Shown here: piece after piece, positions 1 to 64,000 of the stretch
Layout of the letters: every line of letters begins with the position of its first letter
How positions within the stretch are numbered: position 1 is the stretch's first letter
Assembly (NCBI GenBank): GCA_030432235.1
Contig: JAUIHT010000010.1
Span: 62,001-126,000, forward strand
Length of the DNA stretch: 64,000 nt
Origin: Verrucomicrobiia bacterium
GTDB lineage: Bacteria > Verrucomicrobiota > Verrucomicrobiia > Opitutales > Cerasicoccaceae
Reading direction: 5' to 3'
Translations under genes and position numbers: made by a program
Notes under the pieces: generated by a model
Told to the model about the DNA's origin: nothing
The model's input: the letters and a program-made list of their open reading frames with translations, nothing else
Database searches by the model: none

Positions 1-512
1 AGGCGCTGCAACGCGGGGTCAACCTGCGCCTGCTCCTCGTACCGCGTCATGCCGAGCGCCGCGGGGAAATCGCCGCGCTCCTGCAGAAGCAAAGCCGCCA
101 TTGGCACCTGCGCAGCCACGGCACGCGCCCCCCGCAGCCGGTCCGCATCTACGTCGGGGATACCACCGGGGAGCTTGCGTTGCTCAGCCAGTTGGCGGAT
201 GTCGCCTTTATCGGTAAGAGCCTGCCGCCCCACGTAGGCGGTCAAACCCCCATCGAGGCCGGGGCGCTCGGGCTGCCGATTGTCTACGGGCCGAACATGA
301 GCAACTTTCGCCAGGTCTGCCAATCCCTGGAGCATGCCGGGGCCGCGCAGCGAGCCGTTGACGCCGCCGACACCAAGTCACGCCTGCTCGGCCTCCTGAC
401 CGATGCCCATCAACGCAAGCAAATGACGGAGGCCGCCAAGCAGTGGCACCAGGACAACCAGGGCGCGACTGACCGTACACTGGAACGACTCGAACGCTAT
501 TTTAAACTATGA
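1..512 (+). CDS. waaA: 3-deoxy-D-manno-octulosonic acid transferase, 3' part
   Basis: The 5' end lies outside the window; the frame is open from base 3. The visible ~169 residues are the C-terminal half of the GT-B enzyme that transfers Kdo from CMP-Kdo to lipid A at the inner membrane. Diagnostic stretches are VPRHAERRGEI, the donor-site region ADVAFIGKSLPPHVGGQTPIE and the following ALGLPIVYGPNMSNF, all typical of the WaaA/KdtA family. Its presence implies a lipopolysaccharide outer membrane. The stop codon overlaps the start of the next gene by 4 nt (ATGA), so the two are probably co-translated. Confidence 0.88.
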   Translation, partial: ALQRGVNLRLLLVPRHAERRGEIAALLQKQSRHWHLRSHGTRPPQPVRIYVGDTTGELALLSQLADVAFIGKSLPPHVGGQTPIEAGALGLPIVYGPNMSNFRQVCQSLEHAGAAQRAVDAADTKSRLLGLLTDAHQRKQMTEAAKQWHQDNQGATDRTLERLERYFKL

Positions 513-1093
513 ACACGCCAGGATACGACCTCGACGAACTACGGCGCATCGTGCGACCGGGGGACATCGTTTTTATTCGCATTGCGAACTTCCTCTACCG
601 TCGTGTGGCTGAGGGCACCAAGAGCTGGACTTCCCATGTGGGTATGATCCACAGCGAAAAGGATGGTGACTGGCAGGTGGCCGAAAGCGCCGTGCCGCTT
701 TCCAAGCACTGTTCGCTGGAGAAGTTCCTCAAGCGTACCGACGCGGGCCAGTTTTCCATCAAGCGCCTGCGGGATTTGAGCGACGATGAGGTCGCTGCCC
801 TGCGTCGGGAGGCGGATAGGCGCATGGGCCTGTGGTACCACCTTGGTTTCGATTACGATTCGCCCCGTCAGTATTGTTCGAAATTCGTCTACCAGTGCTA
901 CCACGACGCCCTCGGGGTGGAGGTCGGACGCATCGAAACGCTCAAAAATTTACTGGAAGCTAATCCAACGTACCCGCGCACCTTCTGGCGGCTTTGGTAT
1001 TTCTTGCGCATTCCCTGGCAGCGGCGGGTGGTTACCCCGGCCAGCCAGTATGAAGACCCGAAACTGTCCACCGTGGCGGAATATTTGCGCTGA
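509..1093 (+). CDS. YebB/YiiX-type permuted papain-like hydrolase
   Basis: 194 aa, starting inside the waaA stop codon. The order of motifs is that of circularly permuted NlpC/P60-papain enzymes: RPGDIVFIR near residue 17, a His in SHVGMI (about His43) and the putative nucleophile Cys in QYCSKFVYQCY (about Cys123). This family (YebB, YiiX, YaeF) is thought to hydrolyse amide or ester bonds in lipids or peptides; the substrate here is unknown. No signal peptide is visible, so it is probably cytoplasmic or membrane-peripheral. Coupling to waaA suggests, but does not prove, a role in envelope lipid metabolism. Confidence 0.6.
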   Translation: MNTPGYDLDELRRIVRPGDIVFIRIANFLYRRVAEGTKSWTSHVGMIHSEKDGDWQVAESAVPLSKHCSLEKFLKRTDAGQFSIKRLRDLSDDEVAALRREADRRMGLWYHLGFDYDSPRQYCSKFVYQCYHDALGVEVGRIETLKNLLEANPTYPRTFWRLWYFLRIPWQRRVVTPASQYEDPKLSTVAEYLR

Positions 1094-1175
1094 CAGTGCC
1101 ACTGGCGTTTTAAACAGACGTGTTCTTCGGGCTAACGTTTGACATGTCCGGATCGGGCCCAATGGTTCGGGGGCT

Positions 1176-1898
1176 ATGGTTCAGAAACAGAGAGTTACCA
1201 ACACTCCCAAGAAAATGGCTCTGGGAGGCTTGGGTGCCGTTCTTGGAGCTGCCTCGGCCCACGGGATTATCTATGTCGGCACGGATACGCTGTCCGTCTC
1301 CGTTCCCTCCAACGCCGGCAACGCATCGGACGGCTGGGACGTCGATTCGGCCAGCACGACGGCCAGCTTGAACCGGGCATTTGAGAGCAATTTCACCACG
1401 GACTATTCCTTTGTGCAATTCAGCGCGGATGCGAAGATCAACATCGCTGGGTCGCTCAGTTTCGCCAAAGACGGCGGCAAGTTGAAGCTGTTCAACAGCG
1501 GCGATAATATTTCCTCCGGCGCCGGGTTGGTTTTCGGGACGGACTTTTATGCACATCGGGTGGCTGCCTTTACAGCTACTGCAGGACAGGGTGGGGCAGC
1601 TGCTTCCGAGGCGGCTTCAAATGCGCTGTTTGACTTCATCGGGAACGCATCCGGCAGCGGCATTCTGGGCTTCCGCTACAATGACGGCTCACAGGACAAC
1701 TACGGCTGGGCCAATGTGACCTGGGATATCTTTTCCATTTCCATCAATGTTCCGTACTGGTCGGACACCGGCAGTATCGAGGCCGGACAGGTGCCTGAGC
1801 CCGCTCAAGTCGCCGTCGGTCTTGGCGCACTGGCTCTCGGTGCCGCCGGATTGCGCCGCTGGCGTAACGGCAAAAGTAAAGCGGGTACGGCCAGCTAG
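1176..1898 (+). CDS. PEP-CTERM-type secreted protein
   Basis: 240 aa. A short hydrophobic N-terminal segment (ALGGLGAVLGAASAHG) follows about 13 polar residues, as in an export signal. The middle is Gly/Ser/Asn/Asp-rich and predicted beta. The C-terminus has VPEPAQ, a hydrophobic segment rich in Ala/Leu/Gly, then RRWRNGKSK, which is the three-part PEP-CTERM sorting signal used by exosortases. ATG 1176 was chosen because a GGGGG run lies just upstream; an internal Met at 1215 is possible. Function beyond surface export is unknown. No exosortase gene lies in the window. Confidence 0.65.
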   Translation: MVQKQRVTNTPKKMALGGLGAVLGAASAHGIIYVGTDTLSVSVPSNAGNASDGWDVDSASTTASLNRAFESNFTTDYSFVQFSADAKINIAGSLSFAKDGGKLKLFNSGDNISSGAGLVFGTDFYAHRVAAFTATAGQGGAAASEAASNALFDFIGNASGSGILGFRYNDGSQDNYGWANVTWDIFSISINVPYWSDTGSIEAGQVPEPAQVAVGLGALALGAAGLRRWRNGKSKAGTAS

Positions 1899-1938
1899 TC
1901 GTTGACAGTCGCCGGGCGGGGGGCTGTGCTCGGCGCCT

Positions 1939-2679
1939 ATGTCAGAAATCTCCCGACCTGAAGGGCGCGCGCTGGACGCGTTGAGGCCCGTGACTTTTCA
2001 AACCGGCATCGCGCCGCATGCGACCGGCTCCGTGCTGGTGTCTTTTGGCCGCACGCAGGTCATCTGTGCGGCCTCCATCGAGAGTCGCGTGCCGCGCTGG
2101 ATGAAGGAGCAGGGCGTCGAGGGCGGCTGGATAACGGCCGAGTATTCCATGCTGCCCTATTCGACTCTCGACCGCAAAGCTCGCGACATCTCACGGGGCA
2201 AGCTGGACGGTCGTACGGTGGAAATCCAGCGTCTCATTGGCCGCTCCCTGCGCGCCGCGCTCGATTTGAATAAGCTTCCAGGAAAAACTTTGTGGCTCGA
2301 TTGCGACGTTCTTCAGGCCGATGGTGGCACCCGCACCGCCTCCATCACCGGAGCCTGGGTGGCGGCGCGCCTGGCCGTCAGCAAGCTCATGGCAGAGGGC
2401 AAGCTGGAGGAGGATCCCATCCTGGATCACGTTGCGGCGGTCAGCGTCGGAGTGGTGGAAGGCCAGGCCCGGCTCGACCTAGAGTATGTCGAGGATCGTG
2501 ATGCCGCGGTGGACTTCAACGTCGTCATGACCGGCGCCGGACAGTACGTCGAAGTGCAGGGGACCGGCGAGGAGGCTACCTTCTCCCGTGACGAGCTGGA
2601 CGCGCTTCTGGCCTTGGCCGGCGGAGGTATTGAGACCCTGGTCGCGATGCAGAAAGAGGCGGCTGCTGTGGCCAGTTAA
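1939..2679 (+). CDS. rph: Ribonuclease PH
   Basis: 246 aa, full family length. RNase PH is a phosphorolytic 3'-5' exoribonuclease that trims tRNA 3' ends. The start [13 protein letters not shown], the block [14 protein letters not shown], the phosphate-site region [19 protein letters not shown] and the core [18 protein letters not shown] are all present. The C-terminal [18 protein letters not shown] is also characteristic. It is followed 89 nt later by sucC on the same strand; the two need not be one operon. Confidence 0.95.
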
Positions 2680-2768
2680 TTAGAGTAAGTCGTCCGGTAG
2701 TCAGAAAGAAGTTGCCAAGATTATGGGAAATGGCCCTATTGGAGACTTTTGCCAAGCATCCTGACGAC

Positions 2769-3968
2769 ATGAACATCCACGAATATCAGGCCAAAGAGCT
2801 TTTTGCTGCCTACGGCATTCCCGTCCCGGCGGGTAAGGCGGCACAAGCCGAAGATGAATTTGAAACCGCGCTCGACGCGGTTTCTTCAGATGGCCCGGTA
2901 GTGGTCAAGTCGCAGATACACGCTGGCGGCCGGGGTAAAGGCACCTTTACCGACGGCTACCAGGGTGGCGTCAAAGTGGTAAAGACCCGCGAGGAGGGGC
3001 TGGCGGCCGCCAAGGCCATGCTCGGCAACACGCTCGTGACCAACCAGACTGGTCCGGCCGGGCGCGAGGTCAAGACGGTCTATTTTTCCGAGGCCAGCTC
3101 CATCGCCAAGGAGTACTACCTGGCTATCCTGCTGGACCGCGACACTTCCACGCCGGTGTTTATTGCCTCCACTGAGGGCGGCATGGACATCGAAAAGGTG
3201 GCCGAGGAAACCCCGGAGAAAATCGCCAAGGTCCATGTCGACCCGGCTCAGGGTTTGCAGGCCTTCCAAAAGCGTCGCATCGCCTTTGCGCTCGGTCTCG
3301 ACACCAAAGAGCAGCTCAAGCAGTTGGACAAGCTGCTGACGGGCCTCTACAACCTTTTCTGGGAAAAGGATTGTTCGCTGGTGGAAATCAATCCGCTCAT
3401 CACCACGCCCGAAGGCGACATTCAGGCGCTCGACGCCAAAGTCAATTTCGACGCCAACGCGTTGTTCCGGCATCCCGACGTTCAGGCCATGCGCGACCTC
3501 GGCGAGGAGGACCCGAAGGAAATCGAGGCCTCCAAGTTCGGCCTCAGTTATATCGCGCTCGACGGCAACATCGCCTGTCTGGTCAACGGTGCGGGGCTGG
3601 CCATGGCCACGATGGACATTATCAAGCACTACGGTGGCAGCCCGGCCAACTTCCTTGATGTCGGTGGCGGCGCCAATGCCGATCAGGTGGAGGCCGCTTT
3701 CAAGATTATCCTGAGCGACCCGAACGTGAAGGGCATTCTCGTTAACATCTTCGGCGGCATCATGAGCTGTAAGACCATCGCCGACGGCATCATCGCCGCC
3801 GCACGCAATGTAGACATCACCGTGCCCCTGGTCGTGCGTCTGGAGGGTAATCACGTTAAGGAAGGCAAGCAGGCGCTTGAAGAAAGCGGCCTGCCTCTTA
3901 TTCCCGGCGATTCGCTTGCCGATGCGGCTCAGAAAATCGTCGCTGAACTGAAAAAAATCAGCGCCTAA
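2769..3968 (+). CDS. sucC: Succinyl-CoA synthetase (ADP-forming) subunit beta
   Basis: 399 aa. The beta subunit binds nucleotide and, with SucD, interconverts succinyl-CoA and succinate in the TCA cycle. [20 protein letters not shown] is the classic N-terminus and fixes the start at 2769, although the frame is open upstream to 2712. The ATP-grasp domain carries [12 protein letters not shown]; the C-terminal CoA-ligase domain carries [22 protein letters not shown] and NIFGGIMSC. Base composition is GC-rich, as in the flanking housekeeping genes, unlike sucD. sucD follows after 23 nt. Confidence 0.97.
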
Positions 3969-3991
3969 CCTTAAGCCGGAGGAATTTTACC

Positions 3992-4864
3992 ATGTCAGTC
4001 CTTGTTAACAAAGATACACGCGTGATTGGACAGGGCATTACCGGCAAAGCCGGCAGCCTGCACGCCCGGAACAACATCGCCTACGGCACCAATTACGTTG
4101 CCGCAGTCACCCCCGGGAAGGGAGGGCAAAAGTTTGAGGACAGTCTCCCGGTGTTTAATACCGTTCACGAAGCGGTGGAAAAAGAAGGCGCTAATGCTTC
4201 CGTTATATTCGTGCCACCTCCTTTTGCAGCCGACTCTATTCTTGAGTCTATCGACGCAGGTATAGAGTTAATCATATGCATTACGGAAGGCATTCCGGTG
4301 CGCGATATGGCGATCGTAAAAGATGCTCTGAGGAAGAGTAAGAAGACACGTCTTATCGGGCCGAATTGCCCAGGAATCATGACCCCAGGTGAGTGCAATA
4401 TAGGCATTATGCCGGGCTACATTGCCAAGCCTGGTAACGTCGGTATCGTATCGCGATCCGGCACGTTGACCTATGAAGCGATGTACCAGTTAACCGTGCG
4501 CGGTCACGGTCAAAGCACCTGCATCGGTATTGGTGGCGACCCCATTAACGGCACGAGTCACACCGATGCCGTTCGGCTTTTCAATGAAGATCCGGACACG
4601 GAAGCAATCATACTCATTGGCGAGATTGGTGGCAGTGCCGAAGAAGAAGCGGCTGCCTATATCAAGGAGCATGTGAAAAAGCCCTGTGCGGCCTTTATCG
4701 CAGGCACAACGGCGCCTCCAGGTCGGCGCATGGGTCATGCGGGCGCGATTGTTTCTGGTTCCAGTGGAAGTGCCGAGGCCAAGATAGCGGCTCTTAAAGA
4801 TGCCGGAATCGCTGTTGCGCAGACGCCTTCTGAAATCGCAGACACGCTGCTGGCCATACTTTAG
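3992..4864 (+). CDS. sucD: Succinyl-CoA synthetase (ADP-forming) subunit alpha
   Basis: 290 aa, normal length. The alpha subunit binds CoA and carries the phosphohistidine. It shows [17 protein letters not shown] (CoA-binding Rossmann start), [26 protein letters not shown] and the active-site HAGAIVSG. A strong Shine-Dalgarno (GGAGG, near 3980) precedes it. Composition changes inside this gene: from about 4100 codons such as ATA, TTA and AGG become frequent, whereas sucC uses GC-rich synonyms. The protein is intact, so the shift points to recombination or transfer of the downstream segment rather than decay. Confidence 0.97.
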
Positions 4865-5155
4865 TTAGGCAGCACAGCAAAGTGCCTTACCATTCACGTT
4901 TGAAACACCACGGAAAATACCAAGTGAACCATTTTTCTTCTTTATTTAACTGAAGAATGACGAAACGATTGCATGCAATTCACTGCAAGTTATATTCCAT
5001 GTTCGTTAATTTTATTTTTCTAAGTGATTTGCTCATTGGAGAAAAGCAACCAACTTATATTTGTAGTACTTGACATACGGATGTTCACAATTTTGTTGCA
5101 ATCCTACTAGTGGTAAGCTTTTATCAATAACTTAGTATTAATCACTAAAATAGAT
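4865..5155. other. AT-rich intergenic region
   Basis: About 290 nt without a credible gene. A weak inverted repeat (aggca...tgcct) sits just after the sucD stop. A TTGACA hexamer occurs at 5070-5075 but no good -10 lies at 16-18 nt. Composition is clearly more AT-rich than the flanking genes. Confidence 0.5.
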
Positions 5156-5368
5156 ATGGCTAGAAAAACGACACACGGACGCGCACCTGGAAAGACGCAA
5201 ATATCAATCAGCTTGCCTCAGGATCTTGTTGGCAAGATCGACAAGCTGGCTGACGTAGAGAACCGCAATCGCTCCAACTTTATTGCGACGCATCTTGAGC
5301 GTCTTGCATTGGAGTATGAAGCAGCTGAACCTGCTGTTCAGTTCAAGTCTTCCAAAAAAGGTAAATAA
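5156..5368 (+). CDS. Ribbon-helix-helix (CopG/Arc-like) DNA-binding protein
   Basis: 70 aa. A basic N-terminus (MARKTTHGRAPGK) is followed by the beta-strand TQISISLPQDLVGKIDKLA and the helices NRSNFIATHLERLALEYE, the standard ribbon-helix-helix fold: strand, helix, S/N-R-S turn, helix. Such proteins bind DNA as dimers and are often antitoxins or autoregulators. No toxin gene lies beside it: upstream is an AT-rich gap, downstream a hairpin and a lycopene cyclase-type gene. Target unknown. Confidence 0.7.
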   Translation: MARKTTHGRAPGKTQISISLPQDLVGKIDKLADVENRNRSNFIATHLERLALEYEAAEPAVQFKSSKKGK

Positions 5369-5384
5369 GCAGTCCATTTGGAAA

Positions 5385-5414
5385 ATGCCCGGGCACCTTT
5401 GGGTGTCCGGGCAT
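5385..5414 (+). terminator. Hairpin terminator after the RHH gene
   Basis: Arms ATGCCCGGGCACC and GGTGTCCGGGCAT, 13 bp with one G-U pair, loop TTTG, followed by CTATTTAT. A strong GC stem with only a modest T-rich tail. Confidence 0.7.
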
Positions 5415-5460
5415 CTATTTATACGGATCCGGGAATTCACAAAACAAAGGCAGGTGACAA

Positions 5461-5820
5461 ATGGATATCTATGCTTCCTGGTTGCCTGAACGCTTTTACT
5501 ATTTGGTTCATCTGCTGTTGTGGATGCTGCCAATAATCGCTCTGCAATGGCTCGGGTTCTGGCGTGTGTTGTGGCCGAACCTCAAGCCGATTTTGGGAGC
5601 CTCGGCCGCTATTGGCCTGTATCTTTGCCTGACGGATATCATAGCCGTTCACTACGGCGTATGGGATTTTGATTCAGCCCTGATTCTAGGCTTCAGTCCC
5701 GGAGGAGTTCCCATTGAAGAATGGGGCTTCTTTTTTCTGACCTCCCTGCTGGTGGCGCAGAGCTTCGTACTCTTCCTGCCGGAGCATCTGCGGCGTCCTT
5801 CCTTACAGAAGGCTGCTTAG
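5461..5820 (+). CDS. Lycopene cyclase-domain (CrtYc/CrtYd-like) membrane protein
   Basis: 119 aa with three predicted membrane helices (about residues 13-33, 42-62, 85-105). The stretch FSPGGVPIEEWGFFFLTSLLVAQ carries the PxEE motif found in each half of the heterodimeric or fused CrtYcd/CarR-type lycopene cyclase, which cyclises carotenoid ends in the membrane. Enzymes of this type need two such halves; only one is here and no other carotenoid gene is adjacent. The partner may be elsewhere, or the protein may act as a homodimer. An AGGTG Shine-Dalgarno precedes the ATG. Confidence 0.65.
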   Translation: MDIYASWLPERFYYLVHLLLWMLPIIALQWLGFWRVLWPNLKPILGASAAIGLYLCLTDIIAVHYGVWDFDSALILGFSPGGVPIEEWGFFFLTSLLVAQSFVLFLPEHLRRPSLQKAA

Positions 5821-5849
5821 TGCCCTTGTGTCAGTCTGATCGAAAGCGT

Positions 5850-6152
5850 TTAGCTTTCGATGTCGTAGATGAGCAGGCGGCGGACGTCCTTCTTGACATA
5901 GTCGTTGACGAACTGGACGTGCCGGGGGTGCTGCAGGTAGGCCTGCAGGGCCTCCTCAGTGGCAAATTGCATGCTGATGGCGACGCTGAAGCTGTCATCG
6001 ACCGAGCCACGAGGGCTGCTCATGGCTGTGCCGGCGTGAAAGTTCTCCATGTCGGGAATGCTTGTGAGCAACTCCCGTGCGGCGGCGAGGACGCGCTGCG
6101 TAGCCTCGTCGTCCTGCTTATCGGTCCAGAAAAAGCCGAGATGGGTAATCAT
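5850..6152 (-). CDS. Dabb (stress-responsive A/B barrel) family protein
   Basis: 100 aa. It begins MITHLGFFWTDKQDDE and has the dimeric ferredoxin-like alpha/beta pattern of the Dabb family, with FSVAISMQFATEEALQAYLQHPRH near the middle and VKKDVRRLLIYDIE at the end. Members are small cytoplasmic proteins, mostly of unknown function, induced by stress in some organisms. It overlaps the end of the upstream YfgM-like gene by 4 nt, so the two are probably one transcript. Confidence 0.65.
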   Translation of the reverse strand: MITHLGFFWTDKQDDEATQRVLAAARELLTSIPDMENFHAGTAMSSPRGSVDDSFSVAISMQFATEEALQAYLQHPRHVQFVNDYVKKDVRRLLIYDIES

Positions 6153-7078
6153 TCCGCATCCTCCGCGTCGCCGGTTTCAGGGATGGAAGTGATGGCCTGT
6201 TCGGCGTCGGGCTGTGCCTCGGTGTCAGGCATGGCGGCGGCTGTACTATCGACAGGGCTGGTGACCTCACTGGGTGGCAAGTCTTCCTTGGGCGCGGCTT
6301 CCACGTTGATGGAGGATTCACCGCTGGGCTGCGACGCTCTCAAGGCCTCCAGCTCCGGGGTGTTATCGGCCAGGCTTTGGGCCCGCTGATCCCACAGCGA
6401 GTCCGCGGATAAGGTGTGGACCTTCTCGACCCATTGGTTGGCCTCCGGATAGTTGCCCTGTGCGAGGGCCAGGAGTGAGAGGTTAAAGGCGGCTTCGGCG
6501 CGGGTGGCATCAAGGGCTCCGCTGTCGTCAGCCAGCTGGCTGAGTTTGGAGGCGCCGGTATCGGCCTGGCCCGACTTGATGAGCGCCATGGCTTCGCCGA
6601 GTAGCGCACGTCCGTAGAATGGCGTACCGATGAGGTTTACGGCGGACTGGCCGTAGAGGGAAGCGGCTTCTGAAAAATCACCGACCTCGTATTTGTCGTC
6701 GGCAGCTTCGAGCAGGGCGAAGGCGCCGAGGGGCTTGGCCGCATGGGCGTTACCGAAACTTGCCAGCTCCGTTTCCGTGACTGCCTGCTGGTAGTCTTTT
6801 TGGAGGTTGATTTCAGCCTGACGCTGGGAATAGCGGTAACCCTCGACTCCCAGGACGGCGATGATGGCCAGGAGGCTGCCTCCGATGAGAGTGCCTTTAT
6901 TGCGCTCCCAGAAGAGCCAAACCTTGTCCTCGACATCCGCTTCCTGGAAAGCCTGGTCGATAGAGACGATGTTGCGGTCGTCCTGGCTGGTTGCAGCGCT
7001 TTCCGGCGCGGCAGCGGCTTGCTCCTGACGATCGGGGGTAGGCTCAGCGGCCTTTTTCTTTCTGGGCGGACGATTCAT
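6149..7078 (-). CDS. YfgM-like membrane-anchored TPR protein
   Basis: 309 aa. A charged, proline-rich cytoplasmic N-terminus (about 1-55) precedes one membrane helix near residues 67-85 (GTLIGGSLLAIIAVLGVEGY), then helical repeats typical of TPR_21/YfgM proteins (about 90-235) and a low-complexity acidic tail. DKVWLFWERNKGTLI resembles the anchor of YfgM, which in E. coli associates with the Sec translocon and periplasmic chaperones. That role is inferred from family resemblance only. Just upstream is a nucleoside deoxyribosyltransferase on the same strand (53-nt gap). Confidence 0.6.
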   Translation of the reverse strand: MNRPPRKKKAAEPTPDRQEQAAAAPESAATSQDDRNIVSIDQAFQEADVEDKVWLFWERNKGTLIGGSLLAIIAVLGVEGYRYSQRQAEINLQKDYQQAVTETELASFGNAHAAKPLGAFALLEAADDKYEVGDFSEAASLYGQSAVNLIGTPFYGRALLGEAMALIKSGQADTGASKLSQLADDSGALDATRAEAAFNLSLLALAQGNYPEANQWVEKVHTLSADSLWDQRAQSLADNTPELEALRASQPSGESSINVEAAPKEDLPPSEVTSPVDSTAAAMPDTEAQPDAEQAITSIPETGDAEDAE

Positions 7079-7131
7079 GCAAAGTTATCAGTTGAGAAAA
7101 CCGCACAAGGTCACGGGTGAGGGGCCTGGCG

Positions 7132-7836
7132 TCAAGCGAGAAGTCCGCGCTCCCGTTTTCTCCGCAGGGCGTTTTTGAGCTCCGCGGCCACGGCATCATC
7201 GCCCTTGGAGAACCCGGCGAAGCGCGCCAGCCAGTCATAGACGACCTCGGCGGAAGCGGCCGGCAGCACCGGTTTGTCCTCCAGCACACGGTCGAAAGCG
7301 TCCACAATGGCCTGGCCCACGACACGTATCATGGTGTGGGCGACGTCGGAACTGCGCTTTTCGATAAGCACGTCGGTGGCGTCGATGATGGGGAATTCCT
7401 TAAAAATATTCTGGTAGATACCCATGGCGTCGATGACCTCCACCTCGCAGCGTGGATAAAAGCTGGCCATCAGATTCCAGGGGAAATCGACCTGGTCGCC
7501 GGAGCTCTTGCTGCGGTAGTCCGTGCGGAGGACGACGCTGGGGATATCGGCGAACTTGGCGGTCATGAACTCGACCACGGTGCCGGAGTCCAGCTCGGTC
7601 CCGTCGAAGCAAAACAAGGCCAGGTCGCTTTCGAGCAGGTTGAGCAAATCCTGGTCGCGGATGCGCTTGGCCTCTTGCTCGCGCTGCTCGAAGTTCTGGG
7701 GCAGGACCGAGCAGTAACGGTGGTCGCTCAGCTCCGCAATGGCCTCGGCCAGCATGGCGTTCCCTGCCAGGTCCTTGTGGGTGAAAAGTTCGCCGGCAAA
7801 GTAGATGTTCAGGGTTTTCTCAGTGAGTTGGGACAT
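7132..7836 (-). CDS. Nucleoside 2-deoxyribosyltransferase family protein
   Basis: 234 aa from the ATG at 7836; the frame extends to 7899 but the added residues lack family character. MSQLTEKTLNIYFAGELFTHKD matches the family start, followed by AIAELSDHRYCSVLPQNFEQRE and the nucleotide-binding region LLESDLALFCFDGTELDSGTVVEF containing the catalytic-Glu type E...SGTVVE motif. These enzymes swap bases between deoxyribonucleosides in salvage. A divergent ribokinase starts 107 nt away, so pentose and nucleoside salvage genes share one intergenic control region. Confidence 0.8.
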   Translation of the reverse strand: MSQLTEKTLNIYFAGELFTHKDLAGNAMLAEAIAELSDHRYCSVLPQNFEQREQEAKRIRDQDLLNLLESDLALFCFDGTELDSGTVVEFMTAKFADIPSVVLRTDYRSKSSGDQVDFPWNLMASFYPRCEVEVIDAMGIYQNIFKEFPIIDATDVLIEKRSSDVAHTMIRVVGQAIVDAFDRVLEDKPVLPAASAEVVYDWLARFAGFSKGDDAVAAELKNALRRKRERGLLA

Positions 7837-7943
7837 GAGGGCGAAGAATGCCCAAACTGGAACTGGTGCGCGAGCGAAAAAGCGTCCCCCGGCGGGCATC
7901 TTTGGCTTGTTTCTTGATGGGGTCGGCGTCAGCTTCGTAAGCC

Positions 7944-8888
7944 ATGAGTACCCCTCAAGTTGTAGTTGTTGGCAGTTTTAACCAGGATTTGACCTGGACG
8001 ACTCTCAAGTTTCCCCGGCCCGGCGAAACCATCACCGGACGCTTTAAGAGTGGCCCGGGCGGCAAGGGTTCGAACCAGGCAGTGGCGGCCGCCCGCGCCG
8101 GTGCAGCGACGGCTTTTGTGGGCGCTATCGGGGATGATCCTTTCGGCCACGCGTTGCCGGCTTTTTACGACAGCGAGGGCATCCGGCATCATCTGGCGGT
8201 CAAGGACGAGCCGACCGGCAACGCCGGCATCTGGGTGGAAAGCTCAGGCGAGAACGAAATCATCGTCGCGCTAGGCGCCAATCTCGTGTTGGAATCCGGT
8301 GACGTTCCCGAGGGACTGATTGAGGATGCGCGTATCGTGTTGTGCCAGCATGAATCCAGTCTGGCGCTCAACCACGACGTTTTTGTCCGCGCGCGCGACG
8401 CCGGAGTGGCAACCTTGCTCAACCCCGCGCCAATGCGGGAGGATTTCGATCCGGCCATCCTCAAGCTCACGGACATTCTCGTACCCAATGAGACTGAATT
8501 CATCGCCCTGGCGGAAATCCTTGGCGCTGCTTCCGGCCTGACCGAGGACGACATGGCTGCGATGAACATTAACGACATGCATGCGCTTTGCCGCAAGTTT
8601 GACGTTCCCACTGTGGTGGTGACGCTGGGTAGCCGGGGTTGCCTGATTTCAAGCGCAGACGGGCCGAAGCAGATCCCCGTGCATTCGGGTATTACCGTGG
8701 TTGACACCACCGGAGCGGGTGATGCCTTCGTGGGCGGCTTCGCAGCGGGATACTGTAAAAGCGACGGCAACATCATCGAAGCGGCGAAGTTCGGCAACGC
8801 CACCGCGGCGCTTTCCGTGACCAAGCCCGGTACCGCGCCCTCCATGCCGCAGCGTGCCGAAATCGAGAAGCTGTTGAGCGGCAGTTAA
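7944..8888 (+). CDS. rbsK: Ribokinase (PfkB family)
   Basis: 314 aa. VVVVGSFNQDLTW, PRPGETITGRF and the first PfkB signature GGKGSNQAVAAARAGA are followed by the second signature DTTGAGDAFVGGFAAG (catalytic Asp near residue 258). It phosphorylates ribose to ribose 5-phosphate in the cytoplasm. No ribose transporter is adjacent; the divergent nucleoside deoxyribosyltransferase suggests a nucleoside-salvage context. Its stop overlaps the stop of the convergent membrane-protein gene by 4 nt. Confidence 0.85.
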   Translation: MSTPQVVVVGSFNQDLTWTTLKFPRPGETITGRFKSGPGGKGSNQAVAAARAGAATAFVGAIGDDPFGHALPAFYDSEGIRHHLAVKDEPTGNAGIWVESSGENEIIVALGANLVLESGDVPEGLIEDARIVLCQHESSLALNHDVFVRARDAGVATLLNPAPMREDFDPAILKLTDILVPNETEFIALAEILGAASGLTEDDMAAMNINDMHALCRKFDVPTVVVTLGSRGCLISSADGPKQIPVHSGITVVDTTGAGDAFVGGFAAGYCKSDGNIIEAAKFGNATAALSVTKPGTAPSMPQRAEIEKLLSGS

Positions 8889-9499
8889 ATCTCCAGTGCC
8901 TGGGTCAGCGCGCGGCTCGTACGTCGGTGGCGGAAATAGAGCAGGGTGGCGGGTAGCACCTGAAGCAGCATTATCAAGGCTCCCAGCAGCGCCAAGGCGT
9001 TGACACCGGGTCTGAGGAAGAGCGCGAACGCGCCTACCCACCAGGCCAGACCGAGGCCTTGGAACAATCGCGTCCCCTCGGCCATGCCTTCGATAAAGAA
9101 ACCGACGCCGATGAGCACGGCGAAGATACCGGGAAGCAAAAACGGGCTGATGCCGCCCAGCAGGACACTCTCCAGAGTGAAGACAATAAAGGCACCGCCG
9201 CAGGCCAGCCAGAGGCCACGGGTCAGACGGTTGGTCAATGGTGCGCGTGCGAAGTCGCCCAAGGCGGAGCGCGCATAGACGGCCATACAGAGGATGCCGA
9301 AAAGGAAGGATGGGGTCCAGACGAAGAGCCAACCGTCGATGGGTACGTCGTAGGTGAAAATGGCCCATTGCAGGAAAAGGCATTTTGACACCAGTACGCC
9401 CCAGAAAATGAACAGGAGCCCCCGAAAGGGCAAAACCCGCTCGGTGCGCTCCAGGGCGCGTTCCACCTCAGCCATACTGTGCGGGGTCGACACTTGCAT
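8885..9499 (-). CDS. Hypothetical six-helix membrane protein
   Basis: 204 aa, not recognised as a named family. After a polar N-terminus of about 22 residues there are roughly six hydrophobic segments: LLFIFWGVLVSKCLFLQWAI, WLFVWTPSFLFGILCMAVYA, LWLACGGAFIVFTLESVLLG, FLLPGIFAVLIGVGFFIEGM, GLAWWVGAFALFLRPGV and ALLGALIMLLQVLPATLLYF. The short Arg-rich tail should be cytoplasmic. It is convergent with ribokinase. Confidence 0.65.
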   Translation of the reverse strand: MQVSTPHSMAEVERALERTERVLPFRGLLFIFWGVLVSKCLFLQWAIFTYDVPIDGWLFVWTPSFLFGILCMAVYARSALGDFARAPLTNRLTRGLWLACGGAFIVFTLESVLLGGISPFLLPGIFAVLIGVGFFIEGMAEGTRLFQGLGLAWWVGAFALFLRPGVNALALLGALIMLLQVLPATLLYFRHRRTSRALTQALEI

Positions 9500-9542
9500 G
9501 ATTCAACAAGTTACCCCAAAAAGGGCGTTTGTGCAAGCAACG

Positions 9543-11309
9543 CTATTTGCCCGGCTCGAATTTTAACGGGATGTAGTAGGACTGCTCCCGGAGGAAACGC
9601 TGCTCGGCCTCGTGGTCGCCCAGCCAGTCCATGGAGTCGTTGAAAGTCACGTAGAGCATGAGCCCGAGGAGCAGGACCATGAAGGCGCCCTGAGTCGCCG
9701 CGATGAAATTCACCGGCAGCGGGCGGCGCAGCAGCTTCGATATTGTGGCAAAGGCCATATGTCCGCCGTCCAGCACCGGGATGGGCAGCAGATTGAGGAT
9801 GGCGAGATTGATATTCAGCAGGACTGAGAACCAAAGGGCCAGGCGTATATCCTGGATGGAGAAGGTGTGCAGGACCCGGCCGATGCCGACCGCGCCGCTC
9901 ATCTGGTTGAGGCCCACGTCGGAATTTGGGCTGATCAGGCTGCCGAGGATGAGGAAAGTCATTTCAATTTGATCGCGTACCTGCTGCAGCGGGTTGGGGT
10001 GGGCGATGACCGTGCCGGGGTCTACGACGAAACCGATCAAGGTGCGTGTTTTGGGCGGTACACTCTCAACAGTATACGCTCCGGCATACTGGAGGCCTCC
10101 GTCACTGGATTCTTTGGAGTACTCCAGGCTAAAGCCATCGGACTTTTCGGAGGACAGTACCTTGCCCATTTCCTCAAGGCTGGCTACGGGCTGGTCGTCA
10201 ACCTGCGTGACAAGTCCGCCAATAGAGGCAATGCTTTCCTGGGAGGGTGGCAAATTGAAAAGAATGACACCCTCTCCACCGGCGGTCTGTGGAATGAATT
10301 CCCAGGCGGTATCAGGCTCGGAATTGGGGATGATTCGAAGCATGGGCTTGGTCATGGGAACAGCTTCCGGAACGACCTGAATTTCCATCGGCTTGCCGTC
10401 GCGCAGGATGCCGAGAGTAACCTTCTGGCCGGCTTTCTTTTCTACCAGGCTATTGAGCCCGGATACGGTATAAACGAGTTGGCCGTTTACCGAAAGCACT
10501 TGGTCGCCCTGCTTCAGACCGGCGGCCTCGGCGGGCGAGTTCGCACTGATAACGGCGATGTTTAACGGGGAGGCTGGCTCGATCCCAACGGAGCGTATGC
10601 GCTTGCCGGAACGGGCGTTGATTTCACGCAACTCGGGCTGAAGGGTCAGGGATTCCGTCTTGCCGTCGCGCTCAATGGTCAGGTTGACCGCGGGATTGTC
10701 CAGCTCGTCGCGGCCACTGCCGGTAACGATGAATTTCTGGACATCCTCCCAGTCATCCACTTTCTGCCCGTCGACAGACAGGATTTTATCCCCGGCGCGG
10801 AGCCCGGCTTTGGCCGCAGGGCTGGCTACGGTCGTGTCCGCATCCAGTTGGATGGTGGGGGATACATAGCCGACCGTGGTGGATCGAAATTCAACCGGCT
10901 GGGGATAGCCGACCCACCAGACAACCAGGGCCAGCACGAAGGCCAAGATGACATTAAAAAGCGGGCCTGCCGCCGCCACGATCATCTTGTCGGCATAACT
11001 GATGGACGGCAACTTATCCTTGGGCGTTTCGGATTCGCCCTCGATGGCGCGCATATCGGCCAATTGCGGCAGGGCCACGTAACCGCCCAGTGGCAGGAGC
11101 GAGACGCGGTAATCGACGCCATCCTTGCCTTTCCAGCCAAACAGTTTTGGGCCGAAGCCGACGGAAAACCGGTCAATCTTGAGGCCGCGCCACTTGGCCG
11201 CGAGGAAATGCCCCAGCTCGTGGAAGAATATAGCGCCACAAAAGAAGACGATCACCAGGAGGATGCCCCAGGTGTTTGAGAGGAGGTCGGCCAGGCCGGT
11301 GGAGGTCAT
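9543..11309 (-). CDS. rseP: RseP-type site-2 intramembrane metalloprotease
   Basis: 588 aa, longer than the usual ~450. The zinc site HELGH lies at about residues 30-34 in the first helix, and the second motif NLLPIPVLDGGHMAF near residue 510. Two PDZ domains lie between (AKAGLRAGDKILSVDGQ and AEAAGLKQGDQVLSVNGQ). A third, PDZ-like stretch (IASIGGLVTQVDDQPVASLEEM) accounts for the extra length. RseP cleaves membrane-embedded anti-sigma factors and signal-peptide remnants. No dxr or cdsA, its common neighbours, is adjacent. Confidence 0.88.
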   Translation of the reverse strand: MTSTGLADLLSNTWGILLVIVFFCGAIFFHELGHFLAAKWRGLKIDRFSVGFGPKLFGWKGKDGVDYRVSLLPLGGYVALPQLADMRAIEGESETPKDKLPSISYADKMIVAAAGPLFNVILAFVLALVVWWVGYPQPVEFRSTTVGYVSPTIQLDADTTVASPAAKAGLRAGDKILSVDGQKVDDWEDVQKFIVTGSGRDELDNPAVNLTIERDGKTESLTLQPELREINARSGKRIRSVGIEPASPLNIAVISANSPAEAAGLKQGDQVLSVNGQLVYTVSGLNSLVEKKAGQKVTLGILRDGKPMEIQVVPEAVPMTKPMLRIIPNSEPDTAWEFIPQTAGGEGVILFNLPPSQESIASIGGLVTQVDDQPVASLEEMGKVLSSEKSDGFSLEYSKESSDGGLQYAGAYTVESVPPKTRTLIGFVVDPGTVIAHPNPLQQVRDQIEMTFLILGSLISPNSDVGLNQMSGAVGIGRVLHTFSIQDIRLALWFSVLLNINLAILNLLPIPVLDGGHMAFATISKLLRRPLPVNFIAATQGAFMVLLLGLMLYVTFNDSMDWLGDHEAEQRFLREQSYYIPLKFEPGK

Positions 11310-11362
11310 GGTCTAAGCAGCGAAAAACTTCTAGGATACTAGTGTATCACTTATATCGACCC

Positions 11363-11860
11363 TCAGGCGGAGTCTTTAGTTCCAGGGTAATTTTTTTTCA
11401 GCCAATCGACAACGGAGGGGATGGCCTCTACCATGCTGTCGCGGGTGGATTCGTAGGCGGCCAGGTCCTGGCCAAAGGGGTCGGGGATTTCAAAACCGCT
11501 GCCGTCGGGCATAAATTGACGCAGCAGATATACGTGCGGGGTGTGCTCCTCGTGCTGGAGGTCGATCATCATCAGATGGCTCTGCGTCATGCCGAAAATG
11601 GCGAAGGAGCGGTCGGCCAGCGACGGGCTCAGGCCCTGACTGCGGTGATCGCTGATGTCCAGCCCGACACTCTTGAGGGCGCGCACGGAGTTGACCGAGG
11701 CGGGCTCCCCGGAATAAGCCGACACCCCAGCCGAGACAACCTTCAGCGATTTCAACGGTTCATCCTCAGCCTTCAGTGCGTGTTGCAAAAGGGCGGCTGC
11801 CATGGGGCTGCGGCAGATATTGGCCGTGCAAACCACGGTGATCACTTTCTCGTCAGGCAT
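11363..11860 (-). CDS. Low-molecular-weight protein tyrosine phosphatase
   Basis: 165 aa. The N-terminal P-loop CTANICRSP gives the C(X)5R(S) signature with nucleophile Cys11 and Arg17; the general-acid loop is seen as IPDPFGQD near residue 122. Such enzymes regulate exopolysaccharide tyrosine kinases or act on arsenate; no kinase gene is nearby, so the partner is unknown. The gene stands alone between rseP and comM. Confidence 0.85.
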   Translation of the reverse strand: MPDEKVITVVCTANICRSPMAAALLQHALKAEDEPLKSLKVVSAGVSAYSGEPASVNSVRALKSVGLDISDHRSQGLSPSLADRSFAIFGMTQSHLMMIDLQHEEHTPHVYLLRQFMPDGSGFEIPDPFGQDLAAYESTRDSMVEAIPSVVDWLKKNYPGTKDSA

Positions 11861-11907
11861 CAGAGGCAGTGAGTGTTAGGCTTTTGCCAGCGAGTGCAAA
11901 TTCTAAT

Positions 11908-11940
11908 TAGCCGCAAATCATCTGCGTAAATCTGCGGCTA
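11908..11940. repeat. TAGCCGCAGAT-type palindromic repeat, copy 1
   Basis: Arms TAGCCGCAAAT and ATCTGCGGCTA (10 of 11 paired) around a short loop containing CATCTGCGTAA. It lies between the phosphatase and comM genes on the minus strand. Related copies occur at 25931-25968 (half) and 27303-27372. Confidence 0.6.
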
Positions 11941-11950
11941 GAATTGAGCT

Positions 11951-13510
11951 TCAGTAAAAAAGCTGCCGGTCCAGGCTGCGGTACTGGATGGCTTCGAGCA
12001 AGTGGGGCGTTTCGATGGCGTCGCTGCTGGCGAGGTCGGCAATGGTCCGGGCCACTTTCAGGATACGGTCGTAGGCTCGGGCAGAAAGCTTCAGCTCTTC
12101 CATGGCTTGCTGGAGGAGGTCTCCCTGCTCCTTGGCGATGCCACAGTGCTTGCGGATCTGCGCGTGGCTCATGCGGGCGTTGCAGGGGCTTTGCCCGTGG
12201 TGGCGGCTCGAAAAGCGCGCAGTCTGGCGTTCCCGGGCGGCATCGACACGCTCCCGGATCGCGGCGGAGGATTCACCGGGGGTGGCGGAGCGGAGCTCCT
12301 CGAAGGTGAGGGCGGGGGCCTCAATGTGGATGTCGATGCGGTCCAGCAGCGGCCCGGAAATGCGGGAGCGGTAACGCTCGATCTGTGCCTGGCTGGCCCC
12401 GGCGCGGCGACCGTCCTTTTCAGTGTAGCCGCTCGGGGTGGGGTTCATGGCCGCCACCAGCATGATAGAGGCGGGTAGGGTGACCTTGGCGGCGGAGCGC
12501 GATATGGTCACGTTGCCGTCTTCGAGCGGCTGGCGCATGACCTCCAGGGTGGAGCGGCGGAACTCCGGCAGCTCATCCAGGAAGAGGACTCCGTGGTGGG
12601 CCAGGGAAATCTCGCCGGGGCCCGGATGCGCCCCGCCGCCGATGAGCCCGACGTCACTGATGGTGTGGTGTGGAGCCCGGAAGGGCCGTTGGAAGTAGCG
12701 GTTTTCGCCGTTGAGGCTGGTTCCGGCGGCCGAATGCACGGCCAGGATTTCCAGAAACTCGTCCAGGCCGGGCTCTGGCATGATCGTGGGTATTCTTTTG
12801 GCGATCATGCTTTTGCCAGAACCGGGTGGGCCAATCATGAGCAGGTTGTGACCGCCGGCCACGGCGATTTCCACCGCGCGACGCACGGCGTGCTGGCCCT
12901 TGACCTCGGCGAAGTCCACCCGCAGGCCCTCGGGCGGCGGCTGACGAAACGGGCTGTGGCTGGGGGCCATTGGTTCCAGGGAAATCTCGCCGTGGAGGAA
13001 GCGCACGGCCTCGTCCAGCGAACGCACCGGGTAGACATGGACGCCCTCGACCAGTGCGGCTTCCTCGGCGGAGGCCGGCGGCAGTAGCACTCCTTCGAGC
13101 CCGAGCTTGCGTGCCAGAATGGCCATGGCCAGGCCGCCCCGGACCGGGCGTGTGGCTCCGCCGAGGCTCAGTTCACCCGCAATGAGGTACTTGCGCAAAG
13201 TGTCGTGGATGCTCTCGTCGCCGAGCTGCCGGGTGGAGACTAGCATGCCCAGGGCGATGGGCAGGTCGTACATGGGGCCTTCCTTGCGGATGTTGCCCGG
13301 CGCCAGGTTGACCGTCGCGCGGGTCTTGGGCGGGCGGAATCCGCTGTTGCTCAGGGCAGCCTGCACGCGGTCGACGGACTCCTTCACGGCGGCGTCCGGC
13401 AGGCCGACAATGTACGTTTTAGCGTCGCCCACCTCTCCGGTGTTGACCTCCACCTGGACCGGATGGGCGTCCACCCCGAGCAGGGCGGCGGAAGTGACAA
13501 CAGCAAGCAT
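11951..13510 (-). CDS. comM: YifB/ComM family Mg-chelatase-like AAA ATPase
   Basis: 519 aa, full length. The N-terminal domain (about 1-180) has the Lon-protease-like fold of the family ([26 protein letters not shown]); the AAA domain has Walker [13 protein letters not shown] and Walker [12 protein letters not shown], then the C-terminal Mg-chelatase lid. ComM is a hexameric helicase that promotes branch migration in natural transformation. The start [18 protein letters not shown] matches the family. Confidence 0.9.
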
Positions 13511-13835
13511 ATCCTATTTGGATACGGTTCATTTGTTCACCTGCAAGCGTTTTCCTCAATATTCAGAGAATTACAATGACTTGCTTAGGCCTATACCTAA
13601 ACGATACCAAAGGCACATGCTCTCTTTGCCGCATTCCCATTTCGGACAGCTCCCAAAGGCACTCCGCCTGCGAGCAGCATCAGTGGTTTCAGGCCATCGG
13701 CATTTGAGTTTCAAGCGGCTCCTCGGCGATGCCCGCATAGGCCTACGCTCGGACCGGATGGTGTCCCCCGAGTAGGAGGCATAAGTGACGACGGCCGGCG
13801 TGGCGTCCCTATTGCATGTTCTTTTAGGCTCATGG
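13511..13835. other. Gap between comM and the AT-rich island
   Basis: 325 nt. Composition is intermediate and no convincing gene is seen; a minus-strand frame from 13906 gives a basic, low-quality translation that mostly overlaps the small island gene only at its start. It may be the scar or 3' flank of the island inserted beside comM. No tRNA or clear direct repeat was seen. Confidence 0.4.
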
Positions 13836-14351
13836 TTATCGTACTTTCTGGGAACCATTGGAGGGCGCTGAATTGCAACTGACCAAGAAGCGATCAATGG
13901 TATCATTAATGTCGCCTTTTTGGAAATTTTTTAAATGGACTTCATTGACGTACCTTTTCAAAGAAATTTTATATTCATTGGTTAAAAGGTGATAAATATG
14001 CTCTGCTTTTGCTTTTGAAGCTTCAGGGTTACAGCCATTAGTTTCGGATTCGTTTAGCAAAATCCTGATCTCCTTTGCGATAATATTGTAAGCAGAGCGA
14101 TAAACTGATTTATCGGGAATATTTATTAAAAGTTCAGTGGCTGAGACATAGAGCGTTTTTATTAATGTTTTATCGTTACCTGTATTTGCGAAATATATTT
14201 TAATCTCCCGGCAAAGCTGGACGATATGGCTATTAAATTTTGTGTAGCTCTCCAAGCTAGTGCTAAGTTTTCCATATGCTAACGTAACAAGAGAAAAGAG
14301 ATAGCCCAGGAATGCAGCGAGTAGTAGCTCGAATAACTTTATAATGGTCAT
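13836..14351 (-). CDS. Small membrane-anchored protein of the AT-rich island
   Basis: 171 aa from ATG 14351 (a GTG at 14354 adds one residue). Not recognised. The first ~28 residues (IIKLFELLLAAFLGYLFSLVTLAYG) form one membrane helix; the rest is polar and mostly helical, without Cys or His clusters. It starts immediately after the TAA of the NTPase gene (TAAGTGATG), so translation is almost certainly coupled. It is AT-rich, unlike the chromosome around it. By position it could be the membrane effector or partner of the NTPase; that is inference. Confidence 0.6.
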   Translation of the reverse strand: MTIIKLFELLLAAFLGYLFSLVTLAYGKLSTSLESYTKFNSHIVQLCREIKIYFANTGNDKTLIKTLYVSATELLINIPDKSVYRSAYNIIAKEIRILLNESETNGCNPEASKAKAEHIYHLLTNEYKISLKRYVNEVHLKNFQKGDINDTIDRFLVSCNSAPSNGSQKVR

Positions 14352-14354
14352 CAC

Positions 14355-16475
14355 TTATTCGTTAAAGGGTGTGGGGGACTCGAAATATATTTTAATTTTT
14401 TCGGCAGCAGACTGAACCTCGCCATTTTGATCTTGGAGTAGTTCGTAAAACCGTTGCTCCTGCTGTGCGTTTTCAGGCTTCTTTCTATATCCTTTGAAAG
14501 CGGAGAGAATACTTTGAACTGAAGCGGTTAAGGAATTGAGTGAGGACTCAAGATCTGGAGGGTTGATGTTATCTGAAATATTTTCCAGAATCTGCCTGCG
14601 GTATGTCCCCAGCTCGTATTTCCAAGCTTCATGTATGATGCGCAGGCATATCGCCACGGATTGTGCTCGTTTCAAAACAAAGGTGGCTGCTTCTTCAGCG
14701 TAGCTCTCTCCTGGTAAGTATAGGTGCTGAAAATGGATATCCGGCTGGTAGATAAGCTTCGCCACGGGCTCAGGGAAAGATAGCCAAAAGTCATTAGTAA
14801 TGGATGAGAGGTATCGGTAGCTGAAGCAGAAGGGAACGCCATGGCTCATCTCCATGAGACAATCTCCGCGCTTGGTTGACCGTAGCTTAATGTCGTTAAT
14901 ATTGATGTTATAGCTTATTTCTTCTGCTTCGAGACAACGAAATTCATTGGTAGTACATAGGGATCCAGTTGCGTGCCTAATTAAATGTGCTTCGTAGCCA
15001 TGTTCGCCGTCACTTAGCATTTCATGGATTTCACCATAGCGAATTTTAGGATTTTTATATACTAATGATAGGATAATATATTTAAGCCAATAGGTATGGA
15101 TATGGGGTTCATGCGCTAGGGAGAATTCGGGATCGTAAAAAGCACGGCAATCTACGAGAAATAGATTTGGGAAATGGTTTGCTTTTTGCGAATACTTACA
15201 CTGCATCTTATTTATATACAGATTTATAAGTATTTCAGATTGATCTACGATCAGTCTTTCGATGAGTTCGAATTCGTACGGTGATAATGCTAGGCTGTTA
15301 AAAAACTCCACTAACGAACGGTGGCCTTGTTGGCCCAGCTTAAAAATAAAATCTATTGGAGAATTCTTTTTCTTTTGACCCCTCCGGAAGTAGGTTTCTA
15401 TCGCACTGATGGACCAGTCTAGCTCAGTACAGTCCAAACTTCGGTCTTTCTTCAAAATTTCACAAGCGTCTTTGAACAATGTGATGCGGCTACCAATTAC
15501 TTCATCGTCTGAGCGGGGTATGAGCCTGATGGCACGATTGTCTTCAGTATGAGTTTCGATTCCAGGTGTAACCGACGATAAGTCCTCCCAGACGACCTCA
15601 CGGAGCGGGATAAGTACGTTCAAGCCACTTAAGCCCAAGAAAGTGCCACGCGTGAAGTGTATGATAAGATCGTTAAGATTGTCTTTGATACTTTCTTCTT
15701 GACGATCTCTGTACTCTACAAAAAAAGCGTAGCGGGAGTAGTAGTAGTGATAAAAATCCAGATTATCCAAGATCAAGGTGAAGCGATAATTACGCTCCAG
15801 AACTTTCGCGCACAGCTCTTTGATATTGTTGTCTGGAAAAGCCGGATTAAAGTTTTGATAAATATCTGTTGTCTGTATTTCTGGAAGGATGCCGATGGCG
15901 CAATCTAGCATAATTTTGAAAATCTCCACATAGAAAGCCCCGGTTATAGGTGTTGGTTGTGACCGGGTATTGAGTATGTTTTCACAGTTGATGTGGACGA
16001 CAATGTTTTTAAGGCTATCGGACTTCTCATTGAGGGCTTCCAGATCCGCCATTAATCGTCTTAGGAAAGTAGACTTTCCTGTGCCGACGTCGCCAATAAT
16101 GTAGCGTACTCGATTGCTCCCGAGTATGTGTTTATTGACGTGGCTCTCGTAATGCACGGCATGGCTATTAAATTCATCAAGGAATTTGCTGTAATTGAAA
16201 TCTTCATCAGAGTCGTAAAGTCGGACTTTTGGTATCTTATATTTTACGTTAATAAAATAAGAGGTAATATTATCTTGTTGAAAAAAACGCTGAGGATCAT
16301 CGTCTATTTGCCGAAGCTTTCTTACCCGGTGATTGTGGATATCGTTATGGTGTCCAAATGAGTCTGTGTAGACATTGGCAAATTTGTCCCCGCGGTTTCC
16401 AATTCTTATGTTGGTAGTGTATGGCTTTCGGACGAAGTTTTTGAGATGCTCGATTTTTTTAAAAGTATTTTTCAT
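14355..16475 (-). CDS. P-loop NTPase of unknown family, AT-rich island
   Basis: 706 aa. A polar N-terminal region (about 1-115) precedes a P-loop NTPase domain with Walker A IIGDVGTGKSTFLRRL (about 127-141), Walker B RFTLILDNLDFY (about 231-242) and a sensor-like NVLIPLREVVW (about 286-296). The long C-terminal part (about 380-706) is helical and has no recognised motif; no membrane segment or nuclease motif is visible. The architecture resembles AAA/STAND-type regulatory ATPases common in bacterial immunity, but no named family is recognised. No Shine-Dalgarno precedes ATG 16475. A perfect palindrome lies 25 nt upstream. Confidence 0.75.
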   Translation of the reverse strand: MKNTFKKIEHLKNFVRKPYTTNIRIGNRGDKFANVYTDSFGHHNDIHNHRVRKLRQIDDDPQRFFQQDNITSYFINVKYKIPKVRLYDSDEDFNYSKFLDEFNSHAVHYESHVNKHILGSNRVRYIIGDVGTGKSTFLRRLMADLEALNEKSDSLKNIVVHINCENILNTRSQPTPITGAFYVEIFKIMLDCAIGILPEIQTTDIYQNFNPAFPDNNIKELCAKVLERNYRFTLILDNLDFYHYYYSRYAFFVEYRDRQEESIKDNLNDLIIHFTRGTFLGLSGLNVLIPLREVVWEDLSSVTPGIETHTEDNRAIRLIPRSDDEVIGSRITLFKDACEILKKDRSLDCTELDWSISAIETYFRRGQKKKNSPIDFIFKLGQQGHRSLVEFFNSLALSPYEFELIERLIVDQSEILINLYINKMQCKYSQKANHFPNLFLVDCRAFYDPEFSLAHEPHIHTYWLKYIILSLVYKNPKIRYGEIHEMLSDGEHGYEAHLIRHATGSLCTTNEFRCLEAEEISYNININDIKLRSTKRGDCLMEMSHGVPFCFSYRYLSSITNDFWLSFPEPVAKLIYQPDIHFQHLYLPGESYAEEAATFVLKRAQSVAICLRIIHEAWKYELGTYRRQILENISDNINPPDLESSLNSLTASVQSILSAFKGYRKKPENAQQEQRFYELLQDQNGEVQSAAEKIKIYFESPTPFNE

Positions 16476-16499
16476 GTCAGTATAGTAGTAGTCTTTTTA

Positions 16500-16521
16500 T
16501 TAGATTTAATGCTAAATCTAA
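16500..16521. promoter_or_regulatory. Perfect palindrome upstream of the island NTPase gene
   Basis: Arms TTAGATTTA and TAAATCTAA, 9 bp each, around a 4-nt centre (ATGC). It lies 25 nt 5' of the NTPase start in very AT-rich DNA, a typical position for an operator. No regulator is encoded in the island, so it could be autoregulated. Confidence 0.4.
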
Positions 16522-16562
16522 ATAATAGATTGAGTATTTTTTTAATTTAAATGTGATATAAA

Positions 16563-16584
16563 AAAAAGGCATGCAAGCCTTTTT
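16563..16584. terminator. Symmetric terminator hairpin at the island edge
   Basis: Arms AAAAAGGC and GCCTTTTT, loop ATGCAA. A-run on one side and T-run on the other make it usable in both directions. No gene reads into it now: the island gene reads away to the left and purS starts to the right. It may mark an old gene end. Confidence 0.6.
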
Positions 16585-16631
16585 ACGCTTCGTCCTTGCC
16601 AAGCTGAGCGCACCTTGCGAAAAACGCCGCG

Positions 16632-16874
16632 ATGAAGGTCACCGTATTCGTAACGCCCAAGAAAAACGTCCTCGATCCGCAGGGGGCCGCCGTCGGCCAT
16701 GCCATGCACCACCTCGGATTCGAGTCCGCTCACGACGTGCGCGTGGGCAAGACTATCGCTTTCGATGTGGAGGGCGAGCAGGACACGCCGGAGTTCCGCG
16801 CGAAGCTGGACAAGCTTTGCGACGACCTGCTGAGCAACCCCATCATCGAGGACTTCCGCTACGAAGTAGGCTGA
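16632..16874 (+). CDS. purS: Phosphoribosylformylglycinamidine synthase subunit PurS
   Basis: 80 aa, normal size. MKVTVFVTPKKNVLDPQGAAVGHAMHHLGF is the standard start, and GKTIAFDVEG and LSNPIIEDFRYEV complete the small dimeric fold that bridges PurQ and PurL in the three-subunit FGAM synthase. The TGA overlaps the ATG of the next gene. purQ and purL follow on the same strand. Confidence 0.92.
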   Translation: MKVTVFVTPKKNVLDPQGAAVGHAMHHLGFESAHDVRVGKTIAFDVEGEQDTPEFRAKLDKLCDDLLSNPIIEDFRYEVG

Positions 16875-17179
16875 TGCAGGCCTCCAAAGCCATCCACCGT
16901 CTGCGCATCGTCGGGCTCATTGAGGGGATATCCTTCCTCCTGCTGCTCGGCATCGCCATGCCGCTGAAGTACATCTGGGACATGCCGCTGGCCGTCCGCA
17001 TCGTCGGCATGGCGCACGGGCTGTTGTTCATCCTGTTCTGCCTGTTTCTGGTCATCGCCATGAGCATGGCGCAGTGGCATATCAAACGCGGGGCCTTCTA
17101 TTTTGTCGCCGCCCTGGTGCCCTTCGGGCCTTTCCTGGTAGACAAGCGCCTCAAGCAACACGCCGACGAAGCGGCGTGA
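16874..17179 (+). CDS. DUF3817 membrane protein
   Basis: 101 aa, starting inside the purS stop codon. IHRLRIVGLIEGISFLLLLGIAMPLKY, then GMAHGLLFILFCLFLVIAM and GAFYFVAALVPFGPFLVDKRLK give three membrane helices; the pattern LRxxxxxEGxSFLxLL...P.K...G.AHG is characteristic of DUF3817. Function unknown. Its tight coupling to purS places it in the purine operon, which may be chance. Confidence 0.7.
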   Translation: MQASKAIHRLRIVGLIEGISFLLLLGIAMPLKYIWDMPLAVRIVGMAHGLLFILFCLFLVIAMSMAQWHIKRGAFYFVAALVPFGPFLVDKRLKQHADEAA

Positions 17180-17224
17180 GTAAAACGGCTCGACAGCGCC
17201 GCATGCGTTCTTTCCACTAAACCC

Positions 17225-17896
17225 ATGGAAGTAGCGGTCATTCAATTTCCCGGGTCCAATTGCGACATGGACGCCATTCACGCCGTCAAGGACGTCATCG
17301 GCGTCGAGGCGCGTCTGCTCTGGCACAAGGAGACTTCGCTGGGCAACGCCGATGCCGTTATCGTGCCGGGCGGATTCTCCTACGGGGACTACCTGCGCTG
17401 CGGGGCAATTGCCAAGGTGTCGCCCATCATGGCGGCGGTGAAAGCCTTCGCTGGCAGCGGCGGACCGGTCATTGGTATCTGCAACGGCTTTCAGATCCTC
17501 TGCGAGAGCGGCCTGTTGCCGGGCGCGCTGGTCATGAACACCGGCCTGGAGTTCATTTGCGACACCCAGGAGCTGGCTGTGCAGAACAGCACGGAGCATT
17601 TTTGCAAAGCCTCCCTCGGCGAAACCATCCGCCTGCCCATTGCGCACGGCGAGGGTAACTATCGCATCGACGAAGCCGGGCTGGCCCAGCTCGAGGCCAA
17701 CAAGCAAATCCTCTTCCGCTACGCCAGCAACCCCAACGGCGCCATCGGGGATATCGCGGGCATTCGCAACGAGGCCGGCAACGTCTTTGGCATGATGCCG
17801 CACCCCGAGCGCGCGGTGGAAGGCTTCATGCCCAGCACCGATGGCGAAAAAGTCCTGCGCGCCTTCCTGCGCAGCCGCAAGCTCGCCGCCGCCTAG
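17225..17896 (+). CDS. purQ: Phosphoribosylformylglycinamidine synthase subunit PurQ
   Basis: 223 aa glutaminase subunit. The nucleophile lies in GICNGFQIL (about Cys86), with catalytic His/Glu in MMPHPERAVEG near the C-terminus. AVIQFPGSNCDMDA at the start is typical. It supplies ammonia to PurL for step 4 of purine synthesis in the cytoplasm. A 4-nt gap separates it from the next small membrane-protein gene. Confidence 0.95.
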   Translation: MEVAVIQFPGSNCDMDAIHAVKDVIGVEARLLWHKETSLGNADAVIVPGGFSYGDYLRCGAIAKVSPIMAAVKAFAGSGGPVIGICNGFQILCESGLLPGALVMNTGLEFICDTQELAVQNSTEHFCKASLGETIRLPIAHGEGNYRIDEAGLAQLEANKQILFRYASNPNGAIGDIAGIRNEAGNVFGMMPHPERAVEGFMPSTDGEKVLRAFLRSRKLAAA

Positions 17897-17900
17897 TCCG

Positions 17901-18245
17901 ATGCGCCGAGGATTTGCCGTCGCCGCCCTGGTTTGCGGTATCCTGGGGCTCCTTGCGGGGCTGAACGGGTGGTTCATGAACCAGTATGTGCTGCCGTTCG
18001 TCGGTTGGGAGGGCCCGCTGCAAACGCTTTCGGACCTCAGTTGGTTCCTCGAAATGGTCCTCATCGGCCTGGCGGTGATTTTCGTGGCTATCGCCGTGAT
18101 GCAGCAACCCGAGGTGGAAGTTTATTACGATGAGCCAGCCTCGTCCCCGCCACCGCTGCCTCCTGTGGGAGAGGAGCCAGGAATTGTTCCGCCAGAGTTG
18201 AAGGCCGCGTCATCCGAGCGAGAATGGCCCAAGCGGAGCACCTGA
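17901..18245 (+). CDS. Hypothetical membrane protein between purQ and purL
   Basis: 114 aa from ATG 17901. Two membrane helices ([20 protein letters not shown] and [19 protein letters not shown]) frame a short loop, followed by a proline- and glutamate-rich tail. The family is not recognised. It starts 4 nt after purQ, so it is co-transcribed. The end of the gene abuts an oligopurine/oligopyrimidine repeat (18250-18316). Confidence 0.55.
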
Positions 18246-18249
18246 GAAC

Positions 18250-18316
18250 GCTTTTCGCTTTCTGCTTTCGACTTTTGGCTTCCCGCCAGAGGCTTTTCCC
18301 TTTTGGCTTTCCTCCA
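18250..18316. repeat. Oligopyrimidine repeat (AAAGTCGAAAGC family), copy A
   Basis: The minus strand reads as iterations of purine-rich units such as GCCAAAAGTCGAAAGC and AGAAAGCGAAAAGC. Similar sequence occurs at 32313-32345, 54190-54270 and 60038-60130. Here it fills the gap before purL. Confidence 0.55.
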
Positions 18317-18318
18317 AA

Positions 18319-20619
18319 ATGAGTTTGCCGCCCAATCCCGATCCGGTCCTGAACGTCGCCATCACGCCCGAGCTGGTGCAAAAGCACGGCCTGACGCCCG
18401 AAGAATACGAGCATATCAAGGAAATCCTGGGCCGGGAGCCCAACCTGACCGAGCTGGGCATCTTCTCTGTCATGTGGTCGGAGCATTGCTCCTACAAGAA
18501 CTCCCGCCCGCTGCTGAAGGGCTTCCCCACGCAGAAGGCCGACCCGGACGCGCCCAACCAGGTGCTCGTCAAAGCCGGGGAAGAAAACGCCGGCGTGGTG
18601 GACATCGGCGACGGCTGGGCCGTGTGCTTCAAGATTGAGAGCCACAATCACCCGAGCGCGGTCGAGCCCTTCGAGGGCGCGGCCACCGGCGTCGGTGGCA
18701 TCATCCGCGACATCTTTACCATGGGCGCGCGGCCCGTCCTGCTGACGAACTCCCTGCGCTTCGGCGACCTGTCCAGCAAGCAGACACAGCGACTCTTTCG
18801 CGGGGTGGTGCACGGCATCGCCCACTATGGCAACTGTATCGGCATCCCCAACATCGGCGGCGACATCTATTTCGATGCCTGCTACGAGGGCAATCCGCTG
18901 GTCAACGCGCTCTGCCTTGGTGTCCTGCGTCATGAGGACATCAAGCGCGGCGCGGCCAGCGGCGTCGGCAACCCTGTCTATTACGTGGGGGCGGACACCG
19001 GCCGGGATGGCCTCGGTGGGGCCAGCTTTGCCAGTAAGGAGCTCTCCGAGGAAAGCCAGGCGGACCGCCCGGCGGTCCAGAAGGGCGACCCCTTCATGGA
19101 AAAGCTCCTGCTGGAAGCCTGCCTCGAAATGATGGCCCGCGAGGGCCTCGTGGTCGGCATCCAGGACATGGGAGCAGCTGGCCTGACCTGCTCCACCTGC
19201 GAAACCGCCGCCCGCGGCGATGCCGGCATCGAAATCGAGCTGGACAAGGTGCCGCAGCGCGAAACCGGCATGAACTCCTACGAGATCATGCTCTCAGAAA
19301 GCCAGGAGCGCATGCTTGTTATCGTGGCCAAGGGTCGCGAGAAGGAGCTGGAGGCCGTCTTTGAAAAGTGGGACCTCCACGCCGTCCAGGTTGGCACCGT
19401 GACCGAGGGCACGGACATGGTGGTCAACCAGCACGGTCAGCCCGTGGCCAAGATGCCCGCAGCCAAGCTGACCGACGAGGCTCCAATCTACCATCGCGAG
19501 TCCCAGGAGCCCGCCCGCATCGCCGAGGCGAAAAACTACGACTTTTCCCGCCTGCCCGTGGCCGGGATGGAGACGCTCGGCGAGGCGCTGTTTGAACTCC
19601 TGGGCCATCCGACCATCGCGCAAAAGCGCTGGGTCTGGCGGCAGTATGACCACATGGTCATGACCGGCACCGTGGTCGAGCCCGGCAGCGACGCCGGTGT
19701 GGCGCGCATCCGCCTGGGCGAGGGCAAGCACGCCTACATCGCCATCGCCAACGACTGCAACAACCGCTTCTGTGCGGTCAACCCCTACAAGGGCGGCCTC
19801 ATCGCCATGGCCGAGTGCGCGCGCAACCTGGCTTGCTCCGGCGCGCGCCCCATCGCCATGACCAACAACCTAAACTTCGGCAACCCGACCAAGCCCGAGT
19901 CCTTCTACTTCCTGAAGGAGTCCGTGCGCGGCCTGGCCGAAGCCTGCACCGTTTTCGACCTGCCCGTGGTCGGCGGCAACGTCTCGCTTTACAACGAGAG
20001 CCCCACCGTCGCCATCGACCCGACCCCGGTCGTCTCCCTCGTCGGCGTTATCGACCGCGAGGCCGATATTACCAAGCAGACGGTCAAGGGCGGCGAAGCG
20101 TTCATCCTGCTCGGCGGCATTCCCACCGAGCTGGGCGCGAGCTATTACCTCAAGGTCATGCACGACCTCCTCGCCGGGGACGCGCCGGAGGTCGACCTCG
20201 ACGCCGAGGCCAAGGTCCACGATTTCGTCCGCCTGCAAATCGGCAAGGGGCGCATCAGCGCCGCGCACGACATCTCCGAGGGCGGTCTGACCGTGGCGCT
20301 TGCCGAAATGCTTTTCGCCGATGGGAAGACCTTCGGGGCCGATATCGATATCTCCGAAATCGAGCCCGACCGCCTCGACGCCGCGCTCTACGGTGAAAGC
20401 CAGGGCCGCATCATCGTGGCCGTCCCGGCCAAAGACGAGGGCAAGGTACTCTCCGACGCCGAGAAGTTCAACATTGACGCCGAGCCGCTGGGCAAGGTCA
20501 TGGACGAGCCGTGGTTGTCCATCCGCACCGAAAGTCTCGACGACTGCCTCGTCTGGGACGCCGAAGAGCTGCGCAAGACCTGGGAGCGCGCCATCCCCGA
20601 CGTCATGGAGCGCAAGTAG
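18319..20619 (+). CDS. purL: Phosphoribosylformylglycinamidine synthase subunit PurL (short form)
   Basis: 766 aa, the size of the short PurL that works with PurS and PurQ. It shows [17 protein letters not shown] near residue 55, the ATP-site region [34 protein letters not shown], and the second repeat [20 protein letters not shown] and [10 protein letters not shown]. The enzyme makes FGAM from FGAR and ATP in the cytoplasm. It closes the purS-purQ-purL cluster. Confidence 0.96.
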
Positions 20620-20640
20620 GGCAGTGGCCGCAGGACACTA

Positions 20641-20657
20641 ATGGGGCTTTGCCCCAT
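20641..20657. repeat. Short palindrome after purL
   Basis: Arms ATGGGGC and GCCCCAT, loop TTT. It resembles the units of the 39-kb and 50-kb arrays and lacks a T-run, so it is not a classic terminator. Confidence 0.5.
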
Positions 20658-20680
20658 CGCTTGCCATCGGAACACTTCGT

Positions 20681-21184
20681 CTATGGCATACCGGGAGCCT
20701 CTTGGTGAATGCCAACAGGAGATGATTTCTCAAAATTCTTTTTCATCTTGGCTAGAATCAATGGCTTGAGATTGTCCAGTTCACTGAGGCTGACGTGCCT
20801 GTCTGGATAGTTTGCGCGCACAGTGCCATCACTTTCCATCTTCAGTAACCAAATGCCATCCTCCTGAGTTTCGTGCCATTCAATACGTGGGCAGATTATG
20901 TAAGATACGCCTTCCCATTTCAAAAGGAGCTCATTCTTCTTATTCGGGAAGCCATAGAGCCATTTGGAAATGACCAAGGTGCCCTGACCGTAATCCATGG
21001 TATATGACAGTGTTTCTCCATTCCTTATGTATTCACGAGGTTCGGACCATTTTTCAACGCTGCTCAATTTTGCGATAACGATAACATCTGATTCCTTAAC
21101 CAATTCTTCGAGTGGAACATATGCCCATTCTGCCATTACTCGAATAGGCAATAGCAGGAGGAATAGAGGCAGGACTACTTTCAT
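20681..21184 (-). CDS. Hypothetical secreted protein
   Basis: 167 aa, unrecognised. MKVVLPLFLLLLPIRVMAEW is a clear signal peptide with likely cleavage after VMA. The mature part has VKESDVIVIAKLSSVEKW and GQGTLVISKWLYG, a beta-rich pattern seen in small periplasmic proteins, and ends in a Lys-rich helix. Its GC content is lower than purL, suggesting accessory origin. It is convergent with purL. Confidence 0.55.
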   Translation of the reverse strand: MKVVLPLFLLLLPIRVMAEWAYVPLEELVKESDVIVIAKLSSVEKWSEPREYIRNGETLSYTMDYGQGTLVISKWLYGFPNKKNELLLKWEGVSYIICPRIEWHETQEDGIWLLKMESDGTVRANYPDRHVSLSELDNLKPLILAKMKKNFEKSSPVGIHQEAPGMP

Positions 21185-21201
21185 GTTATCTCAACTAACG
21201 A

Positions 21202-21666
21202 TCAAAAACCTTCGCGGGCGCGGCGCATGACTTCCTCGGGTTCGACTTCCTCGACATAGGTGGCGATGCCCCAGCGGTAGCCGAAGGGGTCGCGGATGAA
21301 CCCGATGCGCTCGCCCCAGAACATGTTTTCCGGCTCGCGCATGGACTCCGCGCCTGCCTCCACGGCCTGGGCGAAGACGGCGTCGACGTCGGGCACGTTG
21401 ATGCGCAGAATCATGGGTGTGCCCTTGTAGTGCTCCGGGCAGCGCGCATCCAGCTCGGGGAACTCGTCCGACATCATGAGGACGGAATCGCCGATCATGA
21501 CCTCCGCATGCATGATGCGGTCGTTGGGGCCGGGGATGAGCACGGTCTGCTCGGCGCTGAAGGCGCGGACGTAGAAGTCGATGGCTTCGACGCTGCTTTT
21601 AAAAGTCAGGCCCGGCATGACGCTGTGGTAGCCGGCGGGTAGATGGGGTTCGGTTTCGTTGGACAT
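21202..21666 (-). CDS. VOC (glyoxalase/bleomycin resistance, PhnB-like) family protein
   Basis: 154 aa from ATG 21666. GLTFKSSVEAIDFYVRAFSAEQ, HAEVMIGDSVLMMSDEFPE, VDAVFAQAVEAGAES and WGERIGFIRDPFGYRWGIATY are the strand-helix repeats of PhnB/YdcE-type VOC proteins. Metal-ligand positions cannot be assigned with certainty. Likely a cytoplasmic dimer; substrate unknown. It lies 17 nt 5' of the secreted-protein gene on the same strand. Confidence 0.75.
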   Translation of the reverse strand: MSNETEPHLPAGYHSVMPGLTFKSSVEAIDFYVRAFSAEQTVLIPGPNDRIMHAEVMIGDSVLMMSDEFPELDARCPEHYKGTPMILRINVPDVDAVFAQAVEAGAESMREPENMFWGERIGFIRDPFGYRWGIATYVEEVEPEEVMRRAREGF

Positions 21667-21755
21667 TTCACGGCCAGAAAAACGCACCGTCACGGGGCTG
21701 TCAATTTCAGTCGGACAAGTATTAGTCGCGCTGGTTTTCAAGGGTAGGGATGCAC

Positions 21756-22109
21756 CTAAACCCAGTAGGAATCGTCCGGCTGACTGTTGGTCTTGAAGAC
21801 CAGGATGCGCCAAGGCTCCGTGCCGGTGTTGCGGGCGTCGTGATGGTCCCCGGGCTCCGTCGTGGCCATATCCCCGGGGCCGAGGGTGAGGGTCTCCCCG
21901 GCGATGGTCATCTCGCCCACGCCACTCAGAATATGAAAAACCTCCAGTGAAGTTTTGTGGTAGTGCATGGCGACCGACGAGCCCACGCCGATCTCCACAA
22001 TCTGCACCAACGCCCCTTTGCACCGCAAAGCCTCCTCCTTCAATAGGGGCTGCTTCCGGTAGCCCTTGCCTTCAATCCAGGGCGCTTTGGTTGGGTCGAT
22101 GGGGAGCAT
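21756..22109 (-). CDS. Cupin-domain protein
   Basis: 117 aa. A single cupin barrel: AMHYHKTSLEVFHILSGVGEMTIAGE holds the first cupin motif with two His and a Glu, and PGDHHDARNTGTEPWRILVFKT the second. Small one-domain cupins bind metal and may be isomerases, dioxygenases or sensors; nothing here chooses between these. Its start overlaps the stop of the upstream hypothetical gene by one base. Confidence 0.75.
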   Translation of the reverse strand: MLPIDPTKAPWIEGKGYRKQPLLKEEALRCKGALVQIVEIGVGSSVAMHYHKTSLEVFHILSGVGEMTIAGETLTLGPGDMATTEPGDHHDARNTGTEPWRILVFKTNSQPDDSYWV

Positions 22110-22981
22110 TAATAGCCGTTGTTTGAGTCGGTTACCCGCCAGACACCATTCTCAAGGCGGAAGTGGACCATCGTATTGTACGCCCCTTCATGTGGTGGGT
22201 GCTTCCATTTTGCCTCGTAGGCCTTGCTACCTGAATCGGTCAAGTGGATCTTGATGGACACTGTAAAGATACCAAGCTGCTTGGCATTACGAAATCCAGA
22301 TCTGTCAGCATAGATTTCGACTGATTTACTTTCGTACTGGCCATCAAATTGATTGGTTTTGAAACGCACTGGATCGGTGTCGGAACCACGGGTGATAATA
22401 TACTCGTAATAGCCCTGGGTGTACAGGTTCTTGAAGGCATCAAGGTCTTTGTCGTTTACGGTGGCGTAAAAGTCAGTCACGTAGTCGAAAGGCGTCTTGC
22501 CGTTCTTGTCCTTGTCGACGTCGGGCATCTCACCAGTCCTCTTGCCGGAAATCAATTCGTCAGAAACTTTTTTCCAGACAAGAACAGCCGTGTCCTCGGA
22601 TCCTGAAAAGCGCATGTTCACGCTCTCATTGTCGTAGGGAGTTACCGTGATCGCGATCTCTTTATCGTGTATGATTGTTTTAAAGATCGTTTCCGAGTCA
22701 GATTGGGAAACGATTTCGCAGGGGTAAACGATGTCTACTATCACAATGGTATCTTTGCTGATGGATATTTTGTTTTTATTCATATCCTTTAGCTCGCTGA
22801 GAATATCCCCTTTTCTATTTTCGGGCAGTTTGTGGGCCTCAATTATGTTCTCGGCAGATTTATCAGGGTTAATCTGCCAGGTGCCTTCTAGTGTAGGCAT
22901 GGCCGAAGAAATCGATTCAATACCCAAGATAATGACCACAAGGCTGAGAAAATGAGATGGGATGGCTGTAATCATTTTCAA
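22109..22981 (-). CDS. Hypothetical secreted protein
   Basis: 290 aa. An N-terminal hydrophobic segment (ITAIPSHFLSLVVIILGI) is followed by LEGTWQINPDKSAENI, the start of a lipocalin-like or beta-rich domain seen in small PVC secreted proteins. The second half, from about FDYVTDFYATVNDKDLDAFKNLYTQGYY, resembles an NTF2/SnoaL-like fold ending in VHFRLENGVWRVTDSN. Function unknown. GC content is well below that of the housekeeping genes. Confidence 0.55.
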   Translation of the reverse strand: MKMITAIPSHFLSLVVIILGIESISSAMPTLEGTWQINPDKSAENIIEAHKLPENRKGDILSELKDMNKNKISISKDTIVIVDIVYPCEIVSQSDSETIFKTIIHDKEIAITVTPYDNESVNMRFSGSEDTAVLVWKKVSDELISGKRTGEMPDVDKDKNGKTPFDYVTDFYATVNDKDLDAFKNLYTQGYYEYIITRGSDTDPVRFKTNQFDGQYESKSVEIYADRSGFRNAKQLGIFTVSIKIHLTDSGSKAYEAKWKHPPHEGAYNTMVHFRLENGVWRVTDSNNGY

Positions 22982-23091
22982 CCTATGGGGATTATTGTGT
23001 TTGTGACTACGAGACAGGTAGTCGTTCTTATGTGCTCGAAAGTATATTAGTTTTTTAGGGGTGAATAATGGGGCAATGAGGAGTACCGATT

Positions 23092-23370
23092 TTATCTATC
23101 ACGAGAAAATATATAGCGCACTGCGTCAAAGACTCCCGCAAACTTATTGTTATGGCCTAAGTATTTTTCCAAGACATAGAAGAGGTAATAATAAAACCGA
23201 CAAAAGGCCCAAGTACAGATAAGTAGTAGCACTGCTGTACGCAGGGTGGGTAGTTGCAGGAGTATTAAGAGTGCAGACAGCAGTCCGAGCAGGACAAACA
23301 GTGCGCCTTTCAAGTGAATCAACCAAGGCTTTTTTAAATCACCAAAAACACCTTTTTGCTCGCGCCTCAC
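23092..23370 (-). CDS. Hypothetical two-helix membrane protein
   Basis: 92 aa. KPWLIHLKGALFVLLGLLSALLILL and AVLLLICTWAFCRFYYYLFYVL form two membrane segments with a short loop; the C-terminus (NNKFAGVFDAVRYIFSRDR) is amphipathic. It starts 17 nt downstream of hrpB on the same strand and could be co-transcribed. The family is not recognised. Confidence 0.6.
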   Translation of the reverse strand: MRREQKGVFGDLKKPWLIHLKGALFVLLGLLSALLILLQLPTLRTAVLLLICTWAFCRFYYYLFYVLEKYLGHNNKFAGVFDAVRYIFSRDR

Positions 23371-23387
23371 ACTTAGGAAATATCACC

Positions 23388-25937
23388 TCAACGCCATTCG
23401 TGCTTGGGATAGCGGCCTTTGAGTTCCTTTTTGACGCCTTCGTAGCTGGTCTTCCAGAACTGCGCGAGGTCGTTGGTGATTTGGCAGGGGCGGCCGTTGG
23501 GGGCGAGCATTTCGATGGTCAGCGGGAGCTCGCCGCCGCCGATGCGCAGGCCCTTCGGGTCGACGTCGTAGAAGTCCTGCAGCTTGGAGGAAATGATGGC
23601 GCGGTCGCCTTCGTAGCGGATATCGACGGGCTTGCGGCGGCCCGGCAGGTCGAACGTTTTTGGCAGCATGGTTTTCAAGGCCATGCGCTGCTCGTCGGAG
23701 AGCCAGGTGTTGAGCGCGGGCCAGGGATCGGCCTCGCGCAAGTCGCGGGAGGAGACGCAGCCGTGGCAGATTTGTTCGGTGAGGAGGCGGCGGCCGTCGT
23801 CGTCGATCTCCGCGATGCCGAGCGCGGGCAGGTTGCGGGCGGCGAAGTTCACCCGCGCGATCCATTTCTCGACCGAGTCGTTCCAGTTCTTGAGCTCGGC
23901 GCGGCCTTCGAGCACGGCGGTGGTCAGGAGCGCGGCAGCCTCGTCGGGGTTGGGTTCGCCGGACTCCTTTTCCTCCAGCACGAGGTCGCGGAAGCGCCGC
24001 ACGCGGCGGCCCATGGCGCGCTTCTGCATGGAGTCCCAATAGGTTTCGGTTCCCTCTTCGAGGTCGCCGGGGAAAACTTCCTCGAGCCAGTCTTCCTCGA
24101 TTTCGGTGGCCATCGACAAGAGCGTGGTGACGTCCCCGCGTGTCTCTATCTCGTCGATTTCCGCCGCGACGAAGAGCTCGGCGTCGCGCACGGCGGAGTC
24201 ACGCCGCAGCTCGCCCCGGCGACCGTGGACCAGCGAGCAGCGCAGCGTGGCGCGGTTGTCGCGGCGCGCGAGGTGATCGGAAAACCCGAGCAGGAGGCAC
24301 TTGCGTACGGCAGACTCGTCCATGCGGCCCTCGGAGGCGTCCAGACCCTGGCCGCGGGCGATGTTGGCAAACTGCCCGGCGAGCCGCTCGGCCTCACGCG
24401 CCGCCCCGCCGTGGATGCCCCATTGCTTGCAGAAGCCGATATCGAAATTCTTGCGACGGGCCATGCCCCAGGCGCGCAGAGCGTGGAAAAAGTCCGAGGT
24501 GGATTCGCCGAACAGATCGTCGCGTTCGTCGGCACGGCGCTTGTTATTGAGGGGCAGAACCAGGCGGCGGCCTTGAGCGATGGCGGCGAGGATGCAGATT
24601 TGCCAGACACAACCGTAGTCCTCGGCGGCCAGCAACATGCGGGCGTAGCGCGGATGTACGGGGAAGGCGGCCATGCGGCGGCCCACATCGGTCAGTCGCT
24701 CTTCGCGGTCGAGCGCGCCGAGATCGTACAGGACGGTCAGCGCGCGCTCGAGGGAACTTTTTTCCGGCTTTTCGAACCAGGGGAAGTCCGCGACTTTCTC
24801 GACGCCGTGGAGCTTGAGCGCCAGCACAGTTTCGGACAAATCAACGCGGCGGACCTCGGGGTCTTCGCGGGGCGGACGGTGGGCGTGCTCCTTTTCGCTC
24901 CACAGGCGCAGGACCTGGCCCGGTGCGGTGCGACCGGCGCGACCGGCACGCTGCTCGGCACTGGCCTGACTGATCTTCTCAATGAGCAAGGTGTTGATGC
25001 CACGATGCGGATCGTAGCGTGCGATGCGGGCCAGCCCGGCGTCGATGACCGCCGTGATGCCGTCGATGGTGATGGACGTCTCGGCGACATTCGTTGCCAC
25101 CACCACCTTGCGGGCGTCGTAGCGTTCCACGGCGGCGTCCTGCTCACGTGGCGGCAGCTCGCCGTAGAGCGGAAACACAAGCCAGTCCTTCGAGGCAGAG
25201 CTGCCCCGGATGCTCTCCACCGTGCGCTGGATTTCGTAGGCGCCGGGCATGAAGATGAGCATGTCGCCCTCCGGCTGGGCAGCGGCGAGCTTGCCAAAGT
25301 GATGTGCGGCGGCTTCCCAGACGGGTGCGTCGGCCACCTTGTGCGCCGCGGCGGAGTAGCTGACGGTCAGCGGGTAGGTGCGCCCTTCGGCCACCAGGGT
25401 TTCGGCGGGCGCGAGGTAGTTGGCCAGCGACTCGCTGTCGAGCGTGGCGGACATCACCGCAATGATCAGCTCGGGCCGCGCTGTTTTCTGCAGCTGGTAG
25501 GTCATGGCGATGCCGAGGTCGCTGTAGAGGTGGCGCTCGTGGAACTCGTCGAAGACCACCGCCGCAACGTCGGGCAGGGTAGGGTCGCTCAGCATCATGC
25601 GCAGGAGGATGCCCTCGGTGACGAAGAGGATTTTCGTGTCCGGGCCGAAGCGGCGCTCCAGCCGGATGTGATAGCCGACCTCGGTTCCCAGTTCCGCGCC
25701 GCGCTCCTGTGCCACGCGGGCGGCCAGCATGCGGGCGGCCAACCGGCGCGGCTGAAGCACGATGATCTTCTGTCCGTCCGGCACACAGCCACCGTCGAGC
25801 AGCATCTGTGGCACCTGGGTGGACTTGCCCGAGCCCGTCGGTGCGCTCAACACGACCCGGCGGGTTTCCTTGGCGGCGCGGACGAGGTCGGCACGCAGGG
25901 TTTCGATAGGGAGATTGCTGGTTTTGATATTAGCCAC
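23388..25937 (-). CDS. hrpB: ATP-dependent RNA helicase HrpB
   Basis: 849 aa, near the usual length. DEAH-type motifs are in order: I SAPTGSGKSTQVPQM (about 30-45), Ia LQPRRLAARMLAARVAQE, II VVFDEFHERHL (DEFH, as in HrpB), III SATLDS, then V TNVAETSITIDGI and VI AEQRAGRAGRTAPG. The HrpB C-terminal domain ends with QITNDLAQFWKTSYEGVKKELKGRYPKHEW, a family hallmark. Role in RNA metabolism is not fixed. A long antisense frame over the gene is a codon-bias shadow. Confidence 0.94.
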   Translation of the reverse strand: MANIKTSNLPIETLRADLVRAAKETRRVVLSAPTGSGKSTQVPQMLLDGGCVPDGQKIIVLQPRRLAARMLAARVAQERGAELGTEVGYHIRLERRFGPDTKILFVTEGILLRMMLSDPTLPDVAAVVFDEFHERHLYSDLGIAMTYQLQKTARPELIIAVMSATLDSESLANYLAPAETLVAEGRTYPLTVSYSAAAHKVADAPVWEAAAHHFGKLAAAQPEGDMLIFMPGAYEIQRTVESIRGSSASKDWLVFPLYGELPPREQDAAVERYDARKVVVATNVAETSITIDGITAVIDAGLARIARYDPHRGINTLLIEKISQASAEQRAGRAGRTAPGQVLRLWSEKEHAHRPPREDPEVRRVDLSETVLALKLHGVEKVADFPWFEKPEKSSLERALTVLYDLGALDREERLTDVGRRMAAFPVHPRYARMLLAAEDYGCVWQICILAAIAQGRRLVLPLNNKRRADERDDLFGESTSDFFHALRAWGMARRKNFDIGFCKQWGIHGGAAREAERLAGQFANIARGQGLDASEGRMDESAVRKCLLLGFSDHLARRDNRATLRCSLVHGRRGELRRDSAVRDAELFVAAEIDEIETRGDVTTLLSMATEIEEDWLEEVFPGDLEEGTETYWDSMQKRAMGRRVRRFRDLVLEEKESGEPNPDEAAALLTTAVLEGRAELKNWNDSVEKWIARVNFAARNLPALGIAEIDDDGRRLLTEQICHGCVSSRDLREADPWPALNTWLSDEQRMALKTMLPKTFDLPGRRKPVDIRYEGDRAIISSKLQDFYDVDPKGLRIGGGELPLTIEMLAPNGRPCQITNDLAQFWKTSYEGVKKELKGRYPKHEWR

Positions 25938-25968
25938 TGATGGACGCAGATGAAACGCGGATTATTTT
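25931..25968. repeat. TAGCCGCAGAT-type repeat, half copy
   Basis: TTAGCCACTGATGGACGCAG, then ATGAAACGCGGATT, resembles the loop and one arm of the 27303-27372 element, with GATGAAACGC shared. The right arm is missing. It overlaps the 5' end of hrpB. Confidence 0.45.
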
Positions 25969-25970
25969 AA

Positions 25971-26036
25971 CAGAAAGATCGGAAAGAACGGGAATTTGGC
26001 AGAAGTGCGACGTTCCCGGACTTTCCGATCTTCCTG
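25971..26036. repeat. Long imperfect palindrome upstream of hrpB
   Basis: 24-nt arms (each containing AGATCGGAAAG and CGGGAA in one orientation) pair at all but three positions around an 18-nt loop. It lies 34 nt 5' of hrpB. It could form a long RNA hairpin in the hrpB leader or be a mobile palindromic element. Confidence 0.6.
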
Positions 26037-26116
26037 CTAAACGTACCGTTTGTAGAGGATATTTTAAGACGTGGTTGAGTAATGGTTTATGCGGTAGGGC
26101 GAATGAGCAAACCCAC

Positions 26117-26151
26117 AAAAAAACCGGGGCCCCCTCGTAAGGGAGCCCCGG
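26117..26151 (-). terminator. Terminator of the hsp20 pair
   Basis: On the minus strand, a 12-bp GC stem (CCGGGGCTCCCT with AGGGGGCCCCGG, one G-T apposition) with a 4-nt loop is followed by seven T. It lies about 80 nt after the hsp20 stop, past a CTGCTA-rich stretch. Confidence 0.85.
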
Positions 26152-26228
26152 CCACTGCTACTCTACTACTGCTATACTGCTACTCTGCTATATTAGTCTG
26201 CTCTCTTTGACTAAATGTTCCGAAAATT

Positions 26229-26615
26229 TTATTTGATTTCAATTTGCCGCGGTTTGGCTTGTTCGGCCTTGGGAAGGGTGAGGGTGAGTACCCCGTCCTC
26301 TACCTTGGCGTTGATGTCATTCCTGTTAATCGGCACATTGATTTCCAACTGAAGTCGATAATCCGCGGTGGTGATTTCGCGACGGAGCGCCTTCCAGCCT
26401 TCGGGCGTTTGTCCGGTGGTGCGGGTGGCGGTAACCGTCAGCGTGTCATCTTCCATAAACACCGAAATTCCGGATTTGTTCACGCCCGGGACGAAAATTT
26501 CCACGGTGTAGCCGTGCTCGTTTTCGTCGATGTTGTAGGCCGGGCGACGGTAGGCCTGGCGGCTGACCGCCGGTTCACAGCATTGCTTGTTTTGTTCTGC
26601 TACTTGTGTGCTCAT
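26229..26615 (-). CDS. Small heat-shock protein (Hsp20 family), second copy
   Basis: 128 aa. The alpha-crystallin domain runs from about RPAYNIDENEHGYTVEIFVPGVNKSGISV to the C-terminal GVLTLTLPKAE, and ends QAKPRQIEIK. Hsp20 proteins form oligomers that hold unfolding proteins for refolding. It lies 38 nt downstream of another hsp20 gene, with which it shares the ending GxLTLTLPKAEQxKPRQIE, so the pair arose by duplication and then diverged N-terminally. This copy has two adjacent Cys in its N-terminus (QCCEPA). Confidence 0.9.
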   Translation of the reverse strand: MSTQVAEQNKQCCEPAVSRQAYRRPAYNIDENEHGYTVEIFVPGVNKSGISVFMEDDTLTVTATRTTGQTPEGWKALRREITTADYRLQLEINVPINRNDINAKVEDGVLTLTLPKAEQAKPRQIEIK

Positions 26616-26653
26616 TTTGATAAGTTGTTTTGGGTTAAGTGTTTGTTGATGAA

Positions 26654-27070
26654 TTAGTTGACTTCGATTTGGCGTGGCTTGACCTGCTCTGCCTTCGGGA
26701 GAGTGAGGGTGAGGATGCCGTCGACGTGGTCGGCCTGGATGGCGTCCGCCTTGACGCCTTCGGGGACGGTGACGCTGCGGCGGTATTCGAAGCTTTGTTC
26801 GGTGTCGCCTTTCTTCTGCTTGCGCTTGGCGGAGACGCTCAGCACGCCGTCTTCGAACTGCACCTGTACGTCGCCCTTGCGGACACCCGGCAGCTCGGCC
26901 TTCACGTAGTAATTGTTTTCGTCCTCGTAGAAGTCCGCCGCCGGAGCGGTGCTTTGGGCCTGGCTGTCAAAAACCTGACCAAGGCGCCCGAAAACCGGGG
27001 AGGCGATGCTGAAGAAGCGATCCAGATCGCTGAAGCTTGGAATGGTTGGATAGTAATAGTTGCGTTTCAT
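26654..27070 (-). CDS. Small heat-shock protein (Hsp20 family), first copy
   Basis: 138 aa. After an N-terminal arm with DLDRFFSIASPVFGRLGQVFD, the alpha-crystallin domain begins at PAADFYEDENNYYVKAELPGVRKGDVQVQFEDGVLSVSA and ends GILTLTLPKAEQVKPRQIEVN. The I-x-V type ending IEV is present. An AGGAG Shine-Dalgarno precedes the ATG. A candidate sigma-54 promoter lies 50 nt upstream; no CIRCE element was seen. Confidence 0.92.
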   Translation of the reverse strand: MKRNYYYPTIPSFSDLDRFFSIASPVFGRLGQVFDSQAQSTAPAADFYEDENNYYVKAELPGVRKGDVQVQFEDGVLSVSAKRKQKKGDTEQSFEYRRSVTVPEGVKADAIQADHVDGILTLTLPKAEQVKPRQIEVN

Positions 27071-27119
27071 GGTATTGAATCTCCTGGTTGAAGTTGGATT
27101 GGTTTTGCAACTACTCTAT

Positions 27120-27135
27120 TGCAAGGGCCATGCCT
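27120..27135 (-). promoter_or_regulatory. Candidate sigma-54 (-24/-12) promoter for hsp20
   Basis: The minus strand reads AGGCATGGCCCTTGCA, against the consensus TGGCACGNNNNTTGCW: two mismatches, with the essential GG and GC exactly spaced. It lies 50 nt before the ATG, giving a leader of about 38 nt. Whether the genome encodes RpoN cannot be seen here. Confidence 0.45.
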
Positions 27136-27245
27136 GGCATTTATATTTTGTAAACAGCTAATAAGCAAATATTTAACATTTATACTGAATCAACAATGTG
27201 GGACATAATGACACGTTGTTGTGACAGGGAGGGCGCCAGGCCATA

Positions 27246-27258
27246 AATGTGTCACATT
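27246..27258. promoter_or_regulatory. Palindrome upstream of the hsp20 promoter
   Basis: AATGTGTCACATT is a perfect 13-nt palindrome about 115 nt upstream of the -24/-12 element, a usual distance for enhancer-binding activator sites. Related partial motifs (AATGTGGGACAT near 27195, TGTGACAG near 27219) lie between. Confidence 0.3.
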
Positions 27259-27302
27259 GGCACGGGTATTTACCTGTGCCCGGCTCGAACCGGGCACAAA
27301 AA

Positions 27303-27376
27303 AGCCGCAGATTCACGCCGATGAAACGCAGACAAAGGGGTAATCTGCGAAAATCCGCGCGAATCTGCGGCTAAAA
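27303..27376 (-). terminator. TAGCCGCAGAT-type palindrome acting as terminator
   Basis: Arms AGCCGCAGATTC and GAATCTGCGGCT pair perfectly (12 bp, extendable to 15 of 16), with a 46-nt loop holding an inner GCAGA/TCTGC pair. On the minus strand six T follow the stem, so it can terminate the membrane-protein gene that ends at 27385. It is the complete copy of the dispersed repeat. Confidence 0.65.
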
Positions 27377-27384
27377 AACAGCTT

Positions 27385-27789
27385 CTAGGCTGCGGTCTCT
27401 TCTTTAACCCGATTGCGACGGGCGATGATGAAGGAGCGCACGCAGAGCGCCACGTAAGCGAGGCAGAGCAGGGCCATGCCGGCCTGGGAATAAAGAGCCA
27501 GCGACTCGCCGCCGTTGTTTACTTTTTCCAGGGAAGGCGGGATGCGTACGGCGGCGCCGACCAGCCCGATGAGGCCCACCAGCACGGCGGTGTGCATGAC
27601 GTGCATGTGCGCCTTGTCTTTGACTTGAGCGGCGATGAGGCCGAGCACGGCCAGAACTGCACCGAAAAAGGCTGGAATCAGCGCGGTGACGCTGACGGCT
27701 TCCTCGCCGGGCAACGGAGTACCGGTGAAATAGCCGAAGAGGCCGAGTGCGATGAGCAGAATGCCGATGATGACGGTGGGTATTGCCAT
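27385..27789 (-). CDS. Hypothetical four-helix membrane protein
   Basis: 134 aa. Four hydrophobic segments: TVIIGILLIALGLFGYF, ALIPAFFGAVLAVLGLIAA, HTAVLVGLIGLVGAAVRI and AGMALLCLAYVALCVRSFII. The loop GTPLPGEEAVSVTALIPAFFG and KAHMHVMHTA between helices 2 and 3 are distinctive, but no family name is recognised. It lies 44 nt downstream of tyrS on the same strand and may share its transcript. Confidence 0.65.
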   Translation of the reverse strand: MAIPTVIIGILLIALGLFGYFTGTPLPGEEAVSVTALIPAFFGAVLAVLGLIAAQVKDKAHMHVMHTAVLVGLIGLVGAAVRIPPSLEKVNNGGESLALYSQAGMALLCLAYVALCVRSFIIARRNRVKEETAA

Positions 27790-27833
27790 AGCTGTATGTA
27801 AAAGGTGTTTCGGGTATTGGGAAGTGAAAAGCG

Positions 27834-29015
27834 TCAGGCCACTTCGAAGAAGATGCGGCGGCCCGCCTGGATGACGACGGGGGCGACGGGCTTATCCAGA
27901 CGCAGGCCGGGGTCGGACACCTTTTCGTCATCGATGCGGACGCCGCCCTGCTCGATGAGGCGACGGATTTCCTTTTTGCTGCCAAAGAGCTCGGTGCGAA
28001 CCATGAGTTCGGTCAGCGGCATCTGCATGGTGTCGGTGTCGGCGAGGTCGCCCCACTGGAAGCGCGGCATGTCGTCGGGCTTGTCCTTTTGGGAAAAGAC
28101 CTTCTCGAACTGCTCCAGCTCATGCCGGGCTTCGTCGAGGGAGTAGAACATGGCCACGAGGGAAGAGGCCAGGCGCTTCTTGACCACCATGGGGTGCTCC
28201 TTCTTGTGGGCGTCGATGGTGTCCTCGTCGAACTCCAGCAGGTACTGGTAGTAGTCCCACATGGTATCGTCGGCGATGGACATGATCTTGCCGAACATTT
28301 CCTTGGGCGGGTCGTTGAAGGCGATGTAGTTGTCCGCGCTTTTGGACATCTTCTTGACGCCGTCGAGGCCGATGAGCAGTGGCATGGTGATGACCGCCTG
28401 CTCGGGCTGCCCGGCGTCCTTCTGCAGGGCGCGACCGACCAGCATGTTGAAAAGCTGGTCGGAGCCGCCGAGCTCGACGTCGGCCTTGAGCATGACGGAG
28501 TCGTAGCCTTGCACCAGCGGGTAGAGGAACTCCACGAGCGAAATGGGCGCGTTGGAGTTGTAGCGCTTGCTGAAATCGTCGCGCTCAAGCATGCGGGCGA
28601 CAGTCATCTTGCGCGCCAGGTTGAGGCAGTCGCCGAAGTTCATTTCGCTGAACCACTCGCTGTTGTAGCGAACGAGGGTGCGCTCTTCGTCGAGGATTTT
28701 GAAAGCCTGGTCGAGATAGGTGTCGGCGTTGGCCTGGACCTCCTCGTAGGTCAGGACAGGGCGGGTGTCGTTGCGGCCGGAGGGGTCGCCGATGGTGGCG
28801 GTGTAATCGCCGATGAGCAGGATGCAGTCGTGCCCCATGTCCTGGAACTGGCGCATCTTGTTAAAGACGACCATGTGGCCGAAGGTCAGGTCCGGCCGGG
28901 TGGGGTCGACCCCCAGCTTGACGCGTAGTTTCTTGCCCGCGCGGATGCGCTCGAGCAGCTCTTCGCCGCCGATGACGTTCTCGGCGTTCTGATTGATGAT
29001 GTCCAGTCGGCTCAT
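27834..29015 (-). CDS. tyrS: Tyrosyl-tRNA synthetase
   Basis: 393 aa, class I. The HIGH-type motif is degenerate (PDLTFGHMVVFNKMRQFQD, about 41-59); the KMSKS loop is exact (GLDGVKKMSKSADNYIAF, near 228). The C-terminal S4-like domain is seen as KKEIRRLIEQGGVRIDDEKVSDPGL. It charges tRNA-Tyr. The length and VKLGVDPTRPDLTFGHM fit the type-2 (TyrZ-like) bacterial enzymes. Confidence 0.95.
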   Translation of the reverse strand: MSRLDIINQNAENVIGGEELLERIRAGKKLRVKLGVDPTRPDLTFGHMVVFNKMRQFQDMGHDCILLIGDYTATIGDPSGRNDTRPVLTYEEVQANADTYLDQAFKILDEERTLVRYNSEWFSEMNFGDCLNLARKMTVARMLERDDFSKRYNSNAPISLVEFLYPLVQGYDSVMLKADVELGGSDQLFNMLVGRALQKDAGQPEQAVITMPLLIGLDGVKKMSKSADNYIAFNDPPKEMFGKIMSIADDTMWDYYQYLLEFDEDTIDAHKKEHPMVVKKRLASSLVAMFYSLDEARHELEQFEKVFSQKDKPDDMPRFQWGDLADTDTMQMPLTELMVRTELFGSKKEIRRLIEQGGVRIDDEKVSDPGLRLDKPVAPVVIQAGRRIFFEVA

Positions 29016-29068
29016 GGGGATTTCTGAAAAGAGGGAGAGCTAATAGCGGATAACACGGCGCTTAAAGC

Positions 29069-29097
29069 AAAAAAGCCACAGCCCAAAGACCGCAGCT
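29069..29097 (-). terminator. Terminator of the decayed PEP-CTERM gene
   Basis: On the minus strand a 10-bp stem rich in G-U pairs (AGCTGCGGTC with GGCTGTGGCT) and a small loop is followed by six T. It lies 25 nt after the stop of the PEP-CTERM remnant and before tyrS. Confidence 0.4.
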
Positions 29098-29121
29098 GAC
29101 CGGAGTTCCCCCGGTAGCTTA

Positions 29122-29211
29122 TCAGGCGGCCTTACGTTTTCTACTCAGATGGCCCAGCCCGGCAGCCCCCAGGGCCAGGGAGGCTTCCATGGTGTTGAGT
29201 TTGCCGGAAGG
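29122..29211 (-). pseudogene. 3' remnant of a PEP-CTERM gene
   Basis: On the minus strand the open stretch 29211 to 29122 reads PSGKLNTMEASLALGAAGLG then HLSRKRKAA and a stop. The LALGAAGL-(x)n-RKRK ending closely matches the PEP-CTERM protein at 1176-1898 (ALALGAAGLRRW). The PEP triad itself is not preserved and a TAG closes the frame at 29212-29214, so only the sorting tail of a lost gene remains. Confidence 0.5.
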
Positions 29212-29337
29212 CTACGTCTCTACCGAAACGTTTGCCGGTTAGGAAGTTTCGTGTCCCGACGGGCATGGTAATTGCAGTATTGTTACGCTTACGTGACTTT
29301 CAAATTTTATCGATATGGCGTATTGCCTAGGGGACAA

Positions 29338-32316
29338 ATGACTCTACGGTGGGCCTCCATGCGGAGGAGCTACCGATGGTTGCTTGGGGTGATGGTGTGT
29401 GCCATGACCTGTCTCGCGCTTCCCGCGAAGGCCCAGAATTACAGCGAGCGGACGCGCGTGGGCAAAGCTGCCGTGACCATGCAGGCTTTGCTTCAGGAGG
29501 GCGTGCAGGCTTTTCAGCAGGGAGATTATAAAAAGGCGGCCGAGTCCTTTACCCGGTTGGAGGCGGACTTCGGCAAGGAACCGCAGTACAAGCCCCTTCC
29601 GCGTACGCTGCTGCCCATCTGGGCCTATGCCGAGGCACGTTCGGACAATCCCGACAAGGCCATTGAGCTCTTTGAACGTTTTCTGAAGGAGTACCCCGAT
29701 GCCACCTCCCAGCAGGCTTTTGTGCTCTACTCACTGGCCCAGGCGCATCAGGCCGCCGACGATCCGCGCAAGGCCATCGACGCCTACCAGCGTTTTATCG
29801 AGATTTCTCCCGACAGCCCCGAGGCTGTGCTCAGCGCCATGCGGCAGAGCGACCTGTACTTCGAAATGGGCGAAAACGAGGAGGGCATCAAGCGCCTGGT
29901 GGGCTTTTCCAATTCGGAGAAGGTGCCGTCGAGTTTGCAGGCCCAGGCCCGCCTGCGCGCCATCCAGAAGGCGCAGGAGCTGGGCCGGATGGAGCAGTCC
30001 GCCGAGCTGCTGCTGACGCGCCAGTGGGATATCCAGTCGATGCCGGAGCTGGCCGTGCTGGCTTTCTCCGCGCTCAAGGCCGGCGACGCCCTCATGAAGC
30101 TGGAGGACCGCGAAGCCGACGCCGTGCGGCTCTACCGTCTCGTCCCGCCCAAGTGGCAGCTCGTCAACGTGCAGCGGCAAAAATTGCAGTCCTTGAAAAA
30201 TGCCTACGCCGATAAGCAACGGGATGCCAGCGCAGGCCTTCAGGGTGACGCCATTTGGAGCGATTATTTTCGCAACCTCATCACTCAGGTGCAGGGCGGT
30301 CTGGATACGCTGGAGCAAACCGAGGACTACACGCCGGGCATGCAGATGCGCCTCGGCCAGGCGTTCCTCCTGCTCGGGCGCAACCGCGAGGCCTACGTGC
30401 TCTACGAAACGCTGGCCGAAAATCCCGACCTCGATAAAGACTTTCGCTCCGCCGCGCACTACCGCTGGATTCTCAGCGCCAACGCGCTGGAGCAGTGGGA
30501 CGACTCCCTGCGTATCGCGCGAAGCTTTCTCGAGCGTTATCCGGGCAATCCGCTCGCGCCGGAAGCGCTCTACCTGATCGCCAACGCCTACCACGAGCAG
30601 ATGCGTTATGCCGACGCCATTCCGGTGCTCGACGATTTGCTGGCGAATTATCCGGACCATCGTCTGGCCTCGCGCTGGCTCTTCACACGTGGCTTCAACA
30701 AGGCGCTCAATCAGGAAAACGCCGCCGCGCGGGAGGACTTCGAAGCCTACCTGGCGCGCTACCCCGACGGCCAGCAGCTCAACGACGCGCGCCTGTGGTT
30801 CGCCCTGACCTGGTTTTTTGAAAAGCACTACGAGGAGGCCATGGCCGCCTTCGACGCCGCGCTCACGCAGGTGCCGAAGTCCGACTACGTTTACCCCGAG
30901 CTGGTTTATCGCCGCGCCAGCACGCTGTACTCCATGCGTGACTACGACGCGGCTCTGGTCGCCATCGACGACTTCCTGGCCAAGTACCCCAAGGACCAGC
31001 GCGCGCCCGAGGCCCGCGTCCTGCGTGGCGACATCCTGATGGGGCAGGGTGATTTGCTGGCGGCCTCGACGGCCTTCGCGCAGGTGACGCCCGAGGCGGG
31101 CCCTCTGTATGCCTACGCCATTTTCCAGCGGGCAAAGATTTTCCGCGCCCTGGAGGAGTACGACCTGATGATCTCCCATTTTCAGGCCTATCTCGACAAC
31201 GAGGACGTGCCGGAGAAAATCCGTCTGGCCGAGGCCCTCTACTGGATTGGCTGGGCCTACCAGCAAAAGGGTGAAACCGCGCAGGCCTTCCCCATCTTTA
31301 TGGATGCGCTCGTGCGTTATGGTGACGACCCCGAGGCGGGTGAGACCGACGGCATCCTGCAGGCCCTGCAAAAGCTGCATACTCAGTACCGGCGCGGCGA
31401 AGCACCTCTGGAAGCCTCCAGCGCACTGGCCGGCGAGCTGCTTACCGCAGAAGACTTTACGGACTTTCTCGCCGCCCAGCGCGAGCAGGCCCTCAAGAAA
31501 AAGGAGCTGACCTGGTACTCGCGCGTGAGTCTCTATCTGGCGGGGCTGGAAGAGAAGCGCAAAAACCACGACCGCGCCGAGGCCTACCGTTGGGAGACCA
31601 TTGAGAAGGTGCCCGAGGACAAACTCGACGCACAGGGGCTGGCCGAGTTGGGGCTGCTTTTACAGAACGGCGGTTTCGAATCGGCCCGCGACTACTTCGA
31701 CCGTCTGCTGGAAGAATATCCGGGGCGCTTTCACACCGGGGCGGCTTACTACGGCATGGCCCGCATCGCCCTGGCCGAGGGCGATCTCGTCGGAGCACGG
31801 GCCTGGCTCCAGCAATTCAAGGCCGAGGCGCCCCTGCATCCGCTCAGCACGGAGGTCACCTTGCTCTACGCCGATGTGCTGATCCAATCGGGGCAAACCG
31901 AGCAGGCGGTGGAAGCGCTGGAGGATTTGCTGCGGCTGAAGACCGCCCGGGGGCGTCCGCATGCCCAAGCCCTGGCCGGCATCGCGCGCGCCTACGAGAC
32001 CTCACGCGAGCCGCGCAAAGCCATCGCGTACTATCAGCGCATTTATACGGTCTACCGGGCCTACCCGGATCTGCTTGCGCCTGCCTACTTGCGCAGCGCC
32101 ACACTTTTCGAGGAAATCGGTGACCAACGCGCCGCCTTCAATACCTACCAGGAAATGCTCAAGGATGAGCGGCTGAAGGAATTCGAGGCCTATGCCGTGG
32201 CCCAGAAGGAAGCCGCCCGCCTCGAGGCCATCTTGCCGCCCGAGCCTGAGTCTGTGCCACCCGAGCCGGAACCAGAGACCGCTGCCAACCCCGTGGAAGA
32301 GGAGGGCGCGATATGA
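29338..32316 (+). CDS. Large secreted TPR-repeat protein
   Basis: 992 aa from ATG 29338 (TAGGGGA lies just upstream; an open frame continues to 29272). A signal peptide is seen (WLLGVMVCAMTCLALPAKAQ). The rest is almost entirely TPR and Sel1-like repeats, e.g. GVQAFQQGDYKKAAESFTRLE, DNPDKAIELFERFLKEYPD, DPRKAIDAYQRFIEISPDSPEA and later units, so it is a periplasmic scaffold. It ends in a Pro/Glu-rich tail. The next gene overlaps its stop (ATGA). With the ExbB-like gene downstream it resembles the TPR-ExbB clusters of PVC bacteria. Confidence 0.85.
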   Translation: MTLRWASMRRSYRWLLGVMVCAMTCLALPAKAQNYSERTRVGKAAVTMQALLQEGVQAFQQGDYKKAAESFTRLEADFGKEPQYKPLPRTLLPIWAYAEARSDNPDKAIELFERFLKEYPDATSQQAFVLYSLAQAHQAADDPRKAIDAYQRFIEISPDSPEAVLSAMRQSDLYFEMGENEEGIKRLVGFSNSEKVPSSLQAQARLRAIQKAQELGRMEQSAELLLTRQWDIQSMPELAVLAFSALKAGDALMKLEDREADAVRLYRLVPPKWQLVNVQRQKLQSLKNAYADKQRDASAGLQGDAIWSDYFRNLITQVQGGLDTLEQTEDYTPGMQMRLGQAFLLLGRNREAYVLYETLAENPDLDKDFRSAAHYRWILSANALEQWDDSLRIARSFLERYPGNPLAPEALYLIANAYHEQMRYADAIPVLDDLLANYPDHRLASRWLFTRGFNKALNQENAAAREDFEAYLARYPDGQQLNDARLWFALTWFFEKHYEEAMAAFDAALTQVPKSDYVYPELVYRRASTLYSMRDYDAALVAIDDFLAKYPKDQRAPEARVLRGDILMGQGDLLAASTAFAQVTPEAGPLYAYAIFQRAKIFRALEEYDLMISHFQAYLDNEDVPEKIRLAEALYWIGWAYQQKGETAQAFPIFMDALVRYGDDPEAGETDGILQALQKLHTQYRRGEAPLEASSALAGELLTAEDFTDFLAAQREQALKKKELTWYSRVSLYLAGLEEKRKNHDRAEAYRWETIEKVPEDKLDAQGLAELGLLLQNGGFESARDYFDRLLEEYPGRFHTGAAYYGMARIALAEGDLVGARAWLQQFKAEAPLHPLSTEVTLLYADVLIQSGQTEQAVEALEDLLRLKTARGRPHAQALAGIARAYETSREPRKAIAYYQRIYTVYRAYPDLLAPAYLRSATLFEEIGDQRAAFNTYQEMLKDERLKEFEAYAVAQKEAARLEAILPPEPESVPPEPEPETAANPVEEEGAI

Positions 32317-33239
32317 AAACGATGAAAGAGGAAAGCAGAAAGATGAGAGGAAGGTACATTGGCTTGATGCTTTTCTTCATCTGCCTGATGGGCGGAAGAC
32401 TTCACGGTCAGCAGGCGGCGGACTTGTCCGTGCTGAATGAGCCGTCGAGCCTGTACCAGAAAAATGGACGCGGCATGACCGGACAGGCCGTCGGTGTGGT
32501 GGACGACCGGCTGGTCTTCAAGGGCAACGCCGCCGGGGGCTCCGTCGAATACAGCTTTTCGAAGGATGAGGTGGAGCGTCTGGACTTCCCAGGCAACGAA
32601 CTGATCATTCAAGCCAACTCACTGCTGGATCAGGGGCGCTACAAGGAGGCCGTTGCCATCATGGAGGCTCTATACCAGCAGCGCGCACGCTTCTTCGCCT
32701 TTATGCCGGAGTCGGATGTGATCTGGTTCCAGAAGCTGGCCGATGGCGCCTATGCGGCAGGCGATTACTTTCTGGCCGTAGGCGTGGCACGGAATGTCCG
32801 GCCCTACGTCACCGATGCGCGCATACGCAGGGAACTATACGACCGCGAACTGCTGGCACACTATCACCTGCCACTGCTGGATAAGACTCAGGCTCTGGCC
32901 GACGAGTGGGTCGAAAACTGGGAGCCCTATGGAGAATCCGCCCTCGGCTGGTACGTTCTTGGCCAACTGGCTTACGACCGTGACGAGCCGGATGAGGCTC
33001 TCTGGCTGTGTCTGCGGCCCATCGTTTTTTCATCGCAATTCCACACCGACTTTCTGGGGCACGCCTATGCGCTGGCCATCGGCGCGGCCGTCGAAGTCGA
33101 GGACTTTTCCCAAGCCGAACAACTGCTCCAGGAGATGAAGGAGCGTAACCTCGCCTGGCCGGAAGAGCCCAAGCTCGAAGCTTTCAAGACCTACTACGTC
33201 GAAGGCATTCCGGTCCCGGAGGAGGAATCCACCAGCTAA
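32313..33239 (+). CDS. Secreted hypothetical protein with TPR-like helices
   Basis: 308 aa. A signal peptide follows an unusual polar leader: MKTMKEESRKMRGRYIGLMLF, then FFICLMGGRLHG. The leader DNA is one of the oligopurine repeats found elsewhere in the window, so the true start may be an internal Met (32343). The mature protein has a beta-rich part (GQAVGVVDDRLVFKGNAAGGSVEYSF, about 55-90) and then paired helices (RYKEAVAIMEALYQQRARFF onwards). Start overlaps the stop of the TPR gene by 4 nt; the ExbB-like gene follows after 37 nt. Confidence 0.7.
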   Translation: MKTMKEESRKMRGRYIGLMLFFICLMGGRLHGQQAADLSVLNEPSSLYQKNGRGMTGQAVGVVDDRLVFKGNAAGGSVEYSFSKDEVERLDFPGNELIIQANSLLDQGRYKEAVAIMEALYQQRARFFAFMPESDVIWFQKLADGAYAAGDYFLAVGVARNVRPYVTDARIRRELYDRELLAHYHLPLLDKTQALADEWVENWEPYGESALGWYVLGQLAYDRDEPDEALWLCLRPIVFSSQFHTDFLGHAYALAIGAAVEVEDFSQAEQLLQEMKERNLAWPEEPKLEAFKTYYVEGIPVPEEESTS

Positions 33240-33276
33240 CCCATTTCAAAGCATCAATCCAAAACCAAACACGACT

Positions 33277-34050
33277 ATGCACACGATAACGAACCTGCGC
33301 CTGCGCTTTCTCTCCCTTTTCCTGCTGGCCATACCGCTGATGCTCCAGGCTCAGGAAGAAGCTGCCGAGGAGGCTGTCGGCTCGGGCGGGCAGAGCCTCT
33401 GGGGGCTGATCATGCAGGGCGGCTGGGCCATGTGGCCGCTCGGTCTTTGCTGCCTCGCAGTCATCTTTCTGACCATCTATTGCTACCGCGAGACGGCCCG
33501 TAAGAAATTCATCCCCGACGCCATCTTGCCGCAGGTAAGCGCTTACCTGCAGGCCCGGCAGGTCGCCGAGGCGTCCCAGACGCTCTCCACGCAACCCAGT
33601 ATGCTCAGCCGCCTCCTCAACATCGGTTTGCAAAAAGCCCGGCCGGACTGGCCCGACGCCAACAAGGCCAAGATCGAACTGGTCGTGGGCGAGTCTCTCG
33701 AAGCCGAGGAGAACACGCTCGGGCAGTGGGTCAATTACCTGAACGTGGTCGCCGCCGTGGCACCGATGATCGGACTGCTCGGTACCGTCAGCGGTATGAT
33801 CAGCGCTTTCCAGACCATTTCCCAAGGGGGTATGGGCCGCCCGGAATTGCTCGCCGGCGACATTGGTGAGGCGCTCATTACCACGGCCACCGGCCTGGTC
33901 ATCGGTATCCCAGCCATGGTGTGCTATTTCATTATGAAAAACCGCCTCGGCAGCATGATCATCGCCACGGCGCAGACTGCGTCCAACCTCATCGACGAGC
34001 TTGCCGGCGAACACGCTGCCGTAGAATACGTCGAAGCCGAGGAAGAATAG
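33277..34050 (+). CDS. MotA/TolQ/ExbB proton channel family protein
   Basis: 257 aa. After a cleavable-looking N-terminal segment (LRFLSLFLLAIPLMLQAQ) there are three membrane helices: WAMWPLGLCCLAVIFLTIYCY (about 47-67), NVVAAVAPMIGLLGTVSGMI (about 150-170) and ITTATGLVIGIPAMVCYFIM (about 195-215). APMIGLLGTVSGMI is the family signature of TolQ/ExbB. Such proteins pass protons to energise a TonB- or TolA-type partner across the periplasm. An ExbD/TolR gene normally follows; none does here, as the next gene is on the other strand. Confidence 0.9.
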   Translation: MHTITNLRLRFLSLFLLAIPLMLQAQEEAAEEAVGSGGQSLWGLIMQGGWAMWPLGLCCLAVIFLTIYCYRETARKKFIPDAILPQVSAYLQARQVAEASQTLSTQPSMLSRLLNIGLQKARPDWPDANKAKIELVVGESLEAEENTLGQWVNYLNVVAAVAPMIGLLGTVSGMISAFQTISQGGMGRPELLAGDIGEALITTATGLVIGIPAMVCYFIMKNRLGSMIIATAQTASNLIDELAGEHAAVEYVEAEEE

Positions 34051-34086
34051 TCAGCCGACTGGGGACAATTGTCAGGCGAAGCATGT

Positions 34087-34127
34087 GCGCGATGGACAAG
34101 CCCCCTCTTTGTCCAGTGCGGTCGCGC
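34087..34127. terminator. Bidirectional hairpin between exbB-like and rrf2 genes
   Basis: Arms TGGACAA/TTGTCCA extended by GCGCGA/TCGCGC across a 6-nt bulge. It lies in the gap between convergent stop codons but has no T-run. Confidence 0.4.
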
Positions 34128-34129
34128 CC

Positions 34130-34540
34130 TTAGATGTAGTACATGTCGCCGGGTGCGGGCATCATCTGCTGCAGGGATATCTTTTGCAGCGCCTCTTCGA
34201 GACATCCCGAGACTTCGCCCCAGGCTTTGGCCACTTGGGGGCCTGACTGCCCGGCCTCGCCCGGGTGCGAATCGAGGAAGTCCGCATCGATAACCCCGAC
34301 GATGTCCTTGAGCGAAATCGCTTCGGGCGCACGGGCCAGTGCGTAGCCGCCTTGCTTGCCCCGTTTGCTGTTGATGAGACCTCCGTTGCGCAGCTCGTTG
34401 AGGATTTGCACCAAGTAGTTGGCCGGCACGGCCTCGGCGGCGGCAAGCTCCTCAATGTGGGCCAGCGTACCCGTGCCATGATAGCGCCCGAGCTGGGCGA
34501 GGACGCGGCAGGCGTATTCCACTTTCAGGGATAGCTTCAT
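34130..34540 (-). CDS. Rrf2-family transcriptional regulator
   Basis: 136 aa. The winged helix is at the N-terminus: MKLSLKVEYACRVLAQLGRY, VPANYLVQILNELRNGGLI and SKRGKQGGYALARAPEAIS. Fe-S Rrf2 proteins (IscR, NsrR) carry three Cys after residue 90; here the only later Cys is in GEVSGCLEEAL, so it probably does not hold a cluster and may resemble CymR. Target unknown. It lies 63 nt from the Fur-like gene on the same strand. Confidence 0.85.
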   Translation of the reverse strand: MKLSLKVEYACRVLAQLGRYHGTGTLAHIEELAAAEAVPANYLVQILNELRNGGLINSKRGKQGGYALARAPEAISLKDIVGVIDADFLDSHPGEAGQSGPQVAKAWGEVSGCLEEALQKISLQQMMPAPGDMYYI

Positions 34541-34603
34541 TTGCCTACCACGCTGTAGGGCGTCCTGTAGCTGGCAAGGTTAAAGGGAATGCAGCCCCTG
34601 AGG

Positions 34604-34987
34604 CTACTTGCCCCGTTTGCCGAACGTGCCGCGCAGAACCAGATCGTAGCGTTGCAGCTTGAAATACTTGGGAAGAGGCGGGAGCGAGACCTTGCCGGAG
34701 TCTGCCGGGAGGAACTCGGCCCGGCCGCTGTCTTCGCAATAAAGAAGTATGGCGCCCGGCTTGCGGGGGCTGGCGTAACACCGCGCCAAACCCGGCAAGT
34801 GCACTGCCTCGACGAGGCCTTCTTCCTCCAGTTTTTTTAAATTGCGGTAGATGGTCGCAAGTCCGATTTTGGGGCTGGTTCGGCTGGCAATATCCTGAAT
34901 TTCTTTGGGTTGTAGCGGCTTGTCGGCCGTCTTCAGGGCATTGCGAATGGCTGAGCGTTGTCTGGTCTCTCGGGAGTGGAACGGCAT
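34604..34987 (-). CDS. Fur-family-like regulator with degenerate metal sites
   Basis: 127 aa from ATG 34987; the longer frame to 35041 adds residues without family similarity. The N-terminal winged helix is clear: RETRQRSAIRNALKTADKPL, LQPKEIQDIASRT, IGLATIYRNLKKLEEEGLVEAV. In the second half the HHxHxxCxxCG signature of Fur/Zur/PerR is replaced by AILLYCEDSGRAEFLPADSG, without paired Cys or the His cluster. It may be a metal-independent or divergent Fur paralogue. Confidence 0.75.
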   Translation of the reverse strand: MPFHSRETRQRSAIRNALKTADKPLQPKEIQDIASRTSPKIGLATIYRNLKKLEEEGLVEAVHLPGLARCYASPRKPGAILLYCEDSGRAEFLPADSGKVSLPPLPKYFKLQRYDLVLRGTFGKRGK

Positions 34988-35161
34988 ACAGAACGGATAC
35001 GGTTGCTTGGAATCACTGTAAAATAGTATGATATAGTGCATGTGAAGTAAAAAATAGCTAATTTTCTTATTGATAATCCATTACCAATAAGAATTCGGGT
35101 ACAACCGAACCTGCTTGCTATCAAGAAGATGCCCAGATTTTGCAGCGCTAAGCGCCTGATC

Positions 35162-35236
<75 letters not shown>

Positions 35237-35363
35237 GTGTAGGAAAAGATTGGGAAATTAGCCTTTGAGCGCGTCGAGTCAAGGCGAGAAAATCCATCCG
35301 GGCTGGCAAAATGTAGACTTTTATGCTTTTTCAATTTAGATTTTCTTATTGAAGGCGTCCGAG

Positions 35364-36902
35364 ATGAAAACCCTGGTCAATGTAGAAGAGCTCAGCCCTG
35401 AGCAGCAGCGTAGGCGCATGGAGTTGGTTATCCAGGGGACGCGCCTGGGGATGTGGGACTGGAATCCCCAGACCAACGAGGTCATATTTAACGATATCTG
35501 GGCCGAAATGCTGGGCTACCGCCTGGAGGAGATCACGCCGTCACTGGAAGAATGGGAAAGGCGCGTCCATCCCGATGACCTTGCCGGCTGTTACCGGGAT
35601 ATCCAGGCGCACATGGAAGGGAAGACTCCTTTCTATCAGAATATACATCGGATGAAGCACCGCGATGGCCGCTGGGTCTATATTCTTGATCGCGGCCAAA
35701 TCGTCGAGCGCGACGAAGCGGGCAGGCCCATTCGATTTACCGGCACTCATACCGATATTACGGAGCAAAAAACCGCTGAGCTGGCGGCCCTCCAGGCGGC
35801 GCAGGCCAAGAGCCTGTTTTTGGCCAATATGTCTCATGAGATCCGCACGCCCTTGAACGGCATTCTGGGTTTGGTGCAATTGATGGAGGCGGGCAAACTC
35901 GATACCGAACAGGCGGAGTACCTGAATATCATTCGGCAGTCCGGCGAAGGCTTGCTGGCTGTGATTAACGATATCCTGGATTTTTCCAAGGCCGAGTCGG
36001 GCAAGGTATCCATCGATCCGCAGACCTTTCAACTGCTTGAGGCCATTGAACTGGTGTACTCCTTGTATGAGGAAACCGCTCTGGAGAAGGGCCTGGACTA
36101 CAAACTGAAAGTCAACGGTACGTTGCCGGAGTATGTGGTGGGGGACGCCCAGCGTTTTAAGCAGGTGCTGATGAACCTCGTATCCAACGCGGTAAAGTTC
36201 ACGGAGCAGGGTTCTGTTTTTATTTTGGTGGAAGCGAACCGGCATCCGCGGAAAGACCACGAAATAGTCGTCAGCATTCAGGACACCGGTGTCGGGATCT
36301 CCAATACCTCCACGATTTGGAATCTCTTCGAGCAGGAAGATGCCACGATCAACCGCAAGTACGGCGGCACGGGTCTGGGGCTGGCTATTTGCCGCAGCCT
36401 GATTGAGCTGATGGGCGGCTCCATCAAGGTTTCCAGCCGCAAGGGGCTCGGCTCGGAGTTCACCCTGAGCCTGCCGGTCGATGAGGGTAGGCCGCAGTCG
36501 AAAACGGGGCTTACGGAAGAGATGGAGGGCGCTGATTTGTCTCCAGTAAGAGTCCTGGTCGCGGAAGACAACACGGTGAATCAATTTATTATCAGACGCT
36601 TCCTCAAGCTTCTGGGCTGCGAAGCGACTTTGGTGGAGAATGGGCGCCTTGCGGTGCAGGCCTGCCGGGAGCATGAATTTGATGTGGTTTTTATGGATAT
36701 CCACATGCCTGAAATGGGAGGCATCGAAGCCACCCGGCTTATTCGTGATTTGGAGGGTATCAGCCAGCCGCAGATTATCGCGCTGACGGCCGATGTCGTG
36801 AACGATCAGGCTAAGGCATGTCAGGAGGTGGGTATGGACGGTTTTTTATCCAAACCCTTCGACTTCAAAGAGATTATTCGTCTGCTCAATCAGGCGGTAT
36901 AG
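35364..36902 (+). CDS. Hybrid sensor histidine kinase (PAS-HisKA-HATPase-REC)
   Basis: 512 aa from ATG 35364 (AAGG 8 nt upstream; a TTG at 35349 is in frame). Domain order: PAS (about 20-135, GTRLGMWDWNPQTNEVIF to FTGTHTDITEQK), HisKA with the phosphoacceptor His in NMSHEIRTPLNGILG (about His158), HATPase_c with N-box NLVSNAVKFT and G1/G2 DTGVGIS and GGTGLGLAI, then a receiver domain with VLVAEDN and the phospho-Asp in DVVFMDIHMPEMGG (about 442). No membrane helix is seen, so it is a cytoplasmic kinase. No response-regulator gene is adjacent. Confidence 0.92.
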   Translation: MKTLVNVEELSPEQQRRRMELVIQGTRLGMWDWNPQTNEVIFNDIWAEMLGYRLEEITPSLEEWERRVHPDDLAGCYRDIQAHMEGKTPFYQNIHRMKHRDGRWVYILDRGQIVERDEAGRPIRFTGTHTDITEQKTAELAALQAAQAKSLFLANMSHEIRTPLNGILGLVQLMEAGKLDTEQAEYLNIIRQSGEGLLAVINDILDFSKAESGKVSIDPQTFQLLEAIELVYSLYEETALEKGLDYKLKVNGTLPEYVVGDAQRFKQVLMNLVSNAVKFTEQGSVFILVEANRHPRKDHEIVVSIQDTGVGISNTSTIWNLFEQEDATINRKYGGTGLGLAICRSLIELMGGSIKVSSRKGLGSEFTLSLPVDEGRPQSKTGLTEEMEGADLSPVRVLVAEDNTVNQFIIRRFLKLLGCEATLVENGRLAVQACREHEFDVVFMDIHMPEMGGIEATRLIRDLEGISQPQIIALTADVVNDQAKACQEVGMDGFLSKPFDFKEIIRLLNQAV

Positions 36903-36999
36903 AGATATAGCGGGCGAAATCGGCGGCAAATCCAGCCCGAGAGAAAGGTTGCAATTGCAGTCCATTGCGTGAGTCTCGTGGATTCTTTTGCCCGTGCGC

Positions 37000-39096
37000 A
37001 TGAAGATCTGCATCGTCACCCCGGATATCATTGGCCCGATTCGTAATGGCGGCATCGGCACGCACGCCGCGATGCTCTGCCGGTTGCTCAAGGAGCATGA
37101 GTTGACCCTGCTCTTCACTTCCGAGGAGGAGCGCGGGGCGGATTCCGGCTGGAAGGAACGCTATCGTGAGCAGGGCGTCCAAGTAGTCTGCGCGGACGAG
37201 TTGAAGAACCGCGATCCGTACGCCAAGTGGGCTCCGTGGGAGGACTGGTTCTTCGAGCGTTCGCGTCGCATCTACGAGTTCCTCAAGGAGCGCGATTTCG
37301 ATCTGGTGCATTTCCAGGACTGGCACGCCAACGGATTCTTTTCCATTCGCGCCCGACGTACCGGTATTGGTTTGGCGAATACGCGTCTGGTGGTGACCAT
37401 GCACAGCCCCAACGAATGGAGCCGTCAGGGCATGCGGGAATGGCCGCGGCATGTGCTTGTCGACATGAAACTCAGCATGGCCGAGCGCTATTGCTGCGAG
37501 CATGCCGACGAAGTCATCGCGCCGAGCCGGCATATGTTCGACTGGGCGGCGGAGCAGGGCTGGCGGTTACCCGAACACCGGCAGGTCGTGCCGTATCCGT
37601 TTTTCTCGAGCGCCGGCAAAGTGACCATGAGTGCAACCGACCCCGGCCACGTGATCTTCTTCGGGCGGCTGGAAACCCGCAAGGGCCTCGGGATATTTAT
37701 CGACGGCCTGCGCATGTACCTGCGGAGTGGGCCCGATCGCGGCATCACCCGGGTGACGTTCCTCGGTAAGGCCGGTCAGCACAAGGGCGAGCCGTCACAA
37801 GACCACATCGACGCCCTGGCCAGGGAGCAGCCCGGCCTGCAAATCGACTCGGTGACGGATCTCGACAGTGCCTCCGCTCTGAAGTTTATCGCCGAAAGCG
37901 GGGGTATCGTTTTCATTCCGTCGTTGCTGGATAATTGTCCGTTCACGGTCATTGAGTGTATTGAGCGTGGCCTGCCATTTTTCGCGGCGGCTTCGGGAGG
38001 CATTCCGGAGATGGCTGACGCGACCTGCCTCTTCGCGCCGACTCGTGAGGGCGTGGCGGAAGCCTTGGGCAAGCGCTCGATGGACTTTTCTTCTGTGCAT
38101 CACCTCTACAGCGCAGCCGACTGCAATCAGCGCTGGCTGGCCCTGCATGAGGACTGGTCGCAGAGCAGCGCCGAAAAGCCGGCCCCCGAAGGGACGCCAC
38201 AGGTCTCCATCTGCATTCCGTATTACAACCACCCGGTGTACCTGCCGCAGCTGCTGGCATCCATTGCCGCACTGCAATACGCGAACTTCGAGGTCATCGT
38301 CTGCAACGACGGCAGCACGCAGCCCGAGGCCAAGGCGGTCTTCGAGCAGATGCGTGAGCAATACGGTGAACGCGGCTGGCAGTTCCTGAGCAAGGAAAAC
38401 GGCGGGGTGGGGCACACGCGCAACTTCGCCGCCTCGCATGCCAAGGGAGAGTTCATCGTCTTCATGGACGCCGACAACCTCGCCAAGCCGGACATGCTCG
38501 ACATCATGGTCCGTGCCATCGGGCTCTCCGGCGCCGACTGCCTGACCTGCTACTTCCTCGCTTTCGAGACCGACGAGCCGCCGCGCGGCCTGGAGGACCT
38601 CTCGTATCTGTATCGTCCTTTGGGTGGGGGCACGGCCTTTAGCATTCTCGACAACACCTTCGGCGATGCCAACTTCATCGTCCGGCGCAGCGCCTTCGAG
38701 GCCGTGGGCGGTTTTACCACCCAGCGCGATGCCTCTTTCGAAGACTGGGAGCTGCTTTTCAAGCTCTACCACGCCGGATACGACACGGACGTTATCCCGC
38801 AGGAGCTTTTCTGGTACCGGCATCTGGAGTCCAGTTTTTCCCGCATCACGCACCACTACGCCAACCACCAGCGCGTTATGAACTGCGCCCTGGGGGACAG
38901 CTCGCCGCTGACCCGGGAGCTGATCAGCAACTTCGCCATCCCGCTCTACTACCGCTATCTGGAGCTTGAGCGCAAACTGGGCAAAGAAGGCATCGAAAAC
39001 CCCACGCCGCGCCACGTGCCCTGGCATAAGCACCTCTACCGCTTTTATCGCCACCTTATCGGCGATCCGAAGTACAAGAAAAAGCGCCGCAGCTAG
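37000..39096 (+). CDS. Two-domain glycosyltransferase (GT4 + GT2)
   Basis: 698 aa from ATG 37000 (frame open to 36988). The N-terminal GT4-like half (about 1-400) shows CIVTPDIIGPIRNGGIGTHAA, VIFFGRLETRKGLGIFIDGL and FIPSLLDNCPFTVIECIERGLP (the E-x7-E-type donor site). The C-terminal GT2 half (about 395-698) shows VSICIPYYNHPVYLPQLLASI, VIVCNDGSTQPEA and FIVFMDADN (DxD), then FIVRRSAFEAVGGF. Such fusions probably add two sugars in sequence to one surface glycan. No glycan operon surrounds it. Confidence 0.9.
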   Translation: MKICIVTPDIIGPIRNGGIGTHAAMLCRLLKEHELTLLFTSEEERGADSGWKERYREQGVQVVCADELKNRDPYAKWAPWEDWFFERSRRIYEFLKERDFDLVHFQDWHANGFFSIRARRTGIGLANTRLVVTMHSPNEWSRQGMREWPRHVLVDMKLSMAERYCCEHADEVIAPSRHMFDWAAEQGWRLPEHRQVVPYPFFSSAGKVTMSATDPGHVIFFGRLETRKGLGIFIDGLRMYLRSGPDRGITRVTFLGKAGQHKGEPSQDHIDALAREQPGLQIDSVTDLDSASALKFIAESGGIVFIPSLLDNCPFTVIECIERGLPFFAAASGGIPEMADATCLFAPTREGVAEALGKRSMDFSSVHHLYSAADCNQRWLALHEDWSQSSAEKPAPEGTPQVSICIPYYNHPVYLPQLLASIAALQYANFEVIVCNDGSTQPEAKAVFEQMREQYGERGWQFLSKENGGVGHTRNFAASHAKGEFIVFMDADNLAKPDMLDIMVRAIGLSGADCLTCYFLAFETDEPPRGLEDLSYLYRPLGGGTAFSILDNTFGDANFIVRRSAFEAVGGFTTQRDASFEDWELLFKLYHAGYDTDVIPQELFWYRHLESSFSRITHHYANHQRVMNCALGDSSPLTRELISNFAIPLYYRYLELERKLGKEGIENPTPRHVPWHKHLYRFYRHLIGDPKYKKKRRS

Positions 39097-39111
39097 CGCG
39101 GTGAAAAGTCG

Positions 39112-39464
39112 TAGCCGTTTGGTTCGCGTGAAAACAAACCGGAGGTTTGCCAGCCATTAGCGCGCTTTAATTTAAGTTGTAGCCTTTATTTTGCAGGCCA
39201 ACGGCCTGATCCAACGTAGCCTAGGGCAACGCCCTAGGATTGAGAAGGTAACAGACTCGCAGGCTGAAGGCCTGCCACAAACGTACCGTATAGTTGGAGC
39301 AGACCTTCAGCCTGCGATAATTGTTCATCAGCCAACCAGGGGCGTTGCCCCTGGCTACGATGGATAAGGCTTTCAGCCTTGATGACTATACACGGAACCA
39401 ACCAGATAGCAGCTACGACTTTTTGTAAACTGCTCTAGCCGCTTGGTTCGCGTGACAACAAACC
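39112..39464. repeat. Array of palindromic units bounded by a direct repeat
   Basis: Boundaries are a 29-nt direct repeat at 39112-39140 and 39436-39464 (27 of 29 identical, TAGCCGYTTGGTTCGCGTGA...). Between lie hairpin units CAGGCC-aac-GGCCTG, CCTAGGG-caac-GCCCTAGG, CAGGC-tgaa-GGCCTG, its complement GCAGACC-ttca-GCCTGC, CCAGGGGC-gtt-GCCCCTGG and AAGGCT-ttc-AGCCTT. Unit sequences differ, so this is not a CRISPR array. No gene lies in 39097-39683. Confidence 0.75.
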
Positions 39465-39728
39465 TCTGGCTTGTTGCCTTGTAGCTGCAGCTTCATTTAA
39501 AATGCTCTCGCGGAATGCATGCGTCTTCTGATGGCCGCCTGAAGGCGGGCTAATAAAGATTGGGTATGGTTCATTATTGCCTGACCTTTGCGGAACTGCT
39601 TCTCTACATTCGTATTCCTAATGGATCATTGACAAGACGGCAAAAAGTTTTCAAAAGCTTTCAAAATCTATCAAAACCCCGTCATGGCATACGTCCTCTA
39701 TAAACAGAATCCCTACCGAAACGCCACC
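39465..39728. promoter_or_regulatory. mdh upstream region with phased A-tracts
   Basis: TCAAAA occurs at 39651, 39661 and 39671, exactly one helical turn apart, preceded by CAAAAAG at 39641. A TTGACA is at 39629-39634 without a clear -10. This layout predicts intrinsic curvature upstream of mdh. Confidence 0.35.
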
Positions 39729-40718
39729 ATGAGCAAACCTCCAATTCGTGTCGCCGTCACGGGCGCGGCCGGTCAGATCGGCTACGCGCTCCTGTTCCGC
39801 ATCGCCTCCGGGCAGATGTTCGGGCCAGACCAGCCCGTGGCGCTCAACCTCATCGAGATCGAGCCTGCCCTCAACGCCCTCAAGGGGGTCGTGATGGAGC
39901 TGGACGACTGTGCCTTCCCCCTGCTGACCGACGTGGTCCAGACGGCCGACCTCAACGTCGGCTTCAAGGACGTCAACTGGGCTCTGCTCGTCGGCAGTGT
40001 GCCCCGCAAGAAGGGCATGGAACGCGCCGACCTGCTGGGCATCAACGGCAAGATTTTTGTCGGCCAGGGCAAGGCCATCAACGATAACGCCGCCTCCGAC
40101 GTGCGAGTGCTGGTTGTGGGCAATCCCTGCAACACCAACTGCCTCATCGCCAAGGAGCATGCGCCCAACATCCCCGCCGACCGCTGGTTTGCCATGACCC
40201 GTCTCGACGAAAACCGGGCCAAGAGCCAGCTCGCCCAAAAGGCCGGTGTGCCCGTCAGCGATGTGACCAACCTCTGCGTTTGGGGTAACCACTCTCCGAG
40301 CATGTTCCCGGACTTCTACAACGCCAAGATTCGCGGCAAGAGCGCCGCGGAGGTCATCGGTGACGAAGCCTGGCTTCAGGAAACCTTCCTGCCCACCGTG
40401 GGCAAGCGTGGCGCCGCCATCATCGAGGCCCGCGGGGCTTCCTCGGCTGCTTCCGCCGCCAACGCCGTGGTCGACACCGTCGTGGGGCTTACCACGCCGA
40501 CCGCTCCGGGCGACTTCCACAGCGTCTGCGTCTTCTCCAAGGGAGAATATGGCGTGCCCGAAGGCATCATCACTTCGCTGCCCATCCGCACGGACGGCAA
40601 GAACTGGGAAGTGGTCAAGGGCATCCAGCTCAACGACTACTCCAAGGGCAAGATTGGTGATTCCAACGACGAGCTTCTGGAAGAGAAAAAAGTCGCTTTC
40701 GCCCAGCTTGGCGCGTAA
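39729..40718 (+). CDS. mdh: Malate dehydrogenase
   Basis: 329 aa from ATG 39729 (frame open to 39684). The Rossmann [21 protein letters not shown], the substrate-binding [13 protein letters not shown], and the catalytic region [15 protein letters not shown] identify the cytosolic-type (MdhP/LDH-like) NAD enzyme that oxidises malate to oxaloacetate. No Shine-Dalgarno is evident. A strong terminator follows. Confidence 0.95.
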
Positions 40719-40749
40719 GTCGCTTTCAGAAAACGCTTTAAATCAAAAT

Positions 40750-40778
40750 CCCGGCCCGATGCGGCCGGGTTTTTTTTT
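40750..40778 (+). terminator. Rho-independent terminator of mdh
   Basis: CCCGGCC and GGCCGGG around a CGATGC centre (6-7 bp GC stem) followed by nine T. It lies 31 nt after the mdh stop. Confidence 0.9.
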
Positions 40779-40881
40779 ATCCGGACGACAATATTTGCGA
40801 AAAAATGAAGTTTTTTGAAAATTCCGGGAACAAATGTGATATATCGAGTATCTAAACGGTCGTATACAATTTTGCTAAGAT

Positions 40882-40976
40882 AAATGTCCCGCAAGGGACG
40901 ATTTGGGGTAGAAACTAAAGCCGTCTCTCTTAGGGGTAGGAGAGACGGCTAATAGTTTCTGGAGATCGGGATCTCC
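40882..40976. other. Three consecutive hairpins downstream of ruvA
   Basis: 40882-40904 (GTCCC-gcaa-GGGAC with AAAT/ATTT flanks); 40910-40960, a long stem (20-nt and 21-nt arms, AGAAACTA...GCCGTCTCTC with GAGAGACGGC...TAGTTTCT, one bulge); and 40961-40976 (GGAGAT-cggg-ATCTCC). They occupy the space between mdh and ruvA stops. The largest could terminate ruvA, but no long T-run follows. Confidence 0.5.
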
Positions 40977-40989
40977 CGGAAACAAAGAT

Positions 40990-41592
40990 CTACTTCAAGG
41001 CGGCGCGAATGAGCGCTTCGGTGGTGGCTTCGGAGCCGAGCGCGGTCATTGCTTTGCGGATGGACTTGTCGGCTTCGGCAGGCTTGTAACCGAGAGCTAC
41101 GAGCGCGTCGACGGCGTCCTGATGGGCACTGCTGACGGGTGCTTCGGTTGATGCACCGCCGGAAAGGGATTCGGTGCCGCCGGTCACGGCCCCGATTTTG
41201 TCTCGCAGTTCGATGATGAGACGCTCGGCCGTCTTTTTGCCGATGCCGGGGCACTTGGCCAGCAGGGCTGCGTCTCCGCTCGCGATGGCGCCGCGCAAGA
41301 CGGTCAGCGAGAGACGGCTCATGATGCTCAGGGCGATGCGCGGGCCCACGCCGGAGACTTTCTCCACCAGTAGCCGGAAGAAGTCGCGTTCCTCAGTCAG
41401 GGCGAATCCATACAACGCGGCGGAGTCCTCGCGGTAAATGGCCAGCGTGTGGAGCTTGACGGTTTTTCCCGGCTCCGGCAGCCGCTCGGCAGTGGTGACC
41501 GGGATGTGTACCTCGTAGCCGAGACCGTTGATTTCTATGATGGCTGCGAGCGGGGTAGCTTCCGCCAGGCGGCCTTCGATGCTGACTATCAT
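40990..41592 (-). CDS. ruvA: Holliday junction branch migration protein RuvA
   Basis: 200 aa. Domain I starts MIVSIEGRLAEATPLAAIIEINGLGYEVHIP; two helix-hairpin-helix units are seen as LVEKVSGVGPRIALSIMS and LAKCPGIGKKTAERLIIELRDK; the C-terminal domain III that contacts RuvB is DAVDALVALGYKPAEADKSIRKAM. RuvA binds four-way junctions with RuvB. ruvB and ruvC are not in the window. Confidence 0.95.
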   Translation of the reverse strand: MIVSIEGRLAEATPLAAIIEINGLGYEVHIPVTTAERLPEPGKTVKLHTLAIYREDSAALYGFALTEERDFFRLLVEKVSGVGPRIALSIMSRLSLTVLRGAIASGDAALLAKCPGIGKKTAERLIIELRDKIGAVTGGTESLSGGASTEAPVSSAHQDAVDALVALGYKPAEADKSIRKAMTALGSEATTEALIRAALK

Positions 41593-41761
41593 TTGGCAAG
41601 TGAATAGCTTTCAGGATGCGTTGTCCAAGCCGATTTTTTAAATCACGCCTATTATTTGTATTTATGATTGATTAACTCATTCTAATACTTGTGATGGCAT
41701 CGATGTTATTTCCACTGTGGAAAATATCTACGCCATACGTTCAACCTTAACTACGCGAAAT

Positions 41762-42253
41762 ATGTCTAGCGCATCTCTCACCTCTGTTATGTCAGCACTC
41801 TTCTCAGCACCGCTTGAGGCGGTTGTTGATGCCGAAGCCCGCTATCGTCAAATCTGGAGCAAATGGATCAAGGACCAGATGCTCTTCCTTGGCATTACCG
41901 ACGCCACCAAGGGCGATGTCCTGCTCAAGGTGTTGGATACCGCCCCGGTCGTCACCCTGGATGGCAAGGTGGAAACCGCACTGACCATGCGCATCGCCTC
42001 CGTCAGCGAGCACAAGGGTGGTCTGTCCGCGGGTCTGCAGGTCGGCCCCATCTTTGCCTCCGGCAGCTACAGCATGATGAAGCGCAGTGCCGAGGAAAGT
42101 GTCTTCCAGGCCAGCACCCAGTTTGTGATCAGTAATCAGGGGTCGAATCTGGTCGATTACCTGAAGTCGAAGGGTTTGACGCCACCGGCCACAGGCAAGG
42201 AGCTTGGCGATTTGGCGGATAAACTCATCAAGACGCTACCAGCTCAATCATAA
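41762..42253 (+). CDS. DUF2589-like beta-domain protein, gene 1 of a trio
   Basis: 163 aa from ATG 41762 (GTG 41717 possible). The N-terminal helix SAPLEAVVDAEARYRQIWSKWIKDQMLF resembles the start of DUF2589 proteins, followed by a beta-rich part VVTLDGKVETALTMRIASVSEHKGGLSAGLQVG, SYSMMKRSAEESVFQASTQFVIS and a helical tail. The pattern V-x-L-x-hyd-x-S-...GG... recurs in the two following genes. No catalytic motif is seen. Function unknown; DUF2589 proteins have been noted near secretion and phage-like systems, but no such genes are adjacent. Confidence 0.55.
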   Translation: MSSASLTSVMSALFSAPLEAVVDAEARYRQIWSKWIKDQMLFLGITDATKGDVLLKVLDTAPVVTLDGKVETALTMRIASVSEHKGGLSAGLQVGPIFASGSYSMMKRSAEESVFQASTQFVISNQGSNLVDYLKSKGLTPPATGKELGDLADKLIKTLPAQS

Positions 42254-42259
42254 GTCGCC

Positions 42260-42697
42260 ATGCCACAGAAAAAAGCCAAGAAGGCGGTCGCTGCCAAAAA
42301 GGCAGCATCTGTCAAAGAGGAGCGCGATAAGCTTATTGAGGATCTGCAGACCTTGATGGAGGATGCAAAGAACCTTACTGGTGAGATACCCGATGGATTG
42401 ACCAATAATCCAGATGAGGAAATTGCGCCTGACTCCTTGGACGCGGCCCTGATCGCTCTGCAGAAGACTTTCAGTCGCCTTAGCCGGGCGACTGCCAAGA
42501 AAGTCAAGGATCCCACTGCGGCGGTCAGCCTGATTCAAGGCCCCGTGGAATTCAACCTGAAGCTGCGGGCCAGCCATTACGGCGGCACTTTTACGCTGAA
42601 GGACGATGGTCCGGTCGAGCTGACTTTGGATGGTACCGTGCAGACGGATATCCGCAGCGTTCTGCCGGAGGATATCGACGAATCGGATGATAACTAG
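42260..42697 (+). CDS. Hypothetical beta-domain protein, gene 2 of a trio
   Basis: 145 aa. A Lys/Ala-rich N-terminus (KKAKKAVAAKKAASVKEERDKL) leads to a helix, a disordered Asp/Glu region and a small beta domain at the C-terminus: GPVEFNLKLRASHYGGTFTLKDDGPVELTLDGTVQTD. This domain looks like those of genes 1 and 3. The gene begins 6 nt after gene 1. Not recognised. Confidence 0.5.
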   Translation: MPQKKAKKAVAAKKAASVKEERDKLIEDLQTLMEDAKNLTGEIPDGLTNNPDEEIAPDSLDAALIALQKTFSRLSRATAKKVKDPTAAVSLIQGPVEFNLKLRASHYGGTFTLKDDGPVELTLDGTVQTDIRSVLPEDIDESDDN

Positions 42698-42726
42698 AAC
42701 TACAATTCCAAATCTAGCGACCAGCC

Positions 42727-43062
42727 ATGATTAGCAAACGTCGAATCGCCGCGAAAGCCGCCCAAGAACGCCGCAGAAAACGCGCGCAGCAAGTCCAGGA
42801 GAGTCTCGAGCATGTGGATAGTGAGGCAACCGTGCTTCCCGGCCAATCCGTCGGTGAGCTTTTTGCCAACATGGTGGAGGACATCAGTATCGCCATGTTG
42901 CCCGGAGAGGACAACCAGCCCGCCCACAAGGTGCCCGTCGATGTCGAACTGAAGTTCAAGTCGGCATCCGTCGATGGGGGCGGATTGATTTTTAATCGCA
43001 AGAAGGAAGAGTCGAGTATTGAAATAACGCTCTCGACTCGTGTCATGCCTCCTGATGACTGA
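42727..43062 (+). CDS. Hypothetical beta-domain protein, gene 3 of a trio
   Basis: 111 aa. A basic helical N-terminus (RRIAAKAAQERRRKRAQQVQ) is followed by LFANMVEDISIAMLP and the beta domain KVPVDVELKFKSASVDGGGLIFNRKKEESSIEITLSTRV. The strand-GG-strand-(E/S)-x-I-x-hyd-S layout is like that of genes 1 and 2 and, more weakly, like small trypco-type domains. It sits 29 nt after gene 2 and 14 nt before the ABC ATPase gene. Confidence 0.5.
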   Translation: MISKRRIAAKAAQERRRKRAQQVQESLEHVDSEATVLPGQSVGELFANMVEDISIAMLPGEDNQPAHKVPVDVELKFKSASVDGGGLIFNRKKEESSIEITLSTRVMPPDD

Positions 43063-43076
43063 GCTATCTTGGGCGA

Positions 43077-43865
43077 ATGCCCGTGGCCGGGTCTGTTCGC
43101 TCAATCATGGTATCCTCCCATCATATCGCCGCCGCCTTCCGTGACGTTACCAAACGATTCGGGGAGACGGCTATTCTTGAGGATTTTTCGCTCGAGGTAG
43201 CCGGCGGGGAGTTTGTCAGTATCATCGGGCCCAGCGGTTGCGGCAAAACGACCTTGTTGCGTCTGCTGGCCGGTTTGACGGAGCCCAGTGGTGGTGAGAT
43301 TACCCAGGAGGGTCAGGCCGGGCGTAGCGCCTACATCTTCCAGGATGCCACGCTGCTGCCCTGGCGAACCGCCCTGCGCAACGTGGAGCTGCCGCTGCAG
43401 CTCGCGGGAGTATCCAGGGATGAGCGACGGCAGCGGGCGGAGGAATTGCTCAAGCTGGTCGGACTAAGTGACGCCACATTAAAGTATCCGAGGCAACTGT
43501 CGGGGGGCATGAAGATGCGTGTTTCGCTGGCGCGTGGACTGGCCCTGCAGCCATCGCTCATGCTGCTGGACGAGCCTTTCGGCGCGCTTGACGCCATGAC
43601 CCGCAACCGCCTCAACGAAGAGCTGCTGGACCTGCGCGAGCGTCAGCCGTTCACGGCGCTGTTCGTCACGCACTCGGTCAGCGAGGCGGTATTTCTGTCC
43701 AATCGCATCGTGGTGATGTCCGGGCAGCCCGGGCGCATCGCGGTGGTCGAGACCATTGACTTTCCCTATCCGCGCAAAAGTGCTCTGCGCGAGCAACCAG
43801 AGTACTACGAGAAGGTGGCCAAGGTCACCGGATTGCTCCACCAAGCCGAGGAGGTGGTGGCATGA
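43077..43865 (+). CDS. ABC transporter ATPase, SsuB/TauB-like
   Basis: 262 aa. Walker A GPSGCGKTTLLRLLAG, Q-loop YIFQDATLLPWRT, signature QLSGGMKMRVSLARGL, Walker B LMLLDEPFGALDAMTR and H-loop ALFVTHSVSEAVFL are intact; TLLPWRTALRNVELPLQLAG is typical of nitrate/sulfonate/taurine-type importers. Start 43077 is kept, but 43107 is possible. The permease gene overlaps its stop by 4 nt. No binding protein or substrate-linked enzyme lies nearby, so the substrate is not assigned. Confidence 0.88.
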   Translation: MPVAGSVRSIMVSSHHIAAAFRDVTKRFGETAILEDFSLEVAGGEFVSIIGPSGCGKTTLLRLLAGLTEPSGGEITQEGQAGRSAYIFQDATLLPWRTALRNVELPLQLAGVSRDERRQRAEELLKLVGLSDATLKYPRQLSGGMKMRVSLARGLALQPSLMLLDEPFGALDAMTRNRLNEELLDLRERQPFTALFVTHSVSEAVFLSNRIVVMSGQPGRIAVVETIDFPYPRKSALREQPEYYEKVAKVTGLLHQAEEVVA

Positions 43866-44638
43866 AGGCCCGCTTCTGGTTGCCGCCGGTGCTGGCGGGC
43901 GTGCTGATGATGGCCTTGTGGTACGCCGTCATCGCGGCCTTTGATATTTCCCCTTATGTGTTTCCGCCGCCACATGAGATAGCCAAGGCAACCGTGGATA
44001 AGGCGGGTCTGTTATTTTCCGCGCTGGGGCACACCGCCTGGGCTGCAGTGCTGGGGTTTGCCCTGGCGGTCACCTGCGGTTTTGCCATCGCGGTGCTGCT
44101 GGCCAGCTCGGGTCTGCTAAAACGCGCTTTCTATCCCTGGGTGCTGGCCTTGCAGATGGTGCCGGTGGTAGTGCTCATCCCGGTGTTTGTCATCTGGTTC
44201 GGGGCGGGGTTGCCCTCGATAGTCGCCATCACTTTTATGATCAGCTTCTTTCCTATTGTGGCCAGCACGACGCTGGGGCTGGTCTCCACCGACCACGGCA
44301 TGCGCGAACTGTTCGAAACCTATCACGCCAGCCGTTGGCAGGAGATTTTTCATCTGCGCCTGCCGTATGCGTTGCCACACTTCCTGACCGGGGTAAAGAT
44401 TGCCGCGACCCTGGCGCCCATCGGGGCCATCACGGGCGATCTCCTCGCGGGCACGAGCAACTTCGAGGCCGGCTTGGGGTATTTGATACTGCTGTTTCGG
44501 CAGCAGTTTTACCCGGCGGCCATCTACGCCATCGCGTTGCTATCGGCGGTGCTGGGATTCGTCTTCGTGGCCAGCGTGCAGCTCATTGCCTGGCTGGCCC
44601 TGCGCCACTGGCATGAGTCCAGCCAGCCCGGCGAATAA
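43862..44638 (+). CDS. ABC transporter permease, SsuC/TauC-like
   Basis: 258 aa with about six membrane helices; the inner-membrane-protein loop ETYHASRWQEIFHLRLPYALPHFLTGVKIAATLAPIGAI carries the EAA-type region that contacts the ATPase. It pairs with the preceding ATPase as a classic importer half. A substrate-binding protein would be expected, but the next gene is on the other strand and unrelated. Confidence 0.88.
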   Translation: MKARFWLPPVLAGVLMMALWYAVIAAFDISPYVFPPPHEIAKATVDKAGLLFSALGHTAWAAVLGFALAVTCGFAIAVLLASSGLLKRAFYPWVLALQMVPVVVLIPVFVIWFGAGLPSIVAITFMISFFPIVASTTLGLVSTDHGMRELFETYHASRWQEIFHLRLPYALPHFLTGVKIAATLAPIGAITGDLLAGTSNFEAGLGYLILLFRQQFYPAAIYAIALLSAVLGFVFVASVQLIAWLALRHWHESSQPGE

Positions 44639-44668
44639 TCGGAGGCATACCCCGAAGGGCTACGCATT

Positions 44669-45802
44669 CTACATGCCAGGGGTGGGCTGGCCGGGACGAC
44701 GCGGACCGAGCTTCTCGGGGAGTGCGTCGGTGTCGTCTTCCGGCTTGAGCTTGCCGCTGCCGATATTCATCTCGACGGGCGAAGTGTCATTCCTGCGTTC
44801 GCCGGCCTCTTCGAGGAAATATTTGATGTAGGCCTTTTTGCGCAGGCGCTCCAGCCACTTCTCGGCGGCTTGCCGGGCGAGCTGCTGAGTGATGGCCAGC
44901 TCGATGTCATTGCGAACTTTCTCAATGTCCTGAATGCCCTCCTGGCGCTTGTCCTCGACCTTGATGATGAAAAGATTGTCCCCCTGCTCGATAACGCCGC
45001 TGTAGTTGCCGGGCTCAATGTTGAAGGCGACATCGGCCAGCTCGGTCAGCATCTCGTCGCGTTTGATCCAGCCCCAGTCGCCACCGTCGTTGCGCTTGTC
45101 GTCCTGGCTGTACTTCTTGGCCAGCTCGGCGAAGTCCTCGCCCGCGGCGAGCTTGGCCACGATGGCGTCGGCCTGCTGGCGCATCAGGTCGGGGCTTTCA
45201 TAGGCCAGGGGCGTCAGGGTGATCATCCGCACCTCGACGGCTGCCTCCTCGTAGAAACGGCTGCGGTTCTTCTCGTAGTAGTCGCGAATCTTCTGCGGGC
45301 TGACTTCCGTTTGCGACTTCTGCATTTCGCTGCGCATGAAACCGACGATGAGCCGCTCTTTCAGCTCCTGGCGGAACTGCAGGTCGCTCTTGCCCTGCAT
45401 GCGGAGGAACTCGAGAAACTCGGAGCGGTCGCCGTTGAACTCCTTGATGATGTAGTCGTCGTACTCGTTTTGCAGATAGGTCTCGGGAATCTGGTAACCC
45501 CTTTCGTTGAAGTCACGCACGATGAGGGCGCGGTCGACCAGGTTCTGCAGGATTTCGCGGGTGACCTGGCTGACGTAGCGGTCAAACTCGTAGCGGGTAC
45601 GGGCGCGGTTGCGGATTTCCGGAATGAGCGGCGACACCTCACGGCGCAGCTCCTCCAGCGTGATAATCTGTTCTTCGACCTGCGCGGCGATGCCGTTGGT
45701 GTATTTGACGTCCCAGCTATTGCGGTCGTCCTGCATTTGCGCGGCCAAAGGCGCGGCCGCCAGGCCGGTCAGGGCAAAAAGTAGTACAAGGTTCCTCATC
45801 AA
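44669..45802 (-). CDS. SurA-like periplasmic peptidyl-prolyl isomerase
   Basis: 377 aa. A signal peptide (NLVLLFALTGLAAAPLAAQ) is followed by the chaperone-type N-terminal region NGIAAQVEEQIITLEELRREV, and one parvulin domain: EVRMITLTPLAYESPDLMRQQADAIVAKLAAGEDFAELAKKYSQDD to GDWGWIKRDEM and SGVIEQGDNLFIIKVED. A single parvulin domain and a 377-aa length are between PrsA and SurA. It should assist folding of outer-membrane or secreted proteins. Confidence 0.85.
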   Translation of the reverse strand: MMRNLVLLFALTGLAAAPLAAQMQDDRNSWDVKYTNGIAAQVEEQIITLEELRREVSPLIPEIRNRARTRYEFDRYVSQVTREILQNLVDRALIVRDFNERGYQIPETYLQNEYDDYIIKEFNGDRSEFLEFLRMQGKSDLQFRQELKERLIVGFMRSEMQKSQTEVSPQKIRDYYEKNRSRFYEEAAVEVRMITLTPLAYESPDLMRQQADAIVAKLAAGEDFAELAKKYSQDDKRNDGGDWGWIKRDEMLTELADVAFNIEPGNYSGVIEQGDNLFIIKVEDKRQEGIQDIEKVRNDIELAITQQLARQAAEKWLERLRKKAYIKYFLEEAGERRNDTSPVEMNIGSGKLKPEDDTDALPEKLGPRRPGQPTPGM

Positions 45803-45904
45803 GGTTCGTGGAAGTCTGTCCAGGTTCTCTGATTAATCCGCGAACCCTAGGCAGCGCCCCCGGAGCGGTCAAGCGGGGAAAGTCGGGAAGCGAACGTGCC
45901 CTTG

Positions 45905-46447
45905 CTATGACTTTTTTCGGCCCCGGTAGGCGAAAAAGAGCAGGCCAAAGCCGATGACCGGCAGCAGGATGTCCGACCAGAGCATGATGCCGGCGTTTCC
46001 GGGGGCGTCGTTGTGGGCCTCGATGATTTGGTAAATATGCCCGCCGGCGGCGCCCCACATGAAGAGCGCGGGCCCGACAATCGCGCCCAGGCGCAGCTGA
46101 AAGCCGCCGAAGGTCGCTAGCAGCGCCACGACGGCAAAGCCCAGGCTGGCGTACCCGACCTCGTACTGGAAGGGGCTGTTGGCCCAGCCGATGAAGGATG
46201 CCGCCATCTCGGCAAAGAAAACGTGCATGACGAAGTTGTAGAAATAGCACAGCCCGATGGCGAAAAACAAAAAGCCGGCCAGAAAGCGGTCCGCCACCCC
46301 CGCGGCGGGTTTCTTCACCGCCAGGGAGATCGCCGAAGCGACGAGGCCCAGCACGAAAAAGCTCAGTGTGAAGTTGCCCAGCACGAATCCGATGAAGCCA
46401 TCCATGAGCCGCAGAATAGTGGCCGTAAGCGCGGCGGCAATCCCCAT
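45905..46447 (-). CDS. DUF6790-like membrane protein
   Basis: 180 aa with five or six membrane helices, e.g. LGNFTLSFFVLGLVASAISLAV, FLFFAIGLCYFYNFVMHVFFAE, YASLGFAVVALLATFGGF, IVGPALFMWGAAGGHIYQI and DILLPVIGFGLLFFAYRG. The IGWANSPFQYEVGYASLG and HIYQIIEAHNDAPGN stretches are characteristic of the family, whose function is unknown. Confidence 0.65.
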   Translation of the reverse strand: MGIAAALTATILRLMDGFIGFVLGNFTLSFFVLGLVASAISLAVKKPAAGVADRFLAGFLFFAIGLCYFYNFVMHVFFAEMAASFIGWANSPFQYEVGYASLGFAVVALLATFGGFQLRLGAIVGPALFMWGAAGGHIYQIIEAHNDAPGNAGIMLWSDILLPVIGFGLLFFAYRGRKKS

Positions 46448-46489
46448 TCCAAAGGATGGCGCTGCCGGGCCGGGCGCCGGTCTAACTGG

Positions 46490-46734
46490 CTAGGACGCGA
46501 TATCGTTGTAAAGCTGCACGCCGCCCAGCGCCTCGAGAAAACCCAGGCCGATCCAGAGGCCCAGCTTCATTTCGTTCCATGTGTCCTCGGTCCACTCGCC
46601 TTTAAAAGCCGAAATAATATCGGGGGTCATCCAGTAACGCAGTGCGTCGACGAAATCGTCGAAAGTCCTAAAAAAAAGCGAAAGGAAGCGGCCAGGGTAA
46701 GCAGTCCGAAAAAGATAGCGAATGCGATTTTCAT
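46490..46734 (-). CDS. Small membrane protein read through a -1 frameshift (or broken gene)
   Basis: ATG 46734 opens MKIAFAIFFGLLTLAASFRF and F-L, a signal or membrane segment, then runs 0-frame only to a TGA at 46627. The -1 frame continues from 46669 as RTFDDFVDALRYWMTPDIIS and on to LGGVQLYNDIAS at 46490, an 81-aa product. The join sits on T TTT TTA in the correct phase, within eight T (46677-46670), 6 nt before a 6-bp stem-loop (TCGACG-attt-CGTCGA, 46662-46647). The ATG overlaps the TGA of the upstream gene (ATGA). Programmed frameshifting, transcript slippage, a true indel and a homopolymer error are all possible. Confidence 0.55.
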
Positions 46735-46976
46735 TTTTCCACCCCGGTGGTCTTCTTGAAGTGCGTCGTCTTGTAGGGCTGGCCCGCAGCGTCGTAGGTA
46801 ATCCATTCGCCGACCTGCTCACCCGCGTGAAAATGCCCGGAGCGCAGCTTCGTGCCGTCCTTGCGGAACCACTCCCAGTAGCCCTGCAGCACGCCGTCGT
46901 CCGTCACCGTGCCCATGGCCTTCACGCTGCCGTCCTTGTGACGGTCGATGCGCTCGCTGGTTTTCTCTGTGGCCAT
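46731..46976 (-). CDS. MORN/YwqK-like repeat protein
   Basis: 81 aa from ATG 46976 (46982 also possible). GYWEWFRKDGTKLRSGHFHAGEQVGEWITYDAAGQPYKTTHFK has the short beta units of MORN/YwqK proteins (W-x-W/Y-x-x-x-G-x-x-x-x-G-x-F/Y). YwqK is annotated as an antitoxin in some systems, but nothing here supports that role. Coupled by ATGA overlap to the frameshifted gene. Confidence 0.6.
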   Translation of the reverse strand: MATEKTSERIDRHKDGSVKAMGTVTDDGVLQGYWEWFRKDGTKLRSGHFHAGEQVGEWITYDAAGQPYKTTHFKKTTGVEK

Positions 46977-47521
46977 GCACATGGATTAGGGGAGGGCGCG
47001 GACTCCAGTCAAGCTGCACATTTGCCGCCGCATGTCAAAGAACAGCCGTCCGGCAGGTTCGTGGCTTCTTCCAGTCCGTCGTTTCGCTCCCAACCGTTTA
47101 AGCAAAGCGCCACTGCGGTGTGGCCGGGCTTGCCCTGACGCGCGCTCCTGGGCGCGGCAGGCGGGGGAGAGTCATTCGGGGCCGAAGCAGTCGCCGACTC
47201 TACCATTCGGTAAGCCGTACCCGCCGCTAAGGCGGATGCCCGGCATGGCAAGTTTCACGGTCGCTGTTCGCATGTCTGAGTCCATTCATGCCCACAGTAT
47301 AGCAGGCCCACCAAGGGTTGCCTTGGGGATTTTGGCTGGCTTGGAACGGTTTGATTCATTGGGGCATTTTTTTGAAAAAAAGTGCCCCAGGGTAGGGATG
47401 CGCTGCCTGTGGTGAGCGAAGTCGAACTGCCGGGGCATCCGCTTCGTTTGCACGATAACGTCCCCGTTTTGCTCACCGGGCGCTTTTTCCTCAAAAGGGG
47501 GCCATCCCGCGTGCCCTTTGC
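46977..47521. other. Intergenic stretch
   Basis: About 540 nt. Two minus-strand frames (47009-47251, 47255-47494) show no family resemblance and look like repeat-derived text. It holds a symmetrical hairpin at 47360-47389 and, at its left end, one copy of the 33-nt direct repeat (47478-47510). Confidence 0.4.
47360..47389. terminator. Symmetric hairpin with T7 and A7 tracts
   Basis: TGGGGCA-TTTTTTT and AAAAAAA-G-TGCCCCA pair over 14 bp with one bulged G, loop of one base. Usable on either strand; it lies about 130 nt after the PEP-CTERM stop at 47522. Confidence 0.5.
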
Positions 47522-48073
47522 TTATTTGCGACGACGCAATAAAAAGAGCCCGATAACGGCCAGACCAAAAACCGATGCATAAGTGCCTGGCTCGGGGATA
47601 GCCTGCAAATTACCGAAGCCACCATCCGTATTGGTTATGGGCGAGTCTGTTGCAAACAGAGTGTCCTCCAGATAGGACTTTTGCGCGGCGCTGGCATTGC
47701 TATAGCTGTAGGTGAGATTATTGAAGGTCAGATTAGTGGAATTATCGGTGTCAAAAAAATATATAAAGCTAAAGGCGACGGCGCTGCCATTGGAAGTCAT
47801 CTTAATCTCGGTCGAGTTAATGGTGTTTCCGGTTACGTCGACCGAGCCGCTGACGAAGCTCATAGTCTGATCGCCAGCGTTATCCGAGGAGCTCATCGAC
47901 TCATACCATACCGCAAGATTTACTCCCGGCACAATGAACTGCGGATTGCCCGAGGCGCTGCCTGTAAACGTGATGGTGTCATTGCCTGCATCGACTTCAT
48001 AGAAAAGAGCGGCCTGTGCGAGCGCAGGCATCAGGCAAATGGTAGAGAGGAATGCTAGTGTGCGAATTAACAT
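47522..48073 (-). CDS. PEP-CTERM sorting-tail protein
   Basis: 183 aa from ATG 48073 (frame open to 48103). A signal peptide (LIRTLAFLSTICLMPALAQA) is followed by a beta-rich, Ser/Asn/Thr-rich domain and the canonical ending IPEPGTYASVFGLAVIGLFLLRRRK: PEP, hydrophobic helix, Arg cluster. Exported and anchored by exosortase in this scheme. Its two neighbours on the minus strand each end next to one copy of a 33-nt direct repeat (47478-47510 and 48183-48215). Confidence 0.85.
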   Translation of the reverse strand: MLIRTLAFLSTICLMPALAQAALFYEVDAGNDTITFTGSASGNPQFIVPGVNLAVWYESMSSSDNAGDQTMSFVSGSVDVTGNTINSTEIKMTSNGSAVAFSFIYFFDTDNSTNLTFNNLTYSYSNASAAQKSYLEDTLFATDSPITNTDGGFGNLQAIPEPGTYASVFGLAVIGLFLLRRRK

Positions 48074-48220
48074 TATAACATTGAATGACAGCAACGTTAT
48101 CATGCCACAAGGAAAAACGAGGGTATAAGCTTTAAGGCATGCTGTATGAATCGTTTACGAATCAATCCCCGGGTGGTCCTGCGGGCGCTTTTTCCTCAAA
48201 AGAGGGCTATCCTGCTCGGT

Positions 48221-48949
48221 TTAGTCCTTTAGTCGTGCCCGGATGCCTAAGAAATACGGGTAGGCGTTTGTCTTGGCATACTCTTCCGGGTAGCGTTCGC
48301 GCAGTGATTCCGGCAGGCGCGACTCAAGCAGAGCCTCCACCACAAAGCCGGCCTGAGTCAGCCCCGCGAAGAGGGCCTCGAAGGTATGGTGGTACGAGGT
48401 CAGCTCCATGTCCCCGAGCATGCGCCAGGTGTAGGGCTGATTGTGAAAGTAGGGCCGCGCCGTGGCGCGCGGCTCGCCTTCGCCACTCAGCATGTCGAGC
48501 ATCTCGATGATGGGATGGTGGATGGTGAAGACATAACTGCCTCCCGGACGCAGCACCCGCGCCACCTCCGCGAAGGCGGGGCTGAGGTCTTGCAGGTAGT
48601 GCAGCACCAGAGCGGAGATCACTCCGTCGAACGCATCATTGGGGTAAGGGGTGGCCGTGACCTCAGCCACGGTAAAGGCAATCTCCGGGCATTCGCGTCG
48701 CGCGATTTCAATCATGCCCTCGGAGAAGTCCGCGCCGCATACCTCGCACCCGCGCTCGCGCAACCAACGCGTGTACACGCCGCTGCCGCAGCCGAGGTCG
48801 AGCAGCTTCGTACCCGGCTCCAGTGTTCCGAGCAGCTGTTCGATCATGGGGAAGTCCAGATAGCGGTTCCAGATGCTCTCCGCCTCGCTCATGCGCTTGG
48901 CGTGGTAGCGCTCCGCATAGGCATCGTACTGCTGGCGGTTGTCGGGCAT
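48221..48949 (-). CDS. SAM-dependent class I methyltransferase
   Basis: 242 aa. YDAYAERYHAKRMSEAESIWNRYLDFP precedes the SAM site LLDLGCGSGVYTRWLRERGCEVCGADFSEGMIEIA and FDGVISALVLHYLQDLSPAFAEVARVLRPGG (Methyltransf_11). The substrate is unknown. It is followed by the 33-nt repeat. Confidence 0.85.
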   Translation of the reverse strand: MPDNRQQYDAYAERYHAKRMSEAESIWNRYLDFPMIEQLLGTLEPGTKLLDLGCGSGVYTRWLRERGCEVCGADFSEGMIEIARRECPEIAFTVAEVTATPYPNDAFDGVISALVLHYLQDLSPAFAEVARVLRPGGSYVFTIHHPIIEMLDMLSGEGEPRATARPYFHNQPYTWRMLGDMELTSYHHTFEALFAGLTQAGFVVEALLESRLPESLRERYPEEYAKTNAYPYFLGIRARLKD

Positions 48950-48967
48950 GGGCTTTGACGCAGCAGC

Positions 48968-49477
48968 CTAGGGGATGATGGTGATTTGATTCAGAATCTG
49001 CATGTCCTTTCCGGACATCGAGACAAACAAGGCCGTAAATCCGGTGCAGAAGAGCAGCCAGGTTGCCGCGAAAATAAGGACAATCAGGGTCGACCGGTTA
49101 AAGCCCGCCGCGATGACGGACTCGGCCGGGTCGTTGGGATCGTAGCGCACTACGATGCCCGCGCCGCTAATGAGCTTGTCGTAAATCGCCCGGTGTTCTT
49201 CCTTCGTGCTGCTGCCGCCGTAGCCAAAGGCCAGCCGCTCACTGGTGTAGAGGCTGCCGGCGGCCTCGTACTGGTACTTTACCTTCACCTGCCAGGTCGT
49301 GCCCTCACTATCGGAGTCTTCAACGAGCTCGCAGTCCGTCAGCACCCCCGGAGAGGTCGGCCACGCCCTCGACGTCTGCCCCTTCAGGTAGCTCCGGATT
49401 CCCCAACCGAGCATCCCGAAGCCCACGAGAAAAAAGACGCTGATGAATAATCCGAAAAAGAGCATGCCGACTTTCAT
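48968..49477 (-). CDS. DUF3592 membrane protein
   Basis: 169 aa. Two membrane helices (FFGLFISVFFLVGFGMLGWGI and STLIVLIFAATWLLFCTGFTALFV) flank a beta-rich domain with SPGVLTDCELVEDSDSEGTTWQVKVKYQYEAAGSLYTSERLAFGYG and VVRYDPNDPAESVI, the DUF3592 hallmark. Function unknown. Confidence 0.75.
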   Translation of the reverse strand: MKVGMLFFGLFISVFFLVGFGMLGWGIRSYLKGQTSRAWPTSPGVLTDCELVEDSDSEGTTWQVKVKYQYEAAGSLYTSERLAFGYGGSSTKEEHRAIYDKLISGAGIVVRYDPNDPAESVIAAGFNRSTLIVLIFAATWLLFCTGFTALFVSMSGKDMQILNQITIIP

Positions 49478-49609
49478 GGCTGGTATATGAAGTGACTATG
49501 TGTAAGACGCCTCCGCCGACAAGCCCAGGCTTGCCAGGAAATGATGATAATAGCACCACCCGCCGGGCAGGTGCTGAGGGCGCCTACAGGCAAGCCGTTG
49601 TGTAATGGA

Positions 49610-50332
49610 TCATTCTTTTCCGTCCCAATTTAGTATCTCAAAACCGACGAGTTTCGCATCCTCGGGAGAATCTGCGGACAGGACGACACCGATGACGTTT
49701 CCGGTCATCCCGGATACGACAGGAGAGCCACTGTTACCAGCGGCGGGATAGGACTCATCCATCGCGATTTTTGCATCGGGACGCTTGCCAACTCTATATA
49801 CCCGTCCCGTGTACGGTGTATCAAAATCATAAATATACACGGGCATCCCGGAAGCTATTACTTCTTCCGGGTCATAGGGAAAAGAGGGGAACTTTGATAG
49901 TTCATCACTCTCGTAGGTCAAAATCTGGATGTCATTTTGAGTGCGTACCTGATCCTTGATGCTTATCGGATCATCAAAATTCATATGCGCCATTGTCGCA
50001 GGCATGTTTCCGTCAAATTGGTGTAGGCTGCACCCAATGTAATCTCTCCCATTTACGTGAAAATGGAAACCTGAACCGGAGAAGTCCTCACCCAGCAGTG
50101 TCATGTACTCGGGAGGTGGTATTTGGTAGCCTTCACTGAACGCCTGCTTGGTGCGTTTGACGTAAGTAACGAAAGACACAACGCGATAGCCTAGAAAAGC
50201 AGCAAAAAGAATGCAGCCTGCAATAACCGCATACTTAAAAATAACATTCGTTTTCCTTTTGACCGCTGAATTCGGTCTTTGCGGCAAGGGCGGAGGAGAC
50301 TTCGGGGGAGGTCGGATGGGTGGCAGTTCCAC
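49610..50332 (-). CDS. Membrane-anchored trypsin-like serine protease
   Basis: 240 aa. A proline-rich cytoplasmic N-terminus, then one membrane helix (YAVIAGCILFAAFLGYRVVSF, about 34-54). The catalytic triad can be placed as His104 (GCSLHQFDG), Asp134 (QNDIQIL) and Ser201 (AAGNSGSPVVSGMTGNVIGVV), all in chymotrypsin-fold order. The barrel is compact (about 150 aa) and no PDZ is visible. It is likely periplasmic. No substrate or partner gene is adjacent; low GC suggests an accessory gene. Confidence 0.7.
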   Translation of the reverse strand: MELPPIRPPPKSPPPLPQRPNSAVKRKTNVIFKYAVIAGCILFAAFLGYRVVSFVTYVKRTKQAFSEGYQIPPPEYMTLLGEDFSGSGFHFHVNGRDYIGCSLHQFDGNMPATMAHMNFDDPISIKDQVRTQNDIQILTYESDELSKFPSFPYDPEEVIASGMPVYIYDFDTPYTGRVYRVGKRPDAKIAMDESYPAAGNSGSPVVSGMTGNVIGVVLSADSPEDAKLVGFEILNWDGKE

Positions 50333-50449
50333 GGTAAGTAATAACGAAATGATACCTTTGTTTGATAATCAATAGCGATTATCTGCTCCGAATCTTCGAC
50401 CAGCGCCCACTACCAGACCCGCTGGGGCACCCGCCACGACGAACACTCC

Positions 50450-50815
50450 CCCTGGTCCCGGGCCTTCAGCCCTCGGGAGAGGGGGCGGGAATATATGCAT
50501 ACCCAGGGCGTTGCCCTGGGCTGTTATAGAGCGCACCTTTGGTGCTCAAGAGGGCTCTATCACCTCCGTATGCCGCACTGAGGGCCAGCGGCCCGACATA
50601 TAGCAGCATGGGACATGGCCCCATGTATTCGTGTTATATCCTCTCGATAAGGGCCAAGGGCTCGTGCTAAAACAGTATGAGGAGCGCCCCATGTATCAGA
50701 ATCATATTTTTATCCCAAAGGGCCAAGGGCCCGAAATATTACAGCCTAGGGCAACGCCCTGGGTATCCTGAACGTTCCTCTCAAGTTGAGGGCTGTAGGC
50801 CCGAGATATTTGAAC
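50450..50815. repeat. Array of palindromic repeat units
   Basis: Irregular hairpin units: CCCAGGGC-gtt-GCCCTGGG (near 50502), GCACC-ttt-GGTGC, GGGCC-agc-GGCCC, ATGGG-acatgg-CCCAT, AGGGCC-aag-GGCTC, CCTAGGGC-aac-GCCCTGGG (near 50745) and GGGCTG-tag-GCCC. The ...ggcgttgccctggg motif matches the 39-kb array. Spacers are not uniform and not unique, so it is not CRISPR. The whole gap 50333-50886 holds no gene. Confidence 0.7.
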
Positions 50816-50886
50816 CTGCCAATAAGGCGTGAATATTTAAATTATTAACCTGACCCCCTCGTTGCTGCGTTCCGTCGTTGCTACCG

Positions 50887-51141
50887 TTACTGGTACATTT
50901 CGGGGGCGATATTGAACGAAATAAGGCTAAGTATGATTCCGGCGATTACTTCAAGCCATGGCCTGGCTAAATCTCGGGGTTCCTTGATGGTCAGAATGAT
51001 GAATCCAATTCCGAAACTTAAAATGCAGAACAAAAACCAAGCCATGCCCTTTCGATAAGCTGCAAGGTAAATCCCTAGAGCACCTTTAAAGTAGATAATA
51101 ACTCCGGTAATCGCGATGACGATGGCCAGCGCTTCACTCAT
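50887..51141 (-). CDS. Hypothetical small membrane protein
   Basis: 84 aa with three hydrophobic stretches: ALAIVIAITGVIIYFKGALGIYLAAY, WFLFCILSFGIGFIILTI and EVIAGIILSLISFNIA. Only 24 nt downstream of mfd on the same strand. Family not recognised; lower GC than mfd. Confidence 0.6.
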   Translation of the reverse strand: MSEALAIVIAITGVIIYFKGALGIYLAAYRKGMAWFLFCILSFGIGFIILTIKEPRDLARPWLEVIAGIILSLISFNIAPEMYQ

Positions 51142-51165
51142 TGGGTGATATTCATGGATGTTTTC

Positions 51166-54100
51166 TTACATCCGTTCCACCGCTTGTGCAATCTCCTTCA
51201 GGCGTCCTAGTGGCTTGCGGCTGTTGAGTCTGGGGAAGCGGCCGCCGTGTTGGACGAACTGGTTCTTTTGGGAGGCGATGCGCAGCTTCAATTTGTCGCC
51301 TTCGGTTTCGACGGCGCTGATGCCGTGGCGTTCGGCGAGGACGCGGATCTCGGTTAAGAGCAACAGGGCCTGGACGGGTTGCGGGTGCTTGCCGAAGCGG
51401 TCGCGCAGGGCTTCGCCGATTTCGTTAACCGCTTCCAAGTTGTCGGCGAGGGCGAGGCGGCGGTAGAAGTCGATGCGCAGCCGGGGCTCGTGGATGTAGG
51501 CGTGGGGTAGGGCGGCCTCGATGCGCTTGGTGCCGGTGGCCTGGCGCTCGGCCTGCTTGAGCGCCTCGTAGCCGTGGTCGACGGATGCGCTGTCGCCGGA
51601 CTCGCCGCTGCCTTTTTCCCCGAGCACGACGAAGTCCAGGCGGACGTTGGCGCGGATGGTAGCGGCCTGCGGGTCACCCTTGAGCCGGGAGACGCTTTGC
51701 CGCAGGAGCTGGCAGTAGAGGTCGAAGCCGACGCCGGCGATGTGGCCGCTCTGCTGGGGGCCGAGGAGGTTGCCCGCGCCGCGCAACTCCAAATCCCGCA
51801 TGGCGATGCGGAAGCCGGCCCCGAGCTGGTTGTACTGGCGGATGGCCCCAAGACGCTTACGGGCGAGGTCGAGCAGCCGCGCGTGCCGGTGCAGCAGCAG
51901 ATAGGCGTAGGCTTGTTTTTTGAAGCGTCCCACGCGCCCGCGCAGCTGGTAGAGCTGGCTGAGCCCGAAGCGGTCCGCGCCCTCGATGATGATGGTGTTG
52001 CAGTTGGGGATATCGAGGCCGCTCTCGATGATGGTCGTGCAGAGGAGGAGGTCGTAACGGCCGTCGACGAAGTCCGTCATGATTTTCTCCAAATCGTTTT
52101 CGGCCATCTGCCCGTGGCCGACGGCCAGCCGGATGTCCGGCAGGAGCTCCCGCAGGCGCGCGGCCACGCTCTCGATGGTCTGCACGCGGTTGTGCAGATA
52201 GAAGACCTGGCCGCCGCGATTGATTTCAAACCGGATGGCGTCCTTGATCAGGGCGGGGTCGTAGGCCTTGACGATGGTCTCGATGGGCAGGCGGTCGCGC
52301 GGCGCGGTCTCGATGACGCTCATCTGGCGCACGCCGACGAGCGCGCTGTGCAGGGTGCGCGGGATGGGCGTGGCGCTCATGGTCAGCACGTCGACATTTT
52401 GCCGCAGGCGCTTGATGGCTTCCTTCTGACGGACGCCGAAGCGGTGCTCCTCGTCGATGACCAGCAGGCCCAAATCGGCGAACTCCACGCCGCGCCCGAG
52501 CAGACTGTGCGTGCCCACGATGATGTCGATTTCGCCGGCCTTGAGCTGCCGCTTGATTTCCTTTTGCTCCCTGGCGTTGCGGAAGCGGCTGAGCATCTCG
52601 ACGACGACGGGGTATTCCGCCAGGCGCTCTTTGAAGGTCATGTAGTGCTGCTGGCAGAGGACCGTCGTGGGGATGAGAATCGCGGCCTGCTTGCCGTCGA
52701 GCACGCATTTGAAGGCGGCCCGTAGCGCGACCTCGGTCTTACCGAAGCCGACGTCGCCGCAGATGAGCCGGTCCATCGGGTGGGGCTGCTCCATGTCGTG
52801 CTTGGCGTCGTTGATGGCGCGTAGCTGGTCGGGGGTTTCCTGGAAGGGAAAGGCGTCCTCGAAGTTTTTCAGCCACTGCTGGTCGGGCCCGAAGGCGTGG
52901 CCCGGGGAGACGTCGCGCTCGGCCTGCATGCGCAGCAGCTCGGCGGCGAAGTCCAGCGTGGCGCGCTCGGCGGCGGCGCGGGTTTTCTCCCAGGTGTTGC
53001 CGCCGATTTTGCCGAGCTTGGGCGAAACCTTCGACAGGCCGACGTAGCGGCTGAGGAGGTGGCTCTCGTGCAGGCGTACGTGTACGGTGACACCCTCGGC
53101 GAACTCCAGCGAGATGACCTCCTCCTTGCGCCCGCCGAGGTCCATGGTTTGCAGGCCGCGGAAGATGCAGATGCCGTTCTGCAGGTGGACGAGGTGGTCG
53201 CCGTCGGCCAGCTCGGAGAAGTCCAGCGCCTGGTCGATGGCGGCATGCTCGGGGAGCTTGCGGCGGCGTTGGCCCACGCGTACGCGGTGGCGGCCCACGA
53301 TCTCGTCGCCCGTGACCCAGACAGCCTTCAGGCCCTCGACGTTGACGCGGAAGCCGTCGGCCAGTGCGCCCTCGGTAAAGTGCGGTGTGAAACCCTCGGC
53401 CTCCTCGTGGAAAATTTCGTCGAGGCGTGTGCGTTCGCCGGCATTGCGCAGGCAGACGGTCACGCGGTAGCCCTCGCGCTGCCAGCCTTGCAGACGCTTG
53501 AGGAAACGACTGCGGCTGGCGCGCTCGGACTCCTGCCGGACGATGCCCAGCTTGTCCTCCTCGGCAAAGGTACGGTAGGCCTCCAGGGATTCGGTCTCGA
53601 CCGCGCGCGGCGTGCGCTGTCCCAGGAAGGCGCTGGCTTCGTCGAGCGCGGAGAGGGCCAGCCATGAATCGTTTTTCGCGCTTCTTTTTTCAACGACCTT
53701 GGCAAAGGTGGCTGAGGGCGCGGCGATGTTTTCCGGTACGTAAAAAATGCCGTGGAAGTCGTCCTCGAGGCGCTTGGGTTCGGGCAGCACCCACTGCACG
53801 GTGTCGGGCAGGTAGTCCAGCGCGGTGGCGGTGGAGGCGCTACGCCGCTGGCTGTGCGCCGAGGCAATCACGACCGTTTCCAAGCTCTGGCCGGAGCGCT
53901 GCGTGGTGGGGTCGAACTCGCGGACGGATTCGATTTCGTCCCCGAAGAAATCGATGCGCACCGGGGCGGCGGCATTGAGCGGGTAGACGTCCAGCAGGCC
54001 TCCACGCACGGCGTACTGACCGGGCGTCTCGCAGACCGCTTCGCAGTCGTAGCCCAGCTCGTGCCCGAGGCGATCCTGCAGCTCGTTGAAGCGGACCTCC

Positions 54101-54579
54101 TCACCGACAGCCAGGCGGATTTCACTTTTCGATAAGGACTCCGGAGAAGGCGCGGCGAGCAGGAGCGATTTGGGAGTGGCCAAGAGAATGAAAGATGAAA
54201 GACGAGAGATGAAAGATGAAGTTTGATTTGTTTTCTCAGCTTTCAGCTTTCTGCTTTCTGCTTTTATTTCGCTGAGCGCCGTCAGCGCTGCAAGCCGGTC
54301 GCACTCCAGCTCGAAGGCGCGCGGGTCGTCCTCCTCGAGGTCGGCGGTGTCGGGCAGGATGTGAATCGCCGGGGCAGGGGCACCGTCTGTCAGCGTGGGC
54401 CAGAGGGTCTGCAGGTCTTGCGCCCAGCCCTCGAGCTCCTTGAGGTTGCGCCCCAGCATGACGACTACCGAGGCCGCCCGATCGCGGCATCCGAGCACGG
54501 TCATAGGCGCGGTGGCACTTTCGGCCACCCCGTGCAACAACTGGACATCGGAGTCCGCCGCTAACGTGACGGGCTTCAC
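51166..54579 (-). CDS. mfd: Transcription-repair coupling factor
   Basis: 1137 aa. The UvrB-like N-terminal modules (GGLLDVYPLNAAAPVRIDFFGDEIESVREFDPTTQRS), the RNA-polymerase-interacting CarD-like domain (DHLVHLQNGICIFRGLQTMDL) and the RecG-like helicase with Walker A LICGDVGFGKTEVALRAAFK and DEEHRFGVRQKE are intact, as is the C-terminal TRCF domain. Residues about 104-130 (AESRKLKAEKTNQTSSFISR) are an in-frame insertion made of the oligopurine repeat, between LAALTALSEI and ILLATPKSLL. Mfd removes stalled RNA polymerase and recruits UvrA; the insertion lies in a surface loop and the rest is normal. Confidence 0.95.
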   Translation of the reverse strand: MKPVTLAADSDVQLLHGVAESATAPMTVLGCRDRAASVVVMLGRNLKELEGWAQDLQTLWPTLTDGAPAPAIHILPDTADLEEDDPRAFELECDRLAALTALSEIKAESRKLKAEKTNQTSSFISRLSSFILLATPKSLLLAAPSPESLSKSEIRLAVGEEVRFNELQDRLGHELGYDCEAVCETPGQYAVRGGLLDVYPLNAAAPVRIDFFGDEIESVREFDPTTQRSGQSLETVVIASAHSQRRSASTATALDYLPDTVQWVLPEPKRLEDDFHGIFYVPENIAAPSATFAKVVEKRSAKNDSWLALSALDEASAFLGQRTPRAVETESLEAYRTFAEEDKLGIVRQESERASRSRFLKRLQGWQREGYRVTVCLRNAGERTRLDEIFHEEAEGFTPHFTEGALADGFRVNVEGLKAVWVTGDEIVGRHRVRVGQRRRKLPEHAAIDQALDFSELADGDHLVHLQNGICIFRGLQTMDLGGRKEEVISLEFAEGVTVHVRLHESHLLSRYVGLSKVSPKLGKIGGNTWEKTRAAAERATLDFAAELLRMQAERDVSPGHAFGPDQQWLKNFEDAFPFQETPDQLRAINDAKHDMEQPHPMDRLICGDVGFGKTEVALRAAFKCVLDGKQAAILIPTTVLCQQHYMTFKERLAEYPVVVEMLSRFRNAREQKEIKRQLKAGEIDIIVGTHSLLGRGVEFADLGLLVIDEEHRFGVRQKEAIKRLRQNVDVLTMSATPIPRTLHSALVGVRQMSVIETAPRDRLPIETIVKAYDPALIKDAIRFEINRGGQVFYLHNRVQTIESVAARLRELLPDIRLAVGHGQMAENDLEKIMTDFVDGRYDLLLCTTIIESGLDIPNCNTIIIEGADRFGLSQLYQLRGRVGRFKKQAYAYLLLHRHARLLDLARKRLGAIRQYNQLGAGFRIAMRDLELRGAGNLLGPQQSGHIAGVGFDLYCQLLRQSVSRLKGDPQAATIRANVRLDFVVLGEKGSGESGDSASVDHGYEALKQAERQATGTKRIEAALPHAYIHEPRLRIDFYRRLALADNLEAVNEIGEALRDRFGKHPQPVQALLLLTEIRVLAERHGISAVETEGDKLKLRIASQKNQFVQHGGRFPRLNSRKPLGRLKEIAQAVERM
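54190..54270. repeat. Oligopurine repeat inside mfd (copy C)
   Basis: Read on the minus strand it has units AGCAGAAAGC and AGCTGAAAGC, then a complementary block of CATCTTTCATC units. It adds about 27 codons without breaking the mfd frame. Confidence 0.6.
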
Positions 54580-54628
54580 AAGAGGGAGAAAGTCAATGGG
54601 CGGCGCCCATTAGTCAATAGGGTAGAAC

Positions 54629-54657
54629 AAAAAAGGCGGCCCCGTCGTGGGACCGCC
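54629..54657 (-). terminator. Terminator of the PEP-CTERM gene
   Basis: Minus strand: GGCGGTCCC and GGGGCCGCC stem (9 bp, one mismatch) with a short loop, followed by six T. It lies 24 nt after the stop of the gene ending at 54681. Confidence 0.85.
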
Positions 54658-54680
54658 TTCGAAAGTGGTTGAGCGCTTAC

Positions 54681-55343
54681 TTAAGCCTTGGCTGCCTTGC
54701 GGCGACGGTAGGCTACGAAACCAAGCATGGCGACCGCGGCGATGGCGGCGTATTCGCCCGGCTCGGGGACTGGGGTAACGCTCCAGTTGATCGTCTCATA
54801 GACGATAGGAAGAAACTCATCGCCAACGCTGAAGCTTCCAGCGCCGGCCAGAATTTCACCCGCATCAAAGCCGAGGCTGGACAGGGTGGCGCCAGAGAAG
54901 GTCATGGTGCCGGTGAAGTTTGGATTTGGCGTGAAGCCGGCATCACCGCGATTGTAGTAAGTCATGGTGCCATCGGGGAAAAGATGGAAGCCACCGGCGT
55001 TGGTGACACCAGCAGACGTACCGAAGGGAGAACCGCTCCAGGGAACCAATCCCACGACTACACCATCCGTAGTGACTGTATTTTGGTTCTGGGTCATACT
55101 CGAAGACGAAGCCTCGATACCAAAGCCTGCATTAGCAGCGGTGACAAACGCATTATTGCCAACAGCACCGGTGCCATAGACGCTCCAGCCGGCGGTCGGC
55201 TGGTTGTCGAGGCTACCGCTGAGGGTGGCAACAACGTCAAAGTCGGTTTCAACAAAGCTGATGTTGATAGCAGCTTGAGTAGTAAGAATGGCCGCATTGA
55301 AAAGTGCAAATGCAGCGAGCCGTGATACAAACGTATGTTTCAT
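54681..55343 (-). CDS. PEP-CTERM sorting-tail protein
   Basis: 220 aa from ATG 55343 (frame open to 55352). Signal peptide (FVSRLAAFALFNAAILTTQA), a beta-rich domain (INISFVETDFDVVATLSGSL...) and the ending VPEPGEYAAIAAVAMLGFVAYRRRKAAKA. This is the third intact PEP-CTERM gene in the window. It is flanked by its terminator and, 5', by a 520-nt gap. Confidence 0.85.
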   Translation of the reverse strand: MKHTFVSRLAAFALFNAAILTTQAAINISFVETDFDVVATLSGSLDNQPTAGWSVYGTGAVGNNAFVTAANAGFGIEASSSSMTQNQNTVTTDGVVVGLVPWSGSPFGTSAGVTNAGGFHLFPDGTMTYYNRGDAGFTPNPNFTGTMTFSGATLSSLGFDAGEILAGAGSFSVGDEFLPIVYETINWSVTPVPEPGEYAAIAAVAMLGFVAYRRRKAAKA

Positions 55344-55863
55344 GTGGATCATTTGTTATTCAGTTTTTGTATTCTACTTAACATTAGTTGTTTACGGGAA
55401 CAGCAGTTACCCCAAACGGCTTGCAACCATGTGCAATTGAGACTCATCAACAAGCTAAATATGGGGGCTTGCCTCACTTCGAAGATGGGGTAATAGGCCT
55501 ATTTATGAGCATAAGCACAGTTAATGATGTATGGGGCCAAATAAAGTATAGTTTATATGAAATATTCTATAACGTTACCATTCTCAAAGTGCATCAGGCT
55601 ATATCCACTTATGGCTGGTGATATTTCAGAGGTAAAACTGCGTGCTTTCGCCCGCCTGGATTGCCTTGAGGGGCGTGTGCCAGACGTGAATTATACCGGC
55701 TTGGGAAAGCGCACAGGTGGCCCAAAGCTTCCCTGCGTGAGTTTCGGTGAGGGGAATAAACTCGACTCTGAGAAGTCCTATTAATAAGCTACAACCGCTG
55801 CCTCGCTTTGTTGCTCATCGCTTCTCGTCACTCTTCATCTACTAACTCACAACTCTACGTACT
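55344..55863. other. Intergenic stretch upstream of the YPW-repeat gene
   Basis: About 520 nt. Small plus-strand frames at 55388-55621 and 55557-55784 lack starts with Shine-Dalgarno and resemble nothing known. Composition is irregular (AT-rich left, GC-rich right). Nothing further could be supported. Confidence 0.35.
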
Positions 55864-56580
55864 ATGAGCATAGCAAAACTTCGCCGTGCGGCCTTGGGTC
55901 TTACTTTCTTTCTGACACTGACGGGTGCCAGCTATTCGCAAAACAGACTTCTTGATGAATCAACCGAGCTAGAGCCCGATTGGTATCTATCGGAGTGGCT
56001 TGGGGTCTTTTACGCGGAGTCCTATCCCTGGATTTACAGCATCGACTTAGAATGGGCGCTGGTAGACGAGGCAGGCACGGAGACCTATTGGTTCTACCTC
56101 GTGAAGGAAGACACGTGGGCGTATGTTGACCCTGCTCTTTATCCCTGGATGTATTTCGAGAGTTCCGATAGCTGGTTGTATTACTCAGATGAGAGTGGGC
56201 CGACTGTTGTCACAGTGGCGTTTTACCTGCAGAATGATGAGGGCGAGTTTGTGCCGCTCATCGATGATTACAGCCATGAGCAGGGTAAAATCCGCTTCGA
56301 TATGAGCGAAGACGTTTACTACTGGAGCCGTCTGGCCGACGCCGATATGCAAAATCCCGAGGACGGTCACCGGCACTATAACGCTGCCGCGGAGATGTTT
56401 TACCAGGATGGCGTCTTTAGCTGGGTGGAGTACGGTCCCGAGCACAGCGAGGAGGCCATCCAGGCTTTGGTTGCAGAAGGCACCGCCGGCACCCGCAAAG
56501 CCGTCACCGAAGGCACCGATGTGGCCCGTTATTACTACGACCACAACGGCCTGTTTCTACAGATCGAGTCGGTGGAGTAG
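55864..56580 (+). CDS. Secreted protein with aromatic YPW repeats
   Basis: 238 aa. Signal peptide (RRAALGLTFFLTLTGASYSQ), then two tandem aromatic units: WLGVFYAESYPWIYSIDLEWALV and YLVKEDTWAYVDPALYPWMY followed by SSDSWLYYSDES. This Tyr/Trp-dense pattern (YPW, gWlyy) recurs in surface proteins of Opitutia. The second half is beta-rich and acidic (FYLQNDEGEFVPLIDDYSHEQGKIRFDM). Function unknown; probably an outer-surface or periplasmic domain. Confidence 0.6.
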   Translation: MSIAKLRRAALGLTFFLTLTGASYSQNRLLDESTELEPDWYLSEWLGVFYAESYPWIYSIDLEWALVDEAGTETYWFYLVKEDTWAYVDPALYPWMYFESSDSWLYYSDESGPTVVTVAFYLQNDEGEFVPLIDDYSHEQGKIRFDMSEDVYYWSRLADADMQNPEDGHRHYNAAAEMFYQDGVFSWVEYGPEHSEEAIQALVAEGTAGTRKAVTEGTDVARYYYDHNGLFLQIESVE

Positions 56581-56705
56581 GGGGCGACTCGCAGTTTCGG
56601 CTACCGATGAGGTTTTCGACTTTGGCTTCAGTCGACAGGCCGACAGCTTTCACTCGGAGGAGGTAGTGTCTGGTAAAGTTTCAGGCATATGTAATATGAT
56701 CATAT

Positions 56706-57662
56706 TTACTTCGCTTCAGGTGGGCTAGCCTCCAATGCTGCATTCGCGAATTTCGAGCGTAGCTGCGGTATAATTATAGCTTCCTCTTCGGTAAATGTTT
56801 CAGACCGATAACCTGCTTCCGGGTAGGAACCATCCATCTTCTTCAGGCAGATGACTGCCCAGTATCTCGTGCCAAACTTCTCGTCATCTAGTGCACTCAG
56901 GTAATGGGGTATCGCCCTAGGATCGTTCAGTACAGACAGAGTTTGCAGTGCTGAGGACCTTCTCTTGCCGCTACTAAGGTAGAGGGATTCCATCAGCCAA
57001 TAGTAAATTTCCTTATCCTGGTTTCTTTCCCACCAGCTTCTCCAGAAGCTATTTTCTGATGCGGGTGTGAGTCTTCCATCTGGCGTCCGGTTTGGCCAGT
57101 TTCTTTGATAGCCAGAGGGAAACTCCAGAATGTGGTAAATTCTGCGATTAGTAGGAACGGACGATTCTTCATCAACCAGCGCATTGACTAATTGCCCGGC
57201 AAAGGCGGGGTTCCTGAAGATCATTTTCCGCAGACGTTCAGCAGCTTCATAATAATAGGCGTCGTTTGATTGTAATTCTATCAGCAACGGGGCTATGCGG
57301 TCTTCGCCTTGAACCGGATACCGTCGAATCGCGATAAGGGTCGATTTGCGGTCAATATGAGTCTGGATTATTAATTTTAGAAAATCCAGTGACTCTTGGT
57401 TAGGAATTTTACTTAAGCAGGCAGCCAACGCCCAGCGCTTTTCCACTGGAGCTTCGTGATAGGCACTGATCAGTACAGGCACAGCGGCATCCCCGTATTT
57501 TGCGAAGCCCTCTGCGTAGGGATAGACACTGAACTTGCCCTGCATAGCGGCAAGCATGCGGTTTACTTCTATCTCAATCTGGGAGGAATCTGATGTCTGA
57601 CCTTGTCCCAGGCAGTGATGAAGTACCGAAGCTAGGAGCGTAATGATAACCAAGCGTCTCAT
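56706..57662 (-). CDS. Secreted HEAT-like repeat protein
   Basis: 318 aa. Signal peptide (LVIITLLASVLHHCLGQ) followed by repeated helix pairs of the HEAT type, e.g. YGDAAVPVLISAYHEAPVEKRWALAACLSKI, NQESLDFLKLIIQTHIDRKSTLIAI and NDPRAIPHYLSALDDEKFGTRYWAVICLKKM. Periplasmic scaffold-like; family not named. Low GC, accessory. Confidence 0.6.
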   Translation of the reverse strand: MRRLVIITLLASVLHHCLGQGQTSDSSQIEIEVNRMLAAMQGKFSVYPYAEGFAKYGDAAVPVLISAYHEAPVEKRWALAACLSKIPNQESLDFLKLIIQTHIDRKSTLIAIRRYPVQGEDRIAPLLIELQSNDAYYYEAAERLRKMIFRNPAFAGQLVNALVDEESSVPTNRRIYHILEFPSGYQRNWPNRTPDGRLTPASENSFWRSWWERNQDKEIYYWLMESLYLSSGKRRSSALQTLSVLNDPRAIPHYLSALDDEKFGTRYWAVICLKKMDGSYPEAGYRSETFTEEEAIIIPQLRSKFANAALEASPPEAK

Positions 57663-57720
57663 TATGCGACATATGCCCTAATATACGCTAGATTTCAAAT
57701 TAACAATCGCAGGAGACATT

Positions 57721-58410
57721 TCAACTTTCCAGCCCTGCCAGTGCAGCCCGTGCAGCGTTTTCCTCGGCTTCTTTTTTGGAGCGGCCCTTTCCTTCACCTG
57801 ACACTTTACCGAAGAGTGAAACTTCCACGGTGAAGCGCTTGTCGTGGGGCGGGCCGGATTCCTCCACGAGCTCGTAGATCGGGGGCTGGTTGGGGTCGCG
57901 AGCCTGGACCCACTCCTGGAGCTTGCCCTTGGGGTTGTCGCGGCTGAGGGCGCGTTCGGTAGCCTCCTGGATGTCACCATAGGCGCGCAGGATGCAGTCA
58001 CGGGCAGCTTCGAAGCCACCATCCAGATACACCGCGCCGAAAACGGCCTCAAGGCTGTCTTCGAGACTGGAAGCGCGGTTGCGTCCGCCGGACTCCTCTT
58101 CGGAGGAACCGAGGAGCAGGTGGTCTTGCAGGTTGAGCTTCCTTGCCACGCGCGCAAGGAAGCTGCCCTTGGCCAGGGAAGCGCGCGCCTGGGCCAGCAC
58201 GCCTTCACGCTCATCGGGGAAGAGGTCAAAGAAAGCCTCGGCAAGCGCCAGGCCCAGGACGGCATCGCCGAGAAACTCCAGTCGCTGATAGCTGCGCCCG
58301 ATTTCGGGATGCTCGGACAGGTAGGAGGGGTGGGTCAGTGCCCTTACGAGCAGGCTGGGCTCCTGGAAAGTATAACCGAGAACTGCTTCGAGCTCGCTGA
58401 GTTCCGCCAT
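57721..58410 (-). CDS. rnc: Ribonuclease III
   Basis: 229 aa. The signature YQRLEFLGDAVLGLALAEAFF (about 41-61, with the acidic catalytic residues E/D) and SLEDSLEAVFGAVYLDGGFEAA (second active-site Glu) are intact, followed by the double-stranded RNA-binding domain (DPNQPPIYELVEESGPPHDKRFTVEVSLFGKVSGEGKGRSKKEAEENAARAAL). It processes rRNA and structured RNAs. It follows the ParA gene by 10 nt. Confidence 0.94.
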   Translation of the reverse strand: MAELSELEAVLGYTFQEPSLLVRALTHPSYLSEHPEIGRSYQRLEFLGDAVLGLALAEAFFDLFPDEREGVLAQARASLAKGSFLARVARKLNLQDHLLLGSSEEESGGRNRASSLEDSLEAVFGAVYLDGGFEAARDCILRAYGDIQEATERALSRDNPKGKLQEWVQARDPNQPPIYELVEESGPPHDKRFTVEVSLFGKVSGEGKGRSKKEAEENAARAALAGLES

Positions 58411-58420
58411 GACCGCGTGG

Positions 58421-59203
58421 TTACCCCTTCAGGTTGAACTGCTTGACGCACTCCTTGGCGAGCTGCTCGTAGGCGGCGGCGCCAGCGCTGGCGGCATCGT
58501 ATTCGAAGATACTCTGGCCAAAGCTGGGGGCCTCACTGAGGCGAATGCTGCGCGGGATAACGGTCTTGAAGACAAACTGGCCGGAGTTTTCGCGCACCTC
58601 CTGCACGACCTGCCGCGAGAGATTCGTGCGGATGTCGAACATGGTCATGAGGATGCCGCCGACGCTGAGGTTGGGGTTGACGCCGGCCTCGCGGAGCTGC
58701 TCCACGACGCGGAGGATTTGCCCGAGGCCTTCCATGGCGAGGTATTCGCATTGCAGCGCCACGAGCAGGTAGTCGGCGGCGGCGAGGCCGTTCATGGAAA
58801 TCATGCCGAGCGCCGGAGGGCAGTCCAGGATGACGGCGCGCAGGTGCTCGTCTTCCCGGATGGGCTGGAGCACGCGGCGGAGCTGCACGAGGTAGTCCGG
58901 CTTTTGCCCCAGCTCGATCTCGATGGCGGCCAGATCGACCTCCGAGGGGATGAGCCAGAGATTCTTTTCGCGGGTCTCGATCACCTTTTCCATGGCGTCG
59001 TCGTCGCCGTGCAGGCAACCGTAGAGGCTGCCGCCGGGGGTCTTCTCATGGCCCAGGGCGCTGGTGGCGTTGGCCTGCGGATCTAGGTCGACCAGTAGCG
59101 TGGGCACGCCGCGCCGGGCCAGGCCGACTGCGAGGTTGATGGCGGTGGTCGTCTTGCCGACGCCGCCCTTTTGATTGGCGATAGTAAATACGGTGGCTGA
59201 CAT
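58421..59203 (-). CDS. parA: ParA/Soj family ATPase
   Basis: 260 aa from ATG 59203. Deviant Walker A KGGVGKTTTAINLAVGLA, DLDPQANATSALG and GMISMNGLAAADYLLVALQCEYLAMEGLGQILR identify the chromosome-partition ATPase. An upstream frame extends to 59392 but crosses the antisense of tRNA-Cys, so it is not used. A parB gene would be expected downstream but rnc follows instead; parB may be elsewhere. Confidence 0.9.
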   Translation of the reverse strand: MSATVFTIANQKGGVGKTTTAINLAVGLARRGVPTLLVDLDPQANATSALGHEKTPGGSLYGCLHGDDDAMEKVIETREKNLWLIPSEVDLAAIEIELGQKPDYLVQLRRVLQPIREDEHLRAVILDCPPALGMISMNGLAAADYLLVALQCEYLAMEGLGQILRVVEQLREAGVNPNLSVGGILMTMFDIRTNLSRQVVQEVRENSGQFVFKTVIPRSIRLSEAPSFGQSIFEYDAASAGAAAYEQLAKECVKQFNLKG

Positions 59204-59302
59204 GGGGTCTTGAAAGGTTTCGGCGCGGGTTGCGTCAAAGAAAGGCGAAGATTGCGCTTGAAATACCTGCGAATCGAGGGTTTTTTCAACGTTTCTTTTA
59301 GC

Positions 59303-59376
59303 GGCGCGGTAGCCAAGTGGTAAGGCCGGGGACTGCAAATCCTCAATCGGCGGTTCGATTCCGCCCCGCGCCTCCA
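59303..59376 (+). tRNA. tRNA-Cys (GCA)
   Basis: Acceptor GGCGCGG with CCGCGCC, anticodon loop ACTGCAAAT with anticodon GCA, T-arm GGCGG-TTCGATT-CCGCC and an encoded CCA. D-arm GCC-AAGTGGTAA-GGC. Lies between parA and pyrE on the plus strand. Confidence 0.95.
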
Positions 59377-59439
59377 ATTTTTGGATAGGCAAAGCGCTTT
59401 TCCGTTGTCGAAGAGGGGCGCAAAGGCAAACTCCGGGAC

Positions 59440-60012
59440 ATGTCGAGTGATACCCAAGAGGAAATCCTGAGCTTGTTCCGTGAATCCGGTGCCTTGTTGG
59501 AAGGGCATTTCGTGCTGCGCTCCGGGCTGCACAGTGGCCACTTTTTCCAGTGCGCGCGTGTTTGCGAGCATCTCGACAAGGTGACGCGCCTGGCCGAGCT
59601 GCTCCTGGAGAAGATTCCCGCGGACAGCTTCGAGACTGTCGTGGCCCCGGCCATGGGCGGATTGGTTATTGGGCAGGAGGTCGCCCGGCAGGCGGGCGCG
59701 CGTTTTCTTTTCGTGGAGAAGGTCGACGACAAGCTCGCCCTGCGCCGCAACTTCCAGATCAAGCCCGGGGAGAAAATCCTGGTGGTGGAAGACGTCATCA
59801 CGCGCGGCGGACGCGTCGTGGAGGCGCTGGACATCATCAAGGCTCACGGCGGCACCACCACCGGTGTCGCGGTGCTGGTGGACCGCTCCCAGGGCAAGGC
59901 GAGTTTCGAGGTGCCCCACACCTCGCTCATGGAGCTGAGCTTCCCCACCTACGAGGCTGACAAACTGCCACCCGAGTTGGCTGCTATCCCCGCCTCCAAA
60001 CCCGGCTCGTAA
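59440..60012 (+). CDS. pyrE: Orotate phosphoribosyltransferase
   Basis: 190 aa. The PRPP motif is ILVVEDVITRGGRVVEAL; the substrate loop is RQAGARFLFVEKVDDKLALRRNF. It makes OMP from orotate and PRPP in pyrimidine synthesis. It begins 63 nt after tRNA-Cys, on the same strand. Confidence 0.92.
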   Translation: MSSDTQEEILSLFRESGALLEGHFVLRSGLHSGHFFQCARVCEHLDKVTRLAELLLEKIPADSFETVVAPAMGGLVIGQEVARQAGARFLFVEKVDDKLALRRNFQIKPGEKILVVEDVITRGGRVVEALDIIKAHGGTTTGVAVLVDRSQGKASFEVPHTSLMELSFPTYEADKLPPELAAIPASKPGS

Positions 60013-60037
60013 GGCGCTCTTTCTGAGCGCAGTCAAA

Positions 60038-60130
60038 AGCTTAAAGCTAAAAGTCGAAAGCGAAGTAAAATACTTACCTAGATTGCCATTTGCATAATGG
60101 CTTTTCGCTTTAAGCTTTCGACTTTAGACT
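60038..60130. repeat. Oligopurine repeat between pyrE and the ABC ATPase gene (copy D)
   Basis: Contains AAAGCTAAAAGTCGAAAGC and, 50 nt later, the inverted GCTTTAAGCTTTCGACTTTA, so AGTCGAAAGC/GCTTTCGACT can form a stem around TAAAATACTTACCTAG... This lies between convergent genes and may serve as a shared terminator. Confidence 0.55.
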
Positions 60131-60145
60131 CCGCGCTTCGCGCGG

Positions 60146-61273
<1,128 letters not shown>

Positions 61274-61437
61274 GGTATGGTTTCGGGGGGCGGTTATCGG
61301 TAAAACACTGCAATTTGGGCAATTCCGGTAGGTGGAGCAAGTAAAAGCGTGTATCATTTTTTCTTTAAGACCAAAAACGCGCCGTTTCACCTGCGAGCAG
61401 GCTTGTGATTGGAACCGGATTGGTTTCTCATACCGAA

Positions 61438-62415
61438 ATGCTGATAAAACCTAAGGTTATCCTTGTTTGCATGTTCGAGCCGGAGAAGGGCCCGGCGGGT
61501 GAATTCGGGCTTTTTCGCGATCGCGAAAAAATGCAGCCCCTCGAAATGTCCGGGCTTGATGGTGTCTGGGCCACTCCGGATAAAGAAATGCTCGGTGTGC
61601 TCGCGGGAGTAGGGACGGCAAACACAGCCATTTCGATTACTTCCCTGGGGCTGAACCCGGCTTTCGACCTTAGCCACACGTTCTGGTTGGTGGCCGGCAT
61701 CGCGGGGGGGAATCCCAACCGTTGCTCGCTGGGCAGCCCGGTCTGGGCGGATTGGTGCGTGGACGCGGATTTGGCCTTCGAGATCGATTCCCGCGAAATT
61801 CCGGACGATTGGTCGACGGGCATTCTGCCGCTGGGGGCTAAAGAGCCATTTGGCACCTCGTCGATGCCGATGGAGCTTTTCGGCCATCCTTATCAGATGT
61901 TTCAGCTTTTTCCTGCCCTGTGGCAGCGGGCCTATAGTCTTTGCACAGAAATAGAGCTGGTCGATAGCCCGGCTCTGGCCGAGCTGCGCAGGGGTTATGA
62001 GGAGATACCCGGTGCCTCCGTGCCGCCTGTGCTTCGAAGCGGTGCCACGCTCTCCGGAGCGCGCTTCTGGCACGGCCCGCGTCATAACGCCTGGGCGGAG
62101 CGTTGGGTGCAGCATTGGACTGGTGGCTGTGGAGACTTTTTTACCAGCGCGATGGAAGACACGGGTACTTTGCATGCCTTGGCCCGGCTCGGGGAAATGG
62201 AGCGGGTCGATCCCCGTCGCTCACTTATTCTGCGGACCGTGAGCAATTTCACCATGCCGGCCGACGGCAGTGATGTCGTTGCCAGCCTGACAGGCGATTC
62301 CCACGGGGGTGAGTTTCCGGCTCACGCCATAGCTCTGGAAAACAGCTACCGGGCGGCCTCCGTGGTCTACAAGAACATCATCGCAAACACCGGGGCCTGG
62401 GAAGCACTGCTCTAA
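61438..62415 (+). CDS. Purine nucleoside permease (NUP)-family protein
   Basis: 325 aa from ATG 61438 (GTG 61405 is in frame). [13 protein letters not shown] at the start, [50 protein letters not shown] and [14 protein letters not shown] match the NUP family (PF06516). Despite the name, these are soluble phosphorylase-like proteins; transport is unproven. No membrane helix is visible. Confidence 0.8.
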
Positions 62416-63071
62416 TCAGCCAAGGAAGCATCGGGCCGGGCACGAGCATCGGTGGCGTCGGCGCGGTAATGCTTGTGCATCTGCCAGCCAGCGCGGAAGG
62501 GCGCACCGTGCGCCTTGACCCAGCCGGTGATGGCGTCGAGGACAGCAGGGGTCTCGCGCTGGGACCATTCGGGATTCAGCCAAACGGGCTTTTCGCCGAA
62601 GTGCTCGCCGATGGCTTCCACCCAGCGCGGGATGGAGGTCTGGTCCTCGACGATGAGTTTGAACTCGTCGGCGCGCGCCAGGCAGTCGGGCAGGGGAGCC
62701 TTTTGCCACTTGGGGCTGACAGTGACCCAGGCGAAGTCACCGCGCAAGGGGAAGGCACCGCTGGTTTCCAGATGAGCAGGTAGACCATGGTCGCGCAGGG
62801 CGGTGGTCAACGGCGCGAGGTCGTGGATGGTGGGTTCGCCACCGGTGATGACGACGAATTCCGGGCTCGCCTCGGCGGCTTGCTTGGCGAGGGTTTCCAC
62901 TTCCATACGCTCAATTTTCTCCGGGACGAAATCGGGGTGCCAGGTCCCGGCGGAGTCGCACCAGGGACAATGCACCGGGCAACCGAAGAGCCGGATGAAA
63001 AACGCCGAGCGCCCCAGATGGCAGCCTTCGCCCTGCCAGGAGTGGAAAGTCTCGTAAACCGGCAGCTTCAC
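62412..63071 (-). CDS. queE: 7-carboxy-7-deazaguanine synthase (QueE)
   Basis: 219 aa, started at GTG 63071, whose GTGA overlaps the queD stop. The radical-SAM cluster is CPVHCPWC (Cys31, 35, 38: CxxxCxxC), then SAM-binding [12 protein letters not shown]. It turns CPH4 into CDG in queuosine synthesis. A frame open to 63431 is overlap with queD and is not used. Confidence 0.93.
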
Positions 63072-63499
63072 GATGGGCGATAGGTGGCGGAGTTCTTCGA
63101 GTCCTCCACGACCTCCATTTCGACCAGGTAGGCGCGGCCATGCGTGTGCTCGCGCACCAGCGTGTCGAAGAGTTTGAACAGGTGCTGGGCGATGCCTTCG
63201 CTGGAGGCGTTGGGCAGCACGTAGAGCTTGAAAAGATCTGTGTAGGCTTCGGCCAGGGCCAGGCCCTCTGTATCGCTCTCGGCAATCACACAAGCGTGGT
63301 CCAGATGCAGTTGGATCCAGTCTTTCAGGTAACCCAAGCCACCAAAGTCGACCACGAAGCCGCACTCGTCGGTTTCGCGGCAACCAAAGGTGATGACGAA
63401 CGACCAGTTGTGCCCGTGGATGAGGTTGCAATGGCCTTTATGCTGGTGTTGGCGATGGGCGAAAGGGATGTCCGCGTAGACTTTTTTACAGGTAAGCAT
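63068..63499 (-). CDS. queD: 6-carboxy-5,6,7,8-tetrahydropterin synthase (QueD)
   Basis: 143 aa. Zinc ligands are seen in IPFAHRQ (His15) and [11 protein letters not shown] (His28, His30), with catalytic Cys24. It converts dihydroneopterin triphosphate to CPH4. It lies 55 nt after queC and overlaps queE by GTGA. Confidence 0.93.
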
Positions 63500-63554
63500 G
63501 GGAGGAAAGATTCAAAGGCTGAAATTCTGAAAAACGGAAAGGCTGACCGGGATC

Positions 63555-64000
63555 TCACGCAGTCAGTTTCCAGTCGTTGGCGACGAGCTCTTCAACGCTG
63601 GGTGCGTTAGGTGCGTACGGGGTGGGGTCACTGACATTGGCCAGGTAAAAAGCTTCGCGGCGCTCGATGCAGGTGCCGCAACGGCCGCAGTGAACTTCGT
63701 CGCCCTGATAGCACGACCAGGTCTGCTCGACGGGCACCTTGAGCTCGGCGGCGCGGCGGGCGATGTCGGCCTTGGTCCAGGTGACGAAGGGTCGCTCCAG
63801 GCGCACCGAATGCCAGTCGGCCAGGGCGATGGCCTTCTCCATGGCGTCGGTGAACTCCTGGCGGCAATCCGGGTAGATGGCGTGATCGCCGGCGTGGGCG
63901 GCATAGGCGACGGCATCGGCCTTGACCGAGATAGCCCAGCCCGTGGCCACGGACAGGAGGATCATGTTTCGGTTGGGCACGACGGTCGCCTTCATGTTGT
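63555..64000 (-). CDS. queC: 7-cyano-7-deazaguanine synthase (QueC), C-terminal part
   Basis: The 5' end lies beyond the window; the frame is open to base 64000. [37 protein letters not shown] and the zinc-binding Cys set in [25 protein letters not shown] identify QueC, which makes preQ0 from CDG. It heads the queC-queD-queE operon. Confidence 0.92.

Follow-up and report, generated by a model that had tools for sequence, protein, structure and literature searches.

Three small genes in the window (the whole stretch of 64,000 nucleotides analyzed here) form a rare, patchy unit, and the first of them probably encodes a divergent DUF2589-type protein. True DUF2589 operons were repeatedly found paired with enzymes that belong to different families and act on one substrate, peptidoglycan, which suggests that DUF2589-type sets work in conjunction with cutting of the cell wall. 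By analogy, we tentatively propose that the trio, as a rare accessory operon, carries a DUF2589-type set whose products would join in a mixed complex linked to the controlled opening of the cell wall, with a peptidoglycan hydrolase as the partner; we regard this as quite possible, if not probable. A partner that stays in place in the operon but switches enzyme family is a strong hint that the cutting of peptidoglycan matters. The link to lysins turns the unnamed DUF2589 family into a testable one, and gives the proteins of the trio a first testable role.

The three open reading frames are co-directional, with gaps of 6 nt between the first and second (P1 and P2) and 29 nt between the second and third (P2 and P3), which bears out the tight spacing of the genes at 41762, 42260, and 42727 noted in the first-pass annotation. 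The features of the region are as follows:

41762..42253, + strand: P1, DUF2589-like, 163 aa; N-terminal helix, 4 predicted strands, and C-terminal helices (low-confidence model)
41801..41866, + strand: P1 motif F14-x2-P17-x2-A20-x3-A24-x10-W35, spaced as the conserved DUF2589 columns I/P/A/A/F
41966..42127, + strand: predicted strand region of P1, residues 69-122 (low-confidence model and hhalign)
42260..42697, + strand: P2, no family assigned, 145 aa
42449..42541, + strand: conserved block L64-G94 of P2 (ALQK and SR motifs, then LIxGxV), invariant alignment columns
42727..43062, + strand: P3, Trypco2-like, 111 aa
42940..43044, + strand: predicted strand region of P3, D72-V106 (VDVELKFKS ... 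IEITLSTRV), from conserved columns and the Trypco2 alignment
43107..43865, + strand: ABC ATPase, outside the trio unit and unlinked from the trio in the related genome G001

The start of P1 at 41762 agrees with the start positions of its homologs. On one side, the trio is flanked by a gene on the - strand (41592-40990), which we take to be ruvA, and on the other by an ABC ATPase/permease pair. The GC content of the trio is 0.552, compared with 0.581 for the window and 0.61-0.64 for the neighbors of the trio. All three proteins are free of cysteine, and a simple hydrophobicity scan found no obvious membrane span in them; a scan for promoters and terminators gave counts at chance level. P2 has a lysine-rich N-terminal stretch and P3 a basic one, both of which are missing from the homologs in Ideonella. 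Elsewhere in the window, a short protein encoded at 47522-48103 (- strand) looks by eye to be secreted and to end in a PEP-CTERM-like tail.

The trio, ordered and tight, is present in the window genome, in one other genome of the same family (G001), and in 3 members of the betaproteobacterial genus Ideonella. Since homologous trios with this order occur in both G001 and Ideonella, P1, P2, and P3 are genuine genes, and the objection considered in the first-pass annotation, that the three are not kept together as a unit, is refuted. When the window genome and its relatives (36 genomes) were searched with P1, the homolog of G001 was retrieved with 37% identity (E 2.8e-23), along with 2 further, marginal matches (G015 and G018); behind the G001 gene, homologs of P2 and P3 follow in the same order (tblastn E 7e-9 and 1.5e-6). 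A plasmid search with P1 yielded one record, from Ideonella dechloratans (E 2e-22), in which 2 hypothetical genes with the sizes of P2 and P3 lie directly behind the P1 homolog, and a scan of genome contigs added Ideonella oryzae and Ideonella sp. B508-1, each with a trio. Pairwise identities of the homologs to the window proteins are 20-44%. Wider, overlapping samples, queried with P1 alone, covered 387 genomes of the window's phylum, 345 of its class, 349 of the Ideonella order, and 369 of the Ideonella phylum. Beyond the window genome, G001, and an Ideonella genome (G423), these gave only marginal partial matches (best E 0.0007): G124 and G370 in the 387-genome sample, both with internal stops; G1168 (E 0.0007, inside a 2395-residue frame), G1283, and G1316 in the class sample; and 6 genomes in the Ideonella-phylum sample (E 0.006-0.046). 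Viral contigs scanned with alignments of P1, P2, and P3 gave 47, 44, and 119 pattern stretches, respectively, none of which was confirmed, and a phage search with P1 yielded nothing of use. The phylum of the window genome appears to differ from that of Ideonella, and horizontal spread would be the simplest reading of so rare and patchy an occurrence.

In all 3 Ideonella genomes, the trio begins 21 nt after a gene whose product combines a GH19 and a peptidoglycan-binding domain (Glyco_hydro_19, 3.6e-11; PG_binding_1, 3e-17) and matches an endolysin PHROG (1.9e-58). This GH19 is 45% identical over 180 residues to that of a DUF2589 locus (L031). As the 3 trios come from close relatives in one genus, the link between trio and lysin is a single observation. 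Near the window trio (tblastn) and in the 16-kb trio locus of G001, no relative of 6 lysins was found, and a search of G000-G009 (G000 being the window genome) for relatives of the Ideonella lysin, run without a positive control, found none. A lysin in the operon is thus a feature of the Ideonella trios and not of the loci in the window and G001, and the window trio, divergent and apparently free of a lysin, extends the range of forms to another lineage.

Two further observations concern the Ideonella loci. In I. dechloratans and sp. B508-1, the GH19 gene and the trio are preceded by a gene (L007 6558-7064; also L011 1667-2215) with a signal-peptide-like start by eye; its product matched no Pfam or NCBIfam family, and may be a partner of the lysin, either for immunity or in the envelope. 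At 1.5 kb upstream of the trio, a gene for a RES-family NAD+ phosphorylase follows a weakly Xre/ParS-like gene (L007 5414-6478), a pair of the toxin-antitoxin type.

DUF2589 itself (PF11655) had no match in the window genome or among 54 relatives; the same search does detect the family in other genomes. A total of 19 DUF2589 loci were collected, from 6 of 299 genomes of the Ideonella phylum, 5 plasmid records, 1 contig of the phage collection, and 7 viral contigs. One each of D1 and of the second DUF2589 copy, D2, were present in 17 of them, and a third small gene, D3, in 8. A same-strand peptidoglycan hydrolase was encoded in 10 of the 19 loci (a raw count), and these were of 5 kinds:

L028, L031: GH19
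L029: Amidase_3
L059, L064: muramidase (PF11860)
L062: phage lysozyme (GH24); also L070-L072, where it flanks the DUF2589 pair on both sides
L065: PHROG endolysin (1.3e-25)

L070-L072 are near-identical, and when they are collapsed, a lysin is found in 8 of 17 loci. In the other 9 loci (L027, L030, L060, L061, L063, and L066-L069), 6 lysin representatives matched nothing in the stretch examined; the open reading frames of these loci were profile-scanned in part, and in L066 and L063, the sequence ends shortly behind the DUF2589 genes. L060 has an opposite-strand gene that is annotated as peptidoglycan-binding and matches no family. The DUF2589 pairs of L067, L068, and L069 (the first also with D3) are located on viral contigs (28-195 kb) in which the 6 lysins have no relative, and they adjoin genes that by eye are glycosyltransferase- or replication-like.

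Other neighbors of the DUF2589 genes were also recorded. In L060, a gene for a Mor-type (phage middle-gene) transcription activator lies beside them (8416-8835; just above the Pfam cut-off for Mor), and a neighbor in L031 (5647-6120) is similar to such activators by eye alone. These Mor-type genes suggest a phage ancestry of the DUF2589 module. Several more genes near the sets we take by eye to be effector-like, including DUF4157-like, DUF2235-like hydrolase, and EndoU-like ones (L028 771-6041; L029 9518-11317; L030 6255-6779; L070 5195-5728, as a list of regions); among the effector-like genes of these 4 loci, one has a product that Pfam identifies as DUF922 protease-like (6e-19). In the literature searched (one library), neither a published account of the pairing of DUF2589 with lysins nor an assigned function for DUF2589 was found. 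The family came up in a single mention in one passage, in agreement with the earlier statement that no described system has exactly such a set.

The abundance of lysins in these loci could have a different origin: 8 of the 19 come from viral or phage collections, where lysins are common. If lysins were frequent only on phage-like DNA, the trio and the DUF2589 sets might build a self-assembling cytoplasmic structure, such as a filament, shell, or storage body, that needs no lysin. At least 2 DUF2589-type paralogs are encoded in all 19 loci (in L063 in pieces), as such a structure would lead one to expect, and the lysin-free surroundings of the trio in the window genome and G001 point the same way. 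Moreover, since Archaeoglobus fulgidus is an archaeon and has no peptidoglycan, its DUF2589-related genes argue that a lysin is not always needed. In the passage of PMC3949148 that concerns them, AF0414-AF0417 form a region of short genes up-regulated on lactate. However, a same-strand lysin is present in 6 of the 11 chromosomal or plasmid loci, the variety of enzymes over all loci speaks against a structure without need of them, and so does the lysin gene placed 21 nt before the Ideonella trio. We consider a lysin-independent structure rather unlikely, and see in the lysin connection of the wider DUF2589 group the part most worth following.

None of the three proteins passes any family threshold in Pfam, NCBIfam, or PADLOC, and a search of PHROGs with the trio gave nothing below 0.01. 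Compared by hhalign with a 20-sequence DUF2589 profile, P1 aligned with an E value of 0.0048 (probability 7%, score 25.1), down from 0.015 with a 5-sequence profile, and none of 100 permutations scored as high (maximum 18.5). The alignment is collinear and runs end to end (P1 9-158 on DUF2589 22-193), and F14, P17, A20, A24, and W35 of P1 coincide gap-free with I20, P23, A26, A30, and F41 of DUF2589, so that P1 carries the conserved N-terminal P/A/A helix motif of the family. When the N-terminal columns were shuffled, 9 of 2000 shuffles reached the score, for a region picked after the alignment had been seen; for the conserved columns over the whole length of P1, 117 of 300 did. AlphaFold2 models of P1 (3-sequence alignment, pLDDT 48.5) and of a DUF2589 protein from a viral contig (6 sequences, pLDDT 48.9) both place a long N-terminal helix before the strands and a C-terminal helix, an order that, at this low pLDDT, agrees with the alignment and says no more. 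Profiles of the 3 trio families and one DUF2589 protein found nothing below E 0.4 among solved structures. P1 was rejected as a straightforward member of DUF2589, as it does not reach the Pfam cut-off of 23 bits and matches no Pfam family even at E up to 10. The resemblance to DUF2589 claimed for the first gene in the first-pass annotation is therefore consistently, if weakly, supported, at a score below the level of membership, and we infer that P1 is probably homologous to DUF2589.

P3 resembled Trypco2 (PF19631, trypsin-co-occurring domain 2), with an hhalign E value of 0.0089 (probability 4.5%) that none of 60 and none of 100 permutations equaled. Straightforward membership was rejected here as well: against a Pfam cut-off of 24.2 bits, the Ideonella P3 scored 12.5 bits and the window P3 gave no match. 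In a mixed set, 3 of 14 members matched Trypco2 (best E 0.051). P2 aligned with Trypco2 at a score reached by none of 100 permutations, and by 1 of 60 in another run. The second DUF2589 copy, D2, was compared with P2 (E 0.12, 2 of 100 permutations as high), with P3 (E 0.03, 0 of 100), and with Trypco2, to which it aligned over most of its length (E 0.0057, 0 of 100); for Trypco2 and D1, 3 of 100 permutations were as high. Trypco2 and D2, two unnamed adaptor families, are possibly distant kin. Within the trio, the observed score was reached by 3 of 100 permutations for P1 and P3 (2 of 60 in another run) and by 2 of 60 for P2 and P3, and P1 and P2 aligned with an E value of 0.7. Being at or near the permuted background, these direct comparisons do not establish mutual kinship; of the domain of V-x-hyd-x-L type that had been assigned to all three proteins, the strand is visible by eye, but profile comparison does not establish the proteins as kin. 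The likenesses among P1-P3, DUF2589, and Trypco2, none of which is at membership level, would be explained if all belonged to a loose superfamily of adaptor-type proteins built of a helix plus strands. Several other sub-threshold matches were judged to be due to chance: those of P2 to Phage_scaffold (E 0.0043; 17.5 bits, where the cut-off is 35; in a lysine-rich helix), of P3 to MscS_TM and NgoMIV, and of the Ideonella P3 to ALGX (E 0.053).

With profile probabilities this low, the likenesses to DUF2589 and Trypco2 may themselves be chance matches between helix-plus-strand proteins, and P1-P3 an unrelated, new set. The shuffles over the whole length of P1 and the near-background comparisons of P2 and of P1 with P3 are what one would expect in that case; a collinear, end-to-end alignment that improves with profile depth and beats every permutation is not, nor is a lysin neighbor common to the trio and the DUF2589 sets. 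We judge a chance likeness to be unlikely.

If the Trypco2 likeness is given more weight, the trio might be the adaptor set of a conflict (self-defense) system. Trypco1 and Trypco2 genes neighbor trypsin-like peptidases in VMAP conflict systems, where, in the passages of PMC10907252 and PMC7159879 that deal with them, they are termed adaptors; Trypco-like domains beside trypsin- or caspase-type effectors would pass on a signal. The similarities of P3, P2, and D2 to Trypco2 all favor such a role. They have to be set against the lack of any PADLOC match, the sub-threshold Trypco2 score of the Ideonella P3, which the unrelated ALGX equals, and the genes around the trio: in the window, G001, and Ideonella, no trypsin-like or caspase-like effector and no other protease, TIR, or MoxR/vWA gene was seen beside it, mostly by eye and annotation. 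A conflict-system adaptor set is, in our view, distinctly unlikely.

That the trio precedes an ABC importer by 14 nt, as first described, is true of the window if the ATPase, presumably of the NitT/TauT type, is read from its earliest ATG (43077). The gap may instead be 44 nt, with the next in-frame ATG (43107) as the start, because homology with other ATPases sets in 9-14 residues after that start. The adjacency is not a conserved one: approximately 0.9 Mb separates the trio of G001 (1,543,462; approximately 1.54 Mb) from the best importer homolog there (632,885; approximately 0.63 Mb); the importer homologs of 6 relatives have neither the trio nor ruvA within the approximately 3.7 kb examined; and no importer was found beside the Ideonella trio. 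Given the unlinked arrangement in G001 and the trio-less importers of the relatives, the importer is a chance neighbor and linkage to it was rejected; a role of the trio as an importer accessory, such as a substrate or regulatory subunit, is very improbable for all their close spacing.

In the preferred reading, that of a complex tied to cell-wall breaching, P1 (divergent DUF2589-type), P2 (a further small protein), and P3 (of the Trypco2-like adaptor type) would all be small and soluble and most likely form an assembly with one another. Their working partner would be a peptidoglycan hydrolase, as the Ideonella trio and true DUF2589 operons suggest by analogy, and the window organism would use a lysin encoded elsewhere. 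The complex might be the cargo that the lysin lets out, or else a carrier or regulator that holds and places the lysin; either way, we infer by the same analogy that the function of the window trio involves the cell wall. A bolder version would have the DUF2589-type sets, including the trio, be a phage-derived, holin-free lysin carrier, in which small paralogous proteins in a complex carry or gate interchangeable hydrolases (GH19, GH24, amidase, muramidase, or endolysin) and so open the wall to release or export cargo. We consider this version doubtful.

Among known systems, Trypco2 resembles P3 in that the alignment spans both helix and strands, but P3 stays below the Pfam cut-off and the trio adjoins no visible gene for a trypsin-like protease. 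Type 10 secretion and holin-endolysin release cassettes offer an analogy only: no holin or spanin was identified with the trio and no lysin is adjacent in the window genome, whereas the pairing of protein genes with a phage-type lysin for cargo release is alike. As for DUF2589, its first hairpin is missing from P1 by the alignment, P1 falls below the threshold of the Pfam model, and P2 and P3 are unrecognizable as D2 or the small D3. Nevertheless, P1 and DUF2589 share an N-terminal helix with the pattern [IF]-x2-P-x2-A-x3-A-x10-[FW], followed by strands and a C-terminal helix; the trio and the DUF2589 operons are both sets of small adjacent genes; and the Ideonella trio, like 10 of the 19 DUF2589 loci, has a lysin in the same operon.
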